From Methanobacteriota archaeon (GTDB lineage Archaea; JAADCQ01; Methanopyri; Methanopyrales; Methanopyraceae), in assembly GCA_027064425.1 (NCBI GenBank), contig JAMOPO010000057.1, forward strand, positions 129,352-193,351: 64,000 nt of DNA, written 5' to 3'. A program made the position numbers and the translations under genes. Positions 1 to 64,000 of this stretch are shown here, piece after piece. Positions within the stretch are counted from its first letter, which is position 1. Each line of letters opens with the position of its first letter. The notes beneath the pieces were generated by a model, which worked only from the letters and a program-made list of their open reading frames with translations, searched no databases and was not told the origin of the DNA.

Positions 1-885
1 GGCCCAGGCCGGGCCGCGCCTCTCGAGGCAGTACCTGGCGGCCGTCAGCGCGTAGATGAGTCGGCCGGTCACGGAGACGAGGATCACCTTGGGGTGGACG
101 AGGGGCAGCACGTACGTCGTGAGCATGGAGGCGAGAAGGGAGCTGAGGACGAAGGTGGAGAACGCTATCCCGGGGACGTTCCCAACGGACAGGGCCCGGG
201 CAGTCGCTTGATACATTCCCGCCCACCACCTAGCCTGCTGGAGCAGGTTTTGCCGGAGACCGGCGGGATCGTCCATCCAGACCTCCAGCCCGGGCCGGTA
301 CAGGAATCCGGCCTCACCCCACTCGTGGGTGAGTCCGAGGGTGACGTCCTCGGCCAGGTTCTCCGGCAGCCCGTTCTCCCGCAGGAACTCGGTCCGGAAC
401 AGGGCGCCCGTGGTGTAGGCGGGGGCGGACCCGACCACGCGGCCCCAGAACTTGATCCCGCCGCCGATCACGTCGAACTGGAGGGCGACCATCAACCCGA
501 CCAGGCTCTCGCCACGGTAGCGGATCTTCCCGAACGCGAGGTTCCCACCGCTTCGGGAGAGGGCGGACAGCAGCCTCCGCACGTAGTCGCGCGAGCCGAG
601 CTCGTCGCCCGCGTCCAGCAGGAGGATCCACTCGGTCGGCACCTCGGCCTCGCGCAGGGCGGCGTTGACCGTTTCCCCCTTGACGTGACCGCCCGCGAGG
701 ACGACCTCCACCCGCTCGTCGTCCGAGAACCGGTCTCGGAACCGCTCGAAGTCGCGGCGGGACCCGGCCGCGATGATGACCTTCTTGACCCTCACCCCTC
801 GCTGCCGGAGGACGGACCTCAGCGGGCGCTCCACGGCCTCGACCGGCTCGAACTTGGCGGGGATCAGCAGCGTGATCTCGGCCAA
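1..885 (-). CDS. Family 2 glycosyltransferase, membrane-associated (3' end outside window)
   Basis: The 295 visible residues read as a GT-A glycosyltransferase. An acidic DAGDE motif (91-95), an ED pair (179-180) that would be the general base region, and a QQARW motif (216-220) match the D, D, Q-x-x-R-W pattern of processive family 2 enzymes. From about residue 238 the chain becomes hydrophobic, suggesting membrane segments after the catalytic domain. The TTG start at 885 has a GGAGG 6-7 bases upstream and lies 18 bp after the carA stop, so the two may be cotranscribed. The sugar and acceptor cannot be told. The gene runs off the left edge. Confidence 0.8.
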   Translation of the reverse strand, partial: MAEITLLIPAKFEPVEAVERPLRSVLRQRGVRVKKVIIAAGSRRDFERFRDRFSDDERVEVVLAGGHVKGETVNAALREAEVPTEWILLLDAGDELGSRDYVRRLLSALSRSGGNLAFGKIRYRGESLVGLMVALQFDVIGGGIKFWGRVVGSAPAYTTGALFRTEFLRENGLPENLAEDVTLGLTHEWGEAGFLYRPGLEVWMDDPAGLRQNLLQQARWWAGMYQATARALSVGNVPGIAFSTFVLSSLLASMLTTYVLPLVHPKVILVSVTGRLIYALTAARYCLERRGPAWA

Positions 886-903
886 GCGGGCCTCCTGCCC
901 CGG

Positions 904-1998
904 CTAGTACTCCCGGCACATGTCCAGGAACTCGTCGAACAGCCACCGCGTGTCCCAGGGACCCGGGTTAGCCTCCGGGTGGAACTGGACCGAGAACGCG
1001 GGCGCGTCCGTGTGCACGACGCCCTCCACGGTCCCGTCGTTCACGTTCACCCACCGTACCTCCAGCGGCGTGTCCTCCAGGCTCTCGGGGTCCAGCGCGA
1101 ACCCGTGGTTCTGCGCGGTGATGTACACCCGGCCGTCCCTCAGGTCCTTCACCGGCTGGTTGGCGCCCCGGTGCCCGAACTTCATCTTGAACGTACGACC
1201 GCCCTCAGCCAGTCCGAGGATCTGGTTCCCGAGGCAGATCCCCATCAGGGGGACCTCGCCGACCAGCTCGCGGACCGTCTCGATCGTCTCCCTCACACGC
1301 TTCGGGTCTCCGGGCCCGTTGGACACGAGCACCCCGTCCGGGTCTAGGTCCAGGATCTCCTCCGCCGGCGTGTCGTACGGGACCACGAGCACGCCGGCGC
1401 CACGCTTGGCCAGCTCCCGCAGGATGCCCCGCTTCACCCCGCAGTCGATGACCACCACCTCGGGCTCTCCCTCGGAGAACCGGTAGGGCTCCTCCGTGGA
1501 GACCTTGGGCACCAGGTCGAGCTCGGAGATGTGAGGCACCTGGCGCACCTTCTCCATCAGCTCCTCCCGGCTGGGCGGATCGTCCGGTTCGTAGGGAACG
1601 AGCACGCCGCGCATGGCGCCCTCCGTCCGGATCCGGCGCGTGAGCATCCGGGTGTCGACGCCGGCCAGCCCGGGGACGCCGTTCTCCTCCAGGAACTCGT
1701 CGAGCGTTTTCTCAGCCTTCGGGTGGATGGGCCCGTCGTGGAGGTACCGGACCACGAACCCCTCGACCTGCACCCGGTCGGACTCGCCTACCTCGGAGAT
1801 GACCCCGTAGTTTCCCTGCATGGGCGCGGTCATGATGAGTATTTGACCCTTATATGAGGGGTCCGTGAGCGCCTCCTGGAACCCCGTGTGCGAAGTGTTG
1901 AAGACCACCTCTCCCTCGACCTCCCGGGGGCAGCCGAAGAGCTCCCCGTGCACCACCGTCCCGTCCTCGAGCGCCAGGGCCGCCCGCAAGTCAGCCAC
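904..1998 (-). CDS. carA: Carbamoyl-phosphate synthase small (glutaminase) subunit
   Basis: This 364-residue protein releases ammonia from glutamine for carbamoyl phosphate synthesis (pyrimidine and arginine pathways). The N-terminal CarA domain begins ALALEDGTVVHGE and holds the FNTSHTGFQEALTDPSY block. The C-terminal class I glutaminase domain has the nucleophile in GICLGNQ and the FHPEANPGP block with the catalytic His and Glu. The nucleophile motif reads G-N-Q where most relatives have G-H-Q. I chose the GTG at 1998 because the CarA fold starts there. No carB is in view. The next plus-strand gene starts 50 bp away and is divergent. Confidence 0.95.
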   Translation of the reverse strand: MADLRAALALEDGTVVHGELFGCPREVEGEVVFNTSHTGFQEALTDPSYKGQILIMTAPMQGNYGVISEVGESDRVQVEGFVVRYLHDGPIHPKAEKTLDEFLEENGVPGLAGVDTRMLTRRIRTEGAMRGVLVPYEPDDPPSREELMEKVRQVPHISELDLVPKVSTEEPYRFSEGEPEVVVIDCGVKRGILRELAKRGAGVLVVPYDTPAEEILDLDPDGVLVSNGPGDPKRVRETIETVRELVGEVPLMGICLGNQILGLAEGGRTFKMKFGHRGANQPVKDLRDGRVYITAQNHGFALDPESLEDTPLEVRWVNVNDGTVEGVVHTDAPAFSVQFHPEANPGPWDTRWLFDEFLDMCREY

Positions 1999-2048
1999 CC
2001 CAGTCCCGCCGGATCGCCGGAGTAAAAGTCTCCTCGGGGTGCCCCACG

Positions 2049-3416
2049 TTGCTGGAGGGACTGAGGGCGACGCTGAGGAGGGTCTCGGACGCGCGGTTGG
2101 AGTCCCTGCTGGGCAAGGACGAGCTGGACTTCCAGGTGTTCGTGAAGGGCGCCATCGGCGCACTGCGCGACGGGATCCGGCGGCTTGCGGGCCTGAACCC
2201 GGAGGCGGCGGCCGGATACGCCGCCGCGAGGCGCGGGTACCGGACGGAGACGCTGAGGGAGCTCACCCGGGCCGTGGAAGGCAGGGCGGAGCACCTGGCG
2301 GTTCGCGCCCTGCAGCTGTACAAGGCGGCCTGCTGGGACGTTCTCGAGGATTCGGAGGAGATCATGGGGGTGGGCGTCGCCGTCGACCTCCGAGAGGGTC
2401 GGGTGGTCGTCCGCAAGAGCCCCAAGGAGCGGGAGTACGAGCCGATCTCGAAGGCTTACGACCTGCCGGACGACCCGCACGAGCTGGTGACGGAGCTCGT
2501 CGACCGGTACGACCTTGATTTTATCTACGTGGCGGACCTGGACGCGATTCTGGACGGGGAGCCCGGTTCGGACCTGGAGTTCCTGGAGTCCGTCGAGGTA
2601 CCCGCGTTCGTCGACACGGGGCGCTGCGACGTGGAGCTACCCTCCAACGCCCGGCGCATCCTGCCTACGGAGTGCTACGACGATGCCGAGGACTACCTCG
2701 AGGATCTGGAAACGCTTGAGGACGCCGTCGCGGGCCTGGACCTCGACGGGTCCAAGGTGATGGGCCCGTGGGAGCGGGTGGGGGAGTTCCTGGACGACGT
2801 CGTGGAGCTCGTTTGCAGCCGGCGGCCGGGAGCCGTGGTGGTGGACGTCGGGGCCGTCGGATCGGGCGAGGGGCCGCCGTTCGAGGCCGGCGCGTCCGTG
2901 GGCATGTACTGCGACGCGATCATAGGTGGAGGCGTCGGGTGCCTGAAGCACCTGGAGCTGGCGCTCGGGACCCCGGGCGTGGTGGGAGTTATCGTCGGCA
3001 CGCTCCTGTTCGAGGGGGTGAATCCCATGAAGCTGGAGGAGGCCAAGAAGCGTGGGAGGGAGCTTCGGGTGCACCACATGGGGCTGGAGGAGGAGTACCT
3101 GGAGCTCATCAAGGAGGGCAAGAAGACGGTGGAGGGGCGGGTGAAGGACGACAAGCGCGTGAGGATCAAGCCCGGTGATAAGATCCTGTTCAACCGGCGG
3201 CTCCTGGTCGAGGTCGTGGACGTGCGGGAGTACGACTCGTTCGAGGAGATGCTCCGGGAGGAGGGTCTCGAGAACGTCCTCCCGAACGTGGACTCCATCG
3301 AGGAGGGCGTGGAGGTGTACCGGAAGTTCTACTCCAGCGGTAAGGAGAAGATGTTCGGGGTCCTCGCCATCGAGATCCGGCCGCTGATGGACCTGTTCGA
3401 GGACATCTGCGACTGA
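2049..3416 (+). CDS. HisA-like (COG1411-type) barrel fused to a C-terminal ASCH domain
   Basis: The 455 residues fall into three parts. Residues 1-104 are an all-helical stretch that I do not recognise. About 105-325 resemble the archaeal proteins related to ProFAR isomerase HisA (GVAVDLREGRVV, then FIYVADLDAI, then a glycine-rich C-terminal phosphate-binding region). From about 327 an ASCH domain follows (EYLELIKEGKKTVEGRV, then KPGDKILF), a fold linked to RNA binding. The barrel and ASCH parts are usually separate genes. No stop or frameshift separates them. The TTG at 2049 is the first start; an ATG at about 2364 would give only barrel plus ASCH, but codon use before it looks coding. Function unknown. 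Confidence 0.8.
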   Translation: MLEGLRATLRRVSDARLESLLGKDELDFQVFVKGAIGALRDGIRRLAGLNPEAAAGYAAARRGYRTETLRELTRAVEGRAEHLAVRALQLYKAACWDVLEDSEEIMGVGVAVDLREGRVVVRKSPKEREYEPISKAYDLPDDPHELVTELVDRYDLDFIYVADLDAILDGEPGSDLEFLESVEVPAFVDTGRCDVELPSNARRILPTECYDDAEDYLEDLETLEDAVAGLDLDGSKVMGPWERVGEFLDDVVELVCSRRPGAVVVDVGAVGSGEGPPFEAGASVGMYCDAIIGGGVGCLKHLELALGTPGVVGVIVGTLLFEGVNPMKLEEAKKRGRELRVHHMGLEEEYLELIKEGKKTVEGRVKDDKRVRIKPGDKILFNRRLLVEVVDVREYDSFEEMLREEGLENVLPNVDSIEEGVEVYRKFYSSGKEKMFGVLAIEIRPLMDLFEDICD

Positions 3417-4217
3417 TCACTCCAGGATGGGACCCTCCGGGCTCGGGATGAACCCGATGCGCTCCAGGAACTTGTCGTCGTACACCAGCTCAATCTCGGT
3501 GCCGCCCAGGTAGGGACCCACCCGGTGCAGGACGCCGGGGGCGTCGGTATCCTCGTCGAGCACCACCTCGTTCTCCAGGAGCCCCCACCGCTCGATCCGG
3601 ATGACGCGGCGACCGAAACCGGCCTTGTTCAGCGCTCGCTGGAGTCGTTTCCGAGTGATTCCGGAGACGATCATCCGGTCGTACGGGTCGGCGGCCATCT
3701 CGAGCAGGTACTCTACTTGCTCGTCCGTCAGCTTGGCCTCGATCTCCCCCTTCTCCTCGTCCACCTCCACGATCTCTACCTCGAGTGGTAAGTTCTCGAC
3801 GAAGCCGAAACTGCGGCCGATATCCCGAACCGAGGCCTTCTCACCGTCGAGCAGCTGCTCCCTCAGTCGGTACAGCGGGATCAGCGCGTCGACCACCTTA
3901 GGACCCACCACCCCGATGTCCACGTAGACGCCGTACCCGACCTTGTAGAGGTCGATGATCTTTCCATAAATCACGTCGCCGGGCACCAGGTCGAACAGCG
4001 ACCTGACGGTGTCGAACTCCTCGATCAACCGCTCCGCCGCCTCCTCCGCGTCGGGTCCGCGGAGCTTCAGGGTCGCCCACGAGCGGAAGTTCTTCTTCAC
4101 CTCCTCGATCCTCACCTCGAGGTCGCTCAGTAGCTGCCTGACCTGAGTCAGCAGCGACTCCTCGGCCCCGCCGTCCCGGTACAGCTTTTCCAGTATCGTA
4201 ACGTGGACCACCGGCAC
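3417..4217 (-). CDS. DUF2110 family archaeal protein with an S1-like region
   Basis: A conserved archaeal protein of 266 residues, probably DUF2110. The middle part (about 78-110, PGDVIYGKIIDLYKVGYGVY) looks like an S1/OB-type RNA-binding segment. It is last in a minus-strand series after tfe and the HD-domain gene, with a GTG start 6 bp from the HD gene stop. Its stop abuts the stop of the convergent HisA/ASCH gene with no gap, sharing TGATCA. The link with TFE suggests an information-processing role, but this is inference from position only. Confidence 0.75.
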   Translation of the reverse strand: MPVVHVTILEKLYRDGGAEESLLTQVRQLLSDLEVRIEEVKKNFRSWATLKLRGPDAEEAAERLIEEFDTVRSLFDLVPGDVIYGKIIDLYKVGYGVYVDIGVVGPKVVDALIPLYRLREQLLDGEKASVRDIGRSFGFVENLPLEVEIVEVDEEKGEIEAKLTDEQVEYLLEMAADPYDRMIVSGITRKRLQRALNKAGFGRRVIRIERWGLLENEVVLDEDTDAPGVLHRVGPYLGGTEIELVYDDKFLERIGFIPSPEGPILE

Positions 4218-4223
4218 GGCCGC

Positions 4224-4748
4224 TCACCACCGGTCAAGCTCTGGCGGTATAGCGTTCAGCTCGGACAGCTCGCGGTGCAGCTCGACGAGCCTGCGAACGG
4301 GCGGGGCGTCCTCTCCCAGCTTCTCGGAGAACTTGCGGACGACGGCTTTGATCGGAACGTGCTCGGTCCCGAACGTCAGGTTGTCCGCGTGCGCTACGAT
4401 CTTCTCCTCTAAGGTCTCCGGCACGTAATCCTTCGGCGGCAGCCCCAGCTCCTCGGCCTCCTCTTTCGGTATCCCGGCCCCGATGTGACGCTCCACGATG
4501 CGGGCGACCCGCTCCGGGTACCCCAGCTCCCGGACGATCTGGGCCCCGACGACCGCGTGATCGATCCCGTGCGTCTTCGACCGGCCGATGTCGTGCAGCA
4601 GCGCTCCCACGCGAACTAGCTCGACGTCGACGTCCTCCCGACAGCGCTCGGCCATCTCGACGGCGAGCTCGCAGACGGCCTTGCAGTGGTTGATCACGCG
4701 CCTGGGACAGCCGACGCGCTTCAGGTCTTCAATCGGATCCCTGTCCAC
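4224..4748 (-). CDS. HD-domain phosphohydrolase (TIGR00295-like)
   Basis: A single HD domain of 174 residues. Metal ligands can be seen as H21 in NHCKAV, the H-D pair in LLHDIGRS, a later His in RHIG and an Asp in AHADNL, the standard H..HD..D pattern. Archaeal members of this group are annotated as metal-dependent phosphohydrolases of unknown substrate. The GTG start overlaps the end of tfe by 20 bp, so translational coupling is likely. Confidence 0.85.
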   Translation of the reverse strand: MDRDPIEDLKRVGCPRRVINHCKAVCELAVEMAERCREDVDVELVRVGALLHDIGRSKTHGIDHAVVGAQIVRELGYPERVARIVERHIGAGIPKEEAEELGLPPKDYVPETLEEKIVAHADNLTFGTEHVPIKAVVRKFSEKLGEDAPPVRRLVELHRELSELNAIPPELDRW

Positions 4749-5310
4749 TGAGCCGATCCCTGAGCTCCCGGAGCCGCCGGATCTCCTCTTTTAACTCCTC
4801 CGCCAGCCTCTCCAGCCGCTCGCGCTCCTCCGTCGTGTCGACCTCCTGCAGCATCTCGCCGCAGTTAGGGCACCTGAACTCGTGCTCCATGGCCTCCTCG
4901 AAGCTCAGGGTGGGGCACTCGTCGTTGCCGCAGTGAAACACCGGATGGGACATGTCGTTGTTGAGCGCCTGCTCCACGTCCTCCAGCTCCCGCTCCTTGA
5001 CCTCGAGGCCCCGGCGGAGGACCTCCCGCAGGTCGAGGTTCCAGGAGTAAACGGGGTACCGGTAGTCCTCGCGCCGCTCCTTCCTGAAGGACACCACGCC
5101 GCGCTCGTGCAGCTTGTAGAGCACCTTCCGCACCTCCCGCGGGTCGACCCCCAGCTCGCCCGCGATCTCCTCGTCGATGGCCTCCCGCTTCAGGATGATG
5201 TCGACGGTTTTTTCAGCCACCTCCGGGTCTATCCCCTCCTCTTCCTCCAGCAGCGACAGGGTCACCTCTTTAATTACCTTCAAGTCCTTTTCAGTCAGGC
5301 TCGAGTGCAT
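4729..5310 (-). CDS. tfe: Transcription factor E (TFIIE-alpha homologue)
   Basis: TFE helps open promoter DNA and contacts RNA polymerase. The 193 residues have an N-terminal winged helix (about 1-95, with AGELGVDPREVRKVLYKL as the recognition part), then a C4 zinc ribbon (C-G-N-D-E-C near 127 and C-P-N-C near 147), then a charged C-terminal coiled coil. I chose the ATG at 5310 (MHSSLTEKDL) over an upstream GTG because the fold begins there. It sits between an unknown gene 17 bp upstream and the HD-domain gene it overlaps. Confidence 0.95.
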   Translation of the reverse strand: MHSSLTEKDLKVIKEVTLSLLEEEEGIDPEVAEKTVDIILKREAIDEEIAGELGVDPREVRKVLYKLHERGVVSFRKERREDYRYPVYSWNLDLREVLRRGLEVKERELEDVEQALNNDMSHPVFHCGNDECPTLSFEEAMEHEFRCPNCGEMLQEVDTTEERERLERLAEELKEEIRRLRELRDRLSGQGSD

Positions 5311-5327
5311 CGGAGTTACCCCGCCCC

Positions 5328-6011
5328 TCACAGGATGCGTTTCAGGCATGTAATAAACTTGTGTAACCGTCTAAAGGTGTCGCGTCGGGGGTGCACTATC
5401 ACGGCCGATCCTTCTCCCTCCGCTATGATTTCGGCGGCGCTCTCCGGGTCCTCATCGTCGACCGTGTACTGGTCAATCCCCACCCCCTCCACGTAGTCCA
5501 CTCCGAGCTCGTCGAGAATACCCTTGATCCAATCCGGCGTCCGGACGCCGATCAGCATCTTCAGGCCGGCATCCCGGGCCGCCCGGCCGAACCCGTACAC
5601 CACGGAGGGGTGCAGCTTCGGGCCCAGGTCCTCCTTCCAGCCTCGCCTCGGCACCTTCCCCTTGAAGAAGGCGGTGTGGAGGGCCCCGCACAGCGTCAGG
5701 TACTTCGCGCCCTCCACGAGCCGCAGCGCCTCGAAGACCGCCTCCCGAATCTTCCCCTCCGGGATCCCCGTGGCCAGCGAGGTTCGGTGAATCCCTATGT
5801 ACCCCGGGCTGAGGTGGAGCGCCAGCTCGTACCCCTCCTTACCCAGCCGGTCCACGTAGCGTACGTCCGGGTGGTACTTCTTCACGCTCCCCGCGATGGA
5901 CCACACGATCTTCCCGCCCAGGTGCTCCACGCGCCGCCGCGCCAGCTCCACCTCCGAGTCGGGAACCTCCTTCTTCGACGGGTGATCGATGAACACGAGG
6001 AACTCGCTCAG
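5328..6011 (-). CDS. Unknown conserved protein
   Basis: I do not recognise this protein of about 227 residues. It alternates strands and helices and may be an alpha/beta barrel: VFIDHPSKKEV at the start, several His (LHLSPGYIGIH, LCGALHTAF, KLHPSVVYGFG) and a final VIVHPRRDTF. It lies 12 bp after purL in the same frame and 17 bp before tfe. The first conventional start is GTG 5996, but the strong GAGGGGGAG sits 20 bases from it and only 5 bases from a CTG at 6011, so CTG may be the real start. Confidence 0.6.
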   Translation of the reverse strand: MSEFLVFIDHPSKKEVPDSEVELARRRVEHLGGKIVWSIAGSVKKYHPDVRYVDRLGKEGYELALHLSPGYIGIHRTSLATGIPEGKIREAVFEALRLVEGAKYLTLCGALHTAFFKGKVPRRGWKEDLGPKLHPSVVYGFGRAARDAGLKMLIGVRTPDWIKGILDELGVDYVEGVGIDQYTVDDEDPESAAEIIAEGEGSAVIVHPRRDTFRRLHKFITCLKRIL

Positions 6012-6023
6012 CGGCGCTCCCCC

Positions 6024-8198
<2,175 letters not shown>

Positions 8199-8268
8199 GG
8201 GGAGGCCCCCTCGGGGAGTGCGTAACGTCGTCACTCCCGGCCCCGAAGGTCGGCAGACAGCGGGCTCC

Positions 8269-9156
8269 TCATCGGGGGGATAAATCGACCGCGTACTCCC
8301 ACAGCGGCCGGACCTCGAGCTCACCCTCCAGGGTTCGGGCGCACATCGGGCACGGGGTTAGCACCGGCTCCCCAGCCCGCCGGAGGGCGCGAACGGTGGC
8401 GGGGGACGGCTTGCCGACCAGCGCCCCTCCCCCGCAGCACCGGAGCCGCCGGGGCGGGACCCTGACCCCGGGGAGGGCGGACAGGACCTCGTCGTCCACC
8501 CCGTGCCGTAGGAGGTGGCAGGGGGACTTGTAGGTGGCCCCCTCGGGTACGCCCTCGAACTCGGCGATGGCCGCGTAGTACAGCGGGCGCTCACCCAGCA
8601 CCTCGACGCAGAAGTCGAGGCAGCCGGGGCAGAACACGACCACCGCGTCGTACTCATCGAAGAGCTCCCGCCACCGCTCCCGGACCCGCTCCGGCACCTC
8701 CTCCCCGCGCTTCCGGGCGAAGTTCAGGCAGCAGGGCTCCTCGCGGCCCAGCGTGGCCAGTCCCGCCCGCCGCACTAACCTCAGGGCTGACTCCAGCCAC
8801 TCGCGGCGGCTCCGGATCGTGCAGCCGAGGACGGCGACGACGTCCCCGTCCAGGGGCTCCTCCTCGCCCTCCAGCTTTCGATCGTAAGGGGTGCCCCGGC
8901 TCAGGGCGCGCTTGACGGCTTCCGGCGTCGGCTCCTCCTCCCGGAGCTCGGCGAGGATCTCGGTGTGGGGGATCCCGTGCGGGCAGACCCGCTCGCAGAG
9001 TCCGCACAGCGTGCAGTCGGAGGCGAGCTCGAGCGCCTCCTCCACGCGACCCGCGGCGGCTAGGGTGTTGAACCGGCGCCGGGGGACGTCCATCGGGCAG
9101 CGGGACTCGCAGGCCCCGCACCCGTCGCAGCGGGTGAGGGCGCGCTCGGGGTTCAC
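8269..9156 (-). CDS. HdrD/GlpC-like Fe-S oxidoreductase with two CCG domains
   Basis: 295 residues with two ferredoxin motifs ([12 protein letters not shown] at 9-20, [12 protein letters not shown] near 48-59) followed by two CCG domains (PCCLNF with FCPGCLDF, then SPCHLLRHG with [10 protein letters not shown] and PCPMC). This is the layout of HdrD, the heterodisulfide reductase subunit with the noncubane cluster, and of TfrB and GlpC. At 295 residues it is shorter than HdrD and no HdrE partner is near, so the substrate is uncertain. The start GTG overlaps the FAU-1 stop (GTGA). Confidence 0.85.
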
Positions 9157-10607
9157 CCCTCAAACCCCTTCCAGACGGGGTGCGGGGTGACCTCCTCCAG
9201 GCCCCGCTTCTCCACGCGCTTGGCCGTCTCCAGGGCGAGCTCGGCCAGCTCGTCCGGCACCCAGCCCTTGTCCACGGCCTCCTCCAGCTCGTCCTCGTCG
9301 ACGATCTCCCGCTCGTCCTCCTCGGGCTCGACCACGTCGACCTCCAGGTCCACGTAGCGCGCACCGTCCTTGGTGATCTCGACGGGCGTGTTGATGTTGT
9401 AGTACCGGCCCTTGAGCTCGCCGTCCTTGCTGTAGTACTCGTGCACGATGACCATGGAGCCGTCCGGGATCAGGGTGATCGCGTAGTCACCCTCCTCGAT
9501 GGGCTTGTTCAGGCCGTCGTAGTACCCCGGACCCTTCATCCGCCGCCGGACCTTGAGCAGGCCCTCCTTCGGGTCGTACTCCTCCACCTCCGGGTCGCCA
9601 CCGAGCTTCTTCACCCCACGCCCGGGCTTGACGTGGTAGATGTCGATGCGGTCGCCCTCGGAGGGCCCCTCGGACTTGGCCAGGCACTCGATCAGGCGCT
9701 CGGCGACGGACTCCTCGTCCAGGTCCTCGAGGAAGGGCTCGACGGTGTCCACGGCGACGCTCGCGGCGAGGCTGCGGCACTTGAAGTAGTGGTGCCCGGT
9801 GATGGTCGGGAGGACGCGGGATCGGACGGTGTCGAGGTGGTGCTTGGCGAGGGCGTGGAGCTCGACCTCGGCCTCGCGGTACTCGATGATGGGCCCGGGC
9901 TCGTCCATCTCCTCGGCGCGCTTGAACAGCTCCTTCCGCTCCTCGATCAGCCGCTCGACCTCCTCGGCCAGCTCGTCCCCGGAGCGCCCCTCCGCGGCGG
10001 TGCGCCAGATCAGGCCCCACCCCTCGGGCACGAGGGCCTCGCCCAGCCGGATGAGCCGCTCCCGCTCCTTCTCGTCCTCGATCTTCCGGCTCACCTTGAC
10101 CCCCTCGACGGGGACGAGGACGGCGTACTCGCCGGCCACGGAGACCTCGGTGGTCAGCCTGAGCGGCCCGTCGGATACGGACTCGGAGACCTGGACGACG
10201 ACCTCCTCCCCCTCCTCCACCACCTCGGACTCCTCCTCGCTGAGGAACCCTCGGAGGCCGGACCCCAGGTCGACGACGGCCACGCCCGCCCGGTCGTCGA
10301 TCTCCTCGACCACGCCCTTGAACACGCTGCCCTCGCCGACGCGCTCGGTCGTGATCGTGGCGAGCGTCTCCCGTTGGAGGAGCCTCAGGAACTCCTCGAC
10401 CGCCTCCCGCTCCCCGTGCACCTGGATCCCGTGCCGGTTCCGGGTGTCGCGGACGTCCACGTCCGGGGAGCCGTCCTCGAACTCCTCGTCCGGGAAGCGC
10501 TCGAGGATGTCGTCGGAGGGCTGGGTGACCCTGAACCCGTAGTCCAGGCACAGTCGGGTCAGGGCCGTGGAGTATATCCCGCGGATCCTGACCCGGTAGT
10601 CGCTCAT
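9153..10607 (-). CDS. FAU-1 family RNA-binding protein / RNase E/G-type with DUF402 domain
   Basis: 484 residues, close to the Pyrococcus FAU-1 protein. The N-terminal half is an S1-containing RNase E/G-like region ([20 protein letters not shown] near 125-145). The C-terminal third is DUF402 ([19 protein letters not shown], then [10 protein letters not shown] and DLEVDVVEP). FAU-1 proteins bind A/U-rich RNA and have been linked to 5S rRNA processing. I chose ATG 10607; reading further upstream loses the conserved start. The gene is divergent from hisE with 27 bp between the starts. Confidence 0.88.
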
Positions 10608-10634
10608 CCGGGGACACCCCTGGGGGGCGTCGCG

Positions 10635-10934
10635 TTGGCCGACGCCGGCGTGCTGGAGGAGGTGTTCGAGGTGATCCGGCGCCGGATCGAGGAGCGGCCC
10701 GAGGGTTCCTACGTGGCCGAGCTGACGAGCGACGACGGCAAGCCCGCGTTGAACAAGATCTGCGAGAAGATCATCGAGGAAGCCGGCGAGCTGGTCCTGG
10801 CCGCTAAGGACGGTGACCGGGAGGGCGTGGTTTATGAATCCACCGACCTGATCTTCCACACGATGGTGCTGCTGGCCTACATGGGCATCGAGCTAGGGGA
10901 GGTGTTCGATGAGTTCGAGCGAAGGAGGCGGTGA
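10635..10934 (+). CDS. hisE: Phosphoribosyl-ATP pyrophosphohydrolase
   Basis: 99-residue HisE, second step of histidine biosynthesis. It shows the MazG-like helical signature: [41 protein letters not shown] with the metal-binding E-E pair, and [15 protein letters not shown]. The TTG at 10635 follows a G-rich stretch; a GTG at 10650 is the alternative. The 3' end overlaps the next gene by 26 bp. Confidence 0.95.
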
Positions 10935-11247
10935 GGAGCTGGAGCCTCCGGTACCCGAGGACGCGAAGTACGCGTACTACGTCGTCCTGTTCCAGAACCC
11001 GGAGGACGGGAACTGGGACCTGTTCGCAGTCATCCGCGGGTACCCTGGGCTCAAGGAGCCGTACGCCATCGCCGTGCACCTGGCCAAGACGGTGGAGGAA
11101 GCCCTTAAGGAGGTGGACGAGGACCTGAGCGTGGAGCTGCAGGTCGTGCCCGTGGGCGGCGAGTCCGGGGTGCCCGAGTCGGAAACCGTCAAGCTGCTCG
11201 AGGCCGTGGACGAGCTGCTTGAGGAGGCGAGCAGGCGGCGAGGATGA
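10909..11247 (+). CDS. Small acidic protein of unknown function
   Basis: 112 residues with no family that I recognise. The N-terminus is acidic and proline-rich. The core ([24 protein letters not shown], then [20 protein letters not shown]) looks like a compact alpha/beta domain. It overlaps the 3' end of hisE by 26 bp and ends in an ATGA overlap with the FAD oxidoreductase, so all three are probably translated from one message. Confidence 0.7.
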
Positions 11248-12656
11248 CGAGTTCTGAGGACGGTGACCATCCCGGGATGATCGGTGCGGGCGAGGCCGAC
11301 ATGACGACCCGGGTAATCGTCGTCGGGGCGGGCCCGGCCGGCCTGTTCGCCGCCCGCGAGGTCGCCCTACGCGCGGAGAGGGACGTCGAGGTGATCATCT
11401 TCGAGCAGGGTCCGGACGTGGACGAGCGGTTGGAGAAGGGCGAGGTCATGCGCGGGGTGGGCGGGGCGGGCGGCCTCTCCGACGGCGTGCTCAACCTGCG
11501 CCCGGACGTCGGCGGCGACCTGGTCGAGATCGTGGGTAACCGGCGCGAGGCCGAGCGGCTGGTCGAGTACGTGGACGAGGTCTTCCTGAAGCACGGCGCC
11601 CCGAAGGACCTGCGCGAGCCCAAGGGACCCAAGGCCGAGGAGATCGCCCGCCGGGCCGCCGCCGCGAACGTCGAGTTCGTCCGGATCCCGCAGCGGCACA
11701 TCGGCTCGGACAACCTGCCCAAGGTGATCAAGTCCTTCGTCCGGGAGCTTGAGGACCTCGGCGTCCAGATCGTCACCAAGACGCGCGTCGAGCGGATCCT
11801 GGCCTCGGGCGAGGAGGTGCGGGGCGTCCGGCTCGAGGACGGTCGGGAGGTGGAGGCGGACTACGTGATCGTCGCGCCCGGCCGGGTCGGCGCCGACTGG
11901 ATGATCCGCGAGGCCAAGCGGCTGGGCCTCGGCATCCGCTACAACCCGATCGACGTGGGCGTCCGCGTGGAGGTTCCGAAGGTCGTGATGGATCCGATCA
12001 TCGAAATCTCCCTGGACCCCAAGTTCCGCATGCGCACGCCCACGTACGACGACCAGGTCCGCACCTTCTGCGTCTGCCACGGTGGGTACGTGGTCAAGGA
12101 GAAATACGAGGGCTTCGTGGGCGTGAACGGGCACTCGTACCGGAAGAAGAAGTCCGAGAACACGAACTTCGCCTTCCTCGTGAGCATCGACCTGACCGAG
12201 CCCGTCGAGAACACGATCAAGTACGGCCGGTCCATCGGCGAGCTCGCGACCACCATCGGCGGTAACCGGCCCATCCTGCAGCGCCTGGGTGACCTGCGGC
12301 GCGGTCGACGCTCCACCTGGGAGCGGATCAACCGGTCCCAGGTCACGCCCACCCTGACGGACGTGACCCCGGGCGACGTGTCCATGGCCCTACCGCACCG
12401 GGTCACGCTCGACATCATCGAGGGCCTAGAGATGCTTGACGAGGTGATCCCGGGCGTGGCCTCCGACTCCACCCTGCTCTACGCGCCGGAGATCAAGTTC
12501 TACTCCGCCCGTGTGAAGACGAACGAGGAGCTCGAGACGGCGGTCGAGGGGCTCTTCGTGGCCGGGGACGGGGCCGGCCTCTCCCGGGACATCGTCAACG
12601 CGGCCGCCACCGGCGTCATCGCCGGAAGGGCCGTCGCCGAGCGCGTGGGGGGATGA
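11244..12656 (+). CDS. FAD-dependent oxidoreductase (COG2509-like)
   Basis: 470 residues. The dinucleotide-binding motif VIVVGAGPAGLFAAREVA lies near 24-41, and the C-terminal FAD contact is GLFVAGDGAGLSRDIVNAAATG. The middle holds GVGGAGGLSDGVLN and a Cys-containing FCVCHGGYVV. This fits the family of uncharacterised FAD-dependent dehydrogenases; the substrate is unknown. ATG 11244 has a GAGGA just upstream; ATG 11301 would start directly at the FAD fold. It sits between a small acidic protein and a secreted protein, overlapping both neighbours by 4 bp. Confidence 0.88.
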   Translation: MTSSEDGDHPGMIGAGEADMTTRVIVVGAGPAGLFAAREVALRAERDVEVIIFEQGPDVDERLEKGEVMRGVGGAGGLSDGVLNLRPDVGGDLVEIVGNRREAERLVEYVDEVFLKHGAPKDLREPKGPKAEEIARRAAAANVEFVRIPQRHIGSDNLPKVIKSFVRELEDLGVQIVTKTRVERILASGEEVRGVRLEDGREVEADYVIVAPGRVGADWMIREAKRLGLGIRYNPIDVGVRVEVPKVVMDPIIEISLDPKFRMRTPTYDDQVRTFCVCHGGYVVKEKYEGFVGVNGHSYRKKKSENTNFAFLVSIDLTEPVENTIKYGRSIGELATTIGGNRPILQRLGDLRRGRRSTWERINRSQVTPTLTDVTPGDVSMALPHRVTLDIIEGLEMLDEVIPGVASDSTLLYAPEIKFYSARVKTNEELETAVEGLFVAGDGAGLSRDIVNAAATGVIAGRAVAERVGG

Positions 12657-13582
12657 GCGTGCTCACCGCGGTGACGAAGCTCCTGCTGCTCGCCCCCCTG
12701 GCCCACCCCTCCGGCTGCTGCACGGTCCTGGTCCACGTGAAGGACGACCACTACGTGCTCTCCTACCGCCGGGACGCCCGCTCGCCGGCGGAGGTCATCA
12801 TCGAGCGCACCAACTGGGCCGGGCGACCGGCGCTCAAGGAGTACAAGGAGAACTCAGGCGGCTACTTCTGCCACACCGTCATCACGGAGGACGGCTGGAT
12901 CGTCACCATCGGGGGCCGCGACTGCCCGGAGCTCAACCGGGAGCTCGAGCGACTCGGGCAGCGGATCGCTGAGCGCGGGAGGGTGGCCAAGGAGGATATC
13001 CAGCGGGCCGAGAGGATCCTCCGGGAGAACCAGTGGGGTCACTTCGTGGTCAAGGCGCCGGACGGGACGGTCGGCGTCGCCGTGTACGACTACCGGGTCT
13101 CGGCCGGCCGGACCGAGCTGTTCAAGCTGAAGGAGGGAGAGTACGTCAAGGTGACCAACAACCCGCGGTTCTACGACGTGGGTCGGTTCAGGGAGTACGA
13201 CCCCGACCCGGTCACGGCCGCGATCAAGGTCGCGGGCAGGGACACGTACGGGATCCACCGGCGGGACGTGATCACTTACTACATCAGCCCGAGGAAGCGC
13301 GGCGCCAGCGTCCGCGTGTGGGCCTCTTACGACGGCGGCGCCATGGTCGGCGGAGCGCCGGGCGCCCCGGATCCGGTGAACTTCCTGGGCAAGCGCGTGC
13401 CCGCCGACAAGCTTCCGACGATCCCGAAGCGGCTGGAGCTGGGCACGGTCACGCTGGAGCGGGAGCGCCCGACCGCCCACCGCCACGGGTCCCGGTGGCC
13501 GATGGCGGCGGCGCTCATCGCGGCCGGGGTCCTGGGGGTGGGGCTCGGAATGACCGTGCTCAGGCGGCGTAAACTATTTTAA
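12653..13582 (+). CDS. Predicted secreted, membrane-anchored surface protein, possibly Ntn-hydrolase-like
   Basis: 309 residues with a short N-terminal signal sequence (about 1-20) and a C-terminal hydrophobic segment (about 280-300) ending in R-R-R-K, so the bulk should face outside. A Cys-Cys pair follows the signal region, then VLSYRRD and a TVITEDGWIVTIGGRDCP block. The order of an N-terminal Cys followed by strand-rich repeats is reminiscent of Ntn hydrolases, which is only a guess. The gene overlaps the FAD oxidoreductase by 4 bp. Confidence 0.65.
   Translation: MSVLTAVTKLLLLAPLAHPSGCCTVLVHVKDDHYVLSYRRDARSPAEVIIERTNWAGRPALKEYKENSGGYFCHTVITEDGWIVTIGGRDCPELNRELERLGQRIAERGRVAKEDIQRAERILRENQWGHFVVKAPDGTVGVAVYDYRVSAGRTELFKLKEGEYVKVTNNPRFYDVGRFREYDPDPVTAAIKVAGRDTYGIHRRDVITYYISPRKRGASVRVWASYDGGAMVGGAPGAPDPVNFLGKRVPADKLPTIPKRLELGTVTLERERPTAHRHGSRWPMAAALIAAGVLGVGLGMTVLRRRKLF
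13575..13582 (+). promoter_or_regulatory. TATA-like element for tRNA-Ala
   Basis: TATTTTAA lies about 36 bases before the tRNA 5' end, preceded by a purine/A-rich BRE-like run. The tRNA-Arg gene has a similar element at the same distance. Confidence 0.55.
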
Positions 13583-13613
13583 CGCCCCGGTCCCGGCCGG
13601 CACCGGAGAGGAA

Positions 13614-13690
13614 GGGCCCGCAGCTCAGCCTGGTAGAGCGCGGCCCTTGCGAGGCCGTGGCCCCGGGTTCAAATCCCGGCGGGTCCACCA
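13614..13690 (+). tRNA. tRNA-Ala (TGC), with C at position 8 and encoded CCA
   Basis: A full cloverleaf of 77 nt including CCA. The acceptor stem carries the G3-U70 wobble that marks alanine tRNA. The anticodon loop CTTGCGA gives anticodon TGC, and the T loop is TTCAAAT. Position 8 (base 13621) is C, where nearly all tRNAs have U. In Methanopyrus such C8 residues are edited to U by the deaminase CDAT8 (established knowledge). A dispersed palindrome begins 8 nt after the CCA. Confidence 0.97.
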
Positions 13691-13697
13691 AGCCGCG

Positions 13698-13723
13698 AAT
13701 CGTTACAGAGTTCAAAACGTTCC
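13698..13723 (+). repeat. Dispersed palindrome, copy 1 (degenerate), after tRNA-Ala
   Basis: AATCGTTAC, a short loop, then CAAAACGTT. It is a degenerate form of the ATCGTTACGA/TCGTAACGAT element found eight times in the window, and lies 8 nt 3' of the tRNA-Ala CCA end. Confidence 0.6.
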
Positions 13724-13737
13724 AAGGGGTGTCCGAC

Positions 13738-14766
13738 GTGCGCAGGCTCCTTCCGCCCGTGGTGGCGGTCGCGGTGGCGCTCCTGGCGGTCGTCGGGGCG
13801 GGCACGGTCGCCTTCAACCCCGCGGACAAGGTCCGCGAGTTCGACCCCAACCGCGCGCTGAACTTCGCCAAACAGGTCTGCAAGCTGGGTCCCAGGTACG
13901 GTGGCAACGACGCCGAGCTGAAGGCCGCGGACATGATGGAGCGGGAGCTCAGGAAGTACGGGCTGAACGTATGGAAGGAGAAGGTGGACCTTGGCGGCGG
14001 TAAGCACACGTACAACGTGATCGCGGAGATCAAGGGCACGAGGGAGCCGGACAAGTACGTGATCGTGGGCTCGCACATCGACTCGCCGGGCTTCTGCGAG
14101 GGCGCCACCGACGACGCGGCGGCCATGGGCATCCAGGTGGAGATGGCCCGGGTCCTGGCCAAGAACTTCCGGCCGAAGAAGACGGTCCTGATCATCGGGT
14201 TCGGCGGCGAGGAGCTCTGGTTCAAGGGCTCGGAGGCGTTCGTGAAGAAGCACCCGGACATCGTGAAGAACTGCGTGGCCATGATCGACCTGAACTGCGT
14301 GGGAGCCGGTGAGAACGTGTTCCTGACGAGGCGCAGCGCCAAGCCCAGCCCGGTCGAGGGAGACCCGAACCTGATCCGCACGCTCGAGCGGTGCGCGAGG
14401 GAGCTGGGGCACCCGGTGACCGTGGGTGACACGACCTACCCGAGCGACACGTACCCGTTCTACCACAACAAGATCCGGCGCGTACCGGTGTGCCAGGTGA
14501 TGAACCAGCCGTTCAAGGTCCCGCCGTGGAGCGGCTCCAACACGGCCGACAAGCTGGATCCGAAGGACATGGAGAAGACGGGTGAGACCGTGACCCTGGC
14601 CGTGGTGAAGCTGTCGAACGCGGAGCCCGCCGCGAAGCCGCTGTGGGAGGAGCAGCGCGAGCGGCAGCGGGCGCAGCAGCGGGGCTGGTTCACGCCCGTG
14701 TGGTGGGCGGTGGCGCTCGCGGGCCCGCTGATCCTGGCGATCGCGCGCCGGGGGCTGGCCCGATGA
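13738..14766 (+). CDS. Secreted M28 family zinc aminopeptidase-like protein, membrane-anchored
   Basis: 342 residues with a signal sequence (about 1-25, VVAVAVALLAVVGAG) and a C-terminal membrane segment (WWAVALAGPLILAIARR). The peptidase core has the M28 zinc ligands: SHIDSPGFCEGATDDAAA (His and Asp), FGGEELWFKGSE (general base Glu and ligand), AMIDLNCVG (Asp) and YHNKIRRVPV (final His region). It is probably an extracellular aminopeptidase. The GTG at 13738 is preceded by AAGGGG. The isochorismatase gene starts inside its stop (ATGA). Confidence 0.88.
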   Translation: MRRLLPPVVAVAVALLAVVGAGTVAFNPADKVREFDPNRALNFAKQVCKLGPRYGGNDAELKAADMMERELRKYGLNVWKEKVDLGGGKHTYNVIAEIKGTREPDKYVIVGSHIDSPGFCEGATDDAAAMGIQVEMARVLAKNFRPKKTVLIIGFGGEELWFKGSEAFVKKHPDIVKNCVAMIDLNCVGAGENVFLTRRSAKPSPVEGDPNLIRTLERCARELGHPVTVGDTTYPSDTYPFYHNKIRRVPVCQVMNQPFKVPPWSGSNTADKLDPKDMEKTGETVTLAVVKLSNAEPAAKPLWEEQRERQRAQQRGWFTPVWWAVALAGPLILAIARRGLAR

Positions 14767-15305
14767 GGGCGCTGCTCATCATCGACATGATCCGGGACTT
14801 CGTGGAGGAGGGAGCCCCGCTGGAGGTGCCCGGGGCGCGCGACCTCGTCCCCACCATCGCCCGACTGGCGGGAGCGTTCCGGGACGCGGGCGAGCTCGTG
14901 GTTCACGTGTGGGACGAGCACTACCCGGGCGACCCGGAGTTCGAGGTGTGGGGCGAGCACGCGGTCGCGGGGACGGAGGGCGCCGAGCCGGTCGAGGGGC
15001 TGGAGCCGGAGGAGGGCGACCTGGTCGTTAAGAAGCGGAAGTACAGCGGGTTCTACGGCACGACGCTGGACTACGACCTCCGGGTCCGCGGCGTGAAGGA
15101 GCTGTACCTGACCGGCGTCTGCACGGACGTCTGCGTGCTGTTCACCTGCGCGGACGCGCTCATGAGGGGCTATGACGTTAAGGTGGTGAAGGACTGCGTG
15201 GCCTCCCTGGACGAGGAGGCGCACGAGTTCGCCCTCGAGCACATGGAACGGCTGGGCGCGGAGCTCGTCACCTCGGAGGAGGTGCTGCGGGGGCTGGAGG
15301 GGTGA
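14763..15305 (+). CDS. Isochorismatase-family cysteine hydrolase
   Basis: 180 residues with the cysteine hydrolase triad: Asp9 in [13 protein letters not shown], Lys in [13 protein letters not shown], and the nucleophile Cys in [12 protein letters not shown]. Relatives include nicotinamidases and other amidases; metal-site His residues that mark nicotinamidase are not obvious ([10 protein letters not shown]), so I leave the substrate open. It overlaps the M28 gene by 4 bp and cpgS by 4 bp. Confidence 0.9.
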
Positions 15306-16663
15306 CCCGGATCCTGGCACTCGTGGACGGTGAGCACTACATCCCCGTCACCCGGGCCGCCCTGAAGACCGTGGAGGAGGAGCTGGGCGAGCTGGTCGGG
15401 GCCGTGTTCATCGGCGGCACCGAGAAGATCGGCGAGCCGGAGGACGTCAAGCGGGAGCTGGGCGTTAAGGTGTGGCTGCCCGACGGGGACGGGATCCCGC
15501 TGGACCTGATCGAGGAGGTCGTGGAGCGCGAGCGCGTGGACGTGGTGCTGGACCTCAGCGACGAGCCCGTGGTCACCCCGGACGACCGGTTCAGGATCGC
15601 GGCCGCCGTCCTGTCCGCGGGCGCGGAGTACTGGTGCTCGGACCTCAAGCTCAAGCCCGTGGAGATGCACGACGTGCTCGAGAAGCCCTCGATGAGGATC
15701 ATCGGCACCGGCAAGCGCGTGGGCAAGACGGCCGTCTCCGCCTACTCCTGCCGCGTCCTGCACGCCCGCGGCTACAACCCGTGCGTGGTCGTGATGGGTC
15801 GGGGTGGGCCCAAGGAGCCGGAGGTGGTGCGCGGCGACGAGATCGAGCTGACCCCGGAGTACCTCCTGAAGGAGGCGGAGAAGGGCAAGCACGCGGCCAG
15901 CGACCACTGGGAGGACGCCCTGCTCAGTCGGATCCCGACCGTGGGTTGCCGGCGCTGCGCGGGCGGCCTCGCGGGCCGGACGTTCATCGACAACGTGCTG
16001 AAGGGCGCCGAGATCGCCAACGACCTACCGGCGGACTTCGTCGTGGTGGAGGGCAGCGGCGCCGCCATCCCACCGATCGAGACGGACTCGGGCATCATCA
16101 TCGTGGGCGCGAACCAGCCGCTGCGTCACGTGACCGGGTACCTGGGTCCGTACCGGATCCGACTGTGCGACCTGGCGATCATCACGATGTGCGAGGAGCC
16201 GATGGCGGACGAGGAGAAGGTGCGCCGCGTGGAGCGCGAGGTGCGCCGGGTGAAGGACGACCTGGAGGTGGTCCTGTCGGTCTTCCGGCCCAAGCCCACC
16301 GAGGACGTCTCGGGCAAGAAGGTCGTGTTCGTAACCACCGCGCCCGAGGAGGTGGTGCCCAAGCTCGTCGACCACCTCGAGACCGAGTACGGGTGCGAGG
16401 TCGTGGGCACGTCGCCCCACCTGAGCAACCGGCCGAAGCTGCGTGAGGACCTGGAGAAGTACGTGGACGAGGCGGAGGTGCTGCTCACGGAGCTGAAGGC
16501 CGCGGCCGTGGACGTGGCCACGCGCGAGGCGCTCCGGGCCGGGCTGGACGTGGTCTACGTGGACAACGTGCCGGTGGCCGTCGGTGGCGACTACGACCAC
16601 GTGGGCGACGCGGTCGAGAGCGCGGCGGAGCTGGCGATCGACCGGTTCGAGGGCGGCTCCTAA
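15302..16663 (+). CDS. cpgS: Cyclic 2,3-diphosphoglycerate synthetase
   Basis: 453 residues. The enzyme closes the ring of 2,3-diphosphoglycerate with ATP to make cyclic 2,3-DPG, the thermoprotectant that Methanopyrus and Methanothermus store at very high levels. A P-loop-like [16 protein letters not shown] lies near residues 137-152, followed by [15 protein letters not shown] and [15 protein letters not shown]. Length and motifs match the characterised family. The GTG start overlaps the isochorismatase stop. A hairpin follows before the convergent histone gene. Confidence 0.93.
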
Positions 16664-16664
16664 G

Positions 16665-16715
16665 CGCCCGCCCTCTCGCCCACCGTAGTTCATTTGCAGG
16701 AAACTAAATCGGGCG
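16665..16715. terminator. Inverted repeat between convergent cpgS and histone genes
   Basis: CGCCCG (16665-16670) pairs with CGGGCG (16710-16715), and TAGTT (16686-16690) with AACTA (16702-16706). The structure fills the 53 bp between two stop codons and may terminate both transcripts. Confidence 0.4.
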
Positions 16716-16716
16716 G

Positions 16717-16956
16717 CTAGCGGCCCTCCTCCGCGGCGAGCCCCAGCACGACCTCCAGGAAGGCCCGCTGGACGTCCTCCTTCTCCACGTACCTCTTTCC
16801 TCGCGCCGAGGCCAGCTCGCCCGCCCGCTCCCCGATCCGCTCCGCGAGCCGCTGCACGCTGTCACGCAGGGCGACGGACGCCCGCTGGCTGACCCTCATC
16901 CCCTTTCCCGCCGCCCGCAGCTTGCGATCGAACGGCGCCACCGGCAGCTCCGACAC
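16717..16956 (-). CDS. Single-domain archaeal histone
   Basis: 79 residues matching one histone fold: ELPVAPFDRKLRAAG at the start, VSQRASVALRDSVQRLAERIGERAGELA as the long central helix, and GKRYVEKEDVQRAF as the loop and third helix. The best-known Methanopyrus histone (HMk) carries two folds in one chain, so this one-fold protein would be a second type. It has a two-residue insertion (KG) before the central helix and a C-terminal tail. The GTG at 16956 is preceded by GGGGAGC. It is divergent from nucS. Confidence 0.88.
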   Translation of the reverse strand: MSELPVAPFDRKLRAAGKGMRVSQRASVALRDSVQRLAERIGERAGELASARGKRYVEKEDVQRAFLEVVLGLAAEEGR

Positions 16957-16979
16957 GCTCCCCGACCCCCTCGGGGAGC
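16957..16979. promoter_or_regulatory. Palindrome containing the ribosome binding sites of both divergent genes
   Basis: GCTCCCCGA (16957-16965) and TCGGGGAGC (16971-16979) form a perfect inverted repeat with a 5-base centre. Each arm, read on its own strand, is the GGGGAG ribosome binding site of the histone or of nucS. Confidence 0.6.
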
Positions 16980-16984
16980 GGGCC

Positions 16985-17767
16985 TTGACCGAGGTAAAAG
17001 TGTTGAAAGAGCCCACGCCCGAGGAGCTAAAGCCGCTGGCCGAGGACCTCGGCAAGCGACCCGTCCTGATCGCCGGGATCTGCGAGGCGGAGTACCGGGG
17101 GCGGGCCGAGTCCCGGGCCGGCCCCGCCCTCCGGCTGGCCATCTGCAAGCCGGACGGCACCTTCCTGCTGCACAACGCCCTGGAGAAGCGCGAGCCGACC
17201 AACTGGAACCCCGCCCCGTCCCGCCAGTCCCTCGAGGTGAGGGACGACCTCGTCATCCTCCGCTCCCGCCGCCTCGACGTGAGAGAGGAGGTGATCGTGT
17301 ACTTTCACCGGGTCCTGCTCGCCTGCTCCCTGCCCAAGGAAGGGGCCAGGAGCGAGGAGTCCGTGTTCTCGCTGTTCAAGTCCGAGGACGACATGAAGCG
17401 CGTCATCTGGGAGAATCCGGACGTCATCGAGCCCGGCTTCAAGCCGGTCAGGGAGGAGGTCGAGTGCCGGGCCGGCATCGCCGACATGATCGGGTACGAC
17501 GCCGACGGACGCCTCGTGGTCCTCGAGCTCAAGCGGGCCCGGGCCAGCGTCGACGCCGCCTCCCAGCTCCGCCGGTACGTGGAGGCCTTCCGTGAGGAGC
17601 GGGGGGAGGAGGTGCGAGGCATCCTGGTCGCCCCGTCCATCACCGACGGCTGCCGGCGCCTCCTGGAAAAGTACGGGCTGGAGTGGCGGCAGCTCGAACC
17701 CAAAGCCGCGGACCGAGACGGAAAGGGGGACGGCCAGCGCACGCTCACCGAGTTCCTGGGGGACTGA
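16985..17767 (+). CDS. nucS: Endonuclease NucS (RecB-like mismatch/branched DNA nuclease)
   Basis: 260 residues with the NucS layout: an N-terminal beta-rich binding domain, then a RecB-like nuclease domain with E-N-P-D-V (about 142), GIADMIGYDADGRLVVLELKRARA (the D..E-x-K catalytic core) and a QLRRYVEAF helix. The C-terminal QRTLTEFLGD resembles a PCNA-interacting tail (Q-x-x-L-x-x-F-L). The TTG at 16985 follows GGGGAG at good spacing. trpF starts 2 bp after its stop. Confidence 0.93.
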   Translation: MTEVKVLKEPTPEELKPLAEDLGKRPVLIAGICEAEYRGRAESRAGPALRLAICKPDGTFLLHNALEKREPTNWNPAPSRQSLEVRDDLVILRSRRLDVREEVIVYFHRVLLACSLPKEGARSEESVFSLFKSEDDMKRVIWENPDVIEPGFKPVREEVECRAGIADMIGYDADGRLVVLELKRARASVDAASQLRRYVEAFREERGEEVRGILVAPSITDGCRRLLEKYGLEWRQLEPKAADRDGKGDGQRTLTEFLGD

Positions 17768-17769
17768 GC

Positions 17770-18420
17770 TTGGTTCGCGTCAAGATCTGCGGGATCACCC
17801 GTCCCGAGGACGCGCAGACCGCGGAGGAGGCCGGGGCAGACGCGGTCGGGTGCGTGACCGAGGTCCCCGTACCGAGCCCGCGCTCCGTGGGCGCTGAAAC
17901 CGCAAACGAGATTCTTTCCACAGTGTCCCCCTTCGTTTCCAAAGTGACGGTAGTGATGGACGACCTGGGAGTGCTCGAGCGCGTCGAAGAGGCCACCGTC
18001 GCTCAGCTTCACGGGACGGAAAGCCCGGAGGACTGCGAGCGGGCGAGGGAGCTCGGGTACGAGGTCGTCAAGACGCTGTGGGTCGACGCGTCCGGGCGCC
18101 TGTGGCTGGGAGACGACCGAGTCGACGACGAGACCCTGTCCAAGTACCTGGAGGTCGTGGACGCCCTCCTTCTGGACACCAGGTCCGAGGAGGGTGGAGG
18201 CAGCGGACGCACCCACGACTGGTCGGCCTCGGCCGAGATCGTCGAGCGGGTGGACGTCCCGGTGATCCTCGCCGGCGGGCTGAACCCGGAGAACGTCGAG
18301 CGGGCTGTCAGGGAGGTGCGTCCCCACGCCGTCGACACCTCCTCCGGCGTCGAGCGGGAGCCGGGCGTCAAGGACCCCGAGGCCGTGCGAGAGTTCGTGC
18401 GCCGCGCCAAGCACGCGTGA
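17770..18420 (+). CDS. trpF: Phosphoribosylanthranilate isomerase
   Basis: 216 residues, a TIM barrel of tryptophan synthesis. KICGITRPEDA carries the catalytic Cys, QLHGTESPEDC the next barrel strand, LLLDTRSEEGGGSGRTHDW the catalytic Asp and phosphate loop, and ILAGGLNPENV with VDTSSGVE the C-terminal phosphate site. TTG 17770 has GGGGGA 7 bases upstream. No other trp genes are close. Its stop abuts that of the convergent CobN-like gene as TGATCA. Confidence 0.95.
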   Translation: MVRVKICGITRPEDAQTAEEAGADAVGCVTEVPVPSPRSVGAETANEILSTVSPFVSKVTVVMDDLGVLERVEEATVAQLHGTESPEDCERARELGYEVVKTLWVDASGRLWLGDDRVDDETLSKYLEVVDALLLDTRSEEGGGSGRTHDWSASAEIVERVDVPVILAGGLNPENVERAVREVRPHAVDTSSGVEREPGVKDPEAVREFVRRAKHA

Positions 18421-21400
18421 TCACCAGCCGGTCGTCCACCCAACCCTCTCCCGCCGACCAGCCCGCGCCCACGCCCCCAGCCCGATCGCCAGCCCGACCA
18501 GGACCAGCAGCAGTAGACGCTGCAGCCACGCCGGCACCGGGGAGCCCGAGGTGGGCGAGCCCTGCCGAGTGAAGGATACGGCGGGGGTTCTACCCCCGGA
18601 GCGCCCGGTCCCGGAGGACGGTCTCGAGATTCCCTCGGCGGACACGACGCCCGAGGCGGCGATCGACCTCGAAAGTTCCCCGCCGCGGAGCGAGATCGAG
18701 GCCGCCGCACGCACCCTACCGGCGCCCATCACGGTGGAGCCCGCCGCGGCGGGCCGGATCACCTGAGCGCCGGCGGCGCGCGGCTGGGGCGATGGCGGCG
18801 AGATCCGGGGCGCGTGGGGCCGGTTGGCCGCGGTGATATCCCTAGAGGTGGTGCGGGCCGTCCGAGCGACCCGCGTGACCCGCGTCAGGGCTCGGGCGAT
18901 TGAGGCGGTCACCGTGACGGCGCTCGTGACCAGTCGGCCGACGACGGTGCCGCCGTTGAGTGCCGTGGATGCGGCGGTGGGCTGGGTGACCGCGCCGGTG
19001 ACCGTTCCCGGGACGGCGCCCGTCGGGCCGCGGGTTACGCCGGCCGGGGTCGCCCGGCTCACGGGGGGAGGGACCGGAACGGGTCTCGCCGGTGTGAGCG
19101 CCGTGGGCGTCGGTGACGGTCGGCCGGTGGGGGCCGGTTTGGTCGCGATGATGCCCGCGGAGAACGGGTTGGGCAGGAACGCTCCGACCGGGCTGACCAG
19201 GGAGGTCACGGACCTCAGGACCGGGTTGGCGGCCTCCTCGAAGCACCCGCACCAGCCGTACTCCCGGACCAGGCGCGCGTACAGCTCGAGGGAGCGTGAG
19301 AGTACCGCGTTCTTCGCCTCCTCGACCCACCGCCCCACGCGGCTCAGCTCACCTCTCCACACCATGACCAGGGCGTGGTACGTCCGGCGGAGCAGGGTCT
19401 CACCCGACTGGTAGTACAGGTGGAAGACTCGGGCGACGATCGCCTCCAGGGCGTACGGGTTAACCCGCTCCAGGCGGTCAACGACCTCACGGTCGAGCAC
19501 GAGCCGCCGCGTGACCTCGTAAAGGAGCTGGCCCAGGGCGCCCGCGAGCGCCTCCTCGGTCGGGGTCCCGGGGGACTCGACGGCGGGCCAGAGAGCGGCG
19601 ATTAGGCCCAGCAGTCGTGACACCCGCTCGAACAGCGCGCTGGCCTGCCCCGGGGAGCTGAGCGACAGGATCCAGCCTCGGTCCAGGAGCAGCGAGTGGA
19701 ACTCCCGCAGCAGCTCCGCGTGGAGCGGGACGAGCTCCATCGTGGTTAAGTCGAGGAGTCGGAGGTCCAGGCACGAGCCCCTCACCGCGCGGCTGAGGGC
19801 GCAGCAGGCGACGCCGAACTCCAGAACGTCCTCGGCGAGAGCTCCCCAGATCCGGTCGGTCTCCGGCTTCACGATCTGGTCGACCAGGAGGAGCTCCAGC
19901 TCGAACATTCTCGGGTCCGAGACAGGACCCTCGGGCAGCAGGACCCGACCCAGCTTGGCGGGCAGGGAGGAGACGAACTGCCCCCATTCACGGAGCTCGA
20001 GCCGCTCGGCGAGCGCCCGGACGCCGGTCGTGTAGTCCGCTGGGCAGTACAGGGCCGCGGCGGCGCGCCTGGCGGCCTCCTCTACCGGGAGTCCCTCCAC
20101 CTGCACGCCGTACAGGAACTTCACGGCCCACGCCTCGTACCAGAGCGGGTCCGGGTTGAAGTCGGGTGACGTGAGCAGCTCGATCGGGATCCTGCGGTAC
20201 CACTCTCTCAGGACCTCCAGCCCGCGATGGAGCAGGCTCGGGTCAACGTGGATTTGCTCCAGCGCGGCCCGGAGCTCGGGATCCCGACACTCGGCCCTCA
20301 ACCGCTCCAGGAGCCGCTCCAGCTCGACCGCCGGGCACCGGGTGGAGGCCCTCAGCACGCACGCCAGGTGCGCCTTGAACAGCGCGAGCCCCGGACGGCA
20401 CCGGACGAAGATGGCCTCAAGCCCCTGACAAACTAGGACCGGAACGTAAGGTGGGGAGCCCGAGAGCACGTACCCGGAGACGCCCTTCCTAAGCCCGGTG
20501 GACCGCAGCAGGTAGGCCAAGGAGACGCCCCGGTCGTTGATTAGGTCCGTGGCGGAGAGGATGAAGAGCGTGGGCAGCTTCGGCGGCCGCAGGTTCTCGG
20601 CGACGTGCCAGGCCGCTTCGGTGGGGAGCTCGTCTGGGTTCAGGACGTACAGCATCCGACCGGTGGGCAGAACGGAGGGGTCTAGGGTCGGGTCACCGGG
20701 CGGTCCGGTGGGGATCCGTCGGCCGTCGAGCACCCGGAGCAGGTCCTCGATCTCCAGTCGGGCGGACTCGACCACGAGCCGTCGGATCCGCTCCGCCTCG
20801 TGGTAAAGATCGGGGTAAGCCGACCGCAGCTCGTCCGGGTGAGACACCAGGCGATCCCACTCACGCCAGAGCTCGTTCAGCAGTCGGAGGGCCCGATCGG
20901 GCTGCCCGTAGATCATCCGGTTCAGGTCCTCTAGGCTCATTCCGCGGCGCTCGAGCGCCCGCTTCAGGAACTCACGGAAGAGCACGGCTCGCACGTAGGC
21001 CCGCACCTCCTCCGAGGTCACGAGGCCGTATACGTGCAGTGAGCGGGCGAGACTCGCCGGCACCGGGCGCTCACCGTGACTCTGCATCGCGTGCAGGTAG
21101 AGGTGTAGCAGGTTTACCAGCCGCCCGAACCCCTCCTCCGTCCGCGCCATCCGGACCACGTCGTCCCACCTGAGCCCCATCCACTCGTACAGTCCGGTGA
21201 TCCGGAGCGTCTCCAGGATAAGCGGGCGCAGCCGATCCGCGAGCTTGGGGTCACCGGACTGGAACCAGTGAAAGCACTCGTGCAGCGCCTCCACGAGCGT
21301 CCGCAGGTAGAACTCCGTCGCGGTCTCCGGGGGTGGCGGCAAGTACCCGATGACTACCGCGCTCGTCCTCCACTTGACGTTCAGCAGCTCTCCGCTCGTC

Positions 21401-22776
21401 ACGCACCACAGGTACACGTGCGGGACGTCGCCCAGCAGCACCGTCGGGAAGTCCACGTGGGAGAGCAGCGTCCGACGCAGCGGCAACCACTCCAGCGTTC
21501 CGTGCGTGCCCACGTGGACGACGACGTCGACCGTCCGCTTCAGCCACAGGTACACGGCCAGGTAGTAGTGAGGCGGCGGGAGTAGCAGTGAGTGGTACAC
21601 GACCGCCGACTCGAGTGAGCCCCAGAGCCAGCCGCGCGGGGGCTGGGGCAGCAGGAGCACCTTCCCGAGCTTCAGACCCGGGACCACGAAGTGCCCATCG
21701 ACGACCATCACATCGCCCGGTGGGGGACCCCAACCAAAGAGTCCAGTCCGGTACCCCAGCAGCCGCTCGAACTCCCGACCGGCTTTCAGCGCCCGCTCGA
21801 ACTCCCGCCGGAGCTCTGACACGCTGGCGCGGCCGGATGCGTACTCCACCAACCCCTCCACCAGCCGGGAGAGCGCCCTCAGCGCCTCCTCCCTGGCCCT
21901 CGAAACGTCCCCCGAGCCGCCGGTGTTGAAACCGGCCGGGGCCACGGAAGACAGCAGGCGCTCCGCCTCCCGCAGCAGGGTCTGAAGCGAGCGCTTCAGC
22001 GTCTCCAGTTCCCGCTCGCCTAACGGGGGTTTGAGGAGCCGGGCGTACCCGTAAAGGAGCCCGGGCAGGCCGTCCTCCACGTACAACCGGACGACCTCGG
22101 GCAGCCTCGCGTACCAGCGCTCGTACGTGCTGACGGGAATCAGCGCGAGGTAGGCGTGGTGCTCGTACATCCTGCGCAGCCGCTCCTCGTCCCACCATCC
22201 CACGTTGATCCCGTAGCTCCAGATCAAGCGGGCGAGTTCACCCTCCAGCCTCTTCACCAGCCGGGCCGCCTCGTCCCACCGACCCTGCCGCTCGAGCCGG
22301 GCGATCTCGAGCAGCTCCCGGTCCCAGGGCGTCCTGACGTCGTAACCCGCGGCCCTGAGGTTGGCCAGGATGTTGACGAGTGATCCGAACACGTCCAATC
22401 CGGAAGCCGTGATGGACTCTCGGCCGGGCGGCCAGTCGTAATAAATCAGCGCGACGATCTTCTCGCGGTTGGGCTTCTTCGCCAGCTCCCTCCAGCGCTC
22501 CTCGAGCCTTCGAACTATGGCCTGGTTCTCGGGGTAGGGGTGACCCGCCAGCCGAGTGGGCGGTGTGACGATGGCCCCTTCAGCGTCCGGGAGCACGACC
22601 TCGCGGAAGAAGGTGGGAGTCGGGTACCCCAGCGGGTCCGCCCGGTACTCCACCGGCGGCACTCCCGCGTCGGGCTCGTGAAACGGCAGCTGCGGCGCGT
22701 CGGCCGCCGCGGGCTGCAGCGCGAGGAGTAGGGCGATCAGCAGCCGCCACCTCCCCCCGGCGGCCGGGGTCCTCAC
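18421..22776 (-). CDS. Giant secreted CobN/Mg-chelatase H-like surface protein with C-terminal anchor
   Basis: 1,451 residues. It begins with a signal peptide (about 1-25, LLIALLLALQPAAADA). The main body (about 30-1,180) follows the CobN/BchH/ChlH chelatase family, with VVVHVGTHGTLEWLP near 420-433 matching the H-x-x-T-H-G-x-x-E-W-L-P motif. A Thr/Pro/Ser/Ala-rich low-complexity linker (about 1,200-1,410) and a hydrophobic segment near 1,415-1,436 end in basic residues, so the chelatase-like body should be outside the membrane. Normal CobN works inside the cell with an AAA partner, which cannot function outside for lack of ATP. Role unknown; metal or tetrapyrrole scavenging is a guess. The GTG at 22776 is the start. 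Confidence 0.88.
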   Translation of the reverse strand: MRTPAAGGRWRLLIALLLALQPAAADAPQLPFHEPDAGVPPVEYRADPLGYPTPTFFREVVLPDAEGAIVTPPTRLAGHPYPENQAIVRRLEERWRELAKKPNREKIVALIYYDWPPGRESITASGLDVFGSLVNILANLRAAGYDVRTPWDRELLEIARLERQGRWDEAARLVKRLEGELARLIWSYGINVGWWDEERLRRMYEHHAYLALIPVSTYERWYARLPEVVRLYVEDGLPGLLYGYARLLKPPLGERELETLKRSLQTLLREAERLLSSVAPAGFNTGGSGDVSRAREEALRALSRLVEGLVEYASGRASVSELRREFERALKAGREFERLLGYRTGLFGWGPPPGDVMVVDGHFVVPGLKLGKVLLLPQPPRGWLWGSLESAVVYHSLLLPPPHYYLAVYLWLKRTVDVVVHVGTHGTLEWLPLRRTLLSHVDFPTVLLGDVPHVYLWCVTSGELLNVKWRTSAVVIGYLPPPPETATEFYLRTLVEALHECFHWFQSGDPKLADRLRPLILETLRITGLYEWMGLRWDDVVRMARTEEGFGRLVNLLHLYLHAMQSHGERPVPASLARSLHVYGLVTSEEVRAYVRAVLFREFLKRALERRGMSLEDLNRMIYGQPDRALRLLNELWREWDRLVSHPDELRSAYPDLYHEAERIRRLVVESARLEIEDLLRVLDGRRIPTGPPGDPTLDPSVLPTGRMLYVLNPDELPTEAAWHVAENLRPPKLPTLFILSATDLINDRGVSLAYLLRSTGLRKGVSGYVLSGSPPYVPVLVCQGLEAIFVRCRPGLALFKAHLACVLRASTRCPAVELERLLERLRAECRDPELRAALEQIHVDPSLLHRGLEVLREWYRRIPIELLTSPDFNPDPLWYEAWAVKFLYGVQVEGLPVEEAARRAAAALYCPADYTTGVRALAERLELREWGQFVSSLPAKLGRVLLPEGPVSDPRMFELELLLVDQIVKPETDRIWGALAEDVLEFGVACCALSRAVRGSCLDLRLLDLTTMELVPLHAELLREFHSLLLDRGWILSLSSPGQASALFERVSRLLGLIAALWPAVESPGTPTEEALAGALGQLLYEVTRRLVLDREVVDRLERVNPYALEAIVARVFHLYYQSGETLLRRTYHALVMVWRGELSRVGRWVEEAKNAVLSRSLELYARLVREYGWCGCFEEAANPVLRSVTSLVSPVGAFLPNPFSAGIIATKPAPTGRPSPTPTALTPARPVPVPPPVSRATPAGVTRGPTGAVPGTVTGAVTQPTAASTALNGGTVVGRLVTSAVTVTASIARALTRVTRVARTARTTSRDITAANRPHAPRISPPSPQPRAAGAQVIRPAAAGSTVMGAGRVRAAASISLRGGELSRSIAASGVVSAEGISRPSSGTGRSGGRTPAVSFTRQGSPTSGSPVPAWLQRLLLLVLVGLAIGLGAWARAGRRERVGWTTGW

Positions 22777-22885
22777 CCCGCCACGTTAGGTTCCAATAAG
22801 ACCGATCCCGGAACCCTTTTAGTGCGCATCGGTAACAACATCTGGGTGGGAGTTAGTACTACGCGGTACGTTGGGGGCCTCGTTA

Positions 22886-24280
22886 GTGAGAATAGTAATA
22901 CCCACCCTGCTCGGGTTGCTGGTGGCGCTCGGTGGCGCCTCCGCGGGGCTCCAGGAGTGCAAGCAGGCCTACTTGGATGCCGCTAAAATCGAGGAGTACG
23001 GTGGCAAGCTTCGGGAGGCGCTCAACACCATTGGCGGCTTCCAGCCACCGTGCGGGCTGAAGGTGGTTCCGACGGCGTACCCGTACATGGCGCTCAAGGA
23101 TGACAAGAGCGCGATCCAGACGGTGTTCGAGGGGACCGACGTCGCGGAGTCCGGCTCGTGGACGGAGGTGGGACCGGGCGACTTCCGGGCGCTGATCTAC
23201 GGGATCCACGAGCTGAGTGAGAACTGGTTCAAGCGCGTCAGCACCGTGGTCGACCTGGCTCAGGAGCCGGCCAAGTGGGCGCTGAAGGTGCACGAGGAGA
23301 CGCACGCGTGGGAGGGAGCCGTGGAGAAGGTGGGCGAGACGTGGGACGCGTGGGAGCAGCACAAGGGCTCCGATGACCTGAAGACGGCCATCGCATCCCG
23401 GACGCTGGCGGTGCTGGGCCTGGTCGTGTCCGAGAACTGGCGGGCGATCTTCAACGAGGCGAACAAGGCCGCGCACATCGCCGCCAACGTCGGGAAGGTG
23501 GAGATTCCGGCGGGCGTATACGGTAACGACAACCCGATCGAGTTGGACTTCAGCAAGTGCGAGACGCCGGGAGACGTGACCGGCGTGATTAAGGGCCTGA
23601 TCAAGGCGGTCTTCGGCGACGACCAGCTGACGCCGGCGCGGGTGATCGCGCTCATCGACAGGGAGGCGGAGCACTTCGGACTGGGTAGCAACTTCGTCGA
23701 GACGTACCTGGAGGGTGGGCAGTACGAGCCGCACCCGGGCGGGTTCACTAAGGACGAGATGAAGCAGGTGATCGAGCTGTTCAAGCAGGGCAAGGACGTC
23801 TACGGTCAGCCGCTCTCTGAGGACGCGCTGGCGTTCGCGGTGCTGTTCAGCATCGAGAACGTGTGGGCAACGTACGAGGAGTACGTGCACCAGTACGGCC
23901 ACTTCTTCCCGCCCGCGGCCGACGACGCCAAGCTGGCACGCGATAAGATCCAGGAGGCGGTGAGCGACCTGGTGTCCGTACTGGACAAGCTGAACGCGTG
24001 GGCGGACGTAGGCATCACGAAGGTTAAGCTGAAGTCCAACCCGATCGAGTGCGCGCCGGCGGTGAAGGACTGGGCGGTAGGCCAGCTGTTCGGTGCGGTG
24101 GGGCAGCTACAGCAGAAGGTCAGCGAGCTCGAGAGCAAGGTCAGCGAGCTCGAAAAGAAGGGGGCCGGCAAGGGGACCGGCAAGGGCGAGACAGGGAAGG
24201 GTGGTAAGGGCGTGCCGGTGAACCCGCTGGTCGCGCTGGCCGGACTGGTGACGGTCCTGGTCGCGCTCCGGCGGCGCTAA
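22886..24280 (+). CDS. Secreted surface protein with coiled coil and VPVNP C-terminal sorting-like tail
   Basis: 464 residues, family not recognised. An N-terminal signal peptide (IVIPTLLGLLVALGGASAG) is followed by a mostly helical body with repeated Trp and Glu, a heptad coiled coil (QLQQKVSELESKVSELEKK near 408-426), a Gly/Lys linker, and a tail of V-P-V-N-P, a hydrophobic stretch and R-R-R. The same tail plan ends the next gene. GTG 22886 has GGGGG 8 bases upstream; TTG 22871 is possible. It is divergent from the CobN-like gene across 109 bp. Confidence 0.8.
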   Translation: MRIVIPTLLGLLVALGGASAGLQECKQAYLDAAKIEEYGGKLREALNTIGGFQPPCGLKVVPTAYPYMALKDDKSAIQTVFEGTDVAESGSWTEVGPGDFRALIYGIHELSENWFKRVSTVVDLAQEPAKWALKVHEETHAWEGAVEKVGETWDAWEQHKGSDDLKTAIASRTLAVLGLVVSENWRAIFNEANKAAHIAANVGKVEIPAGVYGNDNPIELDFSKCETPGDVTGVIKGLIKAVFGDDQLTPARVIALIDREAEHFGLGSNFVETYLEGGQYEPHPGGFTKDEMKQVIELFKQGKDVYGQPLSEDALAFAVLFSIENVWATYEEYVHQYGHFFPPAADDAKLARDKIQEAVSDLVSVLDKLNAWADVGITKVKLKSNPIECAPAVKDWAVGQLFGAVGQLQQKVSELESKVSELEKKGAGKGTGKGETGKGGKGVPVNPLVALAGLVTVLVALRRR

Positions 24281-24346
24281 CGCTCCTCCTCACTCTTTCC
24301 TTACCCACCTGTCCCGCCCTCCCTAGGTCCTCTCGGGGGTGGTCGA

Positions 24347-25546
24347 TTGAGGTGGTGGCTAATTCTCGTGCTAGGGGCGCTTCTAGCCGCTGCGCCCGCC
24401 CGGGCGGACCTGGCTGACCAGGTGCGGGATCGGTGCGTTAAGGCGACCCAGTGGCTGATCGAGCATCAGCGCCCGGACGGCGGTTGGCTCTACGAGGGCA
24501 CAAACAAGTCCTCGAGCATGGACACCGGCGTGGTCCTGCTGGGACTCTCCGAGTTTTACAACCGAGCGCCGGAGAATCTGAAGCCAAGAATCAAGGAGGC
24601 CGTGGACCGAGGCGTCTCATACGTCTTGAAGTGCTGGGACTCGAACCGGAAGATGTTCTGGGATTACCCGGGGCAGAGTGAGCACGAGGACTGGCTGCCG
24701 ATGTACACGGTGCACGCGCTCATGGGGCTGATCGCGGTCGAGAAGCACTTCCCAGACATCGCCAAGAAGTACAACGTCGACCGGTACGTGACGGAGGCAC
24801 TGGAGAGGCTGATGAGCCTGCAGCGGCCCGACGGGACGTGGGCCAACTTCGGCCCGGGCTCCTGGCAGGACCCGTACCGGTGCACGCCGATCGTGGTCTG
24901 GCTGGCGGAGTGGTCGGGCAAGTACAAGCCCAGCGACCCGCGCGTCAAGAGGGCGTTGGAGTGGATCGAGGGGATCCTGACGAGGTCGCCCCTGGGCGGC
25001 CTGATCTCGCGGGGGGTCAAGATCGACTTCACCGCGTGGGACCTGCTGGCGTTTTACTACTCCGGCGATCGGTACTACCGGAGCTTCGTGCCGAAGCTGC
25101 AGCAGGGACTGTTGGGATTCCAGAGGAAGGATGGTGCGTTCGCCGCGCACACCTCGGTGAATGACACGGTGTACGGCCCGAACGGCACGGCGGCGCCCTG
25201 CCCGCACAAGACGGCCCGGGTGCTCTTCGCCCTAATGAAGACGGGGATGGACCCGTTCGGCGACCGGATCAAGCGGGCCGTGGAGTTCCTGCTGAACACC
25301 AAGAGCCAGGACCCGGACGGGTCGTGGTTCTGGCCCACGATGGATAATCCGAGCAAGCCGCAGGAGGTGGCCTGCCGGGCGTACTCCACGGGCTGGTGCC
25401 TGGCGGCGCTGGCGGCGTGGCTGGAGAAGGCGCAGCGGAGCCAGCAGGGCATCCAGCGAGGGGGTAAGAGACCTAGGGTGCCGGTCAGCCCGGCGATCAC
25501 ACTGGTTGGGCTGATAGCCGCCCTGATTGCGCCCAGGCGGTTCTAG
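24347..25546 (+). CDS. Secreted alpha-toroid protein (prenyltransferase/squalene cyclase fold) with sorting-like tail
   Basis: 399 residues. A signal peptide (LILVLGALLAAAPARA) precedes repeated helical hairpins with QW-type motifs: QRPDGGW near 41, QRPDGTW, FQRKDGAF and DPDGSWFW. These mark the alpha-alpha toroid shared by squalene cyclases, prenyltransferases and thioester proteins. I see no DXDD cyclase motif, so it may be a binding or glycan-acting domain. The tail V-P-V-S-P, hydrophobic run and R-R-F mirrors the gene before it. TTG start at 24347. Confidence 0.82.
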   Translation: MRWWLILVLGALLAAAPARADLADQVRDRCVKATQWLIEHQRPDGGWLYEGTNKSSSMDTGVVLLGLSEFYNRAPENLKPRIKEAVDRGVSYVLKCWDSNRKMFWDYPGQSEHEDWLPMYTVHALMGLIAVEKHFPDIAKKYNVDRYVTEALERLMSLQRPDGTWANFGPGSWQDPYRCTPIVVWLAEWSGKYKPSDPRVKRALEWIEGILTRSPLGGLISRGVKIDFTAWDLLAFYYSGDRYYRSFVPKLQQGLLGFQRKDGAFAAHTSVNDTVYGPNGTAAPCPHKTARVLFALMKTGMDPFGDRIKRAVEFLLNTKSQDPDGSWFWPTMDNPSKPQEVACRAYSTGWCLAALAAWLEKAQRSQQGIQRGGKRPRVPVSPAITLVGLIAALIAPRRF

Positions 25547-25580
25547 GTGCGGTTCTAGGTCCCTGCCCGTTCTCCCGCGG

Positions 25581-25604
25581 ATCGTTACGATTTTCAAAAC
25601 ATTC
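25581..25604. repeat. Dispersed palindrome, copy 2
   Basis: ATCGTTACGA, 3-base loop, then the degenerate arm TCAAAACATT. It lies between the 3' ends of the toroid gene and top6A. Confidence 0.65.
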
Positions 25605-25618
25605 TCCCTGGCTCCGGA

Positions 25619-26656
25619 TCACTCGAGCTCCTCCAGCTTAGCCGGCAGGTACTCCTCGACGACGTAGTCCAGGGAATACTTCGCGAAGGCCTGCTGCTCG
25701 GCCTTCTTACCCAGTCGGGCGAGGAGGTCCAGCTCGCGCTGCCAGAACTCGGTGTCGTAGCGAGGGTCCCGTTTCAGCTCCTCGATGCGCTTGCGGTCGG
25801 CCTCGGTGAGCGGCTCGGTGGGGAGGTCGTACTCCACGATGTCGGTGGCCGTGACGCCGATGAACTTGGCGTCGGGGCAGGCGAGCTCGTGGTTCAGGTG
25901 CGCGGCCTTGGCGCTCCCGCTCCGGATGACCATGTAGATGTGCCAGCCGTACGGATCGCCGTCGGTGAACACGTACACGGGGAGGCCGAGCTCCTCGTTC
26001 AGGCGGCGGAGGAGGCGCCGAGTGGCCCGGGCGGCCTGACCCTTGAGCCCGACGATCAGGGCGTCGAGCTTCTCGTGGGCCCGCTCCTGAACCAGCCTGC
26101 GGTACATTCCCATGGTCTCGACGGCGATGACGCGCTCGGCGCCGCAGTCCAGGAGCTCGACGGCGTCCACGTTGGGCGGGATGTTGTAGCCGCTGATGCC
26201 GGCCTTTTCGGCGTGGATCTTGACCCCGTCCTCCTCCACGAGCAGGTCGCCGTAAACGGCGGCCCCGTCCTCCTCGGGCCAGATGCCGAACTCCTCGCGC
26301 TTGAGCCCGAGCACGGCCTCGAGGTCCTCAACGATGGCGTCGCTCTCGCGCTGGTCCTTGAAGGGCAGCTCCCAGCCCTCACTCGTGTAGTAAAGCTCTC
26401 GGAGGGTGGCGGAGCGGCCGGACTCGACCAGCTTCTTGGCGAAGGCGGCGACGCTCATCATCTGGGCGAGCTTTTTGGAGCCGCGGAGGGTGTGAGGGCG
26501 GCGCTTGTACGTGTCGTCGCCGATCGTGTAAATGCGCCGCTCGGGGTCGTACTCGATGTTGGAGGTCGTGCGTTTGGGCACCTCCAGCGGCTCGTCCTCC
26601 TCGAGGCAGCGGAGGACGCGTCGGGCGAACTCGCGCAGCCGCTCGAGGGCCGTCAT
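25619..26656 (-). CDS. top6A: DNA topoisomerase VI subunit A
   Basis: 345 residues, homologue of Spo11. The winged-helix 5Y-CAP domain has the catalytic tyrosine in LRELYYTSEGW (about 86-96), and the TOPRIM domain has the metal Glu in VIAVETMGMY and the acidic cluster in VYVFTDGDPYGWHIY. It forms the A2B2 enzyme with Top6B, which is not adjacent here, unlike in many archaea. It is the last gene of the minus-strand information-processing run; a dispersed palindrome lies just past its stop. Confidence 0.96.
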   Translation of the reverse strand: MTALERLREFARRVLRCLEEDEPLEVPKRTTSNIEYDPERRIYTIGDDTYKRRPHTLRGSKKLAQMMSVAAFAKKLVESGRSATLRELYYTSEGWELPFKDQRESDAIVEDLEAVLGLKREEFGIWPEEDGAAVYGDLLVEEDGVKIHAEKAGISGYNIPPNVDAVELLDCGAERVIAVETMGMYRRLVQERAHEKLDALIVGLKGQAARATRRLLRRLNEELGLPVYVFTDGDPYGWHIYMVIRSGSAKAAHLNHELACPDAKFIGVTATDIVEYDLPTEPLTEADRKRIEELKRDPRYDTEFWQRELDLLARLGKKAEQQAFAKYSLDYVVEEYLPAKLEELE

Positions 26657-26698
26657 GGGCCTCCCTCGGCCTTGGGGTGAGCGCTCTAGGCGCTCGGG

Positions 26699-27364
26699 TT
26701 AGATGAACTCGGGCGGCTCGGAGTCCTTCCAGAGGCGCATCTTCTCGCGCTTCATGCGCCGCCGCTCGCTCTCCAGGTACCGGTACACGCGGCCGTGCGG
26801 GGCGCCCGAGGCGAGCATCTCGATCGCCTTGCGCGCGATCTCGAGCTGCCGGGGCTTGCCGATCAGGGCGACGGTTTTACCCCGGATGGAGACGTCGGCG
26901 CCGCTGAGCTCCTCGATGATCTCTCGGGTGCGGCCCTCCCGGCCGATGATGCGCGCACGCTGCCGCTCCAGGGCCTTGGGGTTGCGCCCGACGAGCTCGT
27001 ACAGGTTGATGATCTCGAGGCTGGCATCCTCCTCCCGGAGGAGGCGGAACGCGCGCTCGGGCGAGAAGCCGCGACCGATGGCGAGCACGCACTCCTTGGC
27101 CTTGAGCAGGTCGAGCGGGTCCTTCACGCGCTTGGTCGGTCGGATCTCCACCTCACCGGTCTTGCTATCGATGCGGAGCTTGACGCCGGTCTTGCGCTCG
27201 ATGTACTTCTTCGTCTCACCGTTCTTGCCGATGAGCACGCCGATTCGGTCCTTAGGGATCTTGACGCGCTCCACCTTCTCGTAGAACTCGTCGGCCAGCT
27301 GCGCCTCCCCGGCCTCCTCCTCTCCGGGCTCCCCCGCCGGCTCCTCCTCGGCCACGGCGCTCAC
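26699..27364 (-). CDS. KH-domain RNA-binding protein (Dim2/Pno1 homologue)
   Basis: 221 residues with two KH domains. The first has IGVLIGKNGETKKYIERKTG (about 41-60) and the second ARIIGREGRTREIIEELSG (about 137-155); both keep the G-x-x-G loop. The archaeal Dim2-like protein binds the 3' end of 16S rRNA and acts with RIO1 and aIF1A in small-subunit maturation; the gene here follows rio1 with a GTGA overlap. The N-terminal 25 residues are acidic. Confidence 0.92.
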   Translation of the reverse strand: MSAVAEEEPAGEPGEEEAGEAQLADEFYEKVERVKIPKDRIGVLIGKNGETKKYIERKTGVKLRIDSKTGEVEIRPTKRVKDPLDLLKAKECVLAIGRGFSPERAFRLLREEDASLEIINLYELVGRNPKALERQRARIIGREGRTREIIEELSGADVSIRGKTVALIGKPRQLEIARKAIEMLASGAPHGRVYRYLESERRRMKREKMRLWKDSEPPEFI

Positions 27365-28149
27365 CCCCTGATCTCCTCCAGGATCTCGTCGATCGGGGGC
27401 GTTTTAACCCCTATTCGGTTGAAGAAGTTGGTGAGGTTGCGGACGTCCCGGAGCAGGAGCTCGTTGGCGATCGGGTGGTCCAGAAGGACGCCCTGGGAGA
27501 AGTCGATGATGCGATAGTCGCCGTCGCCGCCGTACAGGATGTTGTACTCGCTGAGGTCGCCGTGCACGATCTCGGCCTTGCGGTACATGCGCTTGTAGTC
27601 CTCGAGGATGCTCCAGAAGACCTCCTCGGCGGTGTCCTCGTCCTCGGGCGGGTTGTCCTTGATGAGTGGGTAGGGGTTGCCCGCGTCGTCCCCGATGAAC
27701 TCCATGATCAGGACGTTGTTCATGTGGGCGATGGGCTCGGGGCAGCGGACGCCGGCCTCGTACGCGCGGGCGAGGTTCTTGAACTCCTTCTCGGCCCACG
27801 CGTAGACGATCTGGTGGCGCTTGCGCCCGATCTTCTGGAAGCGGGGATCACCCCGAATGTACCGCCACATGCGTCGAAAGTCGCTGGTGGCGACGCGGTA
27901 GATCTTGACCGCGACCAGGTCGTCGTCGCGGACCCCGCGGGCGACGTTCGCCTCCTTCCCGGTCTTGACGAAGCCCATCAGGCCGTCGATGTAGCCGCGG
28001 CGGGAGAGCTCGTAAAGGGTCATCAGGGTGTACTGGTCGAAGACCTCCTCCTCGACCTTGAGGTCCTCCAGCGTCTTCTCCAGCCGCTCGACCTTCTGGG
28101 GCTCGACGTCGACCTTCTCGATGGCGGAGAAGTACTTATCCTCGGCCAA
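27361..28149 (-). CDS. rio1: RIO1-type serine kinase
   Basis: 262 residues. The RIO signature is complete: STGKEAN-type flexible loop (KTGKEANVARG), Lys in VAVKIYRV, catalytic HGDLSEYNIL and metal-binding IIDFSQGV. RIO kinases act in late 40S/30S assembly. The TTG start lies 3 bp after aIF1A and the stop overlaps the Dim2-like gene, so the three are probably one transcription and assembly unit. Confidence 0.96.
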   Translation of the reverse strand: MAEDKYFSAIEKVDVEPQKVERLEKTLEDLKVEEEVFDQYTLMTLYELSRRGYIDGLMGFVKTGKEANVARGVRDDDLVAVKIYRVATSDFRRMWRYIRGDPRFQKIGRKRHQIVYAWAEKEFKNLARAYEAGVRCPEPIAHMNNVLIMEFIGDDAGNPYPLIKDNPPEDEDTAEEVFWSILEDYKRMYRKAEIVHGDLSEYNILYGGDGDYRIIDFSQGVLLDHPIANELLLRDVRNLTNFFNRIGVKTPPIDEILEEIRG

Positions 28150-28152
28150 CGT

Positions 28153-28488
28153 TTAGCCTCCCGGGATGATCTCCTCGAGGAGCTTAGTCACCCGCTCGTC
28201 CAGCTTGCCCTTCCGCTTGAGCCAGTCGACCTGAACCTTCGTGTACCGCCAGGTGACGTCCGCCCGGTCGTCCTGGAACTCCCAGGGCTTGACGAGCACC
28301 ACGTCGCCCTCGCGGATCCACACGCGCTTCCTCATCTTGCCCGGGATGCGCGCGATGCGAGTCTTCCCGTCCACGCACTTGACCTGCACGCGGTCGTCTC
28401 CGAGCATCTTCTCCACGACTCCGAAGATCTCGCCCTCCTTGGGGAGCCGGATCTTCTTCAGGGTCTCGTCGTCGATGCGCTTGCCCAT
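28153..28488 (-). CDS. eif1A: Translation initiation factor aIF1A
   Basis: 111 residues with the S1/OB fold of eIF1[41 protein letters not shown], then [11 protein letters not shown] and a short C-terminal helix. It binds the A site of the small subunit during initiation. I prefer ATG 28488 because GGGGGTGA lies 8 bases upstream; GTG 28497 would add three residues. Confidence 0.95.
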
Positions 28489-28503
28489 CCCGATCACCCC
28501 CGG

Positions 28504-28713
28504 TTAGTCGCTGCGCACCAGGTTAAGTAGTTCCTCGGAAACCCGGGCGCAGGAGAGCGCCGAGTCGACACCCGAGGCGGCCTTGGCCGGGCTCCTGGCC
28601 CGGAACTCGATCTCCACCCGGTCCTCCCTGACCCGGACCCGGGCGCTGAAGCCCCGGGGGCCACCCTCCCAGACGGGCCCGTCCCGGAGCGGCGCGGGGA
28701 GGTCTCGGAGCAC
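28504..28713 (-). CDS. Pcc1-like KEOPS subunit
   Basis: About 69 residues ending in VEIEFRARSPAKAASGVDSALSCARVSEELLNL, the C-terminal strand-helix pattern of Pcc1, the dimer subunit of the KEOPS complex for tRNA t6A. The length is a little short for the family. Translation upstream of GTG 28713 stays open for seven more codons to an ACG at 28734 that has GGGGGG at suitable spacing, and the added residues would supply the missing first strand. It sits between tyrS and aIF1A. Confidence 0.65.
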   Translation of the reverse strand: MLRDLPAPLRDGPVWEGGPRGFSARVRVREDRVEIEFRARSPAKAASGVDSALSCARVSEELLNLVRSD

Positions 28714-28749
28714 CAGCCTCCCTCGGAGGCGCGTGGTGGTGGCCCCCCG

Positions 28750-29721
28750 CTAGGAGGGGGCGCCCACGGCCTTGCGCACGGGCTCGAGGATCTCGGCGAG
28801 GTACCGGGCGGCGTTCTCTTTGAGGTCCAGTGGGTGGAGCTCCTCGTTGACGAAGTCGCGCTCGAGCTCCTTGTAGCTGGTGTAGGTCACGTCGCCGCCG
28901 TACTTCTCGGGCCGCTCGATCGTGACCTCGTCGTACTCGCGGAAGATGAAGTAGCGGTAGATCTCGAGGATGGGGTTGCCCTCGGCCTCGCCCGCCGGGC
29001 AGTACGCTTTCATGATCTTCTCGCGGATGGTCTCGGGGTCATCGTTCACGGCGATGTAGTTGTTCTTGCTTGAGGACATCTTCTCCTCGCCGTCGAGCCC
29101 GTGGATGATGGGCGTGTGCAGGCACGTGGGGGCCTCGTAGCCGAGCTTGGGCAGGATGTCCCGGGCGAGCATGTGGATCTTCCGCTGCTCGAGCCCGCCC
29201 ACCGCCAGGTCCACGTCGAGGTGGACGATGTCGAGCGCCTGCATGATGGGGTAGACGACCTGGGAGACGGGTGGGTTCTCCTCGCGCCGGGCGATCATGT
29301 CCATGCTCCGGCGGGCGCGGCGCATGGTCGTGTGCCGGGCCATCCGGTACACGTCGAGGGCGTACTCGTCCTCGAGCTGGAACTCGGAGCCGAGCACGAA
29401 CTCCGTTCGTTTCGGGTCGAGGCCCATGGCGGTGAAGCAGCGCTTGTTGTACTCGGCGAGCTCGCGGATCTCCTCCATCGAGCCCTTTTCGTTCAGGTAC
29501 GCGTGCAGGTCGGCGAGGAGGATGATGACCTTGAACCCGGCCCGCTGGAGGTCCACCATCTTGTCGATCACGAGCTTGTGACCGAGGTGGATGTCGCCGG
29601 AGGGCTCGAATCCGACGTAGGCGACGGGCTCGTCCTTTTCCTCGAGCAGCTGGCGGAGCTCCTCCTCCGTGACGATCTCGACGGTGTTGCGCGTGACGAG
29701 CTCCCAGGTGTCCTCCGCCAT
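28750..29721 (-). CDS. tyrS: Tyrosyl-tRNA synthetase
   Basis: 323 residues, the compact archaeal form. The class I signatures are GDIHLGH (HIGH, about 43-49) and KMSSSKNN (KMSKS, about 216-223). YPIMQALDIVHLDVDLAVGG is the tyrosine-binding region. The archaeal type lacks the bacterial S4-like tail. It lies 13 bp after nmd3 and 36 bp before the Pcc1-like gene. Confidence 0.97.
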   Translation of the reverse strand: MAEDTWELVTRNTVEIVTEEELRQLLEEKDEPVAYVGFEPSGDIHLGHKLVIDKMVDLQRAGFKVIILLADLHAYLNEKGSMEEIRELAEYNKRCFTAMGLDPKRTEFVLGSEFQLEDEYALDVYRMARHTTMRRARRSMDMIARREENPPVSQVVYPIMQALDIVHLDVDLAVGGLEQRKIHMLARDILPKLGYEAPTCLHTPIIHGLDGEEKMSSSKNNYIAVNDDPETIREKIMKAYCPAGEAEGNPILEIYRYFIFREYDEVTIERPEKYGGDVTYTSYKELERDFVNEELHPLDLKENAARYLAEILEPVRKAVGAPS

Positions 29722-29734
29722 CGGGGCTCCCCCG

Positions 29735-30799
29735 CTAGTCCTCGGGTAGGACCACGGCCCCCTCGTCCAGGACGACGACCATGACCCGCTGGCCTATTTC
29801 TAATTCTTTGACAGAGTCGGTCTCGAAGCAGTCGAGCGTCTCGCCCGTCCGCTCCAGCACGACCTGCGCGGGGGAGGTGCTCACCACGATGGCCGGCTCG
29901 GGCTTTAGGAGGCTGGCCTCGGTGAGCTCCTCCCAGTCCAGCTCAACCTTCGACCCGTCCGTTAAGCGTCGGAGGGTGCAGCGCGCGCCCACGCCCGCGA
30001 CCTCGTAGGGCGTCCCCTCGAGCTCGATCACGTCGCCCGGGCGGAAGTGCGGGATCCGGACGGAGATGGACGTGCGGTAGCGGCGCTTGCCCGTGCTCTT
30101 GTCGATGCCGACCAGCTCGTGAGACTCCTGGATGGTCCCCCCGAACTCGTCCACGATGCGTCGAGCCAGCTTCCGGGCGGCGCTGGTCGAGCCGAGGTAG
30201 AAGTCGATCCCCTCGTCCCGGTGCTTCACGTCCGAGACGAAGGCCATCGGGTCGCGCTTGAGCAGGGACTCCGCGGACCTCGTCACGAACTCCTCCAGCT
30301 CCTCCCGCTCGGACTCCGTCAGCTCGCCGCGGAAGGATCGAACCTGCAGGATGGCCTCGTAGAACCCGGACCGGTACTTCATGCACCGGTGGCAGAGGGT
30401 GAACTTGACCGGGACCTTGACCTGGTACTCCCGTCGGAGCCGCTCGCCCTCCACCTCCCACTCGCCCTCGATCAGGAAGGTGACGAGCACGCGGGCCCCG
30501 GGACCGCCCGGCTCGCCCTTGACCTCCAGCGGCCGGACGTCCAGCTCCACGTCCGGGAGGACCTTCAGGTTGTCCTCCAGCACGCGCAGGGCGTAGTCGA
30601 CGAGCAGGGACTCCACATCGCTCGCGTCCTCGGGCGGGTGCTCCCAGCGGAGGCCGGTGTTAAGGCTGAGGCACTGGGCGCAGACCTCGACCTCCAGGTC
30701 CTCCGGCACCTTCACCATCGGGTTCTCCTCGAGGAAGCACTCCGGGCACATCCCCTCGATGAGCGTGTCGACCTCGCGCCCGCACCGGTGACAGATCAG
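29735..30799 (-). CDS. nmd3: NMD3-like 60S/50S export and assembly protein
   Basis: About 354 residues. The N-terminal zinc knuckles are C-H-R-C and C-P-E-C, followed by CAQC and CHRC pairs. The rest resembles the conserved NMD3 core that binds the large subunit. The first Cys pair lies upstream of the first ATG (30751), and the open frame before it has no ATG, GTG or TTG. A CTG at 30799 is preceded by GGGGGTGA with 7-base spacing, so I take CTG as the start; ATG 30751 would remove half the zinc site. Confidence 0.88.
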   Translation of the reverse strand: MICHRCGREVDTLIEGMCPECFLEENPMVKVPEDLEVEVCAQCLSLNTGLRWEHPPEDASDVESLLVDYALRVLEDNLKVLPDVELDVRPLEVKGEPGGPGARVLVTFLIEGEWEVEGERLRREYQVKVPVKFTLCHRCMKYRSGFYEAILQVRSFRGELTESEREELEEFVTRSAESLLKRDPMAFVSDVKHRDEGIDFYLGSTSAARKLARRIVDEFGGTIQESHELVGIDKSTGKRRYRTSISVRIPHFRPGDVIELEGTPYEVAGVGARCTLRRLTDGSKVELDWEELTEASLLKPEPAIVVSTSPAQVVLERTGETLDCFETDSVKELEIGQRVMVVVLDEGAVVLPED

Positions 30800-30806
30800 C
30801 CGGGAC

Positions 30807-31901
30807 TCACCCCCTGTACGGCCGGTTGTTCGGCACGCCGACCGTGTTCCCCACTCCCACGATGATGACGGTCGAGCCCTCGGGGGCCTCCTCCGCCAGG
30901 CGAAGCGCGCGCTCGGCGGCCTCCTCCACGGCGTCCATCACGGGCTTCGGCATCGGGGTGACGGCCTCGGTCGCGCTCATCTTGATCGCGACCGCGTCGA
31001 GGTCGATGCCCTCGTCCGCGGCGATCTGCTCGATTTTGTAGCTCTCGTGCCCCGGGTCGCCCATCGCGACGCCCACGCCCTCGCTCACCTTTCCGGTCCG
31101 CTCACCCTCCAGTTTTAGGGCGGCGTCGATGGTGATGATCTTGGAAACATCCCCGTACTCCTTCACCAGGCGCTTAACCGTGCGACCCAGCCTGCCCAGG
31201 TTGCCGCCCGGCCCGTCCGCCTTGACGATGACCAGGCGGCGCCCCTTGTACTCCCGCTCGGCCACGACCGTGTCCTTCTCGATCTCGCGCGTCTCGGCGT
31301 CGCCGATCAGCCGGGCGGCGACCATCGGGCCGACGCTGTCACCGATGGGGACGCAGTCCAGGAAGGCCTTCGCGCCCTCGTAGTTGCTCTTGATGTACTG
31401 CTTGAGCTCGGGCAGGATCATCGTCAGCAGGAGCAGCAGCTGGAGATTGTTCGTCTTCTTAGCCGAGAGGAGGAGGTGGCGCAGGTACTGGGTCAGGGAG
31501 TGAATGGTGAACACGCAGGTGAGCGCCATGCTCATGTTGTCCACGTCGACGCCCTCACGCTTCCCAGTCAGCACGCGGGCGTAGGAGCGGAACTTGCTCT
31601 CACTGCGCTCAATGAGGTTCTCCAGTCGCTCGATGATCCCGTGCGGATCGAGCTGAACGGGCTGCACGATGAACAGGTTCGCGGCCCGGCGGACGATGGT
31701 CTCGGCATCCTCCCGCTCGCACCTCGCCCGGGAGACGACCATCCTCCGGACCTTCTCATCGATCTCGGAGATCTCGTCGATCTCGCTCTCGATCCGTCGG
31801 AGGAGGAGCCAGCGGTAGTAAAACTGGGCCAGGAGCCAGAACAGCACCAGGGACAGGACCAGGTACAGCAGGTTCTCCAGGAACGAGGAGTCCGCGGTCA
31901 C
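30807..31901 (-). CDS. DUF1512 family membrane-anchored archaeal protein
   Basis: 364 residues with one N-terminal membrane segment (about 9-30, YLVLSLVLFWLLAQFYY), a helical region, and a C-terminal alpha/beta domain (RRLVIVKADGPGGNLGRLG, KIITIDAALKLEG, VAIKMSATEAVTPMPKPV, VIIVGVGNTVGVPN). It matches the archaeal DUF1512 family as I recall it. Function unknown. It overlaps the methyltransferase gene by 4 bp and leads directly into nmd3. Confidence 0.85.
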   Translation of the reverse strand: MTADSSFLENLLYLVLSLVLFWLLAQFYYRWLLLRRIESEIDEISEIDEKVRRMVVSRARCEREDAETIVRRAANLFIVQPVQLDPHGIIERLENLIERSESKFRSYARVLTGKREGVDVDNMSMALTCVFTIHSLTQYLRHLLLSAKKTNNLQLLLLLTMILPELKQYIKSNYEGAKAFLDCVPIGDSVGPMVAARLIGDAETREIEKDTVVAEREYKGRRLVIVKADGPGGNLGRLGRTVKRLVKEYGDVSKIITIDAALKLEGERTGKVSEGVGVAMGDPGHESYKIEQIAADEGIDLDAVAIKMSATEAVTPMPKPVMDAVEEAAERALRLAEEAPEGSTVIIVGVGNTVGVPNNRPYRG

Positions 31902-32623
31902 GAGCCTCCCCCCGACCCGTCCCCGGACCTGGAGTAACCCTCGACCCTCCTTCTCGCTTTCTCCAGGATCCAGAGCAGGGCCTTCACCTCCTTGTCGGTG
32001 CAGCGGGCCCGGGCCAGGAACCGACGGAACGTCGTCCGGACGTTGTCACGACGCACCTCATCGATCCCGAGGGCGCGCATGAGGCGGTCGAGCGAGTCCA
32101 CGAGCACCTCCTTCTCCCGCTTGGTCGCGGGGCGACCGTAGCGCTCCGGCACGTGCTCCTCCCTGGTGAGCTCGTAGAGGGTGACGGCCACGGAGTGGGA
32201 TAGGTTCATTGAGCGGTACTCCTCGCTGGTCGGGATGAACATGGTCGCGTCGCACAGCTTGATCTCCCAGGTCCGGAGTCCCCGATCCTCGGGCCCGAAA
32301 ACCAGGGCGATCTTCTCGCAGTCGGAGAACTGCTCTCGCACCTCCCAGGGCATCATCGGGTCCCGGGCGGGGGTTGAGCCAAGCACGGCGGTGGTAGCCA
32401 CGGCCGCCTCCACGTCCTCGATGGCCTCCTCCAGGGTGTTCACTATCCTTGCCTCCCTCAGCACGTCCAGCGCGTGCATCGCTCGGGCCACCGCGACCTC
32501 ACCAAGCTCGGCCCGAGGTCGGACGAGGAAAAGTTCCTTCACACCGAAGTTCTTCATCGCCCGGGCAACGTGACCGACGTTCCCGTCGTACTTGGGCTCG
32601 ACGAGCACCACTCGGATCTCCAA
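31898..32623 (-). CDS. SPOUT RNA methyltransferase, TrmJ-like
   Basis: 241 residues with a SpoU/TrmH fold: VVLVEPKYDGNVGHVARAMKNFGV (motif 1), ALVFGPEDRGL (motif 2) and IPTSEEYRSMNLSHSVAVTLYEL (motif 3, the SAM-binding trefoil knot). TrmJ 2'-O-methylates C32 in tRNA. The C-terminal 80 residues are helical, as in TrmJ. The TTG start faces the divergent GNAT-ABC gene 26 bp away. Confidence 0.88.
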   Translation of the reverse strand: MEIRVVLVEPKYDGNVGHVARAMKNFGVKELFLVRPRAELGEVAVARAMHALDVLREARIVNTLEEAIEDVEAAVATTAVLGSTPARDPMMPWEVREQFSDCEKIALVFGPEDRGLRTWEIKLCDATMFIPTSEEYRSMNLSHSVAVTLYELTREEHVPERYGRPATKREKEVLVDSLDRLMRALGIDEVRRDNVRTTFRRFLARARCTDKEVKALLWILEKARRRVEGYSRSGDGSGGGS

Positions 32624-32649
32624 CGCCCACTACCTCCGGGGTGCCGTCC

Positions 32650-34584
32650 TTGATCGTCGGCACGGTCCGGAACGACTTCAAACGCCGGAGATTAAACTAC
32701 TGGGAGGGACGGGTCGTCCTAGAGACGGAGGACGGCGACGAGGTCACGCTTCACCTCCCCGGCACGATCGCGGGGTGGCTGACCCGGGAGACGAAGGTCC
32801 GCATCAAGGGCGCGGAGGACGAGGAGATCGACGTGTTCGAGGACGACGTGACCGTGGAGCGGGAGTACGAGGGCGAGTGGGTGCAGGTCTGGCCACCCTT
32901 CGAGACCGAGGTGACGCTGGAGCGCACGGACGTGATGGGCGAGGAGATCTACCGGTACGAGCTCCGGGCCCGGGAGGCCATCTACAAGGAGGACTTTGAG
33001 TACATCGTCGGGCTCGAGCAGTACCACTACGCCTCGGAGAAGGACGTGGTGGCGATCTGGGCGTGCCGGGAGTGCGGGAAGGTCATCCGGGCCAACGTTC
33101 GACCTGAGGAGTGCTCCAAGTGCGGCTCCACGCAGGTCGAGCTCCGGGCGATCAGAGGCTCGCTACCCGCCTCGCGGTTCATGGTCTTGGAGCTGACCAA
33201 CGGCGAGGAGTACGAGCCGGACATCGTGGCGTACGTCCGCGTGGACCCGCCCATCCCGAAGCTGAACCGGCGGCTGGACGGGACCGTGGAGCGGAACATC
33301 CGGGAGCGGGTGTTCTCCGAGGACTGGTTCCACCCCACCTTCGAGCCGGAGCGCGGTAAGACGGTGGAGGAGATCCTGCACCGGTGCGACACGCGCGTAG
33401 CGCGGATCGCCCGGGTCGTCGTGCACCCGGAGTACCGCGCCGACGGCATCGGGCGCACGGCGGTGCAGGCGGCGGTCAAGTGGGTCAAGGAGGCGCGCAT
33501 CCCGGAGATGAAGGGGAAGAAGCACCTGATCGAGGTCATCGCGCAGATGGCCCGCTACCACCCGATCTTCGAGAGCGTGGGCTTCGTGTACCTGTGGGAC
33601 ACGGGCTCGGGCCGCCCCTACCTGGTGAAGCCGCTCACGAGGAAGGCGAAGCGCATGGTCTCCAAGTTCCTGAGGGAGGACCAGCAGGCGCGCAGGCACG
33701 GTGGCCGGCTGTACCGCTCCCGACTGAAGAAGCTCGAGGTGGAGCCGCTGGAGGGACCGATCCGGGTCAAGGGCCTGCACAAGATGTTCACGGCCGAGCT
33801 GGACGTGAAGGGCTTGCCCCAGGAGATCGTGGAGCTGCTGGAGGCGTTCGGCGTCCTGCACCGGCGCATTCAGCAGTACGCACTGCAGGACGTGAACCTG
33901 GAGGTGGAACCGGGCGAGCTGGTGGTGGTCGTAGGCCCCAGCGGGGCGGGCAAGACGACGCTCGTGCGCATGATCATGGGGGCGCACGAGGAGTTCCTGG
34001 AGTCCATCCGGAAGGAGCTGCTGCGGAAGCTGTCCTCCCCGATCGTGTCGCGGGCGCTCTACTCGATGGGGACCACGCCGGAGGAGGTCGTGGAGGAGCT
34101 CGTCGAGGAGATGTACCGGCCGGACAAGGGCAAGGTCGAGCTACCGGACAACACCAAGCTGGAGGCGATGATCCCGGGCGAGGTGGAGCCGGACATCGAC
34201 CCGGGCGTCACCATCATCGAGGACCTGGTGTCCGTCACGGGCGACGTGCACCTGGCCGTGGAGATCCTCAACCGCTCGGGCATCTCGGACGCGGTCCTGT
34301 ACCGCAGCCCGTACGAGCGCCTGTCGCCGGGTCAGAAGGAGCGGGTAAGGCTGGCGCGGATGATCGCGGAGGGCGCGAACCTGCTGGTCATCGACGAGTT
34401 CTGTTCGCACCTGGACCCGAAGACGTCGATGAGGGTGGCGCGCAGCTTCTCCGAGATGTGCCGCGAGCTGGGGATCACGGCGATCATCATCACGCATCGG
34501 TCCGAGGTGATCGACGCGCTCGCACCGGACAAGATCGTGTACGTGGGTTACGGGCTGGTGGGGGTGGAGGAGCGGGAGGAGTGA
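32650..34584 (+). CDS. GNAT acetyltransferase fused to ABC-type ATPase (COG2401-like)
   Basis: 644 residues in three parts. An N-terminal beta-rich domain contains a C4 zinc ribbon (CRECGKVI and ECSKCGS, near 140-160). A GNAT-type domain (about 240-330) has RVVVHPEYRADGIGRTAVQAAV. A C-terminal ABC ATPase (about 400-640) has GPSGAGKTTL (Walker A), LSPGQKERVRLARM (signature) and LLVIDEFCSHLDP (Walker B). It is soluble, so not a transporter. Its archaeal family is described as ABC ATPase fused to a predicted acetyltransferase. The TTG at 32650 follows GGGGTG; GTG 32641 is an alternative. Confidence 0.85.
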   Translation: MIVGTVRNDFKRRRLNYWEGRVVLETEDGDEVTLHLPGTIAGWLTRETKVRIKGAEDEEIDVFEDDVTVEREYEGEWVQVWPPFETEVTLERTDVMGEEIYRYELRAREAIYKEDFEYIVGLEQYHYASEKDVVAIWACRECGKVIRANVRPEECSKCGSTQVELRAIRGSLPASRFMVLELTNGEEYEPDIVAYVRVDPPIPKLNRRLDGTVERNIRERVFSEDWFHPTFEPERGKTVEEILHRCDTRVARIARVVVHPEYRADGIGRTAVQAAVKWVKEARIPEMKGKKHLIEVIAQMARYHPIFESVGFVYLWDTGSGRPYLVKPLTRKAKRMVSKFLREDQQARRHGGRLYRSRLKKLEVEPLEGPIRVKGLHKMFTAELDVKGLPQEIVELLEAFGVLHRRIQQYALQDVNLEVEPGELVVVVGPSGAGKTTLVRMIMGAHEEFLESIRKELLRKLSSPIVSRALYSMGTTPEEVVEELVEEMYRPDKGKVELPDNTKLEAMIPGEVEPDIDPGVTIIEDLVSVTGDVHLAVEILNRSGISDAVLYRSPYERLSPGQKERVRLARMIAEGANLLVIDEFCSHLDPKTSMRVARSFSEMCRELGITAIIITHRSEVIDALAPDKIVYVGYGLVGVEEREE

Positions 34585-34594
34585 TCACTCCTCC
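34575..34594. repeat. Palindrome formed by the abutting stops of two convergent genes
   Basis: GGAGGAGTGA followed directly by TCACTCCTCC is a perfect 20-bp inverted repeat centred on the junction of the two stop codons. Confidence 0.7.
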
Positions 34595-35016
34595 TCCGGC
34601 GGGACAACGATCACCGGGCACGGGGCCCGCGTCACCACGCCCTTCGCCGTGCTGCCCAGGATGAGCCCCTTGACGCCGGAGAGGCCCCGGGTCCCGATCA
34701 CGATCAGGTCCACGTCCCGCTCCTTCGCCTCGTCCACGATGCCCTGCACCACGGAGGGAGCCTCCACGACGACCGGCTCCGCCTCGACGCCCTCCTCCTC
34801 GGCCATTTCGCAGACCTCGTTCACCAGCTTCTCCGCCTCCTCCACGATCTCCTCGGGGAGCGTGTAGGAGGGCTTGGTGCCGAGCGGACTCCAGAGTGGA
34901 ATCACGTGCACGGCGATGACGTCGGCGTCGAACTGCTTCGCGATCTCGATGCCAACCTTGGCCGCCTGCTTCGAGTTCTCGGAGCCGTCGGTCGGGATCA
35001 TGATGGTTTTGAACAC
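34585..35016 (-). CDS. Universal stress protein (UspA family)
   Basis: 143 residues. KTIMIPTDGSENSKQAAKVGIEIAKQF is the usual start and VDLIVIGTRGLSGVKGLILGSTAKGVVTRAPCPVIVV carries the ATP-binding G-x2-G-x9-G-S/T motif, so this is the nucleotide-binding type. The GTG at 35016 lies behind GGGGGG. It is divergent from the Cys-rich gene and shares with it a symmetrical TATA-like element. Confidence 0.93.
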   Translation of the reverse strand: MFKTIMIPTDGSENSKQAAKVGIEIAKQFDADVIAVHVIPLWSPLGTKPSYTLPEEIVEEAEKLVNEVCEMAEEEGVEAEPVVVEAPSVVQGIVDEAKERDVDLIVIGTRGLSGVKGLILGSTAKGVVTRAPCPVIVVPPEEE

Positions 35017-35046
35017 AACCAGCCCCCCTCGAGACCGAGGTTCCAC

Positions 35047-35059
35047 CGGTATAATACCG
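35047..35059. promoter_or_regulatory. Symmetrical TATA-like element shared by divergent genes
   Basis: CGGTATAATACCG reads almost the same on both strands. It lies 31 bases before the uspA-like start and 22 bases before the GTG of the Cys-rich gene, so it could serve both directions. Confidence 0.5.
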
Positions 35060-35080
35060 TGTCGATCGGGGGCGCGCCGG

Positions 35081-35464
35081 GTGCACCCCATGGCGGAGAG
35101 GCACTTCAAGCGCCTGGACGAGGAGGGCGTGCGCGAGCCCCTCGGACCGCGTGAGGACTGCGAGTATTACCCGTGTCACTTCGAGGGTCAGGACTGCACC
35201 TGGTGCTTCTGTCCCCTGTACCCGTGCCTGGACGAGAGTCTGGGCGGGTGGGTGAGAACTAGGGACGGGTCCGAGGTGTGGGGGTGCCAGGACTGCGACC
35301 TCGTGCACCGGCCGGAGGTGGCGGAGCTGCTGCTGCGCGAGCTGCTCCAGCTGGGCGACGGGAGCATCCTGGAGGGGGTTAAGGTGCTGGAAGAGGATGA
35401 GGAGGTGAAGCGGCGCCTGCTCGAGCGCATCAAAGCGAAACGCGGAAGCCGGCGGCGGCCCTGA
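35081..35464 (+). CDS. Cysteine-rich small domain protein
   Basis: About 127 residues. The N-terminal half has eight or more Cys in the order DCEYYPCHFEGQDCTWCFCPLYPC, then WGCQDCDLVHRP, the pattern of the archaeal Cys-rich small domain (PF04071-like), likely a zinc or Fe-S site. The C-terminal half is a charged helix. Some relatives are next to cobalamin genes, but nothing of that kind is here. GTG 35081 fits the ribosome binding site better than ATG 35090. The 3' end overlaps the convergent ASCH gene by 35 bp. Confidence 0.78.
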   Translation: MHPMAERHFKRLDEEGVREPLGPREDCEYYPCHFEGQDCTWCFCPLYPCLDESLGGWVRTRDGSEVWGCQDCDLVHRPEVAELLLRELLQLGDGSILEGVKVLEEDEEVKRRLLERIKAKRGSRRRP

Positions 35465-35867
35465 CGGCGTCGAGCAGCTCGTAGTCGATGCGGAACAGCG
35501 GGTTCGGGTGGAACTCGCGGTTCAGCTCGCGCCGGACGATGTCCTTCAGGTCCTGGAGCGGAACGGGGTTCGGGTACCGGACGGGGTCGGCGAGCTCGAT
35601 CAAGTAGGCGTGCTCCTTCCCGTCGAGGTACTCGCGAAGCTCCTCCGGGGAAGTCTTGGCGGCCGCGGCGATCTCGTCCAGGTTGTCGTCGACCCTGACC
35701 CGTCTGATCCCGTTGATGCGTGCCTCGCCGAGGACGGCCTTGGTCGGGCTCGACGCGTACACGACGCACGTGTCCTCGTTCACGATGGTCGTGGGTAACC
35801 AGCGGCGGACCTCGACGGTCTTCACGCCGCTGAGGATCATGTCCGCGTACCGGGGCTTGACGGACAT
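35430..35867 (-). CDS. ASCH/PUA-like domain protein
   Basis: 145 residues. SVKPRYADMILSGVKTVEVRRW is the typical opening of ASCH domains, and VVYASSPTKAVLGEARI is the central strand pair. ASCH proteins are predicted RNA or nucleotide binders. The C-terminal third (NREFHPNPLFRIDYELLDAV) is specific. I use ATG 35867; TTG 35879 and GTG 35873 are possible. This is the second ASCH domain in the window after the HisA fusion at 2049. Confidence 0.78.
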   Translation of the reverse strand: MSVKPRYADMILSGVKTVEVRRWLPTTIVNEDTCVVYASSPTKAVLGEARINGIRRVRVDDNLDEIAAAAKTSPEELREYLDGKEHAYLIELADPVRYPNPVPLQDLKDIVRRELNREFHPNPLFRIDYELLDAVRAAAGFRVSL

Positions 35868-35979
35868 CCACACCGGCAAGCCGCGGCGGCCCGTCGCGAT
35901 CCCTTTTCAGATAGTTTTTGTAATCTTTCCACCTGGAATTAGCCCTGCGAGGAACTAGGAAGGGGGCGTTGGCGGGAGG

Positions 35980-36001
35980 GCCGGGCCGCTCCCGGTCCGG
36001 C
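35980..36001 (-). terminator. GC-rich hairpin after mer
   Basis: GCCGGGCCG, loop CTCC, CGGTCCGGC. On the minus strand it begins 18 bases past the mer stop with one A-C mismatch. It may be the mer terminator, but there is no T-tract. Confidence 0.35.
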
Positions 36002-36018
36002 TTGACTACTGGCTTGGA

Positions 36019-37074
36019 TTACTCCTTGAAGTGCGGGATCACCTCCTCGCCGATCAGCTCGATGGCCTTCTCCTTGTCCGGGCCGATCGGTGAGCCGACG
36101 ACCACCTGCGTCACTCCGGTCTTGAGGAGCTCCTCGATCTTGTCGATGACCGTGTCCGGGTCGCCGGCGATGGAGAACGCCTCGATCATGTCCTCGTCGA
36201 CGAGGCTGATGGCCTTACCGAAGTCACCCTTCTGGATCGCCTCGGCGATCTGCTCGGCCTTCTCCTTGTCGATGTCGTGCCGCTCCAGGACGACGTCGGG
36301 CGCGCCCATCACGATGAACGCGACGACGATCTTGGTCTCCTCGATGGCCTTGTCCTCGTCCTTGTCGATCGAGAAGCACGTGTAGGCGGCGACGTCGATC
36401 TCGTCCAGGCTCCGCCCCGCCTCCTTAGCACCCTCCTCGATGTGCGGGATCGCCTCCTCGAAGTCCTTCGGGTGGGACGCGTTCACCAGGACGCCGTCCG
36501 CGATCTCGCCGGCGGTCTTCAGCATGATCGGACCCTGAGCGCCCATGTAGAACGGGATCTTGTCTCCCTGGATGGAGCGCGCGTTCACGTCCGCGGTCCC
36601 GGTCTTCACGAACTCGCCCTCGTACTCGACGGGCCCGCCCTTCAGGTACTCGTAGATCAGCTCCTTGACCTCCTTAATCGCGGTCGCCGGACCCACCTCG
36701 TCCTCGCTCTCGAAGTTCCAGATCGGCACCTTGCACGGGAAGGGCATGCCCATCTTCTCGAACGTAGCCTTGTCACCCGGGCCCATTCCGAGCACGGCCC
36801 GACCGCCGGAGATCCAGTCCAGCGTGGCGATGTTGCTGGCCGTGACCAGCGGGTGCCGGGTGTACGGGTTCGTGATTCCCGGCCCGAGCCTGATCTTGTT
36901 CGTGATCACCGCCGCCAGCGTCAGCACACCCATGTAGGAGTAGTTGTTGTAGTGGTCGCAGATCCACGCGTACTCGAACCCGTTGTCCTCCGCCACCTTG
37001 ATCAGGTGGGCGATCTTCGTGGGCTTGTCGTCCGGCAGCAGCTCGATTCCGAAGGACACCTCCTCTTCCGCCAT
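36019..37074 (-). CDS. mer: F420-dependent methylenetetrahydromethanopterin reductase
   Basis: 351 residues, the methanogenesis enzyme that reduces methylene-H4MPT to methyl-H4MPT with F420H2 in the cytoplasm. It belongs to the bacterial-luciferase-like TIM-barrel group: GIELLPDDKPTKIAHLIKVAEDNGF, WICDHYNNYSYMGVL, GITNPYTRHPLVTAS and AVLGMGPGDKATF. It is acidic, as is common for proteins working in high cyclic-DPG salt. ATG 37074; a strong TATA lies about 38 bases upstream. It is a lone gene. Confidence 0.98.
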   Translation of the reverse strand: MAEEEVSFGIELLPDDKPTKIAHLIKVAEDNGFEYAWICDHYNNYSYMGVLTLAAVITNKIRLGPGITNPYTRHPLVTASNIATLDWISGGRAVLGMGPGDKATFEKMGMPFPCKVPIWNFESEDEVGPATAIKEVKELIYEYLKGGPVEYEGEFVKTGTADVNARSIQGDKIPFYMGAQGPIMLKTAGEIADGVLVNASHPKDFEEAIPHIEEGAKEAGRSLDEIDVAAYTCFSIDKDEDKAIEETKIVVAFIVMGAPDVVLERHDIDKEKAEQIAEAIQKGDFGKAISLVDEDMIEAFSIAGDPDTVIDKIEELLKTGVTQVVVGSPIGPDKEKAIELIGEEVIPHFKE

Positions 37075-37108
37075 GGGCGCGGCCCCGGGAGGAACGCGGG
37101 GGCGCGCG

Positions 37109-37116
37109 TTTATATA
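37109..37116 (-). promoter_or_regulatory. TATA box of mer
   Basis: TATATAAA on the minus strand, 35-42 bases before the mer ATG. It is the strongest archaeal TATA box seen in the window and fits a highly expressed methanogenesis gene with a short leader. Confidence 0.75.
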
Positions 37117-37260
37117 CGGGAGGACGGCGGCGCGGGGCGAATTGGAGTTATTGATTTCTGTCGCGTTCGGGCGTCGAGCGTGCCTCCACGCGGCCTCCCC
37201 GGTGGTGTTATACCGCGCAGTGAGGGTGCAGCCTGGGGGCCTCGGAGGTTGGCGCGGAGC

Positions 37261-37845
37261 GTGACGGTGGGGGAGATCGCCCAGCGGAAGGTGATCACCG
37301 GTAGTGAGGCGGAGACCGCGGAGGAGCTGGCTTACAAGATGCGCGAGCACGGCATCGGCAGCGTCGTGATCGTGAACGAAAAGAACGAGCCGATCGGGAT
37401 CGTGACCGAGCGGGACCTGGTCATCAAGGTCGTCTCGCGCGGCCTCAAGCCGGACGAGGTCGTCGCGAAGGAGATCATGTCGTCGCCCGTGATCACGGTC
37501 GAGGAGGACGTGGACGTGAACGAGGCCGTTGAGATCATGGCCAACAAGGGCATTCGCAGGCTCCCGATCGTGGACGAGGACGGTAAGCTCGTGGGCATCG
37601 TGACCATGCAGGACATCCTCCGCGTGGAACCGCACATCCTGCGGACCATCGAGGAGGAGATGGAGAGGTTCAAGGAGGAGCTGCGGGAGGCGGAGGAGGT
37701 GGAAGAGACCGTCGAGGGCGTGTGCGACCTCTGCGAGACGTACTCGGAGGAGCTGCGGTTCGCCGACGGGATGTGGGTCTGCCCGGAGTGCTACGAGGAG
37801 GTCCTTGGCCGCGAGATCAGCGAGAGCGAGCTGGAGGAGGAGTGA
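37261..37845 (+). CDS. Two-CBS-domain protein with C-terminal zinc ribbon
   Basis: 194 residues. Two CBS domains (about 1-60 and 68-125) have the paired GIGSVVIVNEKNEPIGIVTERDLV and GIRRLPIVDEDGKLVGIVTMQDIL motifs that bind adenine nucleotides. A charged linker leads to a C4 ribbon (CDLCETY and CPECYEE). Archaeal CBS-ribbon proteins are thought to be nucleotide sensors. GTG 37261 sits 10 bases after GGAGG. A four-CBS protein follows 3 bp later. Confidence 0.88.
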   Translation: MTVGEIAQRKVITGSEAETAEELAYKMREHGIGSVVIVNEKNEPIGIVTERDLVIKVVSRGLKPDEVVAKEIMSSPVITVEEDVDVNEAVEIMANKGIRRLPIVDEDGKLVGIVTMQDILRVEPHILRTIEEEMERFKEELREAEEVEETVEGVCDLCETYSEELRFADGMWVCPECYEEVLGREISESELEEE

Positions 37846-37848
37846 CCC

Positions 37849-38709
37849 GTGCTGGCCGGCCCCTCCGGACTCCCCGAGACCTCCGTCATGCGCCTCGCGA
37901 CGACCGAGGTCGTCGCGGTGCCCCCGACGGTGACCGTGAAGAGCGTCGTCGACACGATGACCCGGTACGGGTTCCGCCGCCTCCCCATCGTCGAGCCCGA
38001 GGGGCAGTCCCTGGTCGGCATCGTCACCGGCCGCGACGTCCTCGACTACCTCGTCGGTGAGCGGCGCGACCTCCTCGACCGCCGGTACGATGGCGACTTC
38101 CTCCTGGGACTGCACGAGCCCGCCCGCTCGATCATGACGACCGACGTGTACGTCGTTACCCCGTACGACACCGTCCGCAAGGCCGTCAAGACGATGTTCG
38201 AGTTCGACGTGGGGGCCCTCCCCGTCGTCGAGGACCGCGACCGGCTCGTCGGTATCATCACCGAGCGCGACGTCGCGATGGACCTCTACCGGGTGCTCGA
38301 GGACGAGCGCGTGGAGGACCTCATGACGGAGGACCCGGAGACGACCGAGCCGGGCGCCTCCATCCTGGAGGCCGCTGAGACGATGATCGAGCGCGGGTTC
38401 CGGCGCCTGCCGGTGGTGAAGGGGGGTCGACTGCTCGGCCTGGTCACGATGACCGACATTCTCCACCACGTTTCCTCCCGGGCGACCGGGGGCGAGGCGT
38501 CCGGCGAGGTGGAGGACGTCCTGGGCGAGCCCGTGGAGGAGGTCATGACGGAGGACGTGATCACCGTCGAGCCCGAGGCCAGCGCCGAGGACGCCGTGCT
38601 CACCATGCGCGGGGCCAACGTCGGCAGCCTGGTCGTCGTGGAGGGCAACGAGATCGTGGGCATCATCACCGAGCGCGACATCGTGCACGCCGTCGCCGAG
38701 CACCTCTGA
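37849..38709 (+). CDS. Four-CBS-domain protein
   Basis: 286 residues made of two Bateman modules (four CBS repeats): GFRRLPIVEPEGQSLVGIVTGRDVL, VGALPVVEDRDRLVGIITERDVA, GFRRLPVVKGGRLLGLVTMTDIL and VGSLVVVEGNEIVGIITERDIV. Such proteins bind AMP, ATP or SAM and act as energy sensors. GTG 37849 has GGAGGAGGAG upstream and the gene is coupled to the CBS-ribbon gene. Confidence 0.9.
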   Translation: MLAGPSGLPETSVMRLATTEVVAVPPTVTVKSVVDTMTRYGFRRLPIVEPEGQSLVGIVTGRDVLDYLVGERRDLLDRRYDGDFLLGLHEPARSIMTTDVYVVTPYDTVRKAVKTMFEFDVGALPVVEDRDRLVGIITERDVAMDLYRVLEDERVEDLMTEDPETTEPGASILEAAETMIERGFRRLPVVKGGRLLGLVTMTDILHHVSSRATGGEASGEVEDVLGEPVEEVMTEDVITVEPEASAEDAVLTMRGANVGSLVVVEGNEIVGIITERDIVHAVAEHL

Positions 38710-38724
38710 GCCGGCCCGGGCGGT

Positions 38725-38747
38725 ACCGTTACGAGCATCAGAACGAT
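38725..38747. repeat. Dispersed palindrome, copy 3
   Basis: ACCGTTACGA, GCA, TCAGAACGAT. It fills the gap between the converging CBS gene and GT-C gene. Confidence 0.7.
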
Positions 38748-38756
38748 CGGTCGAGA

Positions 38757-40946
38757 TCACCGACCGCGGCGGGGCGCGAGCAGCAGCAGTGAGACCGCGG
38801 CCCCCAGGAGCGAGGCCCCCGCCGTCCACCCGCTGGGTCTCCACCGGAACTCCACGGTCGTGGGCCCCGGGAGGCGAAGCAGCAGCATGTTGTCGAGCCC
38901 GCCCAGCCGCTCCCCCCTCGACGGCCTCCAGCACGGGAAGTAAGGGACCTTGATCCACACGAGACCCCGCCCGACCACCCGGACGCGCGCGTGGTCGACG
39001 CGCACGGGAACGGGCTTGAGGCGCCTTCGGGGCAGCTCGTGGACGATCTCCGACGGCCTCAGGTACCGGATCGTGACCCCGTCGACGCGCTCGGTCAGGC
39101 GCTGGTCCCTCCGCATCACGAGGACCTCCTTAACCCCGCACCCTCTGAGCTCCCGCACCTGGTCCGGCGTGGGCGGCCGGTCCATCACGACCACCTCGGG
39201 CCTGGCCTCCCGGACCAGGCGGCAGCTCACGCTGCGGGTGAAGGCGTAAGCGGGCACCACGCGCGGGTCGAACCGCGCCAGCTTGCACAGCCGCATGTAC
39301 CGGTACTTGTTGCCCAGGAAGACCGACTTCACGCCGTCCAGCTCGTAGCCCATCGGCGCCCGGAACTCGTACACCTTGACCCAACGGTAGTCGCGGACGG
39401 GCCGGACGCCCATCCGGCGCAGCTCGTGCATGCACCTCCGGGCGTACGGCTTCCGGGCGCTGAGCACGAGGTAGCGCACGCCCAGGACCCGGCCGATGGC
39501 CAGCGCGCGGTGCACCTCCACGCGCTTGAAGGAGCGCTGATACTGGATGATCGCGTCCCGGATGGGCGTACCCTCCCGGAACCACCCGAACACGGCCGGC
39601 TTGTCCACGATGTACGGCGTCATCCCCCACATCGCCCGGTAGCCCACGGTGGCGACCCGGTCCCACGGGCCACCGTGCTCGCGGACCCACAGCAGCGCGG
39701 CCATCTCGGATTTGGTGTAGTGAACGGGGCGGTACGCGCAGGACAGGCCCGCGGCGGCGTCGCAGAGGCAGCCCGCGCAGATCAGGGCCAGCAGGGCGAT
39801 CGACCAGCGCGGGATCAGGGCGCGGATCCACTCCACCGCGAACGCGCCGAGCGCGCACAGGATGGCGGTAGAGAACATCAGGAACCACTTGGGCTCGAAC
39901 CCGATCGATTCCATTTCGCGCTGGAGGACGAGTCCAAAGGACAGGAAGACCGCCAGCGGGAGCAGCACGGCGAAGGGGAGGAACGCGCGGGGCCTGCGGC
40001 GGACGGCCAGCAGCAATCCGGCCCAGCCGAGGAAGAACTGGGCGGCGCCGACGTACTTGGCGTACCGGGTCTTCCAGTACTTCGGCACGAAGAGCTCGAG
40101 CGGGTCGTGCACCGAGGACATGTGGATCCACCAGGGCGGCTTGGTCGTGTACGTGTAGGTCCGGTAGGCCAGGGCGGGGTACAGCCACCAGGAGATGGAC
40201 ATCACCGCGAGCGCCGCGGCCGTCACGACCCAGAAGTGGCCGGGCAGGTCGGGCAGGAGGTCCGGCAGGTGTAGCCGACCGCGCAGCACCTGTCCGGAGG
40301 TGAAGGAGAGTCGCAGGAGCGCGTAGGTCAGGCACAGGATCAGCGCCGCCAGGCCGGTGCTGTGGTGCGTTAGGAACGTCAGTGCGAGGACGATCGCGAG
40401 GGCGCCGGCGAGCCTGCGTCGGTTCCGGCGCGGGTCGTAGACCGCCACGAGGAGGCCCGGAACGAGCGCGTAGAACGCCATGGCCGCGACGGTGGGGATC
40501 CTCCCCTCGGTGAACGTGATCTCGATGTGGTTGTACGACGTCTGGTAAAGCAGCGCCGCGATGAGCGAGGGTAGCGGTCCCGCGCCGAAGAGTCGGGCGG
40601 TAGCGTACACGGAGGGCCCGGCCAGCGCGTACGCGAGAACGATCCACACCTTCCACACCGTGAGAACGTCGGCGCCGGTTACCCGAGCCACCGCGCCCGG
40701 CACCAGGTAGGACAGCGGTGGGTAGTACCACAGGAAGGGATACCCGCAGTACCAGTACTCGGACCAGGCGGGGTAGGGCCAGTCGCCCAGCGACCACAGC
40801 TTCTCGAGCATCCAGACCTTGGTCATGTGACCCCGGGCGTCCGCCCCGCTCGGGAACCAGTTCCAGCCGTAGTTGAGGGCCGGAGACGCGATCGCCGCTC
40901 CGAGCAAGAAAGTTAGGGCCGCCAGCATCGGATCCCTACGCTCCAC
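38757..40946 (-). CDS. Large polytopic membrane protein, GT-C/PTPS-related type
   Basis: 729 residues. At least ten membrane segments lie in the first 400 residues, then a soluble part of about 300 residues and a final membrane segment (ASLLGAAVSLLLLAP). The first external loop has GADARGHMTKVW with an Asp, as in lipid-linked GT-C glycosyltransferases, and YWYCGYPFLWYYPPLSY. It resembles the archaeal membrane family labelled 6-pyruvoyl-tetrahydropterin synthase related. A role in surface glycan or lipid assembly is likely but unproven. GTG 40946 start; divergent from RNA ligase. Confidence 0.75.
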   Translation of the reverse strand: MERRDPMLAALTFLLGAAIASPALNYGWNWFPSGADARGHMTKVWMLEKLWSLGDWPYPAWSEYWYCGYPFLWYYPPLSYLVPGAVARVTGADVLTVWKVWIVLAYALAGPSVYATARLFGAGPLPSLIAALLYQTSYNHIEITFTEGRIPTVAAMAFYALVPGLLVAVYDPRRNRRRLAGALAIVLALTFLTHHSTGLAALILCLTYALLRLSFTSGQVLRGRLHLPDLLPDLPGHFWVVTAAALAVMSISWWLYPALAYRTYTYTTKPPWWIHMSSVHDPLELFVPKYWKTRYAKYVGAAQFFLGWAGLLLAVRRRPRAFLPFAVLLPLAVFLSFGLVLQREMESIGFEPKWFLMFSTAILCALGAFAVEWIRALIPRWSIALLALICAGCLCDAAAGLSCAYRPVHYTKSEMAALLWVREHGGPWDRVATVGYRAMWGMTPYIVDKPAVFGWFREGTPIRDAIIQYQRSFKRVEVHRALAIGRVLGVRYLVLSARKPYARRCMHELRRMGVRPVRDYRWVKVYEFRAPMGYELDGVKSVFLGNKYRYMRLCKLARFDPRVVPAYAFTRSVSCRLVREARPEVVVMDRPPTPDQVRELRGCGVKEVLVMRRDQRLTERVDGVTIRYLRPSEIVHELPRRRLKPVPVRVDHARVRVVGRGLVWIKVPYFPCWRPSRGERLGGLDNMLLLRLPGPTTVEFRWRPSGWTAGASLLGAAVSLLLLAPRRGR

Positions 40947-40976
40947 GGCCCAGCGCCCCGCCGTCGGGGTGGGACC

Positions 40977-42140
40977 GTGCGCGACCGGGAAGAGGCGGTT
41001 AATTACCTGTCGGAGCTCCTGGGCGTTGAGGAGTGGAAGGTCAGGGAGGCGCTGAAGCGCGGCACGATTCGGCGGGTTAAGCTGTCGTTCCCGGACTTCG
41101 AGTACTACCGCCTCGTCAGAGACTTCGGGGGTTACGAGCGGGGCACGCTGGTCGTTCCCGAGCACGATCTGGTCGTTCGAGGCTTCCCGAAGATCGAGCG
41201 GGCCCTGCTGCTCGAGCCGGCGCTGAGGACCCGGTTCGGCGACGGGGGACGCGTGGTCGTCGAGGAGAAGATGAACGGGCACAACGTGCGCCTGTTCGAG
41301 GTGGAGGGCGAGGTGTACGCCGCGACCCGAGGCGGGCTCATCTGCCCGTACACGACGCACCGCGTCCGGGAGCTCTGCGGTGAGGAGCTCCGGAGCTTCC
41401 TGGAGGACCATCCCGACACCGTGGTCTGCGCGGAGTTCGTGGGCCGCGAGAACCCGTACGTGTCCAAGGAGTACCCGGAGGCCCCGGACGTTGGTCTCTT
41501 CGTCTTCGACGTCCGCGACCTGGACGGGAGGTTTTGGTCCTTCGAGGAGAAGCGGGCCGTGGACGAGTACGGACTGGAGCGCGTCCGCTGCTTCGGCGAG
41601 TTCAGCGTCGAGGAGGCGGTCGAGGAGGTTCCACGCATCATCCGGGAGCTGGACCGGGAGGGTCGCGAGGGGGTCGTCATCAAGGACCCGGGTCGGGAGA
41701 AGCCCCCGCTGAAGTACACGACCCACTCCGCGCACGTGGAGGAGCTCGAGTGGGCGTTCACGTTCGCGTTCGATCTGGGTCGCGACTTCGTGCTCACGCG
41801 CACCATCCGGGAGGGCTTCCAGTCCTTCGAGTGGGAGGAGGACGAGGAGGAGCTGGAGCGCCGGGCGGCGGACGTCGGTCGGGCCATCGTGGAGGGGCTG
41901 AGGCGCGCGCTGGAGCGGATGAGGGACGGCGGCGGGGCCGTGGAGGAGGTCCCGCTCACGTTCGCCTCGATGCGGTGGTACCGCAGGTACGAGGAGTTCG
42001 TCAAGCATGTCACTGGGGGGACTCACACGCTCGAGATAGTCAGCGAGGACGATGATGGTAGGGTTAAGGCCGTGCTGAAGAAAAGGTACGTCAGGACTGA
42101 AGATAAGGTCAAAAGCATATTCGAGGAGGGGGTGCTCTAG
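40977..42140 (+). CDS. ATP-dependent RNA ligase, archaeal Rnl3 family
   Basis: 387 residues, the same size as the Methanothermobacter and Pyrococcus enzymes. Nucleotidyltransferase motif I is VVEEKMNGHNVR with the adenylated Lys (about 97), with motif III FVFDVRD, motif IV EGVVIKDP and motif V LKYTTHS. The C-terminal helical domain makes the dimer. These enzymes circularise RNA in vitro. GTG 40977. The HAD gene begins at the base after its stop. Confidence 0.94.
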   Translation: MRDREEAVNYLSELLGVEEWKVREALKRGTIRRVKLSFPDFEYYRLVRDFGGYERGTLVVPEHDLVVRGFPKIERALLLEPALRTRFGDGGRVVVEEKMNGHNVRLFEVEGEVYAATRGGLICPYTTHRVRELCGEELRSFLEDHPDTVVCAEFVGRENPYVSKEYPEAPDVGLFVFDVRDLDGRFWSFEEKRAVDEYGLERVRCFGEFSVEEAVEEVPRIIRELDREGREGVVIKDPGREKPPLKYTTHSAHVEELEWAFTFAFDLGRDFVLTRTIREGFQSFEWEEDEEELERRAADVGRAIVEGLRRALERMRDGGGAVEEVPLTFASMRWYRRYEEFVKHVTGGTHTLEIVSEDDDGRVKAVLKKRYVRTEDKVKSIFEEGVL

Positions 42141-42617
42141 GTGGAGATCGAGATCCCGGGCCGGGGCGCCCTGAGCGTGGAGCACGTGCTGCTGGACTAC
42201 AACGGGACGATCGCCGTGGGCGGGAGGCTGTCCGAAGAGGTGGCGAGCCTGCTGCGCGACCTGGCCGAGGAGGTGGACGTGCGGATCCTCTCGGCCGACA
42301 CGTACGGCACCGTGGATGAGGAGCTGGAGCGACACGACCTGGCGGATGTGGTGAGCGTGGAGCGGGTCGCGGGGGACGAGCGGTTGAAGAAGGGAGAGGT
42401 CGTGCTGGAGCTGGGACCCGACCGGTGCGCGGCCGTCGGCAACGGGGCGAACGACGAGCTCATGCTGCGGTACGCGGCCCTGGGAATCTGCGTCGTCGGT
42501 CCTGAGGGCGCCTACACCGGGACGCTCCTGGCCGCGGACGTGGTGGTGACCAGGCCCGAGGACGCGATCAACCTGCTCCTGAACCCGCGCGCACTCAGGG
42601 CCACCCTGCGGTGTTGA
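42141..42617 (+). CDS. HAD-superfamily hydrolase (soluble P-type ATPase-like)
   Basis: 158 residues, the minimal HAD core as found in the COG4087 group. Motif I is LLDYNGTIAVGG (the first Asp present, the second replaced by Asn), motif II is ILSADTYG and motif III/IV is VGNGANDELMLRYAALGICV. Loss of the second Asp in D-x-D suggests ATPase-type rather than phosphatase chemistry. GTG start directly after the RNA ligase stop; pyrC follows in 3 bp. Confidence 0.9.
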   Translation: MEIEIPGRGALSVEHVLLDYNGTIAVGGRLSEEVASLLRDLAEEVDVRILSADTYGTVDEELERHDLADVVSVERVAGDERLKKGEVVLELGPDRCAAVGNGANDELMLRYAALGICVVGPEGAYTGTLLAADVVVTRPEDAINLLLNPRALRATLRC

Positions 42618-42620
42618 GCC

Positions 42621-43886
42621 ATGCGGATCCTGCTCGAGGGACGCGTCTACCACCGGGGCCGGTTCACGAAGGCCCGGGTCCTGATCGAGAACGGTTGGAT
42701 CGTGGACGTGTCCCGCTCGGTCGACGAGGAGGTCGACCTGCGGCTGAGGCTTCGGGACGACGAGGTGGCGCTGCCGGCCCCCGTCGACCTGCACGTGCAC
42801 TGCCGCGACCCGCACCCGGACTACGAGTACGACTTCCGGACGGAGACCCTCCGGATGCTCCTCGGCGGCGTCGCCACCGTCGTGGACATGCCGAACACGA
42901 GGCCCGCCCCGGTCGACGCCGAGGCGTACCGGGAGAAGGAGGAGGCGGCCCGGGAGAAGGCGCTGGTTGAGGTCATCGTGTCCGGGGCCGTGAAGGATCG
43001 CGGGAACGTCCGGGAGCTGGTCGAGGCCGGGGTGCCGGTGCTCGGCGAGGCCTTCCTGGCCCCCTCCACCGACGCCCCCGCGCTCGACCCGGCCGAGGTT
43101 CCCGGGGTCCTGAGGGCCGCGGGCGACACCCCGGTCCTGTTCCACGCGGAGCTGGCCGACCTGGTGTCTGAGGACGACGCGAGCGACCTGCTGGAGCACC
43201 AGGCGAACCGGCCCCCGGAGGCCGAGGCGACCGCGGTTGGGATGCTGGCGGGCGCGGTGTCCGCCGTCGGCGGCCGGGCGCACGTGTGCCACGCCACGCT
43301 ACCCGAGTCCGTGGAGCTGGCGCGGCGGGCCGGGATGACCGTGGAGGTGACGCCGCATCACCTGCTCTTCGACACGTTGAAGGCGGACGCGCGGGATCCC
43401 ACGCTGAAGGTGAACCCGCCGATTCGGGGCCGCCGGCAGCGGCTCGGGCTGCTCGAGCTGGTGCGCAGGGGTCGGGTGGACGTGCTGGCCTCCGATCACG
43501 CCCCTCACCCGGCGACGGAGCGGTTCGAGGAGGCTCCCTCCGGGGTCTCCTCGGGCGGGCTGCTGCTGCCGGTCGCGCTGACGCTGTACCGGCGGTTCGG
43601 CGTGCCGCTGCGCCGGGCGGTGGACATGGTCACCCGGAACCCGGCGAGGGTGCTCGGTCGGCGGGACCTGGGGGAGCTGGCCCCGGGTCGAAGGGCTCGG
43701 ATCGTGGTGGTCGAGCTCCGGGAGTTCGAGGTCGACGCCGGGAGGTTCCTGGAGGAGGGCCGGAAGTTCCCTTATGACGGGTTCCGGATGTACGGGCTGC
43801 CCACGCTGCTCGTCCTGGAGGACCGGGTCTACGACCTTAAGGAGTCCAGGCGGACCGGTGAACCCGTGCTCGTGGAGGGGGAGTGA
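42621..43886 (+). CDS. pyrC: Dihydroorotase
   Basis: 421 residues, amidohydrolase of pyrimidine synthesis. The metal site opens with VDLHVHCRDPHPDYEYDF; later ligands are FHAEL, VCHATLPESVELA and the catalytic Asp in VLASDHAPHP. NTRPAPVDAEAY binds the substrate. The segment GEAFLAPST lies where many class I enzymes have a carboxylated Lys; archaeal forms often differ here. ATG 42621. ilvB follows by one base after the stop. Confidence 0.95.
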   Translation: MRILLEGRVYHRGRFTKARVLIENGWIVDVSRSVDEEVDLRLRLRDDEVALPAPVDLHVHCRDPHPDYEYDFRTETLRMLLGGVATVVDMPNTRPAPVDAEAYREKEEAAREKALVEVIVSGAVKDRGNVRELVEAGVPVLGEAFLAPSTDAPALDPAEVPGVLRAAGDTPVLFHAELADLVSEDDASDLLEHQANRPPEAEATAVGMLAGAVSAVGGRAHVCHATLPESVELARRAGMTVEVTPHHLLFDTLKADARDPTLKVNPPIRGRRQRLGLLELVRRGRVDVLASDHAPHPATERFEEAPSGVSSGGLLLPVALTLYRRFGVPLRRAVDMVTRNPARVLGRRDLGELAPGRRARIVVVELREFEVDAGRFLEEGRKFPYDGFRMYGLPTLLVLEDRVYDLKESRRTGEPVLVEGE

Positions 43887-43887
43887 G

Positions 43888-45576
43888 TTGCCCACGGGCG
43901 CCCGGCTGATCGTGGAGTGCCTCAAGGAGGAGGGAGTGAGGCACATCTTCGGGTACCCGGGCGGGGCCGTGCTGCCGATTTACGACGAGATCTACGACGA
44001 GGCGGCCATCGAACACATCCTGGTCCGGCACGAGCAGGGCGCGGCCCACGCCGCGGACGGGTACGCCCGGGTTAAGGGCGAGCCCGGGGTCTGCATGGCC
44101 ACCTCGGGTCCCGGCGCCACGAACCTCGTGACCGGCGTCGCGACGGCGTACATGGACTCCTCCCCGGTGATCGCGATCACGGGCCAGGTGCCCACGGAGA
44201 TGGTCGGTCGGGACGCGTTCCAGGAGGTCGACGCCGTGGGCGTGTTCATGCCGATCACGAAGCACAACTATCAGATCCGGAAACCGGAGGAGATCCCGAA
44301 GGTCGTCCGGGAGGCGTTCAAGGTCGCGACCACGGGCCGGCCGGGTCCCGTGCACATCGACGTGCCGAAGGACGTGCAGGAGGCGGAGGTCGAGGCCGAG
44401 ATCCCGCGCCGGGTCGAGGTGGAGGGGCTGAACGTCGTCAAGCGAGGTCACCCGCGCCAGATCAAGCGCGCGGCCGAGCTCCTCGCCGAGGCGGAGCGCC
44501 CGGTGATCCTGGCGGGCGGCGGGTGCATCCTCTCCAACGCGACCCGGGAGCTGGTGGAGCTCGCCGAGCTGCTGGGCGCCCCCGTCGCCACCACCCTGAT
44601 GGGCAAGGGCGCGTTCCCGGAGGACCACCCGCTGGCCCTCGGCCTGGCCGGCATGCACGGGACCAAGGCCGCCAACTACGCCCTCACCGAGTGCGACGTG
44701 CTCCTGGCCGTCGGCTGCCGCTTCTCCGACCGAACCACCGGTGACCCCTCCGCCTTCGCGCCGAACGCTAAGATCATCCACATCGACATCGACCCGGCGG
44801 AGATCGGAAAGAACATCCCGGTGGACGTGCCCATCGTCGGCGACGCCAAGCTCGTGCTGCGCGACCTCATCAAGGAGCTGAAGCGACGCAAGTACCTCCG
44901 CGAGCGGAAGCGCTGGGGCGACCGGATCCGGGAACTTAAGGAGGAGGTGGAGCTGCCACCGGAGCCCACCGAGTCCGAGGAGCGCGTGCACCCGAAGGAG
45001 CTCGTCCGCGTCCTCCACGAGGTGCTCAAGGACCGGGACTTCATCGTCGTCACCGACGTCGGTCAGAACCAGATGTGGATGGCCCGCTACTTCCCCATCG
45101 AAGAGCCGCGCCAGTTCATCTCCTCGGGCGGGCTAGGCACCATGGGATTCGGCCTGCCGGCCGCGATGGGCGCCAAGGTGGCCGCGCCCGAGAAGACCGT
45201 GGTCGCCGTGGTCGGGGACGGCGGCTTCCTGATGACCGCGCAGGAGCTGGCGACCGCCGTGGATAACGACATCGAGGTGAAGGTTTTCGTCATGGACAAC
45301 CGCCGGCTCGGCATGGTGGCCCAGTGGCAAAAGCTGTTCTACGACGAGCGGCTGTCGGAGTCCGAGCTGGACGAGCGCACGGACATCGTCAAGCTGACCG
45401 AGGCGTACGGCGCGACCGGTATCGCCGTCGAGGACCCGGCGGACCTGGAGTCGGCCGTCGAGGAGGCGCTGGAGACGCCGGGCACCGTCGTCGTGGACGT
45501 GTTCGTCGACCCGGAGGAGATCATCCCGATGGTGCCGCCCGGCGGCGAGCTCCGCGACATCCTCGGGGAAGAATGA
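43888..45576 (+). CDS. ilvB: Acetolactate synthase large (catalytic) subunit
   Basis: 562 residues, thiamine diphosphate enzyme of branched-chain amino-acid synthesis. IFGYPGGAVLPIYDEIYD with RHEQGAAHAADGYAR carries the catalytic Glu, ATSGPGATNLVTG and GRPGPVHIDVPKDVQ are FAD/ThDP contacts, and VVGDGGFLMTAQELATAVDN is the ThDP-Mg motif. TTG 43888 is one base after the pyrC stop. The regulatory subunit ilvN is 12 kb away on the other strand. Confidence 0.96.
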   Translation: MPTGARLIVECLKEEGVRHIFGYPGGAVLPIYDEIYDEAAIEHILVRHEQGAAHAADGYARVKGEPGVCMATSGPGATNLVTGVATAYMDSSPVIAITGQVPTEMVGRDAFQEVDAVGVFMPITKHNYQIRKPEEIPKVVREAFKVATTGRPGPVHIDVPKDVQEAEVEAEIPRRVEVEGLNVVKRGHPRQIKRAAELLAEAERPVILAGGGCILSNATRELVELAELLGAPVATTLMGKGAFPEDHPLALGLAGMHGTKAANYALTECDVLLAVGCRFSDRTTGDPSAFAPNAKIIHIDIDPAEIGKNIPVDVPIVGDAKLVLRDLIKELKRRKYLRERKRWGDRIRELKEEVELPPEPTESEERVHPKELVRVLHEVLKDRDFIVVTDVGQNQMWMARYFPIEEPRQFISSGGLGTMGFGLPAAMGAKVAAPEKTVVAVVGDGGFLMTAQELATAVDNDIEVKVFVMDNRRLGMVAQWQKLFYDERLSESELDERTDIVKLTEAYGATGIAVEDPADLESAVEEALETPGTVVVDVFVDPEEIIPMVPPGGELRDILGEE

Positions 45577-45580
45577 GCGG

Positions 45581-45591
45581 AAAAAAGAAAA
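45581..45591 (-). terminator. T-rich tract after the small minus-strand frame
   Basis: The plus strand reads AAAAAAGAAAA, so the minus strand has an oligo-T run 16 bases past the stop at 45607. Oligo-T is the usual archaeal termination signal. Confidence 0.45.
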
Positions 45592-45606
45592 GGGGCGGAG
45601 AGGGGC

Positions 45607-45741
45607 TCAGGGCCTGGAGCCCGCCTCAACCACCCGCGGGACCAGGAGGGCCGTGCACATCTCGGGCATCTCTTCCTCCTCGTTCTCGACCTCCAGGTGG
45701 TCGTCACCCGCCAGGGCCCAGACCACGTGCCCGAGGTTCAT
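45607..45741 (-). CDS. Possible 44-residue acidic small protein
   Basis: An ATG frame, MNLGHVVWALAGDDHLEVEN followed by EEEEMPEMC and ALLVPRVVEAGSRP. A run of five G lies 9 bases before the ATG and an oligo-T tract follows the stop. Residue use (Val, Glu, Leu) is that of a real protein. It fills part of the 341-bp gap between ilvB and the rubrerythrin-like gene. No family recognised. It could be spurious. Confidence 0.45.
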   Translation of the reverse strand: MNLGHVVWALAGDDHLEVENEEEEMPEMCTALLVPRVVEAGSRP

Positions 45742-45858
45742 CGGGGCCGCCCCCACCCAACCCCACCACCCAAAAGGTCGGTAAAAAAGACGGCGCGTTA
45801 AAACCGGGCTGTCGAGTTCTCGGACCGTGACCTTGGTTCACGGAATGGGCACCCATTG

Positions 45859-45885
45859 TTCGATCGGATTCGAAAAGGCTAAAAG
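45859..45885 (+). promoter_or_regulatory. Promoter with TTCGA-N6-TCGAA palindrome (rubrerythrin-like gene)
   Basis: TTCGA, six bases, TCGAA, then five bases, then TAAAAG as the TATA element, about 35 bases before ATG 45918. The right half overlaps the BRE position. Confidence 0.6.
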
Positions 45886-45917
45886 ACCCGTCCCGGCCGG
45901 GTCCAGGGGGTTCGAGC

Positions 45918-46310
45918 ATGGAGTTCGAGGAGTACCTGGAGGAGTGGTTCAAGGGTGAGACCACCGAGGTGGGCATCTACATGGCGATGGCCATCGTCGC
46001 ACGAGAGCAGGGGTACCCGGACGTCGCCGAGCTGCTGGAGCAGGTGGCCATGGACGAGGCGCGGCACGCGGCCGCCGCAGCGCTGATCGCCGGCAAGGTC
46101 GAGAACAGCCTGGACGGGCTCATCGAGAAGCTCGAGGAGATGATTGAAGGGGAGAAGCAGGCCTACGAGACGCGGATGGACGAGGCCGACCACCACTCGG
46201 ACGAGCTGGACGACGAGGTGATCACCCTGCTGAAGGCCACCGCCTACGACGAGAAGCACCACAGGAAGATGCTTAAGGCGGCGCTGAAGCGGCTCAAGGA
46301 GGAGGCCTAA
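45918..46310 (+). CDS. Rubrerythrin-like diiron protein without rubredoxin domain
   Basis: 130 residues forming one ferritin-like four-helix bundle. Iron ligands appear as E in ETTEVGIYMAMA, DEARH (E-x-x-H) near 47-50, a Glu in EGEKQAYE and DEKHH near 113-117. Classical rubrerythrin has a C-terminal rubredoxin, absent here. Likely a peroxide-reducing protein or iron carrier. ATG 45918. The promoter shares a palindrome with those of cooS and thrS. Confidence 0.87.
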   Translation: MEFEEYLEEWFKGETTEVGIYMAMAIVAREQGYPDVAELLEQVAMDEARHAAAAALIAGKVENSLDGLIEKLEEMIEGEKQAYETRMDEADHHSDELDDEVITLLKATAYDEKHHRKMLKAALKRLKEEA

Positions 46311-46330
46311 CGCCCCCCTCCCCCGCCGGA

Positions 46331-46353
46331 ATCGTTACGATCATCGAAACGAT
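46331..46353. repeat. Dispersed palindrome, copy 4
   Basis: ATCGTTACGA, TCA, TCGAAACGAT. It lies 20 bases after the rubrerythrin-like stop, flanked by C-rich and G-rich runs that lengthen the stem. Confidence 0.75.
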
Positions 46354-46455
46354 GGGGCGCCGCGCCCACCCGGGCGAGGCGTTCAAGGGCTCCAACCCGA
46401 CCGTGAGCACCGGAGACCCCGCCGGAACCGGGTCCCACCGAGAGCACCGCGGGTC

Positions 46456-47220
46456 GTGAGCCGGTTGCGCTTCGCCGTCCTCTACTCTCACCCGTTCGGC
46501 GAGAGAATGTTGGCCAACCTGCTGAACGAGCCGGGCCACTGTCGGGCCTGCGGGCCCGCGTGCGATGGATGCAAGTACGGTGCGTACTCGCTCGCCGACT
46601 CCCTGGTTACCGCGGAGGAGCTACCCAAGCCGGAGGAGCTACCCCCGATGATCGAGGATCCAGGGGACTACCTCCCAAGACTACCGCCCGTCGACGTGCT
46701 GGTGGCGGTCGGACTGCACCCCGACCTCCTGATCGCGCTACCCGAGTCGTACGACGTCCGCTCCCTGATCGTTCCGGTCGAGGAGCCCGACTGGATGGAC
46801 CCGTGGACGGAGAGGAAGCTTCGCGAAGCGTGCGAGGAGAGCAACGTGGAGCTCACGGTGGCGAGACCGGGGTGCGACCTGGAGCCACCCGGCCCCGTGA
46901 CCGAGAGGTTCTGCAGGGCGGGCCTGATCGGCAGGCCTAAGCTGTCCCTGAGGGTGGAGGACGGCGTCGTAGTTGAGGCCCGGGTGGTGAGGTCGGCGCC
47001 GTGCGGCTGCACGTGGTTCGTGGCCAAGCGGCTGGTGGGCGTGGACGCGGAGCCGGGGGAGGTGAAGGCCGCCGTGTCCGAGGCGCACCACTCCTACCCG
47101 TGCACGGCCTCGATGAAGGTCGACGAGCGCGTCGGGGACACCCTGCTCCACGCGGCGGGCTGGCTGCACGTGAGGGCCGCCCTTCGGGCGCTGGAGGAGG
47201 CGGTAGGGGGCGGCGAGTGA
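46456..47220 (+). CDS. DUF166 family protein with Cys-rich cluster motif
   Basis: 254 residues, archaeal DUF166. Hallmarks are VAVGLHPDLLIALP, SLIVPVEEPDW, VRSAPCGCTWFVAKRL and AHHSYPCTASM. An N-terminal CRACGPACDGCKYG group with four Cys and the later Cys residues suggest an Fe-S cluster. The family was once labelled thymidylate-synthase-like; its function is unproven. GTG 46456. It lies upstream of the CO dehydrogenase locus and may be unrelated to it. Confidence 0.82.
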   Translation: MSRLRFAVLYSHPFGERMLANLLNEPGHCRACGPACDGCKYGAYSLADSLVTAEELPKPEELPPMIEDPGDYLPRLPPVDVLVAVGLHPDLLIALPESYDVRSLIVPVEEPDWMDPWTERKLREACEESNVELTVARPGCDLEPPGPVTERFCRAGLIGRPKLSLRVEDGVVVEARVVRSAPCGCTWFVAKRLVGVDAEPGEVKAAVSEAHHSYPCTASMKVDERVGDTLLHAAGWLHVRAALRALEEAVGGGE

Positions 47221-47228
47221 AGACGTCC

Positions 47229-47654
47229 TCAGTCGCCGAGCACTCGCTCCAGCACCTCCCGGAACAGCCTCCACCTCCTCCCCCGGAGCCCGTACTCCCG
47301 GCGCACGTCGGCCTCGATGTCCTTGGCCTCGTAGCCGGCCGGGCGGTACGTGGAGACCAAATCGCCGTCGCGGCGCCCCGGCTTCAGCCTGATCTCGCCG
47401 CGACGTAGGAGGTCGTGGATGGCCTCCTTCACGTCCACGGAGAAGTACGGCGCCCTGAGCAGCATGCAGTACCCGTACTCGGTCCCCGTCAGCGGCCGGC
47501 CCGTCTCGCGCTCGAACTCCTCGTCGATCGAGTAGATCACGCGGAACAGGGATCGCTGGTCGATACCGGGCCGGAGCGCCACGAGGTACTTCACCAGCGG
47601 TCTCAGGTCCGCGTCCGTCGGCTCGACCGTGTGACATCTGCACCGGGCGTGCAA
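47229..47654 (-). CDS. Unknown protein with SocA/Panacea-like region
   Basis: About 141 residues. The segment SLFRVIYSIDEEFERETGRPLTGTEYGYCMLLRAPYF recalls SocA/Panacea (DUF4065) domains, which serve as antitoxin or adaptor modules; the match is weak. No toxin gene is beside it. The open frame goes on to an ATG at 47726, but those residues look non-coding and cross the shared promoter, so I prefer TTG 47654. It is divergent from cooS and its stop lies 8 bp from the DUF166 stop. Confidence 0.55.
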   Translation of the reverse strand: MHARCRCHTVEPTDADLRPLVKYLVALRPGIDQRSLFRVIYSIDEEFERETGRPLTGTEYGYCMLLRAPYFSVDVKEAIHDLLRRGEIRLKPGRRDGDLVSTYRPAGYEAKDIEADVRREYGLRGRRWRLFREVLERVLGD

Positions 47655-47686
47655 GGTCGCGCCACCCCATCGGCCGAGATCTCCCG

Positions 47687-47713
47687 TTCGATGAAATTCG
47701 AAAACGTTATAAT
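47687..47713. promoter_or_regulatory. Promoter with TTCGA-N6-TCGAA palindrome (cooS locus)
   Basis: TTCGA, six bases, TCGAA, five bases, then TATAAT. The TATA element is nearly symmetrical and lies between cooS and the divergent gene, so it may serve both. Confidence 0.6.
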
Positions 47714-47739
47714 GGTACGCGGGCATGGTCGAGACTGGT

Positions 47740-47749
47740 CGAACGTTCG
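47740..47749. promoter_or_regulatory. Palindrome in the cooS leader
   Basis: CGAACGTTCG is a perfect 10-bp palindrome about 30 bases after the TATA element and 24 bases before the ATG. A second, wider repeat (GTTCG, eight bases, CGAAC) overlaps it. Possible operator. Confidence 0.45.
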
Positions 47750-47773
47750 GTTGGATGCGAACGGGGGATGGGC

Positions 47774-49675
47774 ATGTCGGGAGAGTGCCCGTACGCGGAC
47801 GAGGCCGTCCGTGAGCTGGTCGAGCACGCCAAGAAGCTCAACGAGGAGATGCCGGAGATCGAGACCCCGCACATCCGGTGGCCCGTTCAGTTCCCGAAGT
47901 GCCCGTACGGTAAGCAGGGCGTGTGGTGCAACATCTGCGCGAACGGGCCCTGCAGGATCACCGAGAAGACGCCGCGCGGCGTGTGCGGAGCCACGGCGGA
48001 CGTGATCGTGGCCCGTAACTTCCTCCGGCACGTGGCCGCGGGGGCCGCGTGCTACGTTCACTGCCTGGAGAACGCCGCCCGGGCCCTGAAGTCCGTGGCG
48101 GATGAGGAGTCACCGTACGAGATCGCGGACGAGCGCGCCCTGCGGCACGCAGCCGAGGTCTACGGGCTGGACGCCTCGGGCAAGCCGGAGGACGTGGCGG
48201 AGGAGATCGCGGACTTCATCCTAGAGGACATTTACCGGCCGCGGCACGAGGAGTCGGAGGTGTTCAAGGCGGTCGTGCCGGACTGGCGAGTCGAGATGTA
48301 CGAGGAGCTCGGTCTCGTCCCGGGCGGCGCGAAGTCCGAGATTCACGACGCGCTGGTCAAGACGAGCACGAACCTGAACTCCGACCCGGAGGACATGCTC
48401 CTGCACGTGCTCCGGCTGGGCCTGATCACCGGACCCGTCTCCCTGTTCGGCGTGGAGACAATCAACGACATCCTGTTCGGGAGTCCGAGGATCACGGAGA
48501 CGGAGGGCGGCCCGGGGATCCTGGACCCGGACTACGTGAACATTATGGTCACCGGGCACCAGATGCCGCTGCTCAAGCACCTCATGGACGCGGCCGAGCG
48601 GCTGGAGGACGAGGCCAAGAGGGCCGGGGCCAAGGGCATCCGGATCATCGGGGCGACGTGCGTCGGCGACGACTTCGAGGCCCGCGCGGAGCACCTGCCG
48701 GACACGTACGCGGGGTTCGCGGGCAACAACTTCGCGACCGAGGCGCTGGCCGCGACGGGTCTCGTGGACGCGATCGTCAGCGAGTTCAACTGCACGTTCC
48801 CGGGCCTGAAGTTCTACGGTGAGAACGTCGAGCTGATCGCCGTGGACGACGTGGCCAAGGTGTGGGGAGCGGAGCTGATTCAGTGGGACCCGGAGCGCGC
48901 TGAGGAGGTGGCCGAGGAGGCCGTCAGAAGGGCCATCGAGGCGTTCAAGGAGCGCCGCTCGAAGCATGAGGATCGGATCATGCGGCCCGAGCACAGGCAC
49001 GAGAACGTGGTGGGCTTCGGCTACTTCTCGATCGAGGACGCGGTCGGCTGGGAGAAGGTGCTCGAGCTGATCGAGGAGGGCACCATCCGAGGCGTCTGCG
49101 CGATCGTGGGCTGCACGAACCTGGCCAGCGGCGGTCACAACGTGCCGGCCGCCACCCTGGCGAAGGAGATGATCAAGCGGGACATCCTCGTCCTCGGAGC
49201 CGGGTGCGTGAACGGAGCGCTGGCCAACGCCGGCCTGTTCAACCCCGAGGCGGCCGAGCTCGCCGGCGAGAACCTCCGGAAGGTCTGCGAGGAGCTCGGC
49301 ATCCCACCGGTGCTCCACTACGGGCCGTGCCTGGCGATCGGTAAGATCGAGCACCTGCTCTTCGAGATCGCCGAGATCCTGCGGGAGAAGACCGGCGAGG
49401 AGGTCGATATCCCGGACATCCCGGCCGTCGCGAGCGCGCCGCAGTGGCTCGAGGAGCAGGCGCTGGCGGACGCGTCCTCGGCCCTAGCGCTGGGCATCAC
49501 GCTGCACGTGAGCCCGGTGCCGCCCGTGACCGGCAGCAAGGTGGTCACCAAGACGCTGCTCGAGGACCTGCCGGAGCTGACCGGCGGCGAGCTGATCATC
49601 GAGACGGACATGGAGAAGGCCGCCGAGATCCTGGCCGAGAAGATCGAAGAGAAGCGGAAGCGCTTGGGTATCTGA
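47774..49675 (+). CDS. cooS: Monofunctional Ni-Fe carbon monoxide dehydrogenase, CooS type
   Basis: 633 residues. The enzyme oxidises CO to CO2. B-cluster cysteines are C52, C55, C60 and C71. Likely C-cluster ligands are H in VTGHQMPLL, C in IIGATCVGDD, C in EFNCTFPGL, C in IVGCTNLASG, C in GAGCVNGAL and C in YGPCLAIGK. Where most CooS have Cys-Cys before the B cluster (GVCC), this has Trp-Cys (W51-C52), so the shared D cluster is probably altered. ATG 47774 has GGGGG at better spacing than ATG 47768. It heads a tight cluster with FrhAGB-like genes. Confidence 0.95.
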   Translation: MSGECPYADEAVRELVEHAKKLNEEMPEIETPHIRWPVQFPKCPYGKQGVWCNICANGPCRITEKTPRGVCGATADVIVARNFLRHVAAGAACYVHCLENAARALKSVADEESPYEIADERALRHAAEVYGLDASGKPEDVAEEIADFILEDIYRPRHEESEVFKAVVPDWRVEMYEELGLVPGGAKSEIHDALVKTSTNLNSDPEDMLLHVLRLGLITGPVSLFGVETINDILFGSPRITETEGGPGILDPDYVNIMVTGHQMPLLKHLMDAAERLEDEAKRAGAKGIRIIGATCVGDDFEARAEHLPDTYAGFAGNNFATEALAATGLVDAIVSEFNCTFPGLKFYGENVELIAVDDVAKVWGAELIQWDPERAEEVAEEAVRRAIEAFKERRSKHEDRIMRPEHRHENVVGFGYFSIEDAVGWEKVLELIEEGTIRGVCAIVGCTNLASGGHNVPAATLAKEMIKRDILVLGAGCVNGALANAGLFNPEAAELAGENLRKVCEELGIPPVLHYGPCLAIGKIEHLLFEIAEILREKTGEEVDIPDIPAVASAPQWLEEQALADASSALALGITLHVSPVPPVTGSKVVTKTLLEDLPELTGGELIIETDMEKAAEILAEKIEEKRKRLGI

Positions 49676-49708
49676 TTCTCACCAATCTTTTCCGGGCAGG
49701 TGACTCTC

Positions 49709-50809
49709 ATGAGAGTGGAAACGCTCCGGGTCGCGACGGGTGAGCCCGGAGAGCTGAGGGTGGTCGCGGAGATCACGGAGGGGAAGGTCGTGAACGCCGA
49801 GGTGTGCTCCACGACCACGCCGCTCTCCTGGGAGACGCTGGTCCTCGAGAAGCCCGTCGAGTTCGCCGTGGTCGCCGCCGAGCGGGTGTGCCGCGGCTGC
49901 GACGCCAGCGCGGGGCTGGCCGTGGCGGAGGCGGCCGAGGACGCCCTGGGCGTGGACGTGCCGGACGACGCGAGGAGGGCCCGAGAGCTCCTGAACATGG
50001 CCAACGTGGTCAAGTCGCACGCCAGGACGCTGGCCGTGGCCGACCTGGGAGTGGAGGAGCCGGCCTACGAGCTCGTCCGCGCCGCCAAGGAGATCGTCAG
50101 GATGGTGGGCGGGAAGCCCCAGCACCCACCCGCCGTAACCGTGGGCGGCCTGGCGATCGAGCGGATCCCCGTGGAGCGGGTTGAGAGCGTGGCCAAGGAC
50201 GCGGTGGAGACCGCCGAGGAGGTGCTGGATGACGTGGAGTCGGCCGTAGACGACCTGCGAGAAGACCTCGAGGTGGAGCCGCGCGAGCGGCCGACCGAGC
50301 TCAGCGTCTCGGACACGTACAGGGGCGACGTGGACCGGGGCGCGATCGAGGTGCTGACGCCGGAGGAGTTCTACCGGATGAGGACCACCCGGAGGATCGC
50401 CACCAACCTCGTCGCCCAGTATGAGGGCAAGCCCGCCCTGGTCGGACCGGCCGCGAGGCGGGGCGGGGCGGAGCATCCGGTGGAGCACCACGTCGCCAGG
50501 GCCGAGGAGATCGTGAGCATGCTGGACGGGATCGCGGACGCCGCCTCAGGGCTGGACGGGTCCGGCGAGTACCGGACGGACGACGTGGAGGCGGGATCCG
50601 GCGAAGGGGCGGCCGCGGTGGAGGCCCCGGAGGGCGTCCTCGTCGTCCGGCTGCGGCTCAGGAACGGGCGCGTGGACGAGGCCGAGATGATCACTCCTTC
50701 CAACTTCAAGGCGGCCCTCGCGGGCGACCTCCTGCCCGGACTGACGGTCGAGGAGGTCGAGACGGTCCTGCGCTCGCTCGGCCTCTCCGGCAGGTGCCTC
50801 ACGCACTGA
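49709..50809 (+). CDS. Degenerate NiFe-hydrogenase large-subunit-like protein (FrhA/MvhA type)
   Basis: 366 residues, shorter than FrhA (about 400) or MvhA (about 470). The L1 motif is kept as ERVCRGCDASAGLAVAEAAEDALGV (R-x-C-x-x-C), followed by ARRARELLNMANVVKSHA and a KPQHPPAVTVGG region. The C-terminal L2 motif, normally D-P-C-x-x-C-x-x-H, reads L-G-L-S-G-R-C-L-T-H: the first Cys is Ser and the D-P is gone. No in-frame TGA is there, so selenocysteine does not rescue it. The Ni site is therefore probably dead. ATG 49709 follows AGGTGA. It lies 33 bp after cooS. Confidence 0.82.
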   Translation: MRVETLRVATGEPGELRVVAEITEGKVVNAEVCSTTTPLSWETLVLEKPVEFAVVAAERVCRGCDASAGLAVAEAAEDALGVDVPDDARRARELLNMANVVKSHARTLAVADLGVEEPAYELVRAAKEIVRMVGGKPQHPPAVTVGGLAIERIPVERVESVAKDAVETAEEVLDDVESAVDDLREDLEVEPRERPTELSVSDTYRGDVDRGAIEVLTPEEFYRMRTTRRIATNLVAQYEGKPALVGPAARRGGAEHPVEHHVARAEEIVSMLDGIADAASGLDGSGEYRTDDVEAGSGEGAAAVEAPEGVLVVRLRLRNGRVDEAEMITPSNFKAALAGDLLPGLTVEEVETVLRSLGLSGRCLTH

Positions 50810-50821
50810 GGGGGGCTCGAG

Positions 50822-51538
50822 ATGAGGGTAGCCCTGCTCTCCCTCATGTCCTGCGGATCCTGCGCGGAGAACCTCGAGATCGTGTGCCAGAGTGAGGGCC
50901 ACGAGCTGGTATGGTCGAGTCTGAGGGACGACGGTGAAGTGCCGGACGTGGACGTCCTGTTCGTGGACGGGGCCGTGGACTTCGCCGACGCTGACGCGCG
51001 GGAGCGGCTCGAGCGGGCGGTCTCGTCGGCGGACGTGGTCGTGTCGCTGGGATCCTGCGCCGCCACCGGTGGCTTTGAGCGGCACGCGATCGGCATGCGA
51101 GAGCCCGCCAGGTACCACTTCACGGTGTTCCCGGCCGCCAAGTTCGCCGACACGGACTACGCCATCATCGGCTGCCCTCCCACGGAGGACGCCATCGCCT
51201 CCTTCCTGGAGGCGCTGGAGGAGGGCGACGACGACAGGCTCGAGCCGTACCGGGTCCTGTCGGGGGACTTCCACGGGCTGGACCCGAACCTGCCGTCCCC
51301 CGTCCGTGGCCCGGAGGCGACGGTGGAGGACGTGCTGCTGACCTCCAACAAGGATCTCTGCCTGGGCTGCGACCTGGACGTCGTCGAGCGAGAGCTATTC
51401 TGCACGGGATGCGGAGCGTGCGCCGCCTCGTGCCCCGCCTGGGCCATAGAGATCGACGAGAAGCCCGAGATCCGCGAGGACAGGTGCATCAGGTGCGGAA
51501 CGTGCTTCGCGACCTGCCCGAGGTCGTTCCGAGCTTGA
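50822..51538 (+). CDS. FrhG-like hydrogenase small subunit with two ferredoxin clusters
   Basis: 238 residues. Proximal cluster ligands are SCGSCAENLE (C-x-x-C, about 10-14), SLGSCAATGGF and IIGCPPTEDAI. The C-terminal part has CTGCGACAASCP and CIRCGTCFATCP, two 4Fe-4S ferredoxin sites as in FrhG, plus an extra CLGC pair. The protein looks intact, so it can carry electrons even if the large subunit is dead. ATG 50822, 12 bp after the FrhA-like gene. Confidence 0.92.
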   Translation: MRVALLSLMSCGSCAENLEIVCQSEGHELVWSSLRDDGEVPDVDVLFVDGAVDFADADARERLERAVSSADVVVSLGSCAATGGFERHAIGMREPARYHFTVFPAAKFADTDYAIIGCPPTEDAIASFLEALEEGDDDRLEPYRVLSGDFHGLDPNLPSPVRGPEATVEDVLLTSNKDLCLGCDLDVVERELFCTGCGACAASCPAWAIEIDEKPEIREDRCIRCGTCFATCPRSFRA

Positions 51539-51557
51539 GCCACCGGTGGTGCGCGCG

Positions 51558-52460
51558 ATGCGCGGGTTGCTGAGAAAGATCCTCGGGAAGAAAGACCGGC
51601 GGGATGGTAAGATGAAGCTCGACCCCGAGCTCGTGGGTGAGTACCGCGGCGCGTACCTGGCTCGAGCCACCGAGGAGCGCTTCCGAGAGGCCGGCCAGGA
51701 CGGCGGCACCGTCACCGCGCTCCTGGCGCACGCGCTCGAGGAGGGTTACATCGAGGCCGCGGTCGTGTCGACGACGGGCTCCGACCCGTGGAGGCCGAGG
51801 CCGACCGTGGCCACGAGCGTGGAGGAGCTGCTCGAGGCGGCCGGGTCGAAGTACTCCATCTCGCCGAACCTGAGCGCGCTGGAGACGGCCGTCGGGTCCC
51901 ACGACTCGGTGGCCGTGGTCGGCACACCGTGCCAGGTCAGCGCCGTCAGGAAGCTGGAGTCGCACGCGTACGGCGTGGCCGACGTCGCGGAGCGCGTGAA
52001 GCTGCTCATCGGCCTCTTCTGCTCCGAGAACCTGACCTACAAGGGTCTGACCGAGTTACTAGAGAAGGAGATCGAGGCCGACCTCTCCAGCGTGGAGCGC
52101 ATGGACATCACGGCGGGTAAGTTCACCGTCGTCACCTCCGACGGCGAGGAGCGATCGGTTTCCGTCTCAGAGCTGCGCAGGTACGCCAACGAGGCGTGCG
52201 GCTTCTGCACTGATTTAACGGCAGAGGACGCGGACGTGAGCGTTGGGTCCACGGGCGCTCCAGACGGTTGGAACGTCGTTCTGGTGCGGACCGGCCGGGG
52301 CGAGAGGATCCTCCAGTCCGCTGTGGACGCCGAGGTGCTGGAGGTAAGGGACGTGGACGAGGGGGACCCGGCGACCCTCGAGCGGCTGGCGAGCGACAAG
52401 AGGGAGCGCGCCGAGAGCGCCAGGTGCGCGGTGTGGCGACCCTACCCGACCTCCCCCTAG
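51558..52460 (+). CDS. FrhB-like F420-oxidoreductase subunit
   Basis: 300 residues, family of FrhB/FdhB/FpoF, the flavoprotein that passes electrons to coenzyme F420. The N-terminal ERFREAGQDGGTVTALLAHAL and VVGTPCQVSAVRKLE are its hallmarks; LLIGLFCSENLTYKGL and CGFCTDLTAEDADVSVG give the Fe-S and flavin region. ATG 51558 has GGTGGTG in place; GTG 51546 or 51549 would add four or three residues. With CooS upstream it is the natural electron exit to F420. Confidence 0.93.
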   Translation: MRGLLRKILGKKDRRDGKMKLDPELVGEYRGAYLARATEERFREAGQDGGTVTALLAHALEEGYIEAAVVSTTGSDPWRPRPTVATSVEELLEAAGSKYSISPNLSALETAVGSHDSVAVVGTPCQVSAVRKLESHAYGVADVAERVKLLIGLFCSENLTYKGLTELLEKEIEADLSSVERMDITAGKFTVVTSDGEERSVSVSELRRYANEACGFCTDLTAEDADVSVGSTGAPDGWNVVLVRTGRGERILQSAVDAEVLEVRDVDEGDPATLERLASDKRERAESARCAVWRPYPTSP

Positions 52461-52491
52461 CGTTGCACCGCCGCTCGCGGGGGCGGTCGTC

Positions 52492-52968
52492 GTGGAAATC
52501 GGTCCGAGGGAGTTCCTCCGAGCGTTCCTGTACTCCTACGTCGTAACGTCCGCGCAGCTGCTGGGTAGCAAGGCGCCGGCCCTGCGGCGGGCCGTGTGCA
52601 GGAACGCCGCCCGGGCCCTACTCCGGGAGCACCCGGAGCTGGAGGACCTCGAGCCCGTTGAGATGGTGAAGGCGGTGGCCGAGAGCCTGCTGGGGGCCAG
52701 CGTGAGCGTCGATGAGGACGCGTCCGGAGGAGTGGCTGTCAGGATCGAGGGATGCAGGATCTGCCCGAGGGACCTCATCGAGGAGTTCGTCCGTGATCAT
52801 CCCGAGTTGAAGGACCCGATCTTCGGGTACAACGTCTGCGCGTTCACGACCCTCATTGAGGAGGTCTTCCGAGCCCTGGGGGAGGAAGTTGAACTGAAGC
52901 ACGAGCCCGTGGAGCGCGGCCGCTGTCGCGTGATCGTGAAGGCGAGCGGCAATAGGGCCGACGTTTGA
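52492..52968 (+). CDS. Small V4R-like sensor domain protein
   Basis: 158 residues. The second half (VRIEGCRICPRDLIEEFVRDH, GYNVCAFTTLIEEVFRAL, then GRCRVIVKASG) follows the 4-vinyl-reductase (V4R) domain pattern also seen in the next gene. V4R domains bind small hydrophobic ligands and sometimes metals through Cys. Role unknown; the position after the CO dehydrogenase genes suggests a sensor or accessory protein. GTG 52492. Confidence 0.6.
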   Translation: MEIGPREFLRAFLYSYVVTSAQLLGSKAPALRRAVCRNAARALLREHPELEDLEPVEMVKAVAESLLGASVSVDEDASGGVAVRIEGCRICPRDLIEEFVRDHPELKDPIFGYNVCAFTTLIEEVFRALGEEVELKHEPVERGRCRVIVKASGNRADV

Positions 52969-53017
52969 ACCTGAGGATGGCCCGCGGATGGTCGTCCCCT
53001 GCGCAGGGGAGGGCGAG

Positions 53018-53758
53018 ATGAGGCTGGCCATCGACGTTCCCAAGGATGTGGCCAGGGCGTTGGACAACGAGACCCGGCGCGAGATCCTTGAGCTGCTCAG
53101 AAAGCGCGGTCCCATGACCCTGTCCGACATAGCCCGGGAGCTGGGGCTGTCGAAATCGACGGTGCACCACCACCTGCGGGAGCTCCGGCGGGCCGGCCTG
53201 GTGGACGTGGTCAAGGAGGACCGGGGCGCGCCGCTGCCCAGGCGGTACTACGGGCTGGTGCGCAGGCTGGTGAAGCTGTCGAGACCGAGGCTCGAGGACG
53301 CGGTGGAGTACGTCGCGCGAGCGCTGGACAGGGAGGACGACCCGTCCACCTCCCTCCCGCTGGCCATAGCCGCCGCCTACCGTGCGGTGCTGGAGTCGCT
53401 GGGCGTTGACGCGAGGGAGGTCCTGTACGAGCTGGGCGAGGAGGTGGGTAAACGGCTGGCCAGGCGCTGTGAGGAGGGCTTGAAGGGGTTGGAACGGGTC
53501 CTATCCTCCGTGGCCGACTCGGTGCGGGTCCGCCGGGATGGGGAGCGCGTCACCGTCGAGGTGGAGGGGTGCCGGGAGTGCTCGGACCTTCCTTACGGCC
53601 CCGCCTGTCCGCTGGAGGCCGGCATCGTGGCTGGGTTCCTGACGGAGCTGACCGGCCGGCGCTACCGGGCTGAAGAGGTCGAGTGCTGTGGAGAGGGAGC
53701 GGAGAGGTGCGTGTTCGTGGCGGAGCCCGCTAGCGACGAAGAACGCCCCAAGCCCTAG
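53018..53758 (+). CDS. ArsR-type transcription regulator with C-terminal V4R domain
   Basis: 246 residues. A winged helix (about 15-75: ALDNETRREILELLRKRGPMTLSDIARELGLSKSTVHHHLRELRRAGL) is followed by a helical linker and a V4R domain (VEVEGCRECSDLPYGPACPLEAGIVAGFL, VECCGEGAERCVFVAEP) rich in Cys. It is likely the regulator of the CO dehydrogenase cluster and may sense its ligand through the Cys. ATG 53018 follows GGGGAGGGCGAG. The 3' end overlaps the convergent CMD gene by 29 bp. Confidence 0.87.
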   Translation: MRLAIDVPKDVARALDNETRREILELLRKRGPMTLSDIARELGLSKSTVHHHLRELRRAGLVDVVKEDRGAPLPRRYYGLVRRLVKLSRPRLEDAVEYVARALDREDDPSTSLPLAIAAAYRAVLESLGVDAREVLYELGEEVGKRLARRCEEGLKGLERVLSSVADSVRVRRDGERVTVEVEGCRECSDLPYGPACPLEAGIVAGFLTELTGRRYRAEEVECCGEGAERCVFVAEPASDEERPKP

Positions 53759-54071
53759 TCGCCTTGGATACTCCCTCAACCCACGCCACCAGGGCCAGCG
53801 TGGCGGCGATCTCCTCGTCCGTCACCCCGGCCACGTTCCTGGCCGTCTCGGCGATCAGCTCCACCCGGCGCTCGTCTCCCGAGGCCGCGGCCAAGGCCAG
53901 CGCGATCAGGTGCTTCGTTTTGTCGTCCAGCGGGGACTCCTTCCAGGCCACCTCGTGGAGTCGCTCGATGACGCCCGCGTACTCGTCTCCCAGCATCTCC
54001 TCGGCGTACTTCACGGCGGTTAGGCCCTTCTCATCCTCCTCCTTCGCGGGCTCACCCGGCCTCCGGGACAA
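53730..54071 (-). CDS. Carboxymuconolactone decarboxylase/AhpD-like protein lacking the CxxC
   Basis: 113 residues with the CMD helical core: YAEEMLGDEYAGVIERLHEVAWKESPLDDKTKHLIALALAAASGDERRVELIAETARNVAGVTDEEIAATLALVAWV. The segment where AhpD has C-x-x-C-x-x-H reads A-S-G-D-E-R-R-V-E, so there is no redox disulfide. TTG 54071 has GGGGG upstream. A TATA-like CGTTTATC on the minus strand lies about 38 bases before it. Confidence 0.85.
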   Translation of the reverse strand: MSRRPGEPAKEEDEKGLTAVKYAEEMLGDEYAGVIERLHEVAWKESPLDDKTKHLIALALAAASGDERRVELIAETARNVAGVTDEEIAATLALVAWVEGVSKATRAWGVLRR

Positions 54072-54123
54072 CGTGACGCCCCCGGACGCACACCGGAGGC
54101 CCTGAGGATAAACGCGGAGCGTG

Positions 54124-54150
54124 TTCGACGCGAGTCGAAAGCCTTTAAGT
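54124..54150 (+). promoter_or_regulatory. Promoter with TTCGA-N6-TCGAA palindrome (thrS)
   Basis: TTCGA, six bases, TCGAA, five bases, then TTAAGT. The spacing equals that at the rubrerythrin-like and cooS promoters. The thrS start is about 100 bases further on. Confidence 0.55.
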
Positions 54151-54247
54151 CGCATCGAATCGCGCCGCGGCCCGCCGGGCCGGCCCCGCGGGGCGGGCCG
54201 ATGATGCTATCAGCCGGGTGTCGGGAGCCGACCCGGGGCCCGGTCGG

Positions 54248-56119
54248 GTGAGGATGCTGCTCATTCACGCGGACGAGATGTCGTTCGAGGCGAAGCAGAA
54301 GACCAAGATCGCGGAGGAAGAGCCCCCGACGAAGGAGGCTGAAGTGGAGGACTGCCTGGTCGTGTTCGCGGCGGTGCAGGAGGCCGACGAGGAGGACCCG
54401 GAGGCGACCGCCGAGGCGGCTGTAAAGGAGGTGGAGGACGTCGCGGGCGAGCTCAAGGTCGATCGGATCGTCCTGTACCCGTACGCGCACCTCGTGGAGG
54501 ATCTCGCCTCCCCGGACGCGGCGGTTGAGGTGCTGAAGCGAATGGAGGAGCTCCTGCGGGAGCGCGGCTACGAGGTCGTGCGGGCGCCTTTCGGCTGGTA
54601 CAAGGCGTTCCGGCTGGCCTGCAAGGGCCACCCGCTGTCGGAGCTGTCCCGGACGGTCACTCCGGAGGCGGTGGAGGAGGAAGAGCGGGAGGTGGAGTCG
54701 GAGTTCAAGGTGTACGTGGACGGCGAGCTGGTGAGCGTGGAGGACGTGGACCTGTCGGAGCTCCCGGGGGACTTCCGGCAGCTGGTGCTGCACGAGCTGG
54801 GCGAGGAGCGGGAGGCCAGTGGCGAGGAGCCGGCACACGTGCGGATGATGCGGGAGAAGGGGATCTGTGATCACGAGCCGGCGGCGGACGTGGGTCACGT
54901 TCGATGGTACCCGTACGGGCACGTGATCCGGCGGTGCCTGGCGGAGTACGTGGAGGATCTGATGGCGGAGATGGGCGCGGCGGTCGTGGAGACGCCGGTG
55001 ATGTACGACCTGGGCGAGGAGGCCATCCGGGAGCACGCGGACCGGTTCGGCGAGCGGCAGTACCGGATGCGGGCGGGCAACCGGGCGCTGATGCTCCGGT
55101 ACGCGGCCTGCTTCGGGGCGTTCCGGCTGCTGTCCGACACAACGCTGAGCCGGCGTCACTTGCCGTTCAAGGTGTACGAGCTGTCGCACAGCTTCCGGCT
55201 GGAGCAGAGCGGTGAGGTGGTCGGGCTGAAGCGGCTGCGGGCGTTCACGATGCCGGACCTGCACACGGTGTGCGCCGACATGGACCAGGCGGTGGAGGAG
55301 TTCCTGGAGCAGGCGAGGCTGTGCCTGGAGGTGGGTAGGGAGCTGGGGCTGGAGTACGAGGTCGTGCTGCGGGTCACGGAGGACTTCCTGGACGAGCGAC
55401 CCGAGGTGCTCGAGGAGCTGGCCGAGGCCGTGGAGGAGGTGTACGGGGACTCCAAGCCGATCCTCGTGGAGGTGCTCTCCGAGCGGAAGCACTACTGGGA
55501 GTGCAAGGTGGACTTCGCGTTCATCGACAGCCTGGGTCGGCCCATCGAGAACCCGACCGTGCAGATCGACGTGGAGAGCGGGGAACGGTTCGGCATCACG
55601 TTCGCGGACGAGTCCGGGGAGGAGCGGCACCCGGTGATCCTGCACTGCTCGCCCACGGGCAGCCTGGAGCGGGTGATCTGCGCGCTGCTCGAGAACCAGC
55701 AGAAGCTGTTCGAGCGGGAGGAGCGGCTGCCCACGCTGCCGACCTGGCTGTCCCCCGTGCAGGTGCGGGTGATCCCGGTGTCCGAGAAGGTGCTAGACGA
55801 AGCGGAGAAGGTGGCCGAGCGGCTGCGGAAGGAGGGGTTCCGGGTCGACCTGGACGATCGGGACGAGCCCGTGGGCAGGAAGATCCGGGATGCGGGCAAG
55901 GAGTGGGTGCCCTACGTGGTGGTGATCGGGGAGGAGGAGGTGGAGAAGGGCACGCTGTCGGTGACGATCCGGGCGGAGTCGACGCTGGAGGAGCAGAAGC
56001 GGGTGGAGATGACGCTCGAAGAGCTCATTGAGCGGCTCGAGCGGGAGACGGAGGGCAAGCCCAGGGTGCCGCTGACGCTACCGGAGCGGCTCAGCGAGCG
56101 GCCGCGGTTCGGGCACTGA
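54248..56119 (+). CDS. thrS: Threonyl-tRNA synthetase, archaeal type
   Basis: 623 residues. The N-terminal domain (1-140, MLLIHADEMSFEAKQKT, ending GWYKAFRLACKGHPLSE) is the archaeal editing domain related to D-aminoacyl-tRNA deacylase. The class II core has motif 2 in KVYELSHSFRLEQSGEVVGLKRLRAFTMPDLH and motif 3 in HCSPTGSLERVI; the anticodon domain is at the end. GTG 54248 gives the usual start; ATG 54254 is close. Confidence 0.97.
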   Translation: MRMLLIHADEMSFEAKQKTKIAEEEPPTKEAEVEDCLVVFAAVQEADEEDPEATAEAAVKEVEDVAGELKVDRIVLYPYAHLVEDLASPDAAVEVLKRMEELLRERGYEVVRAPFGWYKAFRLACKGHPLSELSRTVTPEAVEEEEREVESEFKVYVDGELVSVEDVDLSELPGDFRQLVLHELGEEREASGEEPAHVRMMREKGICDHEPAADVGHVRWYPYGHVIRRCLAEYVEDLMAEMGAAVVETPVMYDLGEEAIREHADRFGERQYRMRAGNRALMLRYAACFGAFRLLSDTTLSRRHLPFKVYELSHSFRLEQSGEVVGLKRLRAFTMPDLHTVCADMDQAVEEFLEQARLCLEVGRELGLEYEVVLRVTEDFLDERPEVLEELAEAVEEVYGDSKPILVEVLSERKHYWECKVDFAFIDSLGRPIENPTVQIDVESGERFGITFADESGEERHPVILHCSPTGSLERVICALLENQQKLFEREERLPTLPTWLSPVQVRVIPVSEKVLDEAEKVAERLRKEGFRVDLDDRDEPVGRKIRDAGKEWVPYVVVIGEEEVEKGTLSVTIRAESTLEEQKRVEMTLEELIERLERETEGKPRVPLTLPERLSERPRFGH

Positions 56120-56121
56120 GC

Positions 56122-56613
56122 TCAGGACTCCCGCTCCATCGCCACGATCCCCGTCCTGGCGATCTCCACGATGCTCCCGATGTCCTTCATGAGCTCCAGC
56201 AGGGACTCCACGTCCCGCGGCTCACCCACGATCTCCACCGTGATCGTCTCCCGCCCCACGTCCACCACCTCAGCGCCCGCGGCCCGGGCCAGCTCGGCCG
56301 CCCGAGCCCGGTCCTTCGTCTTGATCTTCACCAGCGCCAGCTGACGCTCCACGGTGCGCTCCGGGTCCAGCTCCGAGACCTTGATCACGTCGATAAGCTT
56401 GTTAAGTTGCTTCACGACCTGCTCGATGGTCCTATCGTCACCGCGCACCGTGAGCGTCATCCGCGCGAGCCCCTCGCGCTCCGACGGCCCCTCCGCGATC
56501 GAGTCGATGTTGAACCCACGACGCCGGAACAGCCCCGAGACCCGCTGCATGACCCCGGGCCGATCCCGCACCAGGACCGACAGGATCCTCCGCTTCTGCT
56601 CCCCCTCCGCCAT
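56122..56613 (-). CDS. ilvN: Acetolactate synthase small (regulatory) subunit
   Basis: 163 residues with an ACT domain (ILSVLVRDRPGVMQRVSGLFRRRGFNIDSIAEGPSE, then ARMTLTVRGDDRTIEQVVKQLNKLIDVIKV) and the ALS small-subunit C-terminal domain. It confers valine inhibition on IlvB. ATG 56613. Its stop is 2 bp from the thrS stop, inside a CTGAGCTCAG palindrome. ilvB is 12 kb away. Confidence 0.95.
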   Translation of the reverse strand: MAEGEQKRRILSVLVRDRPGVMQRVSGLFRRRGFNIDSIAEGPSEREGLARMTLTVRGDDRTIEQVVKQLNKLIDVIKVSELDPERTVERQLALVKIKTKDRARAAELARAAGAEVVDVGRETITVEIVGEPRDVESLLELMKDIGSIVEIARTGIVAMERES

Positions 56614-56737
56614 CCAGCCGACCCCCGGCCCCGGGCCCCGGGGAGCCTTTTCTGGGTAACACCCCGGGATGATGCAGGCCCTCCCTACCCGAAGCTCGAT
56701 GAGGAGCCAGCCCTTTCGCTGACCCGGGGGACCGGAC

Positions 56738-57508
56738 TTGGACCGCCCCGTGGACGCGCACTGCCACCTCTGCTTCGACCACTTCAAGGGCGAGGAGGAG
56801 GACGTCGTCGAGCGCGCCCGCGACCGAATCCTTCGAATGTACGACTGCGGCGTCACCCCGGGCACCGCCCGACGGACGCTCGAGCTGGCCCGCCGGTTCG
56901 ACGGCTTCGTCTTCCCCACGATCGGTCTGCACCCGCCGAGGGCCCCGAGGATGCAGGACCGAGTCATCGACGAGGTGGTGGAGATCATCCGGGAGCATGC
57001 GGACGAGCTGGCGGCGATCGGCGAGATCGGGCTGGACTACCACTACATCAAGCGGGCCGACGAGCGCGAGTGCATGCGGGAAGTCTTCGAGCGGTTCCTG
57101 AGACTCGCCGAGGAGCTCGACAAGCCGGTCGTCATCCACGCTCGGGAGGCGGAGGAGGACGCCTTCGAGATCCTGCAGGAGTACGACGTGACCGCGATGT
57201 TCCACTGCTACGACGGCCCGCCGGAGCTGGCCCGGAGGATCGCGGAGGAGGGGCACTACGTCTCCTTCTCCACCATCCTCATCATCCGCGGCCTCACCAA
57301 CCGCACCCGGGAGCTGATCGAGTCGGTGCCGCTCGAGCGCATCCTGACGGAGACGGACAGCCCTTACCTCTCGCCCGAGAAGGGGAGGCGGAACGAGCCC
57401 AAGAACGTCTGGAGGGTCGTGGAGCTGGTGGCGGAGGTGAAGGGGGAGCCGGTGGGTAAGGTGGTGGAGGCCACCGCCAAGAACGCCCTCGACTTCTACG
57501 ACCGGTAG
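56738..57508 (+). CDS. TatD-family metal-dependent hydrolase
   Basis: 256 residues. Metal ligands are D-A-H-C-H near the start, Glu in GEIGLDYHYI, His in VVIHAREAEEDAF and FHCYDGP, and Asp in ETDSPYLSP. TatD proteins are DNases or D-Tyr-tRNA/other hydrolases; archaeal members with this layout have no settled substrate. TTG 56738. 5S rRNA follows on the same strand. Confidence 0.9.
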   Translation: MDRPVDAHCHLCFDHFKGEEEDVVERARDRILRMYDCGVTPGTARRTLELARRFDGFVFPTIGLHPPRAPRMQDRVIDEVVEIIREHADELAAIGEIGLDYHYIKRADERECMREVFERFLRLAEELDKPVVIHAREAEEDAFEILQEYDVTAMFHCYDGPPELARRIAEEGHYVSFSTILIIRGLTNRTRELIESVPLERILTETDSPYLSPEKGRRNEPKNVWRVVELVAEVKGEPVGKVVEATAKNALDFYDR

Positions 57509-57516
57509 GAAAAAAC

Positions 57517-57524
57517 TATAAATA
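57517..57524 (+). promoter_or_regulatory. TATA box of 5S rRNA
   Basis: TATAAATA preceded by an A-rich BRE, centred 28 bases before the 5S 5' end. Confidence 0.75.
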
Positions 57525-57547
57525 GAGGGGCCGGGCCGGCGCGAAAT

Positions 57548-57670
57548 GGCGGCGGCCACAGCGGCCGGGGCCACACCCGGGCTACATCTCGAACCCGGAA
57601 GTTAAGCCCGGCCGCGTCCCGGGTGGTACTGCGCTCCGAGAGGGCGCGGGAAGCCCGGGATGCCGCCGCC
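57548..57670 (+). rRNA. 5S ribosomal RNA
   Basis: About 123 nt. Terminal helix arms GGCGGCGGC (57548-57556) and GCCGCCGCC (57662-57670) pair. The conserved loop region CATCTCGAACCCGGAAGTTAAGC and the GGTGGTACTGC-like segment are present. It has its own TATA box and stands alone, not linked to 16S or 23S. A dispersed palindrome begins 13 nt after its 3' end. Confidence 0.95.
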
Positions 57671-57683
57671 GTCCTTCCCGAAA

Positions 57684-57706
57684 ATCGTTATGAAAGTCGT
57701 AACGAT
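57684..57706. repeat. Dispersed palindrome, copy 5
   Basis: ATCGTTATGA, AAG, TCGTAACGAT, directly after 5S rRNA and flanked by GTCC and GGAC that extend the stem. Confidence 0.8.
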
Positions 57707-57718
57707 GGGGGACGGCGG

Positions 57719-57943
57719 GTGAAGGTCAACCGCGCCGCCCAGCTCTCCGCGATCGCCCTCCTCGCGGCGCTGGCCGTCGCGTTCGCGGGCGGCCCGCGCT
57801 GGCCCGTAGGCGTGCTCTCACTGATCGTAGGCGCCCTGGACCTCGTGATCTGCGCCCGCCGAGGCGGAGACCGGGTGATGGGCCTCATGGGGCTACTGCT
57901 ACTGATGGTCGGCGCCGTCGTGCTGACCGGGCGCGCGAGGTGA
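57719..57943 (+). CDS. Small two-helix membrane protein
   Basis: 74 residues with two or three hydrophobic segments (LSAIALLAALAVAFAGG, VGVLSLIVGALDLVICA, VMGLMGLLLLMVGAVVLTG) and basic ends. No family recognised. The GTG at 57719 starts 12 bases after the palindrome that follows 5S rRNA. The archaemetzincin gene starts 6 bp later. Confidence 0.7.
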   Translation: MKVNRAAQLSAIALLAALAVAFAGGPRWPVGVLSLIVGALDLVICARRGGDRVMGLMGLLLLMVGAVVLTGRAR

Positions 57944-57949
57944 ATCAGC

Positions 57950-58498
57950 ATGGCGGAGGGCGGGCTGGTCATCGGGCTCGTGGAGATGGGGCCCCGAGTC
58001 CCGGAGCTCGAGGAGATCCGCAGGAGGCTCGCCCGGCACTTGGAGAAGTATCTAGGACCGGTGGAGGTTCGGCACTTCAGGGAGGACCTGCCGGAGTACG
58101 CGTACTCCGAGATCCGCGGTCAGTACCTCGCGAGGGCCCTGCTGGACCGACTCTCGAAGGTGGATGGCGACTGCCACCGCGTCGTGGGTCTCACGAGGGA
58201 GGACCTGTACGCCCCCGGGCTGAACTTCGTGTTCGGCCAGGCCCGGGTCAACGGCAGGGAGGCCGTGGTCTCGGTGGCTCGACTGCTGGACGAGGACCGC
58301 GAGCGCTACCTGAGCCGGGTGGTGAAGGAGGTCACGCACGAGCTCGGCCACACCTTCGGGCTGGGCCACTGCGACGACCCGTCGTGCGTGATGAGCTTTT
58401 CCAACACCGTGCTGGATGTAGATCGAAAGAGCCCCGACTTCTGCGATCGGTGCGCCCTGGCCCTTCGGGAGGGTCTGAACCGGTGCCTCAGGAGGTGA
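57950..58498 (+). CDS. amzA: Archaemetzincin
   Basis: 182 residues. The long zinc motif HELGHTFGLGHCDDPSCVMSFSN (about 127-149) with C-D-R-C downstream is diagnostic: three His ligands, the Met turn, and four Cys that bind a second zinc. It is a cytosolic metallopeptidase of unknown substrate. ATG 57950. rimI begins 5 bp after its stop. Confidence 0.95.
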   Translation: MAEGGLVIGLVEMGPRVPELEEIRRRLARHLEKYLGPVEVRHFREDLPEYAYSEIRGQYLARALLDRLSKVDGDCHRVVGLTREDLYAPGLNFVFGQARVNGREAVVSVARLLDEDRERYLSRVVKEVTHELGHTFGLGHCDDPSCVMSFSNTVLDVDRKSPDFCDRCALALREGLNRCLRR

Positions 58499-58503
58499 GG
58501 CCC

Positions 58504-58983
58504 GTGGTCGAGTACACGGACCGCGAGGGTCGTCGGGTCATCGTGCGGCGGGCGCGCCGGGATGATATCCCTGAGATCACCGAGATCGAGGAGCTGGCGT
58601 TCCCGAAGTCCCCGTACCCCACCTACGTCTTCCTGTACAACCTGTCGAACAACCCGGACGGGTTCCTCGTCGCGGAGGTCTCCGGGCGGGTCGTGGGTTA
58701 CATCATCTTCGAGACGCGTCCGTGGTTGAACGAGGGACACATCGTCTCGATCGCGGTGCACCCGGACCATAGACGGCGCGGGATCGGGACCATCCTCATG
58801 AAGGAGGCGGAGCGGAGGATCGCCGAGCGAGGGTACGACGTGGTCCGGCTGGAGGTTCGAGAGTCCAACTTCGGCGCGCGTCGGTTCTACGAGCGGTTGG
58901 GATACGAGGTGGAGCGTCGGGAGCCCGGCTACTACTCGGACGGCGAGACGGCCGTCATCATGGTCAAGCGGCTGAGGAAATAG
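58504..58983 (+). CDS. rimI: N-terminal acetyltransferase RimI/Ard1-like
   Basis: 159 residues, GNAT fold. VRRARRDDIPEITEIEELAFPKSPYPTYVFLY opens the domain; HIVSIAVHPDHRRRGIGTILMKEAERR is the acetyl-CoA loop (R-x-x-G-I-G), and LEVRESNFGARRFYERLGYEVERREPGYY is the peptide site. The archaeal enzyme acetylates protein N-termini. GTG 58504. Its stop codon lies inside a dispersed palindrome. Confidence 0.93.
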   Translation: MVEYTDREGRRVIVRRARRDDIPEITEIEELAFPKSPYPTYVFLYNLSNNPDGFLVAEVSGRVVGYIIFETRPWLNEGHIVSIAVHPDHRRRGIGTILMKEAERRIAERGYDVVRLEVRESNFGARRFYERLGYEVERREPGYYSDGETAVIMVKRLRK

Positions 58984-59002
58984 TTACGACACTCGTAACG
59001 AT
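58980..59002. repeat. Dispersed palindrome, copy 6
   Basis: ATAGTTACGA, CAC, TCGTAACGAT. It contains the rimI stop and lies 8 nt 3' of the tRNA-Arg CCA end on the minus strand. Confidence 0.8.
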
Positions 59003-59010
59003 TCCGGGGC

Positions 59011-59087
59011 TGGTGGCCCCGCCGGGATTTGAACCCGGGCTACGGGCTCCGCAGGCCCGCGTCCTATCCAGGCTAGACTGCGGGGCC
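59011..59087 (-). tRNA. tRNA-Arg (GCG), with C at position 8 and encoded CCA
   Basis: 77 nt including CCA. The acceptor stem is GGCCCCG/CGGGGCC, the anticodon loop CTGCGGA gives anticodon GCG, and the T loop is TTCAAAT. Position 8 (plus-strand base 59080) is C on the tRNA strand, so it too needs C-to-U editing. A dispersed palindrome begins 8 nt after the CCA, as at tRNA-Ala. Confidence 0.96.
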
Positions 59088-59117
59088 TCCTCCCGGCCCG
59101 GTGCCCTCCCGGACCGG

Positions 59118-59126
59118 CTTAAAAAA
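59118..59126 (-). promoter_or_regulatory. TATA-like element for tRNA-Arg
   Basis: TTTTTTAAG on the minus strand, about 35 bases before the tRNA 5' end. Confidence 0.55.
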
Positions 59127-59187
59127 CCTGTGGTGGGATCGGGGCCCCGAAACCGCGCTCCCGGGCGCGCCGAGGCCACCCCGACCG

Positions 59188-59197
59188 GTTTAAAAAA
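59188..59197 (+). promoter_or_regulatory. TATA-like element for the GltS FMN-domain gene
   Basis: GTTTAAAAAA, about 52 bases before GTG 59245. Confidence 0.5.
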
Positions 59198-59244
59198 GGG
59201 CACTTCAGGGGACGGTCACGACCCGAGCCCGGGGGAGGCCCCCG

Positions 59245-60471
59245 GTGTGGTGGCGCGACCACGTCAAGGAGATCCAGCGGAAAGCCGAGACCGGTGAGTA
59301 CGTGGTTCGAGGCTTCGGGACGAGCCGGAAGGTGCCTCACTTCGACGACCTGGTTATCCTGCCCGCGCAGGTCTCTCGACCGCCCATCGACAAGTACCGG
59401 GAACCGTGCAAGACGAAGACCGTGCTCGGCGACCGGTTCGCCGAGCGACCCCTCAAGCTGGACACCCCCGTTCTCGTCGGGGCGATGTCCTTCGGCGCCC
59501 TGAGCCGGGAGGCCAAGATCGCGATCGCGAGGGGCACGGCCAAGGTGGGGACCGCGACCAACACCGGCGAGGGCGGCATGCTACCCGAGGAGCGCGAGGA
59601 GGCGAAGTGGCTCATCGCCCAGTACGCGTCCGGCCGGTTCGGCGTGTCCGCCGAGTATCTCAACGCGGCGGACGCGATCGAGATCAAGATCGGGCAGGGT
59701 GCCAAGCCGGGCATGGGCGGCCACCTGATGGGTGAGAAGGTGACCAAGGAGATCGCCGAGATCCGCGGCATCCCCGAGGGCACCGACGCGCTCTCGCCCT
59801 CCCGGCACATGGACATCGTCGGGCCCGAGGACCTCAAGATGAAGATCGAGCAGCTCCGCGAGATCACGGACTGGAAGGTCCCGATCATCGTCAAGTACAG
59901 CCCCGGCCGCGTCAAGGAGGACGTCAAGATCGCGGCCAAGGCCGGGGCCGACATCATCGCAATCGACGGCATGCAGGGCGGCACCGGCGCCTCGCCCGAG
60001 GTCGCGACGGAGAACGCCGGAATCCCCACCATCGCCGCCCTCGTCCAGGCCGTCGAGGCCCTCAACGAGATCGGCCTCCGCGACGAGGTCGACATCATCA
60101 TCTCGGGCGGGATCCGGGACGGGGCCGACGTGGCCAAGGCCCTCGCCCTCGGGGCCGACGCCGTGTACGTCTGCACCGGCGTCCTCATCGCCATGGGCTG
60201 CACCGCCTGCATGCAGTGCCACTCCGGACAGTGCCCGAAGGGCATCTGCACCCAGGACCCCGAGCTCCGCAAGAACCTCGACATCGACGAGGCCGCCGAA
60301 CGCGTCGCCAACTACCTCAAGGTCATCACGGAGGAGTGCAAGATGCTCGCCCAGCTCGCCGGTAAGACCGACGTGCACAACCTTGAGAAGGAGGACCTCC
60401 GAGCCCTCTCCGAGGACGTCGCCCGCATCACCGGCGTCAAGATGGCCGGCTCCGACGTCGAGCTCGCCTAG
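59245..60471 (+). CDS. Glutamate synthase FMN-domain protein (archaeal type)
   Basis: 408 residues, only the central FMN/Fe-S domain of glutamate synthase. Features are VLVGAMSFGALSREAKIAIARG, TATNTGEGGMLPEER, EIKIGQGAKPGMGGHL, IAIDGMQGGTGASPEVA and ISGGIRDGADVAKALALGADAVY. The Cys group CTACMQCHSGQCPKGIC binds the 3Fe-4S cluster. The glutaminase and beta parts are separate in archaea and not seen here. GTG 59245. Confidence 0.92.
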   Translation: MWWRDHVKEIQRKAETGEYVVRGFGTSRKVPHFDDLVILPAQVSRPPIDKYREPCKTKTVLGDRFAERPLKLDTPVLVGAMSFGALSREAKIAIARGTAKVGTATNTGEGGMLPEEREEAKWLIAQYASGRFGVSAEYLNAADAIEIKIGQGAKPGMGGHLMGEKVTKEIAEIRGIPEGTDALSPSRHMDIVGPEDLKMKIEQLREITDWKVPIIVKYSPGRVKEDVKIAAKAGADIIAIDGMQGGTGASPEVATENAGIPTIAALVQAVEALNEIGLRDEVDIIISGGIRDGADVAKALALGADAVYVCTGVLIAMGCTACMQCHSGQCPKGICTQDPELRKNLDIDEAAERVANYLKVITEECKMLAQLAGKTDVHNLEKEDLRALSEDVARITGVKMAGSDVELA

Positions 60472-60486
60472 GGGCCCCGCCCCCAC

Positions 60487-61053
60487 TTGATCCTCATCGT
60501 CGACAACCACGGCCAGTACGTCCACCTCATCCGCAAGAACTACGACTACCTCGACATCCCCGCCGAGATCGTCCCCAACACCACCGACCCGGACGACATC
60601 CGCCGCCGCGCCGACGGCGTGATCATCAGCGGCGGACCCTCCCGAGACCGCGCCGGCAACTCCCGCGAGATCATCGAAGAACTCGCCGGAGAGCTCCCCA
60701 TCCTCGGCATCTGCCTCGGCCACCAGCTCATGGCCGAGGTCTTCGGCGGCGAGGTCGACTGGGCCGCCGGCCGCGAGGAGTACGCCCGCACCGAGATCGA
60801 GATCCTCGACCACGAGGGCATTTTCGAGGGGTTGCCCGACCGCATCACCGCCTGGGCCTCGCACAAGGACGAGGTCAAGGAGGTGCCGGACGAGTTCATC
60901 GTCACCGCGCGCTCCGACAAGTGCGAGGTCGAGGCCATGCGCCACGAGGACCTGCCGCTGTACGGCGTCCAGTTCCACCCCGAGCTGAAGTTCACTGAGT
61001 ACGGGACGGACATCCTGAAGAACTTCGCCAGGCTGTGCCGGGCGGAGCAATGA
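60487..61053 (+). CDS. guaAA: GMP synthase glutaminase subunit
   Basis: 188 residues, the separate class I amidotransferase subunit typical of archaea. ILGICLGHQLMAEVFGG carries the nucleophile Cys, and YGVQFHPELKFTEYG the catalytic His and Glu. It feeds ammonia to GuaAB, which is not here. The TTG at 60487 is 15 bp after the GltS-like gene. Confidence 0.94.
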   Translation: MILIVDNHGQYVHLIRKNYDYLDIPAEIVPNTTDPDDIRRRADGVIISGGPSRDRAGNSREIIEELAGELPILGICLGHQLMAEVFGGEVDWAAGREEYARTEIEILDHEGIFEGLPDRITAWASHKDEVKEVPDEFIVTARSDKCEVEAMRHEDLPLYGVQFHPELKFTEYGTDILKNFARLCRAEQ

Positions 61054-61075
61054 GCCCACCGCGGGGGGAGAGCCG

Positions 61076-62371
61076 ACGAAGTTCGGATTCTTCACGCTGC
61101 TAGGGTACGCCGCGCTGCTCCTGACCCTGGGGGCGATCGTCGCCAGACTGTCGGAGGAGGCCCACCTCCCCGACATCCCCTTCCTACTCCTCCTCGGATT
61201 CCTGCTGGGCCCGGTGACCGGCATCATCAAGCCCGAGCACGCCCAACAGATGTTCCCGTTCCTGGGAACGCTGGGCCTCATCGTCGTCCTCCTCGACGGC
61301 GGCTTCGAGATCAGCATCGACGTCCTACGAAAGGTGGCCACCCTCGTAGCCAAGCTCGACCTGCTCACCCTGACGATCACCGCCGGCCTCTCCTCCGTAC
61401 TGTTCAACGTCGCGTTCGGCGCGGACCCCCTCAGCCCGATCGGATTCCTCTACGGATCCATCACGTGCGCCACCGACCCAGCCACCCTCATCCCCGTGTT
61501 CTCCAAGCTGAACGTCCCGGCCGAGATCTCCACCACCCTCATCGCCGAGAGCGTGTTCAACGACCCGCTCGGCGTCGTGCTGACCAAGGTCTCAATGTCC
61601 ACGCTCGGCGTGGGCACGGCCCACAACCCGATCCTGATGTTCCTGTCACTCGCGGTGGGCGGCGCCGCCTCCGGACTGATCGCGGGCGCGGCACTGGAGC
61701 GACTGCTGGTCCGAGAACCGTTCAAAGAGTACGTCGTCCCGATCACCATCGGCGTGGCCCTCGCCACCTGGTACGCCTGCGAAGACATCGCCCCCCACCT
61801 GACCGGGTACGAGCTCAGCGGATTCATGGCCGTGGCCGTGCTGGGGATGTACGTGGGCAACCGGCTCACCCGATACGAGCACCTGAGGGACGACCTACGA
61901 TTCCTCAAGGAGTTCATGGAGGAGCTCTCCACGGTCACCCGCATCATCATCTTCACCACGCTGGGCGCCTGCGTCAGCCTCCCACTGCTGAAACAGCACT
62001 GGCTCGGAGGCCTCCTGTGCGCGCTCGGCAACATCTTCGTGGCGCGACCGATCGGAGTGCTCGCGGGCACCTACGCGCCCCCGAGGGAGAACGTGACGAT
62101 CAACGAGCGGATCTACCTCGCCCTGGAAGGACCGAGGGGCGTCGTCCCCGCGGCGCTGGCGGGCACCGTTTACACCAAGATCACCGGCCACGCCCACGCC
62201 ATCCCACCCACCATCACCCAAAAAATGCCCCCGCACACGCTCGCGGGCACCATCCTGGTCGCGACCTTCCTCACCATCCTGCTCAGCGTGGTCCTCGAGG
62301 CCACCTGGGCGAGACCACTGTCCAAACTACTCCTCGAAGAACGACCCCTCGAAGAACACCGACCCGAATGA
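61076..62371 (+). CDS. Na+/H+ antiporter, CPA1/NhaP type
   Basis: About 431 residues with 12 or so membrane segments. ITCATDPATLIPVF and SVFNDPLGVVLTKV are the ion-binding elements (the N-D pair as in NhaP). The first membrane helix (KFGFFTLLGYAALLLTLGAIVARLSEEAHLPDIPFLLLLGFLLGP) lies upstream of the first conventional start (GTG 61214) in an open frame without ATG/GTG/TTG. ACG 61076 follows GGGGGGAG by 5 bases; CTG 61097 is the other choice. I take ACG. Confidence 0.85.
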   Translation, partial: TKFGFFTLLGYAALLLTLGAIVARLSEEAHLPDIPFLLLLGFLLGPVTGIIKPEHAQQMFPFLGTLGLIVVLLDGGFEISIDVLRKVATLVAKLDLLTLTITAGLSSVLFNVAFGADPLSPIGFLYGSITCATDPATLIPVFSKLNVPAEISTTLIAESVFNDPLGVVLTKVSMSTLGVGTAHNPILMFLSLAVGGAASGLIAGAALERLLVREPFKEYVVPITIGVALATWYACEDIAPHLTGYELSGFMAVAVLGMYVGNRLTRYEHLRDDLRFLKEFMEELSTVTRIIIFTTLGACVSLPLLKQHWLGGLLCALGNIFVARPIGVLAGTYAPPRENVTINERIYLALEGPRGVVPAALAGTVYTKITGHAHAIPPTITQKMPPHTLAGTILVATFLTILLSVVLEATWARPLSKLLLEERPLEEHRPE

Positions 62372-62392
62372 CCACCACGCGGGGGCCGCACC

Positions 62393-62938
62393 CTGACGCC
62401 CGAAACCCCGCCGGAAACACCGACCGAAGACCACCTCAAGCGGGCACCGAAACGACTCACCCTCGCCATCATCACCATCAGCACCAGCAGGTTCGAGCAG
62501 GCCGCCCGCGGCGACGACCCCGACGACCCCTCCGGCGACACCCTGCAACGGAAGCTCGAAGAGGCCGGCCACGAGGTCCACTACCGGCTCCTGATCCCCG
62601 ACCAGCCCGACATGATCACCGGCGCCGTCAAGTGGCTCACCGAGCGCGCCCACGCCATCATCACCACCGGCGGCACCGGCATCACCCCCACCGACACGAC
62701 CATCGAGGCCCTCGAACGCATCGCCGACAAGCGCGTCCCCGGCTTCGGCGAGCTCTTCCGCCGCCACTCCGAGGAGGAGCTCGGCGCCCACGCCGCCCTC
62801 ACCCGAGCCGAGATGTACGTCGTGAACCGGACCCCCGTCGCCTGCCTACCCGGCTCACCCCACGCCGCCGAGCTCGGCGCCGAGCTCCTCCTCGAGCTAC
62901 TCCCCCACGCCGTCACCCACGCCCGAGGCAAGGCCTGA
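62393..62938 (+). CDS. moaB: Molybdenum cofactor protein MoaB/MogA
   Basis: 181 residues. KRLTLAIITISTSR opens the fold, AHAIITTGGTGITPTDTT is the nucleotide/MPT-binding motif, and VACLPGSPHAAELG the C-terminal loop. It adenylates molybdopterin. The conserved first third lies before the first ATG (62612) in a frame with no ATG, GTG or TTG back to the antiporter stop; CTG 62393 follows GGGGG by 7-8 bases. Methanopyrus needs this cofactor for tungsten formylmethanofuran dehydrogenase. Confidence 0.88.
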   Translation: MTPETPPETPTEDHLKRAPKRLTLAIITISTSRFEQAARGDDPDDPSGDTLQRKLEEAGHEVHYRLLIPDQPDMITGAVKWLTERAHAIITTGGTGITPTDTTIEALERIADKRVPGFGELFRRHSEEELGAHAALTRAEMYVVNRTPVACLPGSPHAAELGAELLLELLPHAVTHARGKA

Positions 62939-62985
62939 GCGGCGGGCCCAGCGACGAGAAGGGCGACGGAAGGCGGGAGACCACC

Positions 62986-63435
62986 TCACCCGACGCCCTT
63001 CTTGATCTTCTTCACCACCCGCACGTCCTCAATCCTCGTGTGCGGGTACTGCCCCTCCTCGTCCTTCTCCGCGTACTTCACCATGTCCCAGAGCGTGACC
63101 AGCCCCACCACCAGCCCCGTGAGCGCGTCCATCTCCACGCCCGTCTTACCCACCGACTTCACCCGCACCGTCATCTCCGCACCGTCCTCCCTCACCTCCA
63201 CGTCCACGTCGACCCCCGTGATCCTCACCGGATGACAGTGCGGGATCAGCTCCGGCGTCCGCTTAACCGCCAGCATCGCCGCCAGCCTCGCCGCCTCGAT
63301 CGGATCGCCCTTCCCCTGCGGGTGCGACTCCCGCCTCCTCAGCGCCTCCACGCCGTCCTTCGACAGCCTCAGGAACCCGCGAGCCTCCGCGATGCGAACC
63401 TGATCCTCCTTCCCCGTCACGTCCACCATGGACAA
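62986..63435 (-). CDS. moaC: Cyclic pyranopterin monophosphate synthase
   Basis: 149 residues. SMVDVTGKEDQVRIAEARGFL, ELIPHCHPVRITGVDVDVEV, VKSVGKTGVEMDALTGLVVGLVTLWDMVKY are the MoaC signatures; the active site includes Lys and His in these. TTG 63435 has GGGGTG at good spacing and ATG 63429 two codons later is equally likely. It is convergent with moaB, so two Mo/W cofactor genes meet end to end. Confidence 0.94.
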   Translation of the reverse strand: MSMVDVTGKEDQVRIAEARGFLRLSKDGVEALRRRESHPQGKGDPIEAARLAAMLAVKRTPELIPHCHPVRITGVDVDVEVREDGAEMTVRVKSVGKTGVEMDALTGLVVGLVTLWDMVKYAEKDEEGQYPHTRIEDVRVVKKIKKGVG

Positions 63436-63487
63436 GCCGAACACCCCGGCCGGAGCGGGACGCCGGACCCATAACCCGCACGATCCA

Positions 63488-63510
63488 AGCGTTACGAATC
63501 TCGTAACGAT
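63488..63510. repeat. Dispersed palindrome, copy 7
   Basis: AGCGTTACGA, ATC, TCGTAACGAT, 53 bases upstream of the moaC start and downstream of the 16S/sRNA region. Confidence 0.8.
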
Positions 63511-63607
63511 TGGCCCGGGACGGTCACCCCTAAAAGGGCTCGTCATCCGACGCGGTACGCCTGCGGGACTGCGATCATCCCGGACCGGTTCGGGGCCCGT
63601 TCGGCCC

Positions 63608-63674
63608 CCAGCTCAGTCGGAGGAAAAGTCATCACCCGTGGCGCTTTCAGCAGGGGAGTGATTCATCACGGACC
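63608..63674 (-). ncRNA. C/D box sRNA with two 12-nt guides to 23S rRNA
   Basis: Read on the minus strand: C box GTGATGA (63669-63663), exactly 12 nt, D' box CTGA (63650-63647), an 11-nt spacer, C' box GTGATGA (63635-63629), exactly 12 nt, D box CTGA (63616-63613). The D guide is complementary to UCGGAGGAAAAG and the D' guide to CAGGGGAGUGAU; both are similar to conserved stretches of 23S domain I as I remember them. The N+5 rule would place 2'-O-methyl on A of UCGGA and on the last G of CAGGG. The ends are approximate. Confidence 0.88.
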
Positions 63675-63679
63675 GCGAA

Positions 63680-63702
63680 TTTGTTACGGAACTCGTAACG
63701 AT
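63680..63702. repeat. Dispersed palindrome, copy 8
   Basis: TTTGTTACGG, AAC, TCGTAACGAT, 83 bases 3' of 16S rRNA and directly before the C box of the sRNA. Confidence 0.75.
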
Positions 63703-63784
63703 ATCGGGCAGGCGGAGGGGGTCATCGCCCCCCGCGCAAGCCCGCCCCCCGGGGCTTTCGTTGCCCCGCCGCATCATCCCCTCC

Positions 63785-64000
<216 letters not shown>

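Follow-up and report, generated by a model that had tools for sequence, protein, structure and literature searches.

The stretch of DNA analysed here, referred to as the window, is 64,000 nucleotides of a Methanopyri genome, in which positions 47774-52460 on the forward strand hold a tight operon of four genes, cooS-frhA'-frhG'-frhB', with the following features:

47774..49675, + strand: cooS, predicted monofunctional Ni-CO dehydrogenase (CODH) of group C-3 type (TIGR01702, residue table, 6t7j alignment)
47768, + strand: alternative start of cooS, same ORF
47924..47926, + strand: codon for Trp53 of CooS (counted from 47768), the second D-cluster Cys position
49709..50809, + strand: frhA', homologue of the group 3a large subunit with a predicted dead NiFe site, 366 aa, stops at His
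50630..50632, + strand: codon for Glu308 of frhA', the EAPRG active-site Arg position
50786..50788, + strand: codon for Ser360 of frhA', the first C-terminal Ni-ligand position
50822..51538, + strand: frhG', small electron-transfer subunit with every conserved FrhG cysteine
51332..51361, + strand: FrhG'-specific motif VLLTSNK-D-LC, within an insert that canonical FrhG lacks
51558..52460, + strand: frhB', putative FrhB-family FAD/[4Fe-4S] F420-reductase subunit (PRK09325, 3zfs_C, 8riu_B, four Cys)
GTG at 51546, + strand: the frhB' ORF is open upstream
52492..52968, + strand: 158-aa ORF of no known family, 31 bp 3' of frhB'

If frhA', frhG' and frhB' begin at the ATG codons at 49709, 50822 and 51558, the intergenic gaps are 33 bp (cooS/frhA'), 12 bp (frhA'/frhG') and 19 bp (frhG'/frhB'), matching exactly the gene order and spacing of the original prediction, and the starts of frhA' and frhB' are backed by the conserved N-termini of their orthologues. 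In the window the gaps leave too little room for internal promoters. Pfam and NCBIfam found no membrane hydrogenase subunit among the other operon genes. The 158-aa ORF occupies the same location in all five Methanopyri genomes with 60-66% identity, and in Methanopyri, but not elsewhere, it may belong to the operon as a fifth gene.

The product of frhA' scores a mere 125 bits against TIGR03295 (cut-off 392). Its N-terminal R-x-C-x-x-C is retained as R-V-C-R-G-C, as had been noted, and its C-terminus reads LGLSGRCLTH, with the ending GLSGRCLTH common to all five Methanopyri. The original prediction took the whole C-terminal Ni-binding motif to be lost, which was overstated; alignment with FruA (YDI-U-ASC-AAH) bears out that the first C-terminal ligand (Cys/Sec) has become Ser, but the second Cys and the His stay, thus one of the four ligands is gone and three of the four ligand Cys are present. 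In Methanococci it is a different ligand that is lost, with Asn or Thr at the second N-terminal ligand, position 64, in the 11 sequences, and a complete four-ligand site is absent from every copy examined. The active-site Arg of EAPRG, present in the aligned canonical sequences, is Glu in 16/16 FrhA' (5 Methanopyri and 11 Methanococci), the gate Glu of RxEGH is missing in both lineages, and there is no C-terminal propeptide, the proteins finishing at the CxxH/CxxL motif. These last three are stronger signs than the ligand change and had been overlooked in the original prediction.

Having lost a Ni ligand, the Arg, the gate Glu and the propeptide, FrhA' would be unable to hold a working NiFe site, and judged by its sequence it is incapable of hydrogenase function in either lineage; the original prediction had already taken the large subunit to be dead. 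A working NiFe hydrogenase was likewise ruled out as a candidate by the residue table of the active site. This bears on the proposal, made from gene order for M. jannaschii in PMC4652020, that CO drives H2 production by a working neighbour hydrogenase; as the lost Ni-Fe ligand is a terminal or bridging one and all of these changes occur in every copy examined, such a role is very hard to credit. The reading that is preferred here, to which we would give a probability of a little under 0.6, is that the product of the operon is a cytosolic CO:F420 oxidoreductase based on a retired group 3a hydrogenase.

The frhA' gene is under purifying selection (dN/dS 0.20-0.40), and pseudogene decay was ruled out by the intact frames in all copies together with a dN/dS well below 1. 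Descent of Ser360 from a Sec codon by a single base change was also rejected: each of the five Methanopyri species has TCC, at least two changes from TGA, at this position, which holds Sec in the genome's own FruA. The AlphaFold2 model (pLDDT 85.7, pTM 0.88) aligns with 9r51_A over 364 residues (Z 46.8, rmsd 1.9), and as modelled FrhA' has the FrhA fold. The Cys of the old metal site are invariant within each lineage, C61, C64 and C363 in Methanopyri and the C61, C360 and C363 positions in Methanococci, and with three of them kept in each lineage caution is needed in reading FrhA' as a scaffold only. It is conceivable, although on balance doubtful, that these three Cys hold a new cofactor in the former NiFe pocket, such as an Fe-S cluster, that connects the proximal cluster of FrhG' with a CooS lacking the D-cluster; if true, a hydrogenase active site would have been turned into an electron relay.

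CooS scores 723 bits against TIGR01702 (cut-off 478) and just 33 bits against the CdhA model (cut-off 781), thus it is not of the clade A Cdh-type. By a residue table that covers 20 CooS, this CooS has all six ligands of the C-cluster intact, lacks the second D-cluster Cys, leaving one Cys in the D-cluster region, and has Tyr/Gln for the acid-base His/Lys, a set of residues that places the protein in the published structural group C-3 of Ni-CODHs. The position of the second D-cluster Cys is Trp53 in the window, Tyr in Methanococci and Cys in relatives of the Methanomassiliicoccales-like kind. In T. kivui the clade C CODH does oxidise CO, and growth on CO depends on it. Tyr/Gln is a feature of all clade C CODHs, for which low or no CO activity has been argued, with low activity or a regulatory role considered likely from context and knockouts (PMC13056359). 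It is therefore conceivable, though rather unlikely, that the operon is a sensor or redox-tuning unit whose CooS turns over little CO and which signals CO or the redox state, or keeps F420 in balance, rather than carrying flux, and in the window the conserved 158-aa ORF is followed downstream by an MsvR-like HTH-V4R gene. However, among the five Methanopyri there is one where this regulator does not adjoin the operon, and it is absent beside it in Methanococci, where there is just a short HTH match, and a full set of C-cluster ligands with an FrhG'/FrhB' chain under purifying selection is not obviously needed by a sensor.

The FrhG-like and FrhB-like proteins, described as intact in the original prediction, do conserve all of the Fe-S cysteine columns (four in FrhB'), in CooS-linked and canonical copies alike; on these residues the FrhG'-FrhB' electron chain is judged to be intact. 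The CooS-linked copies separate from canonical ones with support of 99/97 for FrhG and 99/99 for FrhB. FrhG' scores 141 bits against TIGR03294 (cut-off 245). Its motif VLLTSNK(D/E)LCLGCD was looked for in 394 archaeal genomes and occurs in 14, every one with the operon; no copy of the insert outside operon genomes, nor the reversed pattern, was seen among the 394. The single-chain AlphaFold2 model of FrhG' (mean pLDDT 58, C-terminal half unresolved) is too poor to locate the insert. FrhB' has matches to FrhB_FdhB domains only, and it matches 3zfs_C (E 1.5e-63) and 8riu_B (E 8.2e-52).

FrhB' scores 259 bits against the FrhB equivalog, under the cut-off of 331, and its sequence is divergent in Methanococci, which would suit a subunit whose electrons go to a partner other than F420, such as ferredoxin or thioredoxin reductase. 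Yet at 316 bits it is over the cut-off of 269 for the F420-hydrogenase beta subfamily (PRK09325), its match 8riu_B is a proven F420 reductase bound to a CODH, and F420 is abundant in methanogens, so that an acceptor other than F420 seems rather unlikely. The Thermococcus FrhAGB, which functions without F420, reduces thioredoxin reductase, as cited in PMC10025317, and the acceptor within the FrhB family can thus differ.

The four-gene unit, whose presence in other archaea had been suggested as a check, was found in 5/5 Methanopyri genomes searched and in 12/36 Methanococci genomes, although at two of the 12 Methanococci loci the available sequence ends before frhB'. The order is therefore shared by two lineages that GTDB puts in different phyla; a search of viral contigs found no relatives of FrhA'. 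An operon in five genomes, the shared GLSGRCLTH, a homologous Methanococci operon in which another ligand is lost and the low dN/dS of frhA' together suggest more than chance. It could be argued that these are separate enzymes that are merely co-located, with CooS working on its own with ferredoxin and FrhA'G'B' being F420-linked for another partner. A homologue in which FrhA' and FrhG' are fused is present in one Methanocaldococcaceae genome (G063) that lacks CooS, thus the pair can occur alone. Against this, co-occurrence is otherwise strict, with FrhA' and C-3 CooS both present in 12 of the 36 Methanococci and neither in 24, the order is conserved across the two phyla, and the D-cluster is lost in the CooS linked to FrhA'G'B' but not in its nearest relatives beside Hdr-like genes. 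Mere co-location is considered improbable.

The proposed CO:F420 oxidoreductase would catalyse CO + H2O + F420 -> CO2 + F420H2. CO would be oxidised at the C-cluster of CooS, with electrons leaving via its B-cluster and passing through the clusters of FrhG' to the [4Fe-4S]/FAD of FrhB', which would transfer hydride to F420. FrhA' would be a retired large subunit, kept for holding FrhG' and perhaps for docking CooS, and the D-cluster lost from CooS and the insert gained by FrhG' may be matched changes by which FrhG' became the electron exit. A point against, which bears on the docking geometry, is that the proximal cluster of FrhG' is covered by FrhA' and CooS is without a D-cluster. The genome encodes its own complete Fru with Sec, thus H2-dependent F420 reduction is handled elsewhere, and the role of the operon may be CO scavenging at vents with F420H2 supplied to methanogenesis, in the original prediction to Mer and Mtd. 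We infer the complex, the electron path, the acceptor, the direction of CO oxidation and this role from the genes and their residues, and as a whole the interpretation originally offered is partly supported.

The potential of F420 is about -360 mV. With E0' for CO2/CO at -520 mV, as given in PMC4652020, transfer from CO to F420 would release energy, at about -31 kJ/mol. By our own calculation nanomolar CO brings the CO2/CO potential close to that of F420, near equilibrium, and the system could then be used in reverse with CO2 reduced to CO by F420H2; this is strongly uphill at higher CO, and the CO of acetyl-CoA comes from a separate Cdh/ACS, the alpha subunit of which is present in these genomes, so reverse use is highly improbable.

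For clade A it is established that a CODH bearing an FrhB-family subunit can reduce F420 with CO (PMC11493965). The ACDS CODH of Ca. Ethanoperedens thermophilum (alpha2-epsilon2-zeta2; PMC11493965) is like the operon in the window in combining a Ni-CODH with an FrhB-family FAD/[4Fe-4S] subunit, but it is a clade A Cdh-type enzyme with E/F clusters whereas CooS is clade C, its zeta subunit has its own N-terminal ferredoxin domain whereas here the relay would sit in a separate FrhG', and it has no hydrogenase-like large or small subunit in place of the dead FrhA' and FrhG'. If the proposal is true, the operon would be a second architecture coupling CO to F420. With the group 3a FrhAGB (3ZFS, 6QGR, 9R51) it shares the FrhA fold, the FrhG clusters, FrhB and the A-G-B order, and differs from it in the dead NiFe site, the lack of a propeptide, the VLLTSNK(D/E)LCLGCD insert and the linked cooS. 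The operon has neither the membrane subunits nor the functional NiFe large subunit of the hydrogenogenic CODH/ECH complex.

The association of CODH and hydrogenase genes is already in the literature, with archaeal clade C CODHs adjoining 'F420-reducing hydrogenase' genes (PMC13240472) and a CODH-hydrogenase operon in M. jannaschii (PMC4652020); in the accessible parts of both papers the neighbour is taken as a working hydrogenase, one proposing H2 production, and loss of the NiFe site is not reported. Structural group C-3 (PMC6344411; representative WP_010870233) is archaeal only and is defined by the same single D-region Cys, Tyr/Gln and complete C-cluster as CooS of the window, but Methanocaldococcus and Methanotorris alone were named for it, with neither Methanopyri members nor the dead FrhA' described there. 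What is new is the dead NiFe site, the spread across lineages and the FrhG' signature; a literature search on the locus tags MJ0725-MJ0728 found nothing, although an earlier mention may exist. In Methanocaldococcus and Methanopyri the operon has carried the annotation of a CO-linked F420 hydrogenase; it is reassigned here to a predicted CO:F420 oxidoreductase, giving a concrete and testable predicted function to an archaeal branch of the clade C CODHs, the activity of which is in dispute. FrhA' is also a clear example of a hydrogenase large subunit retained after loss of its metal site, a loss accompanied by putatively matched changes in the CODH, which has lost its D-cluster, and in the small subunit, which has the conserved insert. 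In principle it is comparable to ElpA of the Methanothermobacter Elp complex (ElpABC; PMC12350162), a catalytic subunit that lost its metal cofactor and was retained as an adaptor within an F420-linked electron chain, although ElpA has its origin in formate dehydrogenase and passes electrons from F420H2 to Hdr, whereas FrhA' derives from a hydrogenase.

The best-supported explanation for the operon cooS-frhA'-frhG'-frhB', in which FrhA', FrhG' and FrhB' are CooS-linked homologues of FrhA, FrhG and FrhB, is that its product passes electrons from CO to F420 with FrhA' serving as an adaptor, a reading to which we give a rough probability of 0.58. Electrons from CO would enter at the C-cluster of CooS, move to its B-cluster, and then pass through the FrhG' clusters to the [4Fe-4S]/FAD of FrhB' and on to F420, a reaction calculated to be downhill by ~31 kJ/mol under standard conditions. 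The physiological sense is likely the removal of CO at vents, with the electrons saved as F420H2; CO is a hydrogenase inhibitor. A Ca. Ethanoperedens CODH carrying an FrhB-like subunit reduces F420 with CO (PMC11493965), and CO reduces F420 in extracts of M. thermoautotrophicus, according to work cited in PMC4652020. The probability is held at this level because clade C CODHs have been argued to be low-activity or regulatory (PMC13056359) and because certain FrhB-type subunits have an acceptor other than F420 (cited in PMC10025317).

The operon lies in a Methanopyri genome of 1.54 Mb, one of five genomes, all of a single genus, that make up a phylum of their own in GTDB 232. ORF, family and motif checks agree with the original prediction on all four reading frames and on gene order, gaps and motifs. 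The locus is arranged as follows.

46456-47220: DUF166 protein upstream of cooS, kept in all five Methanopyri, weakly similar to the DfsP family, which is selenoprotein-related
47229-47726, minus strand: 165-aa ORF without known family, divergent from cooS and <50 bp from it; three of the other four Methanopyri also have it at this locus
47774-52460, plus strand: cooS-frhA'-frhG'-frhB'
52492-52968: 158-aa ORF without known family, 31 bp 3' of frhB', in 5/5 Methanopyri; in the window a gene for an MsvR-like HTH-V4R regulator comes next

Methanococci have a flavoprotein-family gene upstream of cooS (L135:4435-5022; L130:8045-8605).

The association of CODH and hydrogenase genes is already known from two papers, with the M. 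jannaschii operon noted and H2 production suggested for it (PMC4652020), and F420-reducing hydrogenase genes found adjoining archaeal clade C CODHs (PMC13240472); clades E and F are given as almost exclusively the hydrogenase-associated ones (PMC13056359). No report of a lost NiFe site in a CODH-linked neighbour was found in a literature search limited to open-licence papers.

By its sequence the large subunit FrhA' is dead, by two different routes in Methanopyri and Methanococci, when 5 and 11 sequences respectively are compared with canonical FruA, FrhA and VhuA. The C-terminal motif was originally thought to be lost; in register with FruA, the large subunit of the genome's own F420-reducing hydrogenase, the first C-terminal ligand is indeed replaced by Ser, but the second Cys and the final His are still there, and both N-terminal Cys are retained. 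C61 and C363 are kept in 16/16 FrhA', whilst position 64 is Cys in Methanopyri and Asn or Thr in Methanococci, position 360 is Ser in Methanopyri and Cys in Methanococci, and the final residue is His and Leu respectively. Position 308 is Glu in all 16 and Arg in every canonical sequence of the comparison, and neither an RxEGH motif nor a C-terminal propeptide past the last residue occurs in the FrhA' set. In known [NiFe] hydrogenases the same residues function in Ni/Fe binding, H2 activation, proton transfer or maturation. As the Arg-to-Glu change is common to both lineages, it points to a single ancestral loss of function, after which the two lineages probably each lost a different ligand. 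The system is classed as a predicted pairing of a CODH with an F420 reductase, rather than with the group 3a hydrogenases, because the site that defines that group was tested and found lacking. FrhA' is still constrained, since frhA' has a dN/dS of 0.20-0.40 between species, 148 of 366 columns are invariant in Methanopyri, and an AlphaFold2 model (pLDDT 85.7) has the full FrhA fold, matching 9r51_A over 364 residues (Z 46.8, rmsd 1.9). The Methanococci FrhA' is ~298 aa and is missing the N-terminal strands. FruA itself (L043:3870-5065) has an in-frame TGA, read as selenocysteine, at its first C-terminal NiFe ligand.

The other two subunits were originally noted to look intact, and alignment bears this out, with all conserved FrhG cysteines and the four FrhB cysteines present in both CooS-linked sets. 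FrhB' scores over the threshold of the model for the F420-hydrogenase beta subfamily, has FrhB as its best match among solved structures, and also matches 8riu_B (E 8.2e-52), a proven F420 reductase bound to CODH. In the FrhG and FrhB trees a branch (support 99/97 and 99/99 respectively) separates the CooS-linked copies, from Methanopyri and Methanococci alike, from the canonical subunits of those two lineages and of Methanobacteria, which fits a single origin of the linked copies, a reading weakened by long branches. Between its two domains every aligned FrhG' carries V-x-x-VLLTSNK-(D/E)-LCLGCD, which is missing from canonical FrhG in the alignment and is proposed as a putative CooS contact. 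Of 394 archaeal genomes, exactly 14 gave a match, one each, to a DNA pattern encoding VLLTS(N)K...LC; all 14 carry the operon, and the reversed control matched none of the 394; as the pattern was built from the operon sequences themselves, only its absence elsewhere is informative.

The operon's CooS fits the description of Ni-CODH structural group C-3 (PMC6344411). Across the 20 CooS sequences tabulated the C-cluster ligands (6/6) and all B-cluster cysteines are present, the acid-base His and Lys are replaced by Tyr and Gln, and the second D-cluster Cys is Trp in Methanopyri or Tyr in Methanococci. The closest relatives unlinked to FrhA'G'B' come from Ca. Methanomicula and a Methanomassiliicoccales-like bin. 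These have the D-cluster Cys pair intact and HdrC/HdrB-like genes adjoining cooS, therefore D-cluster loss appears to go with the FrhA'G'B' link, albeit in a small sample.

The same gene order occurs in other archaea, and it is read directly in 10 of the 12 Methanococci genomes having FrhA' and C-3 CooS, the available sequence of the other two (G068 and G072) stopping inside or after frhG'. FrhA' (E below 1e-119) is found in 12 of 36 Methanococci genomes, with C-3 CooS at the same place in exactly those 12 and both absent in the other 24. Among the 151 Methanobacteria genomes searched there is no such operon, and CooS is over the cut-off in one. G063, a member of the Methanocaldococcaceae without CooS, has an FrhA'-FrhG' homologue as one fused protein of 395 aa (L199:6309-7496), with an FrhA'-like part (RIC...LNE, GFCERCHYK) and an FrhG-like domain without the ferredoxin part, near an aldehyde:ferredoxin oxidoreductase family gene.

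Other cooS arrangements are also found. In Methanomassiliicoccales-like archaea a clade-C-like cooS lies immediately 3' of HdrC-like/HdrB-like genes (L151:828-4436, L152:5459-8845), which suggests a candidate CO-to-heterodisulfide link. Genome G094 has a second cooS of another clade (L136:3434-7198), with its D-cluster Cys pair and acid-base His/Lys intact, and the gene after it encodes an FrhB-family protein of 534 aa that has ferredoxin domains, making it a candidate for another CODH-F420 reductase pair.
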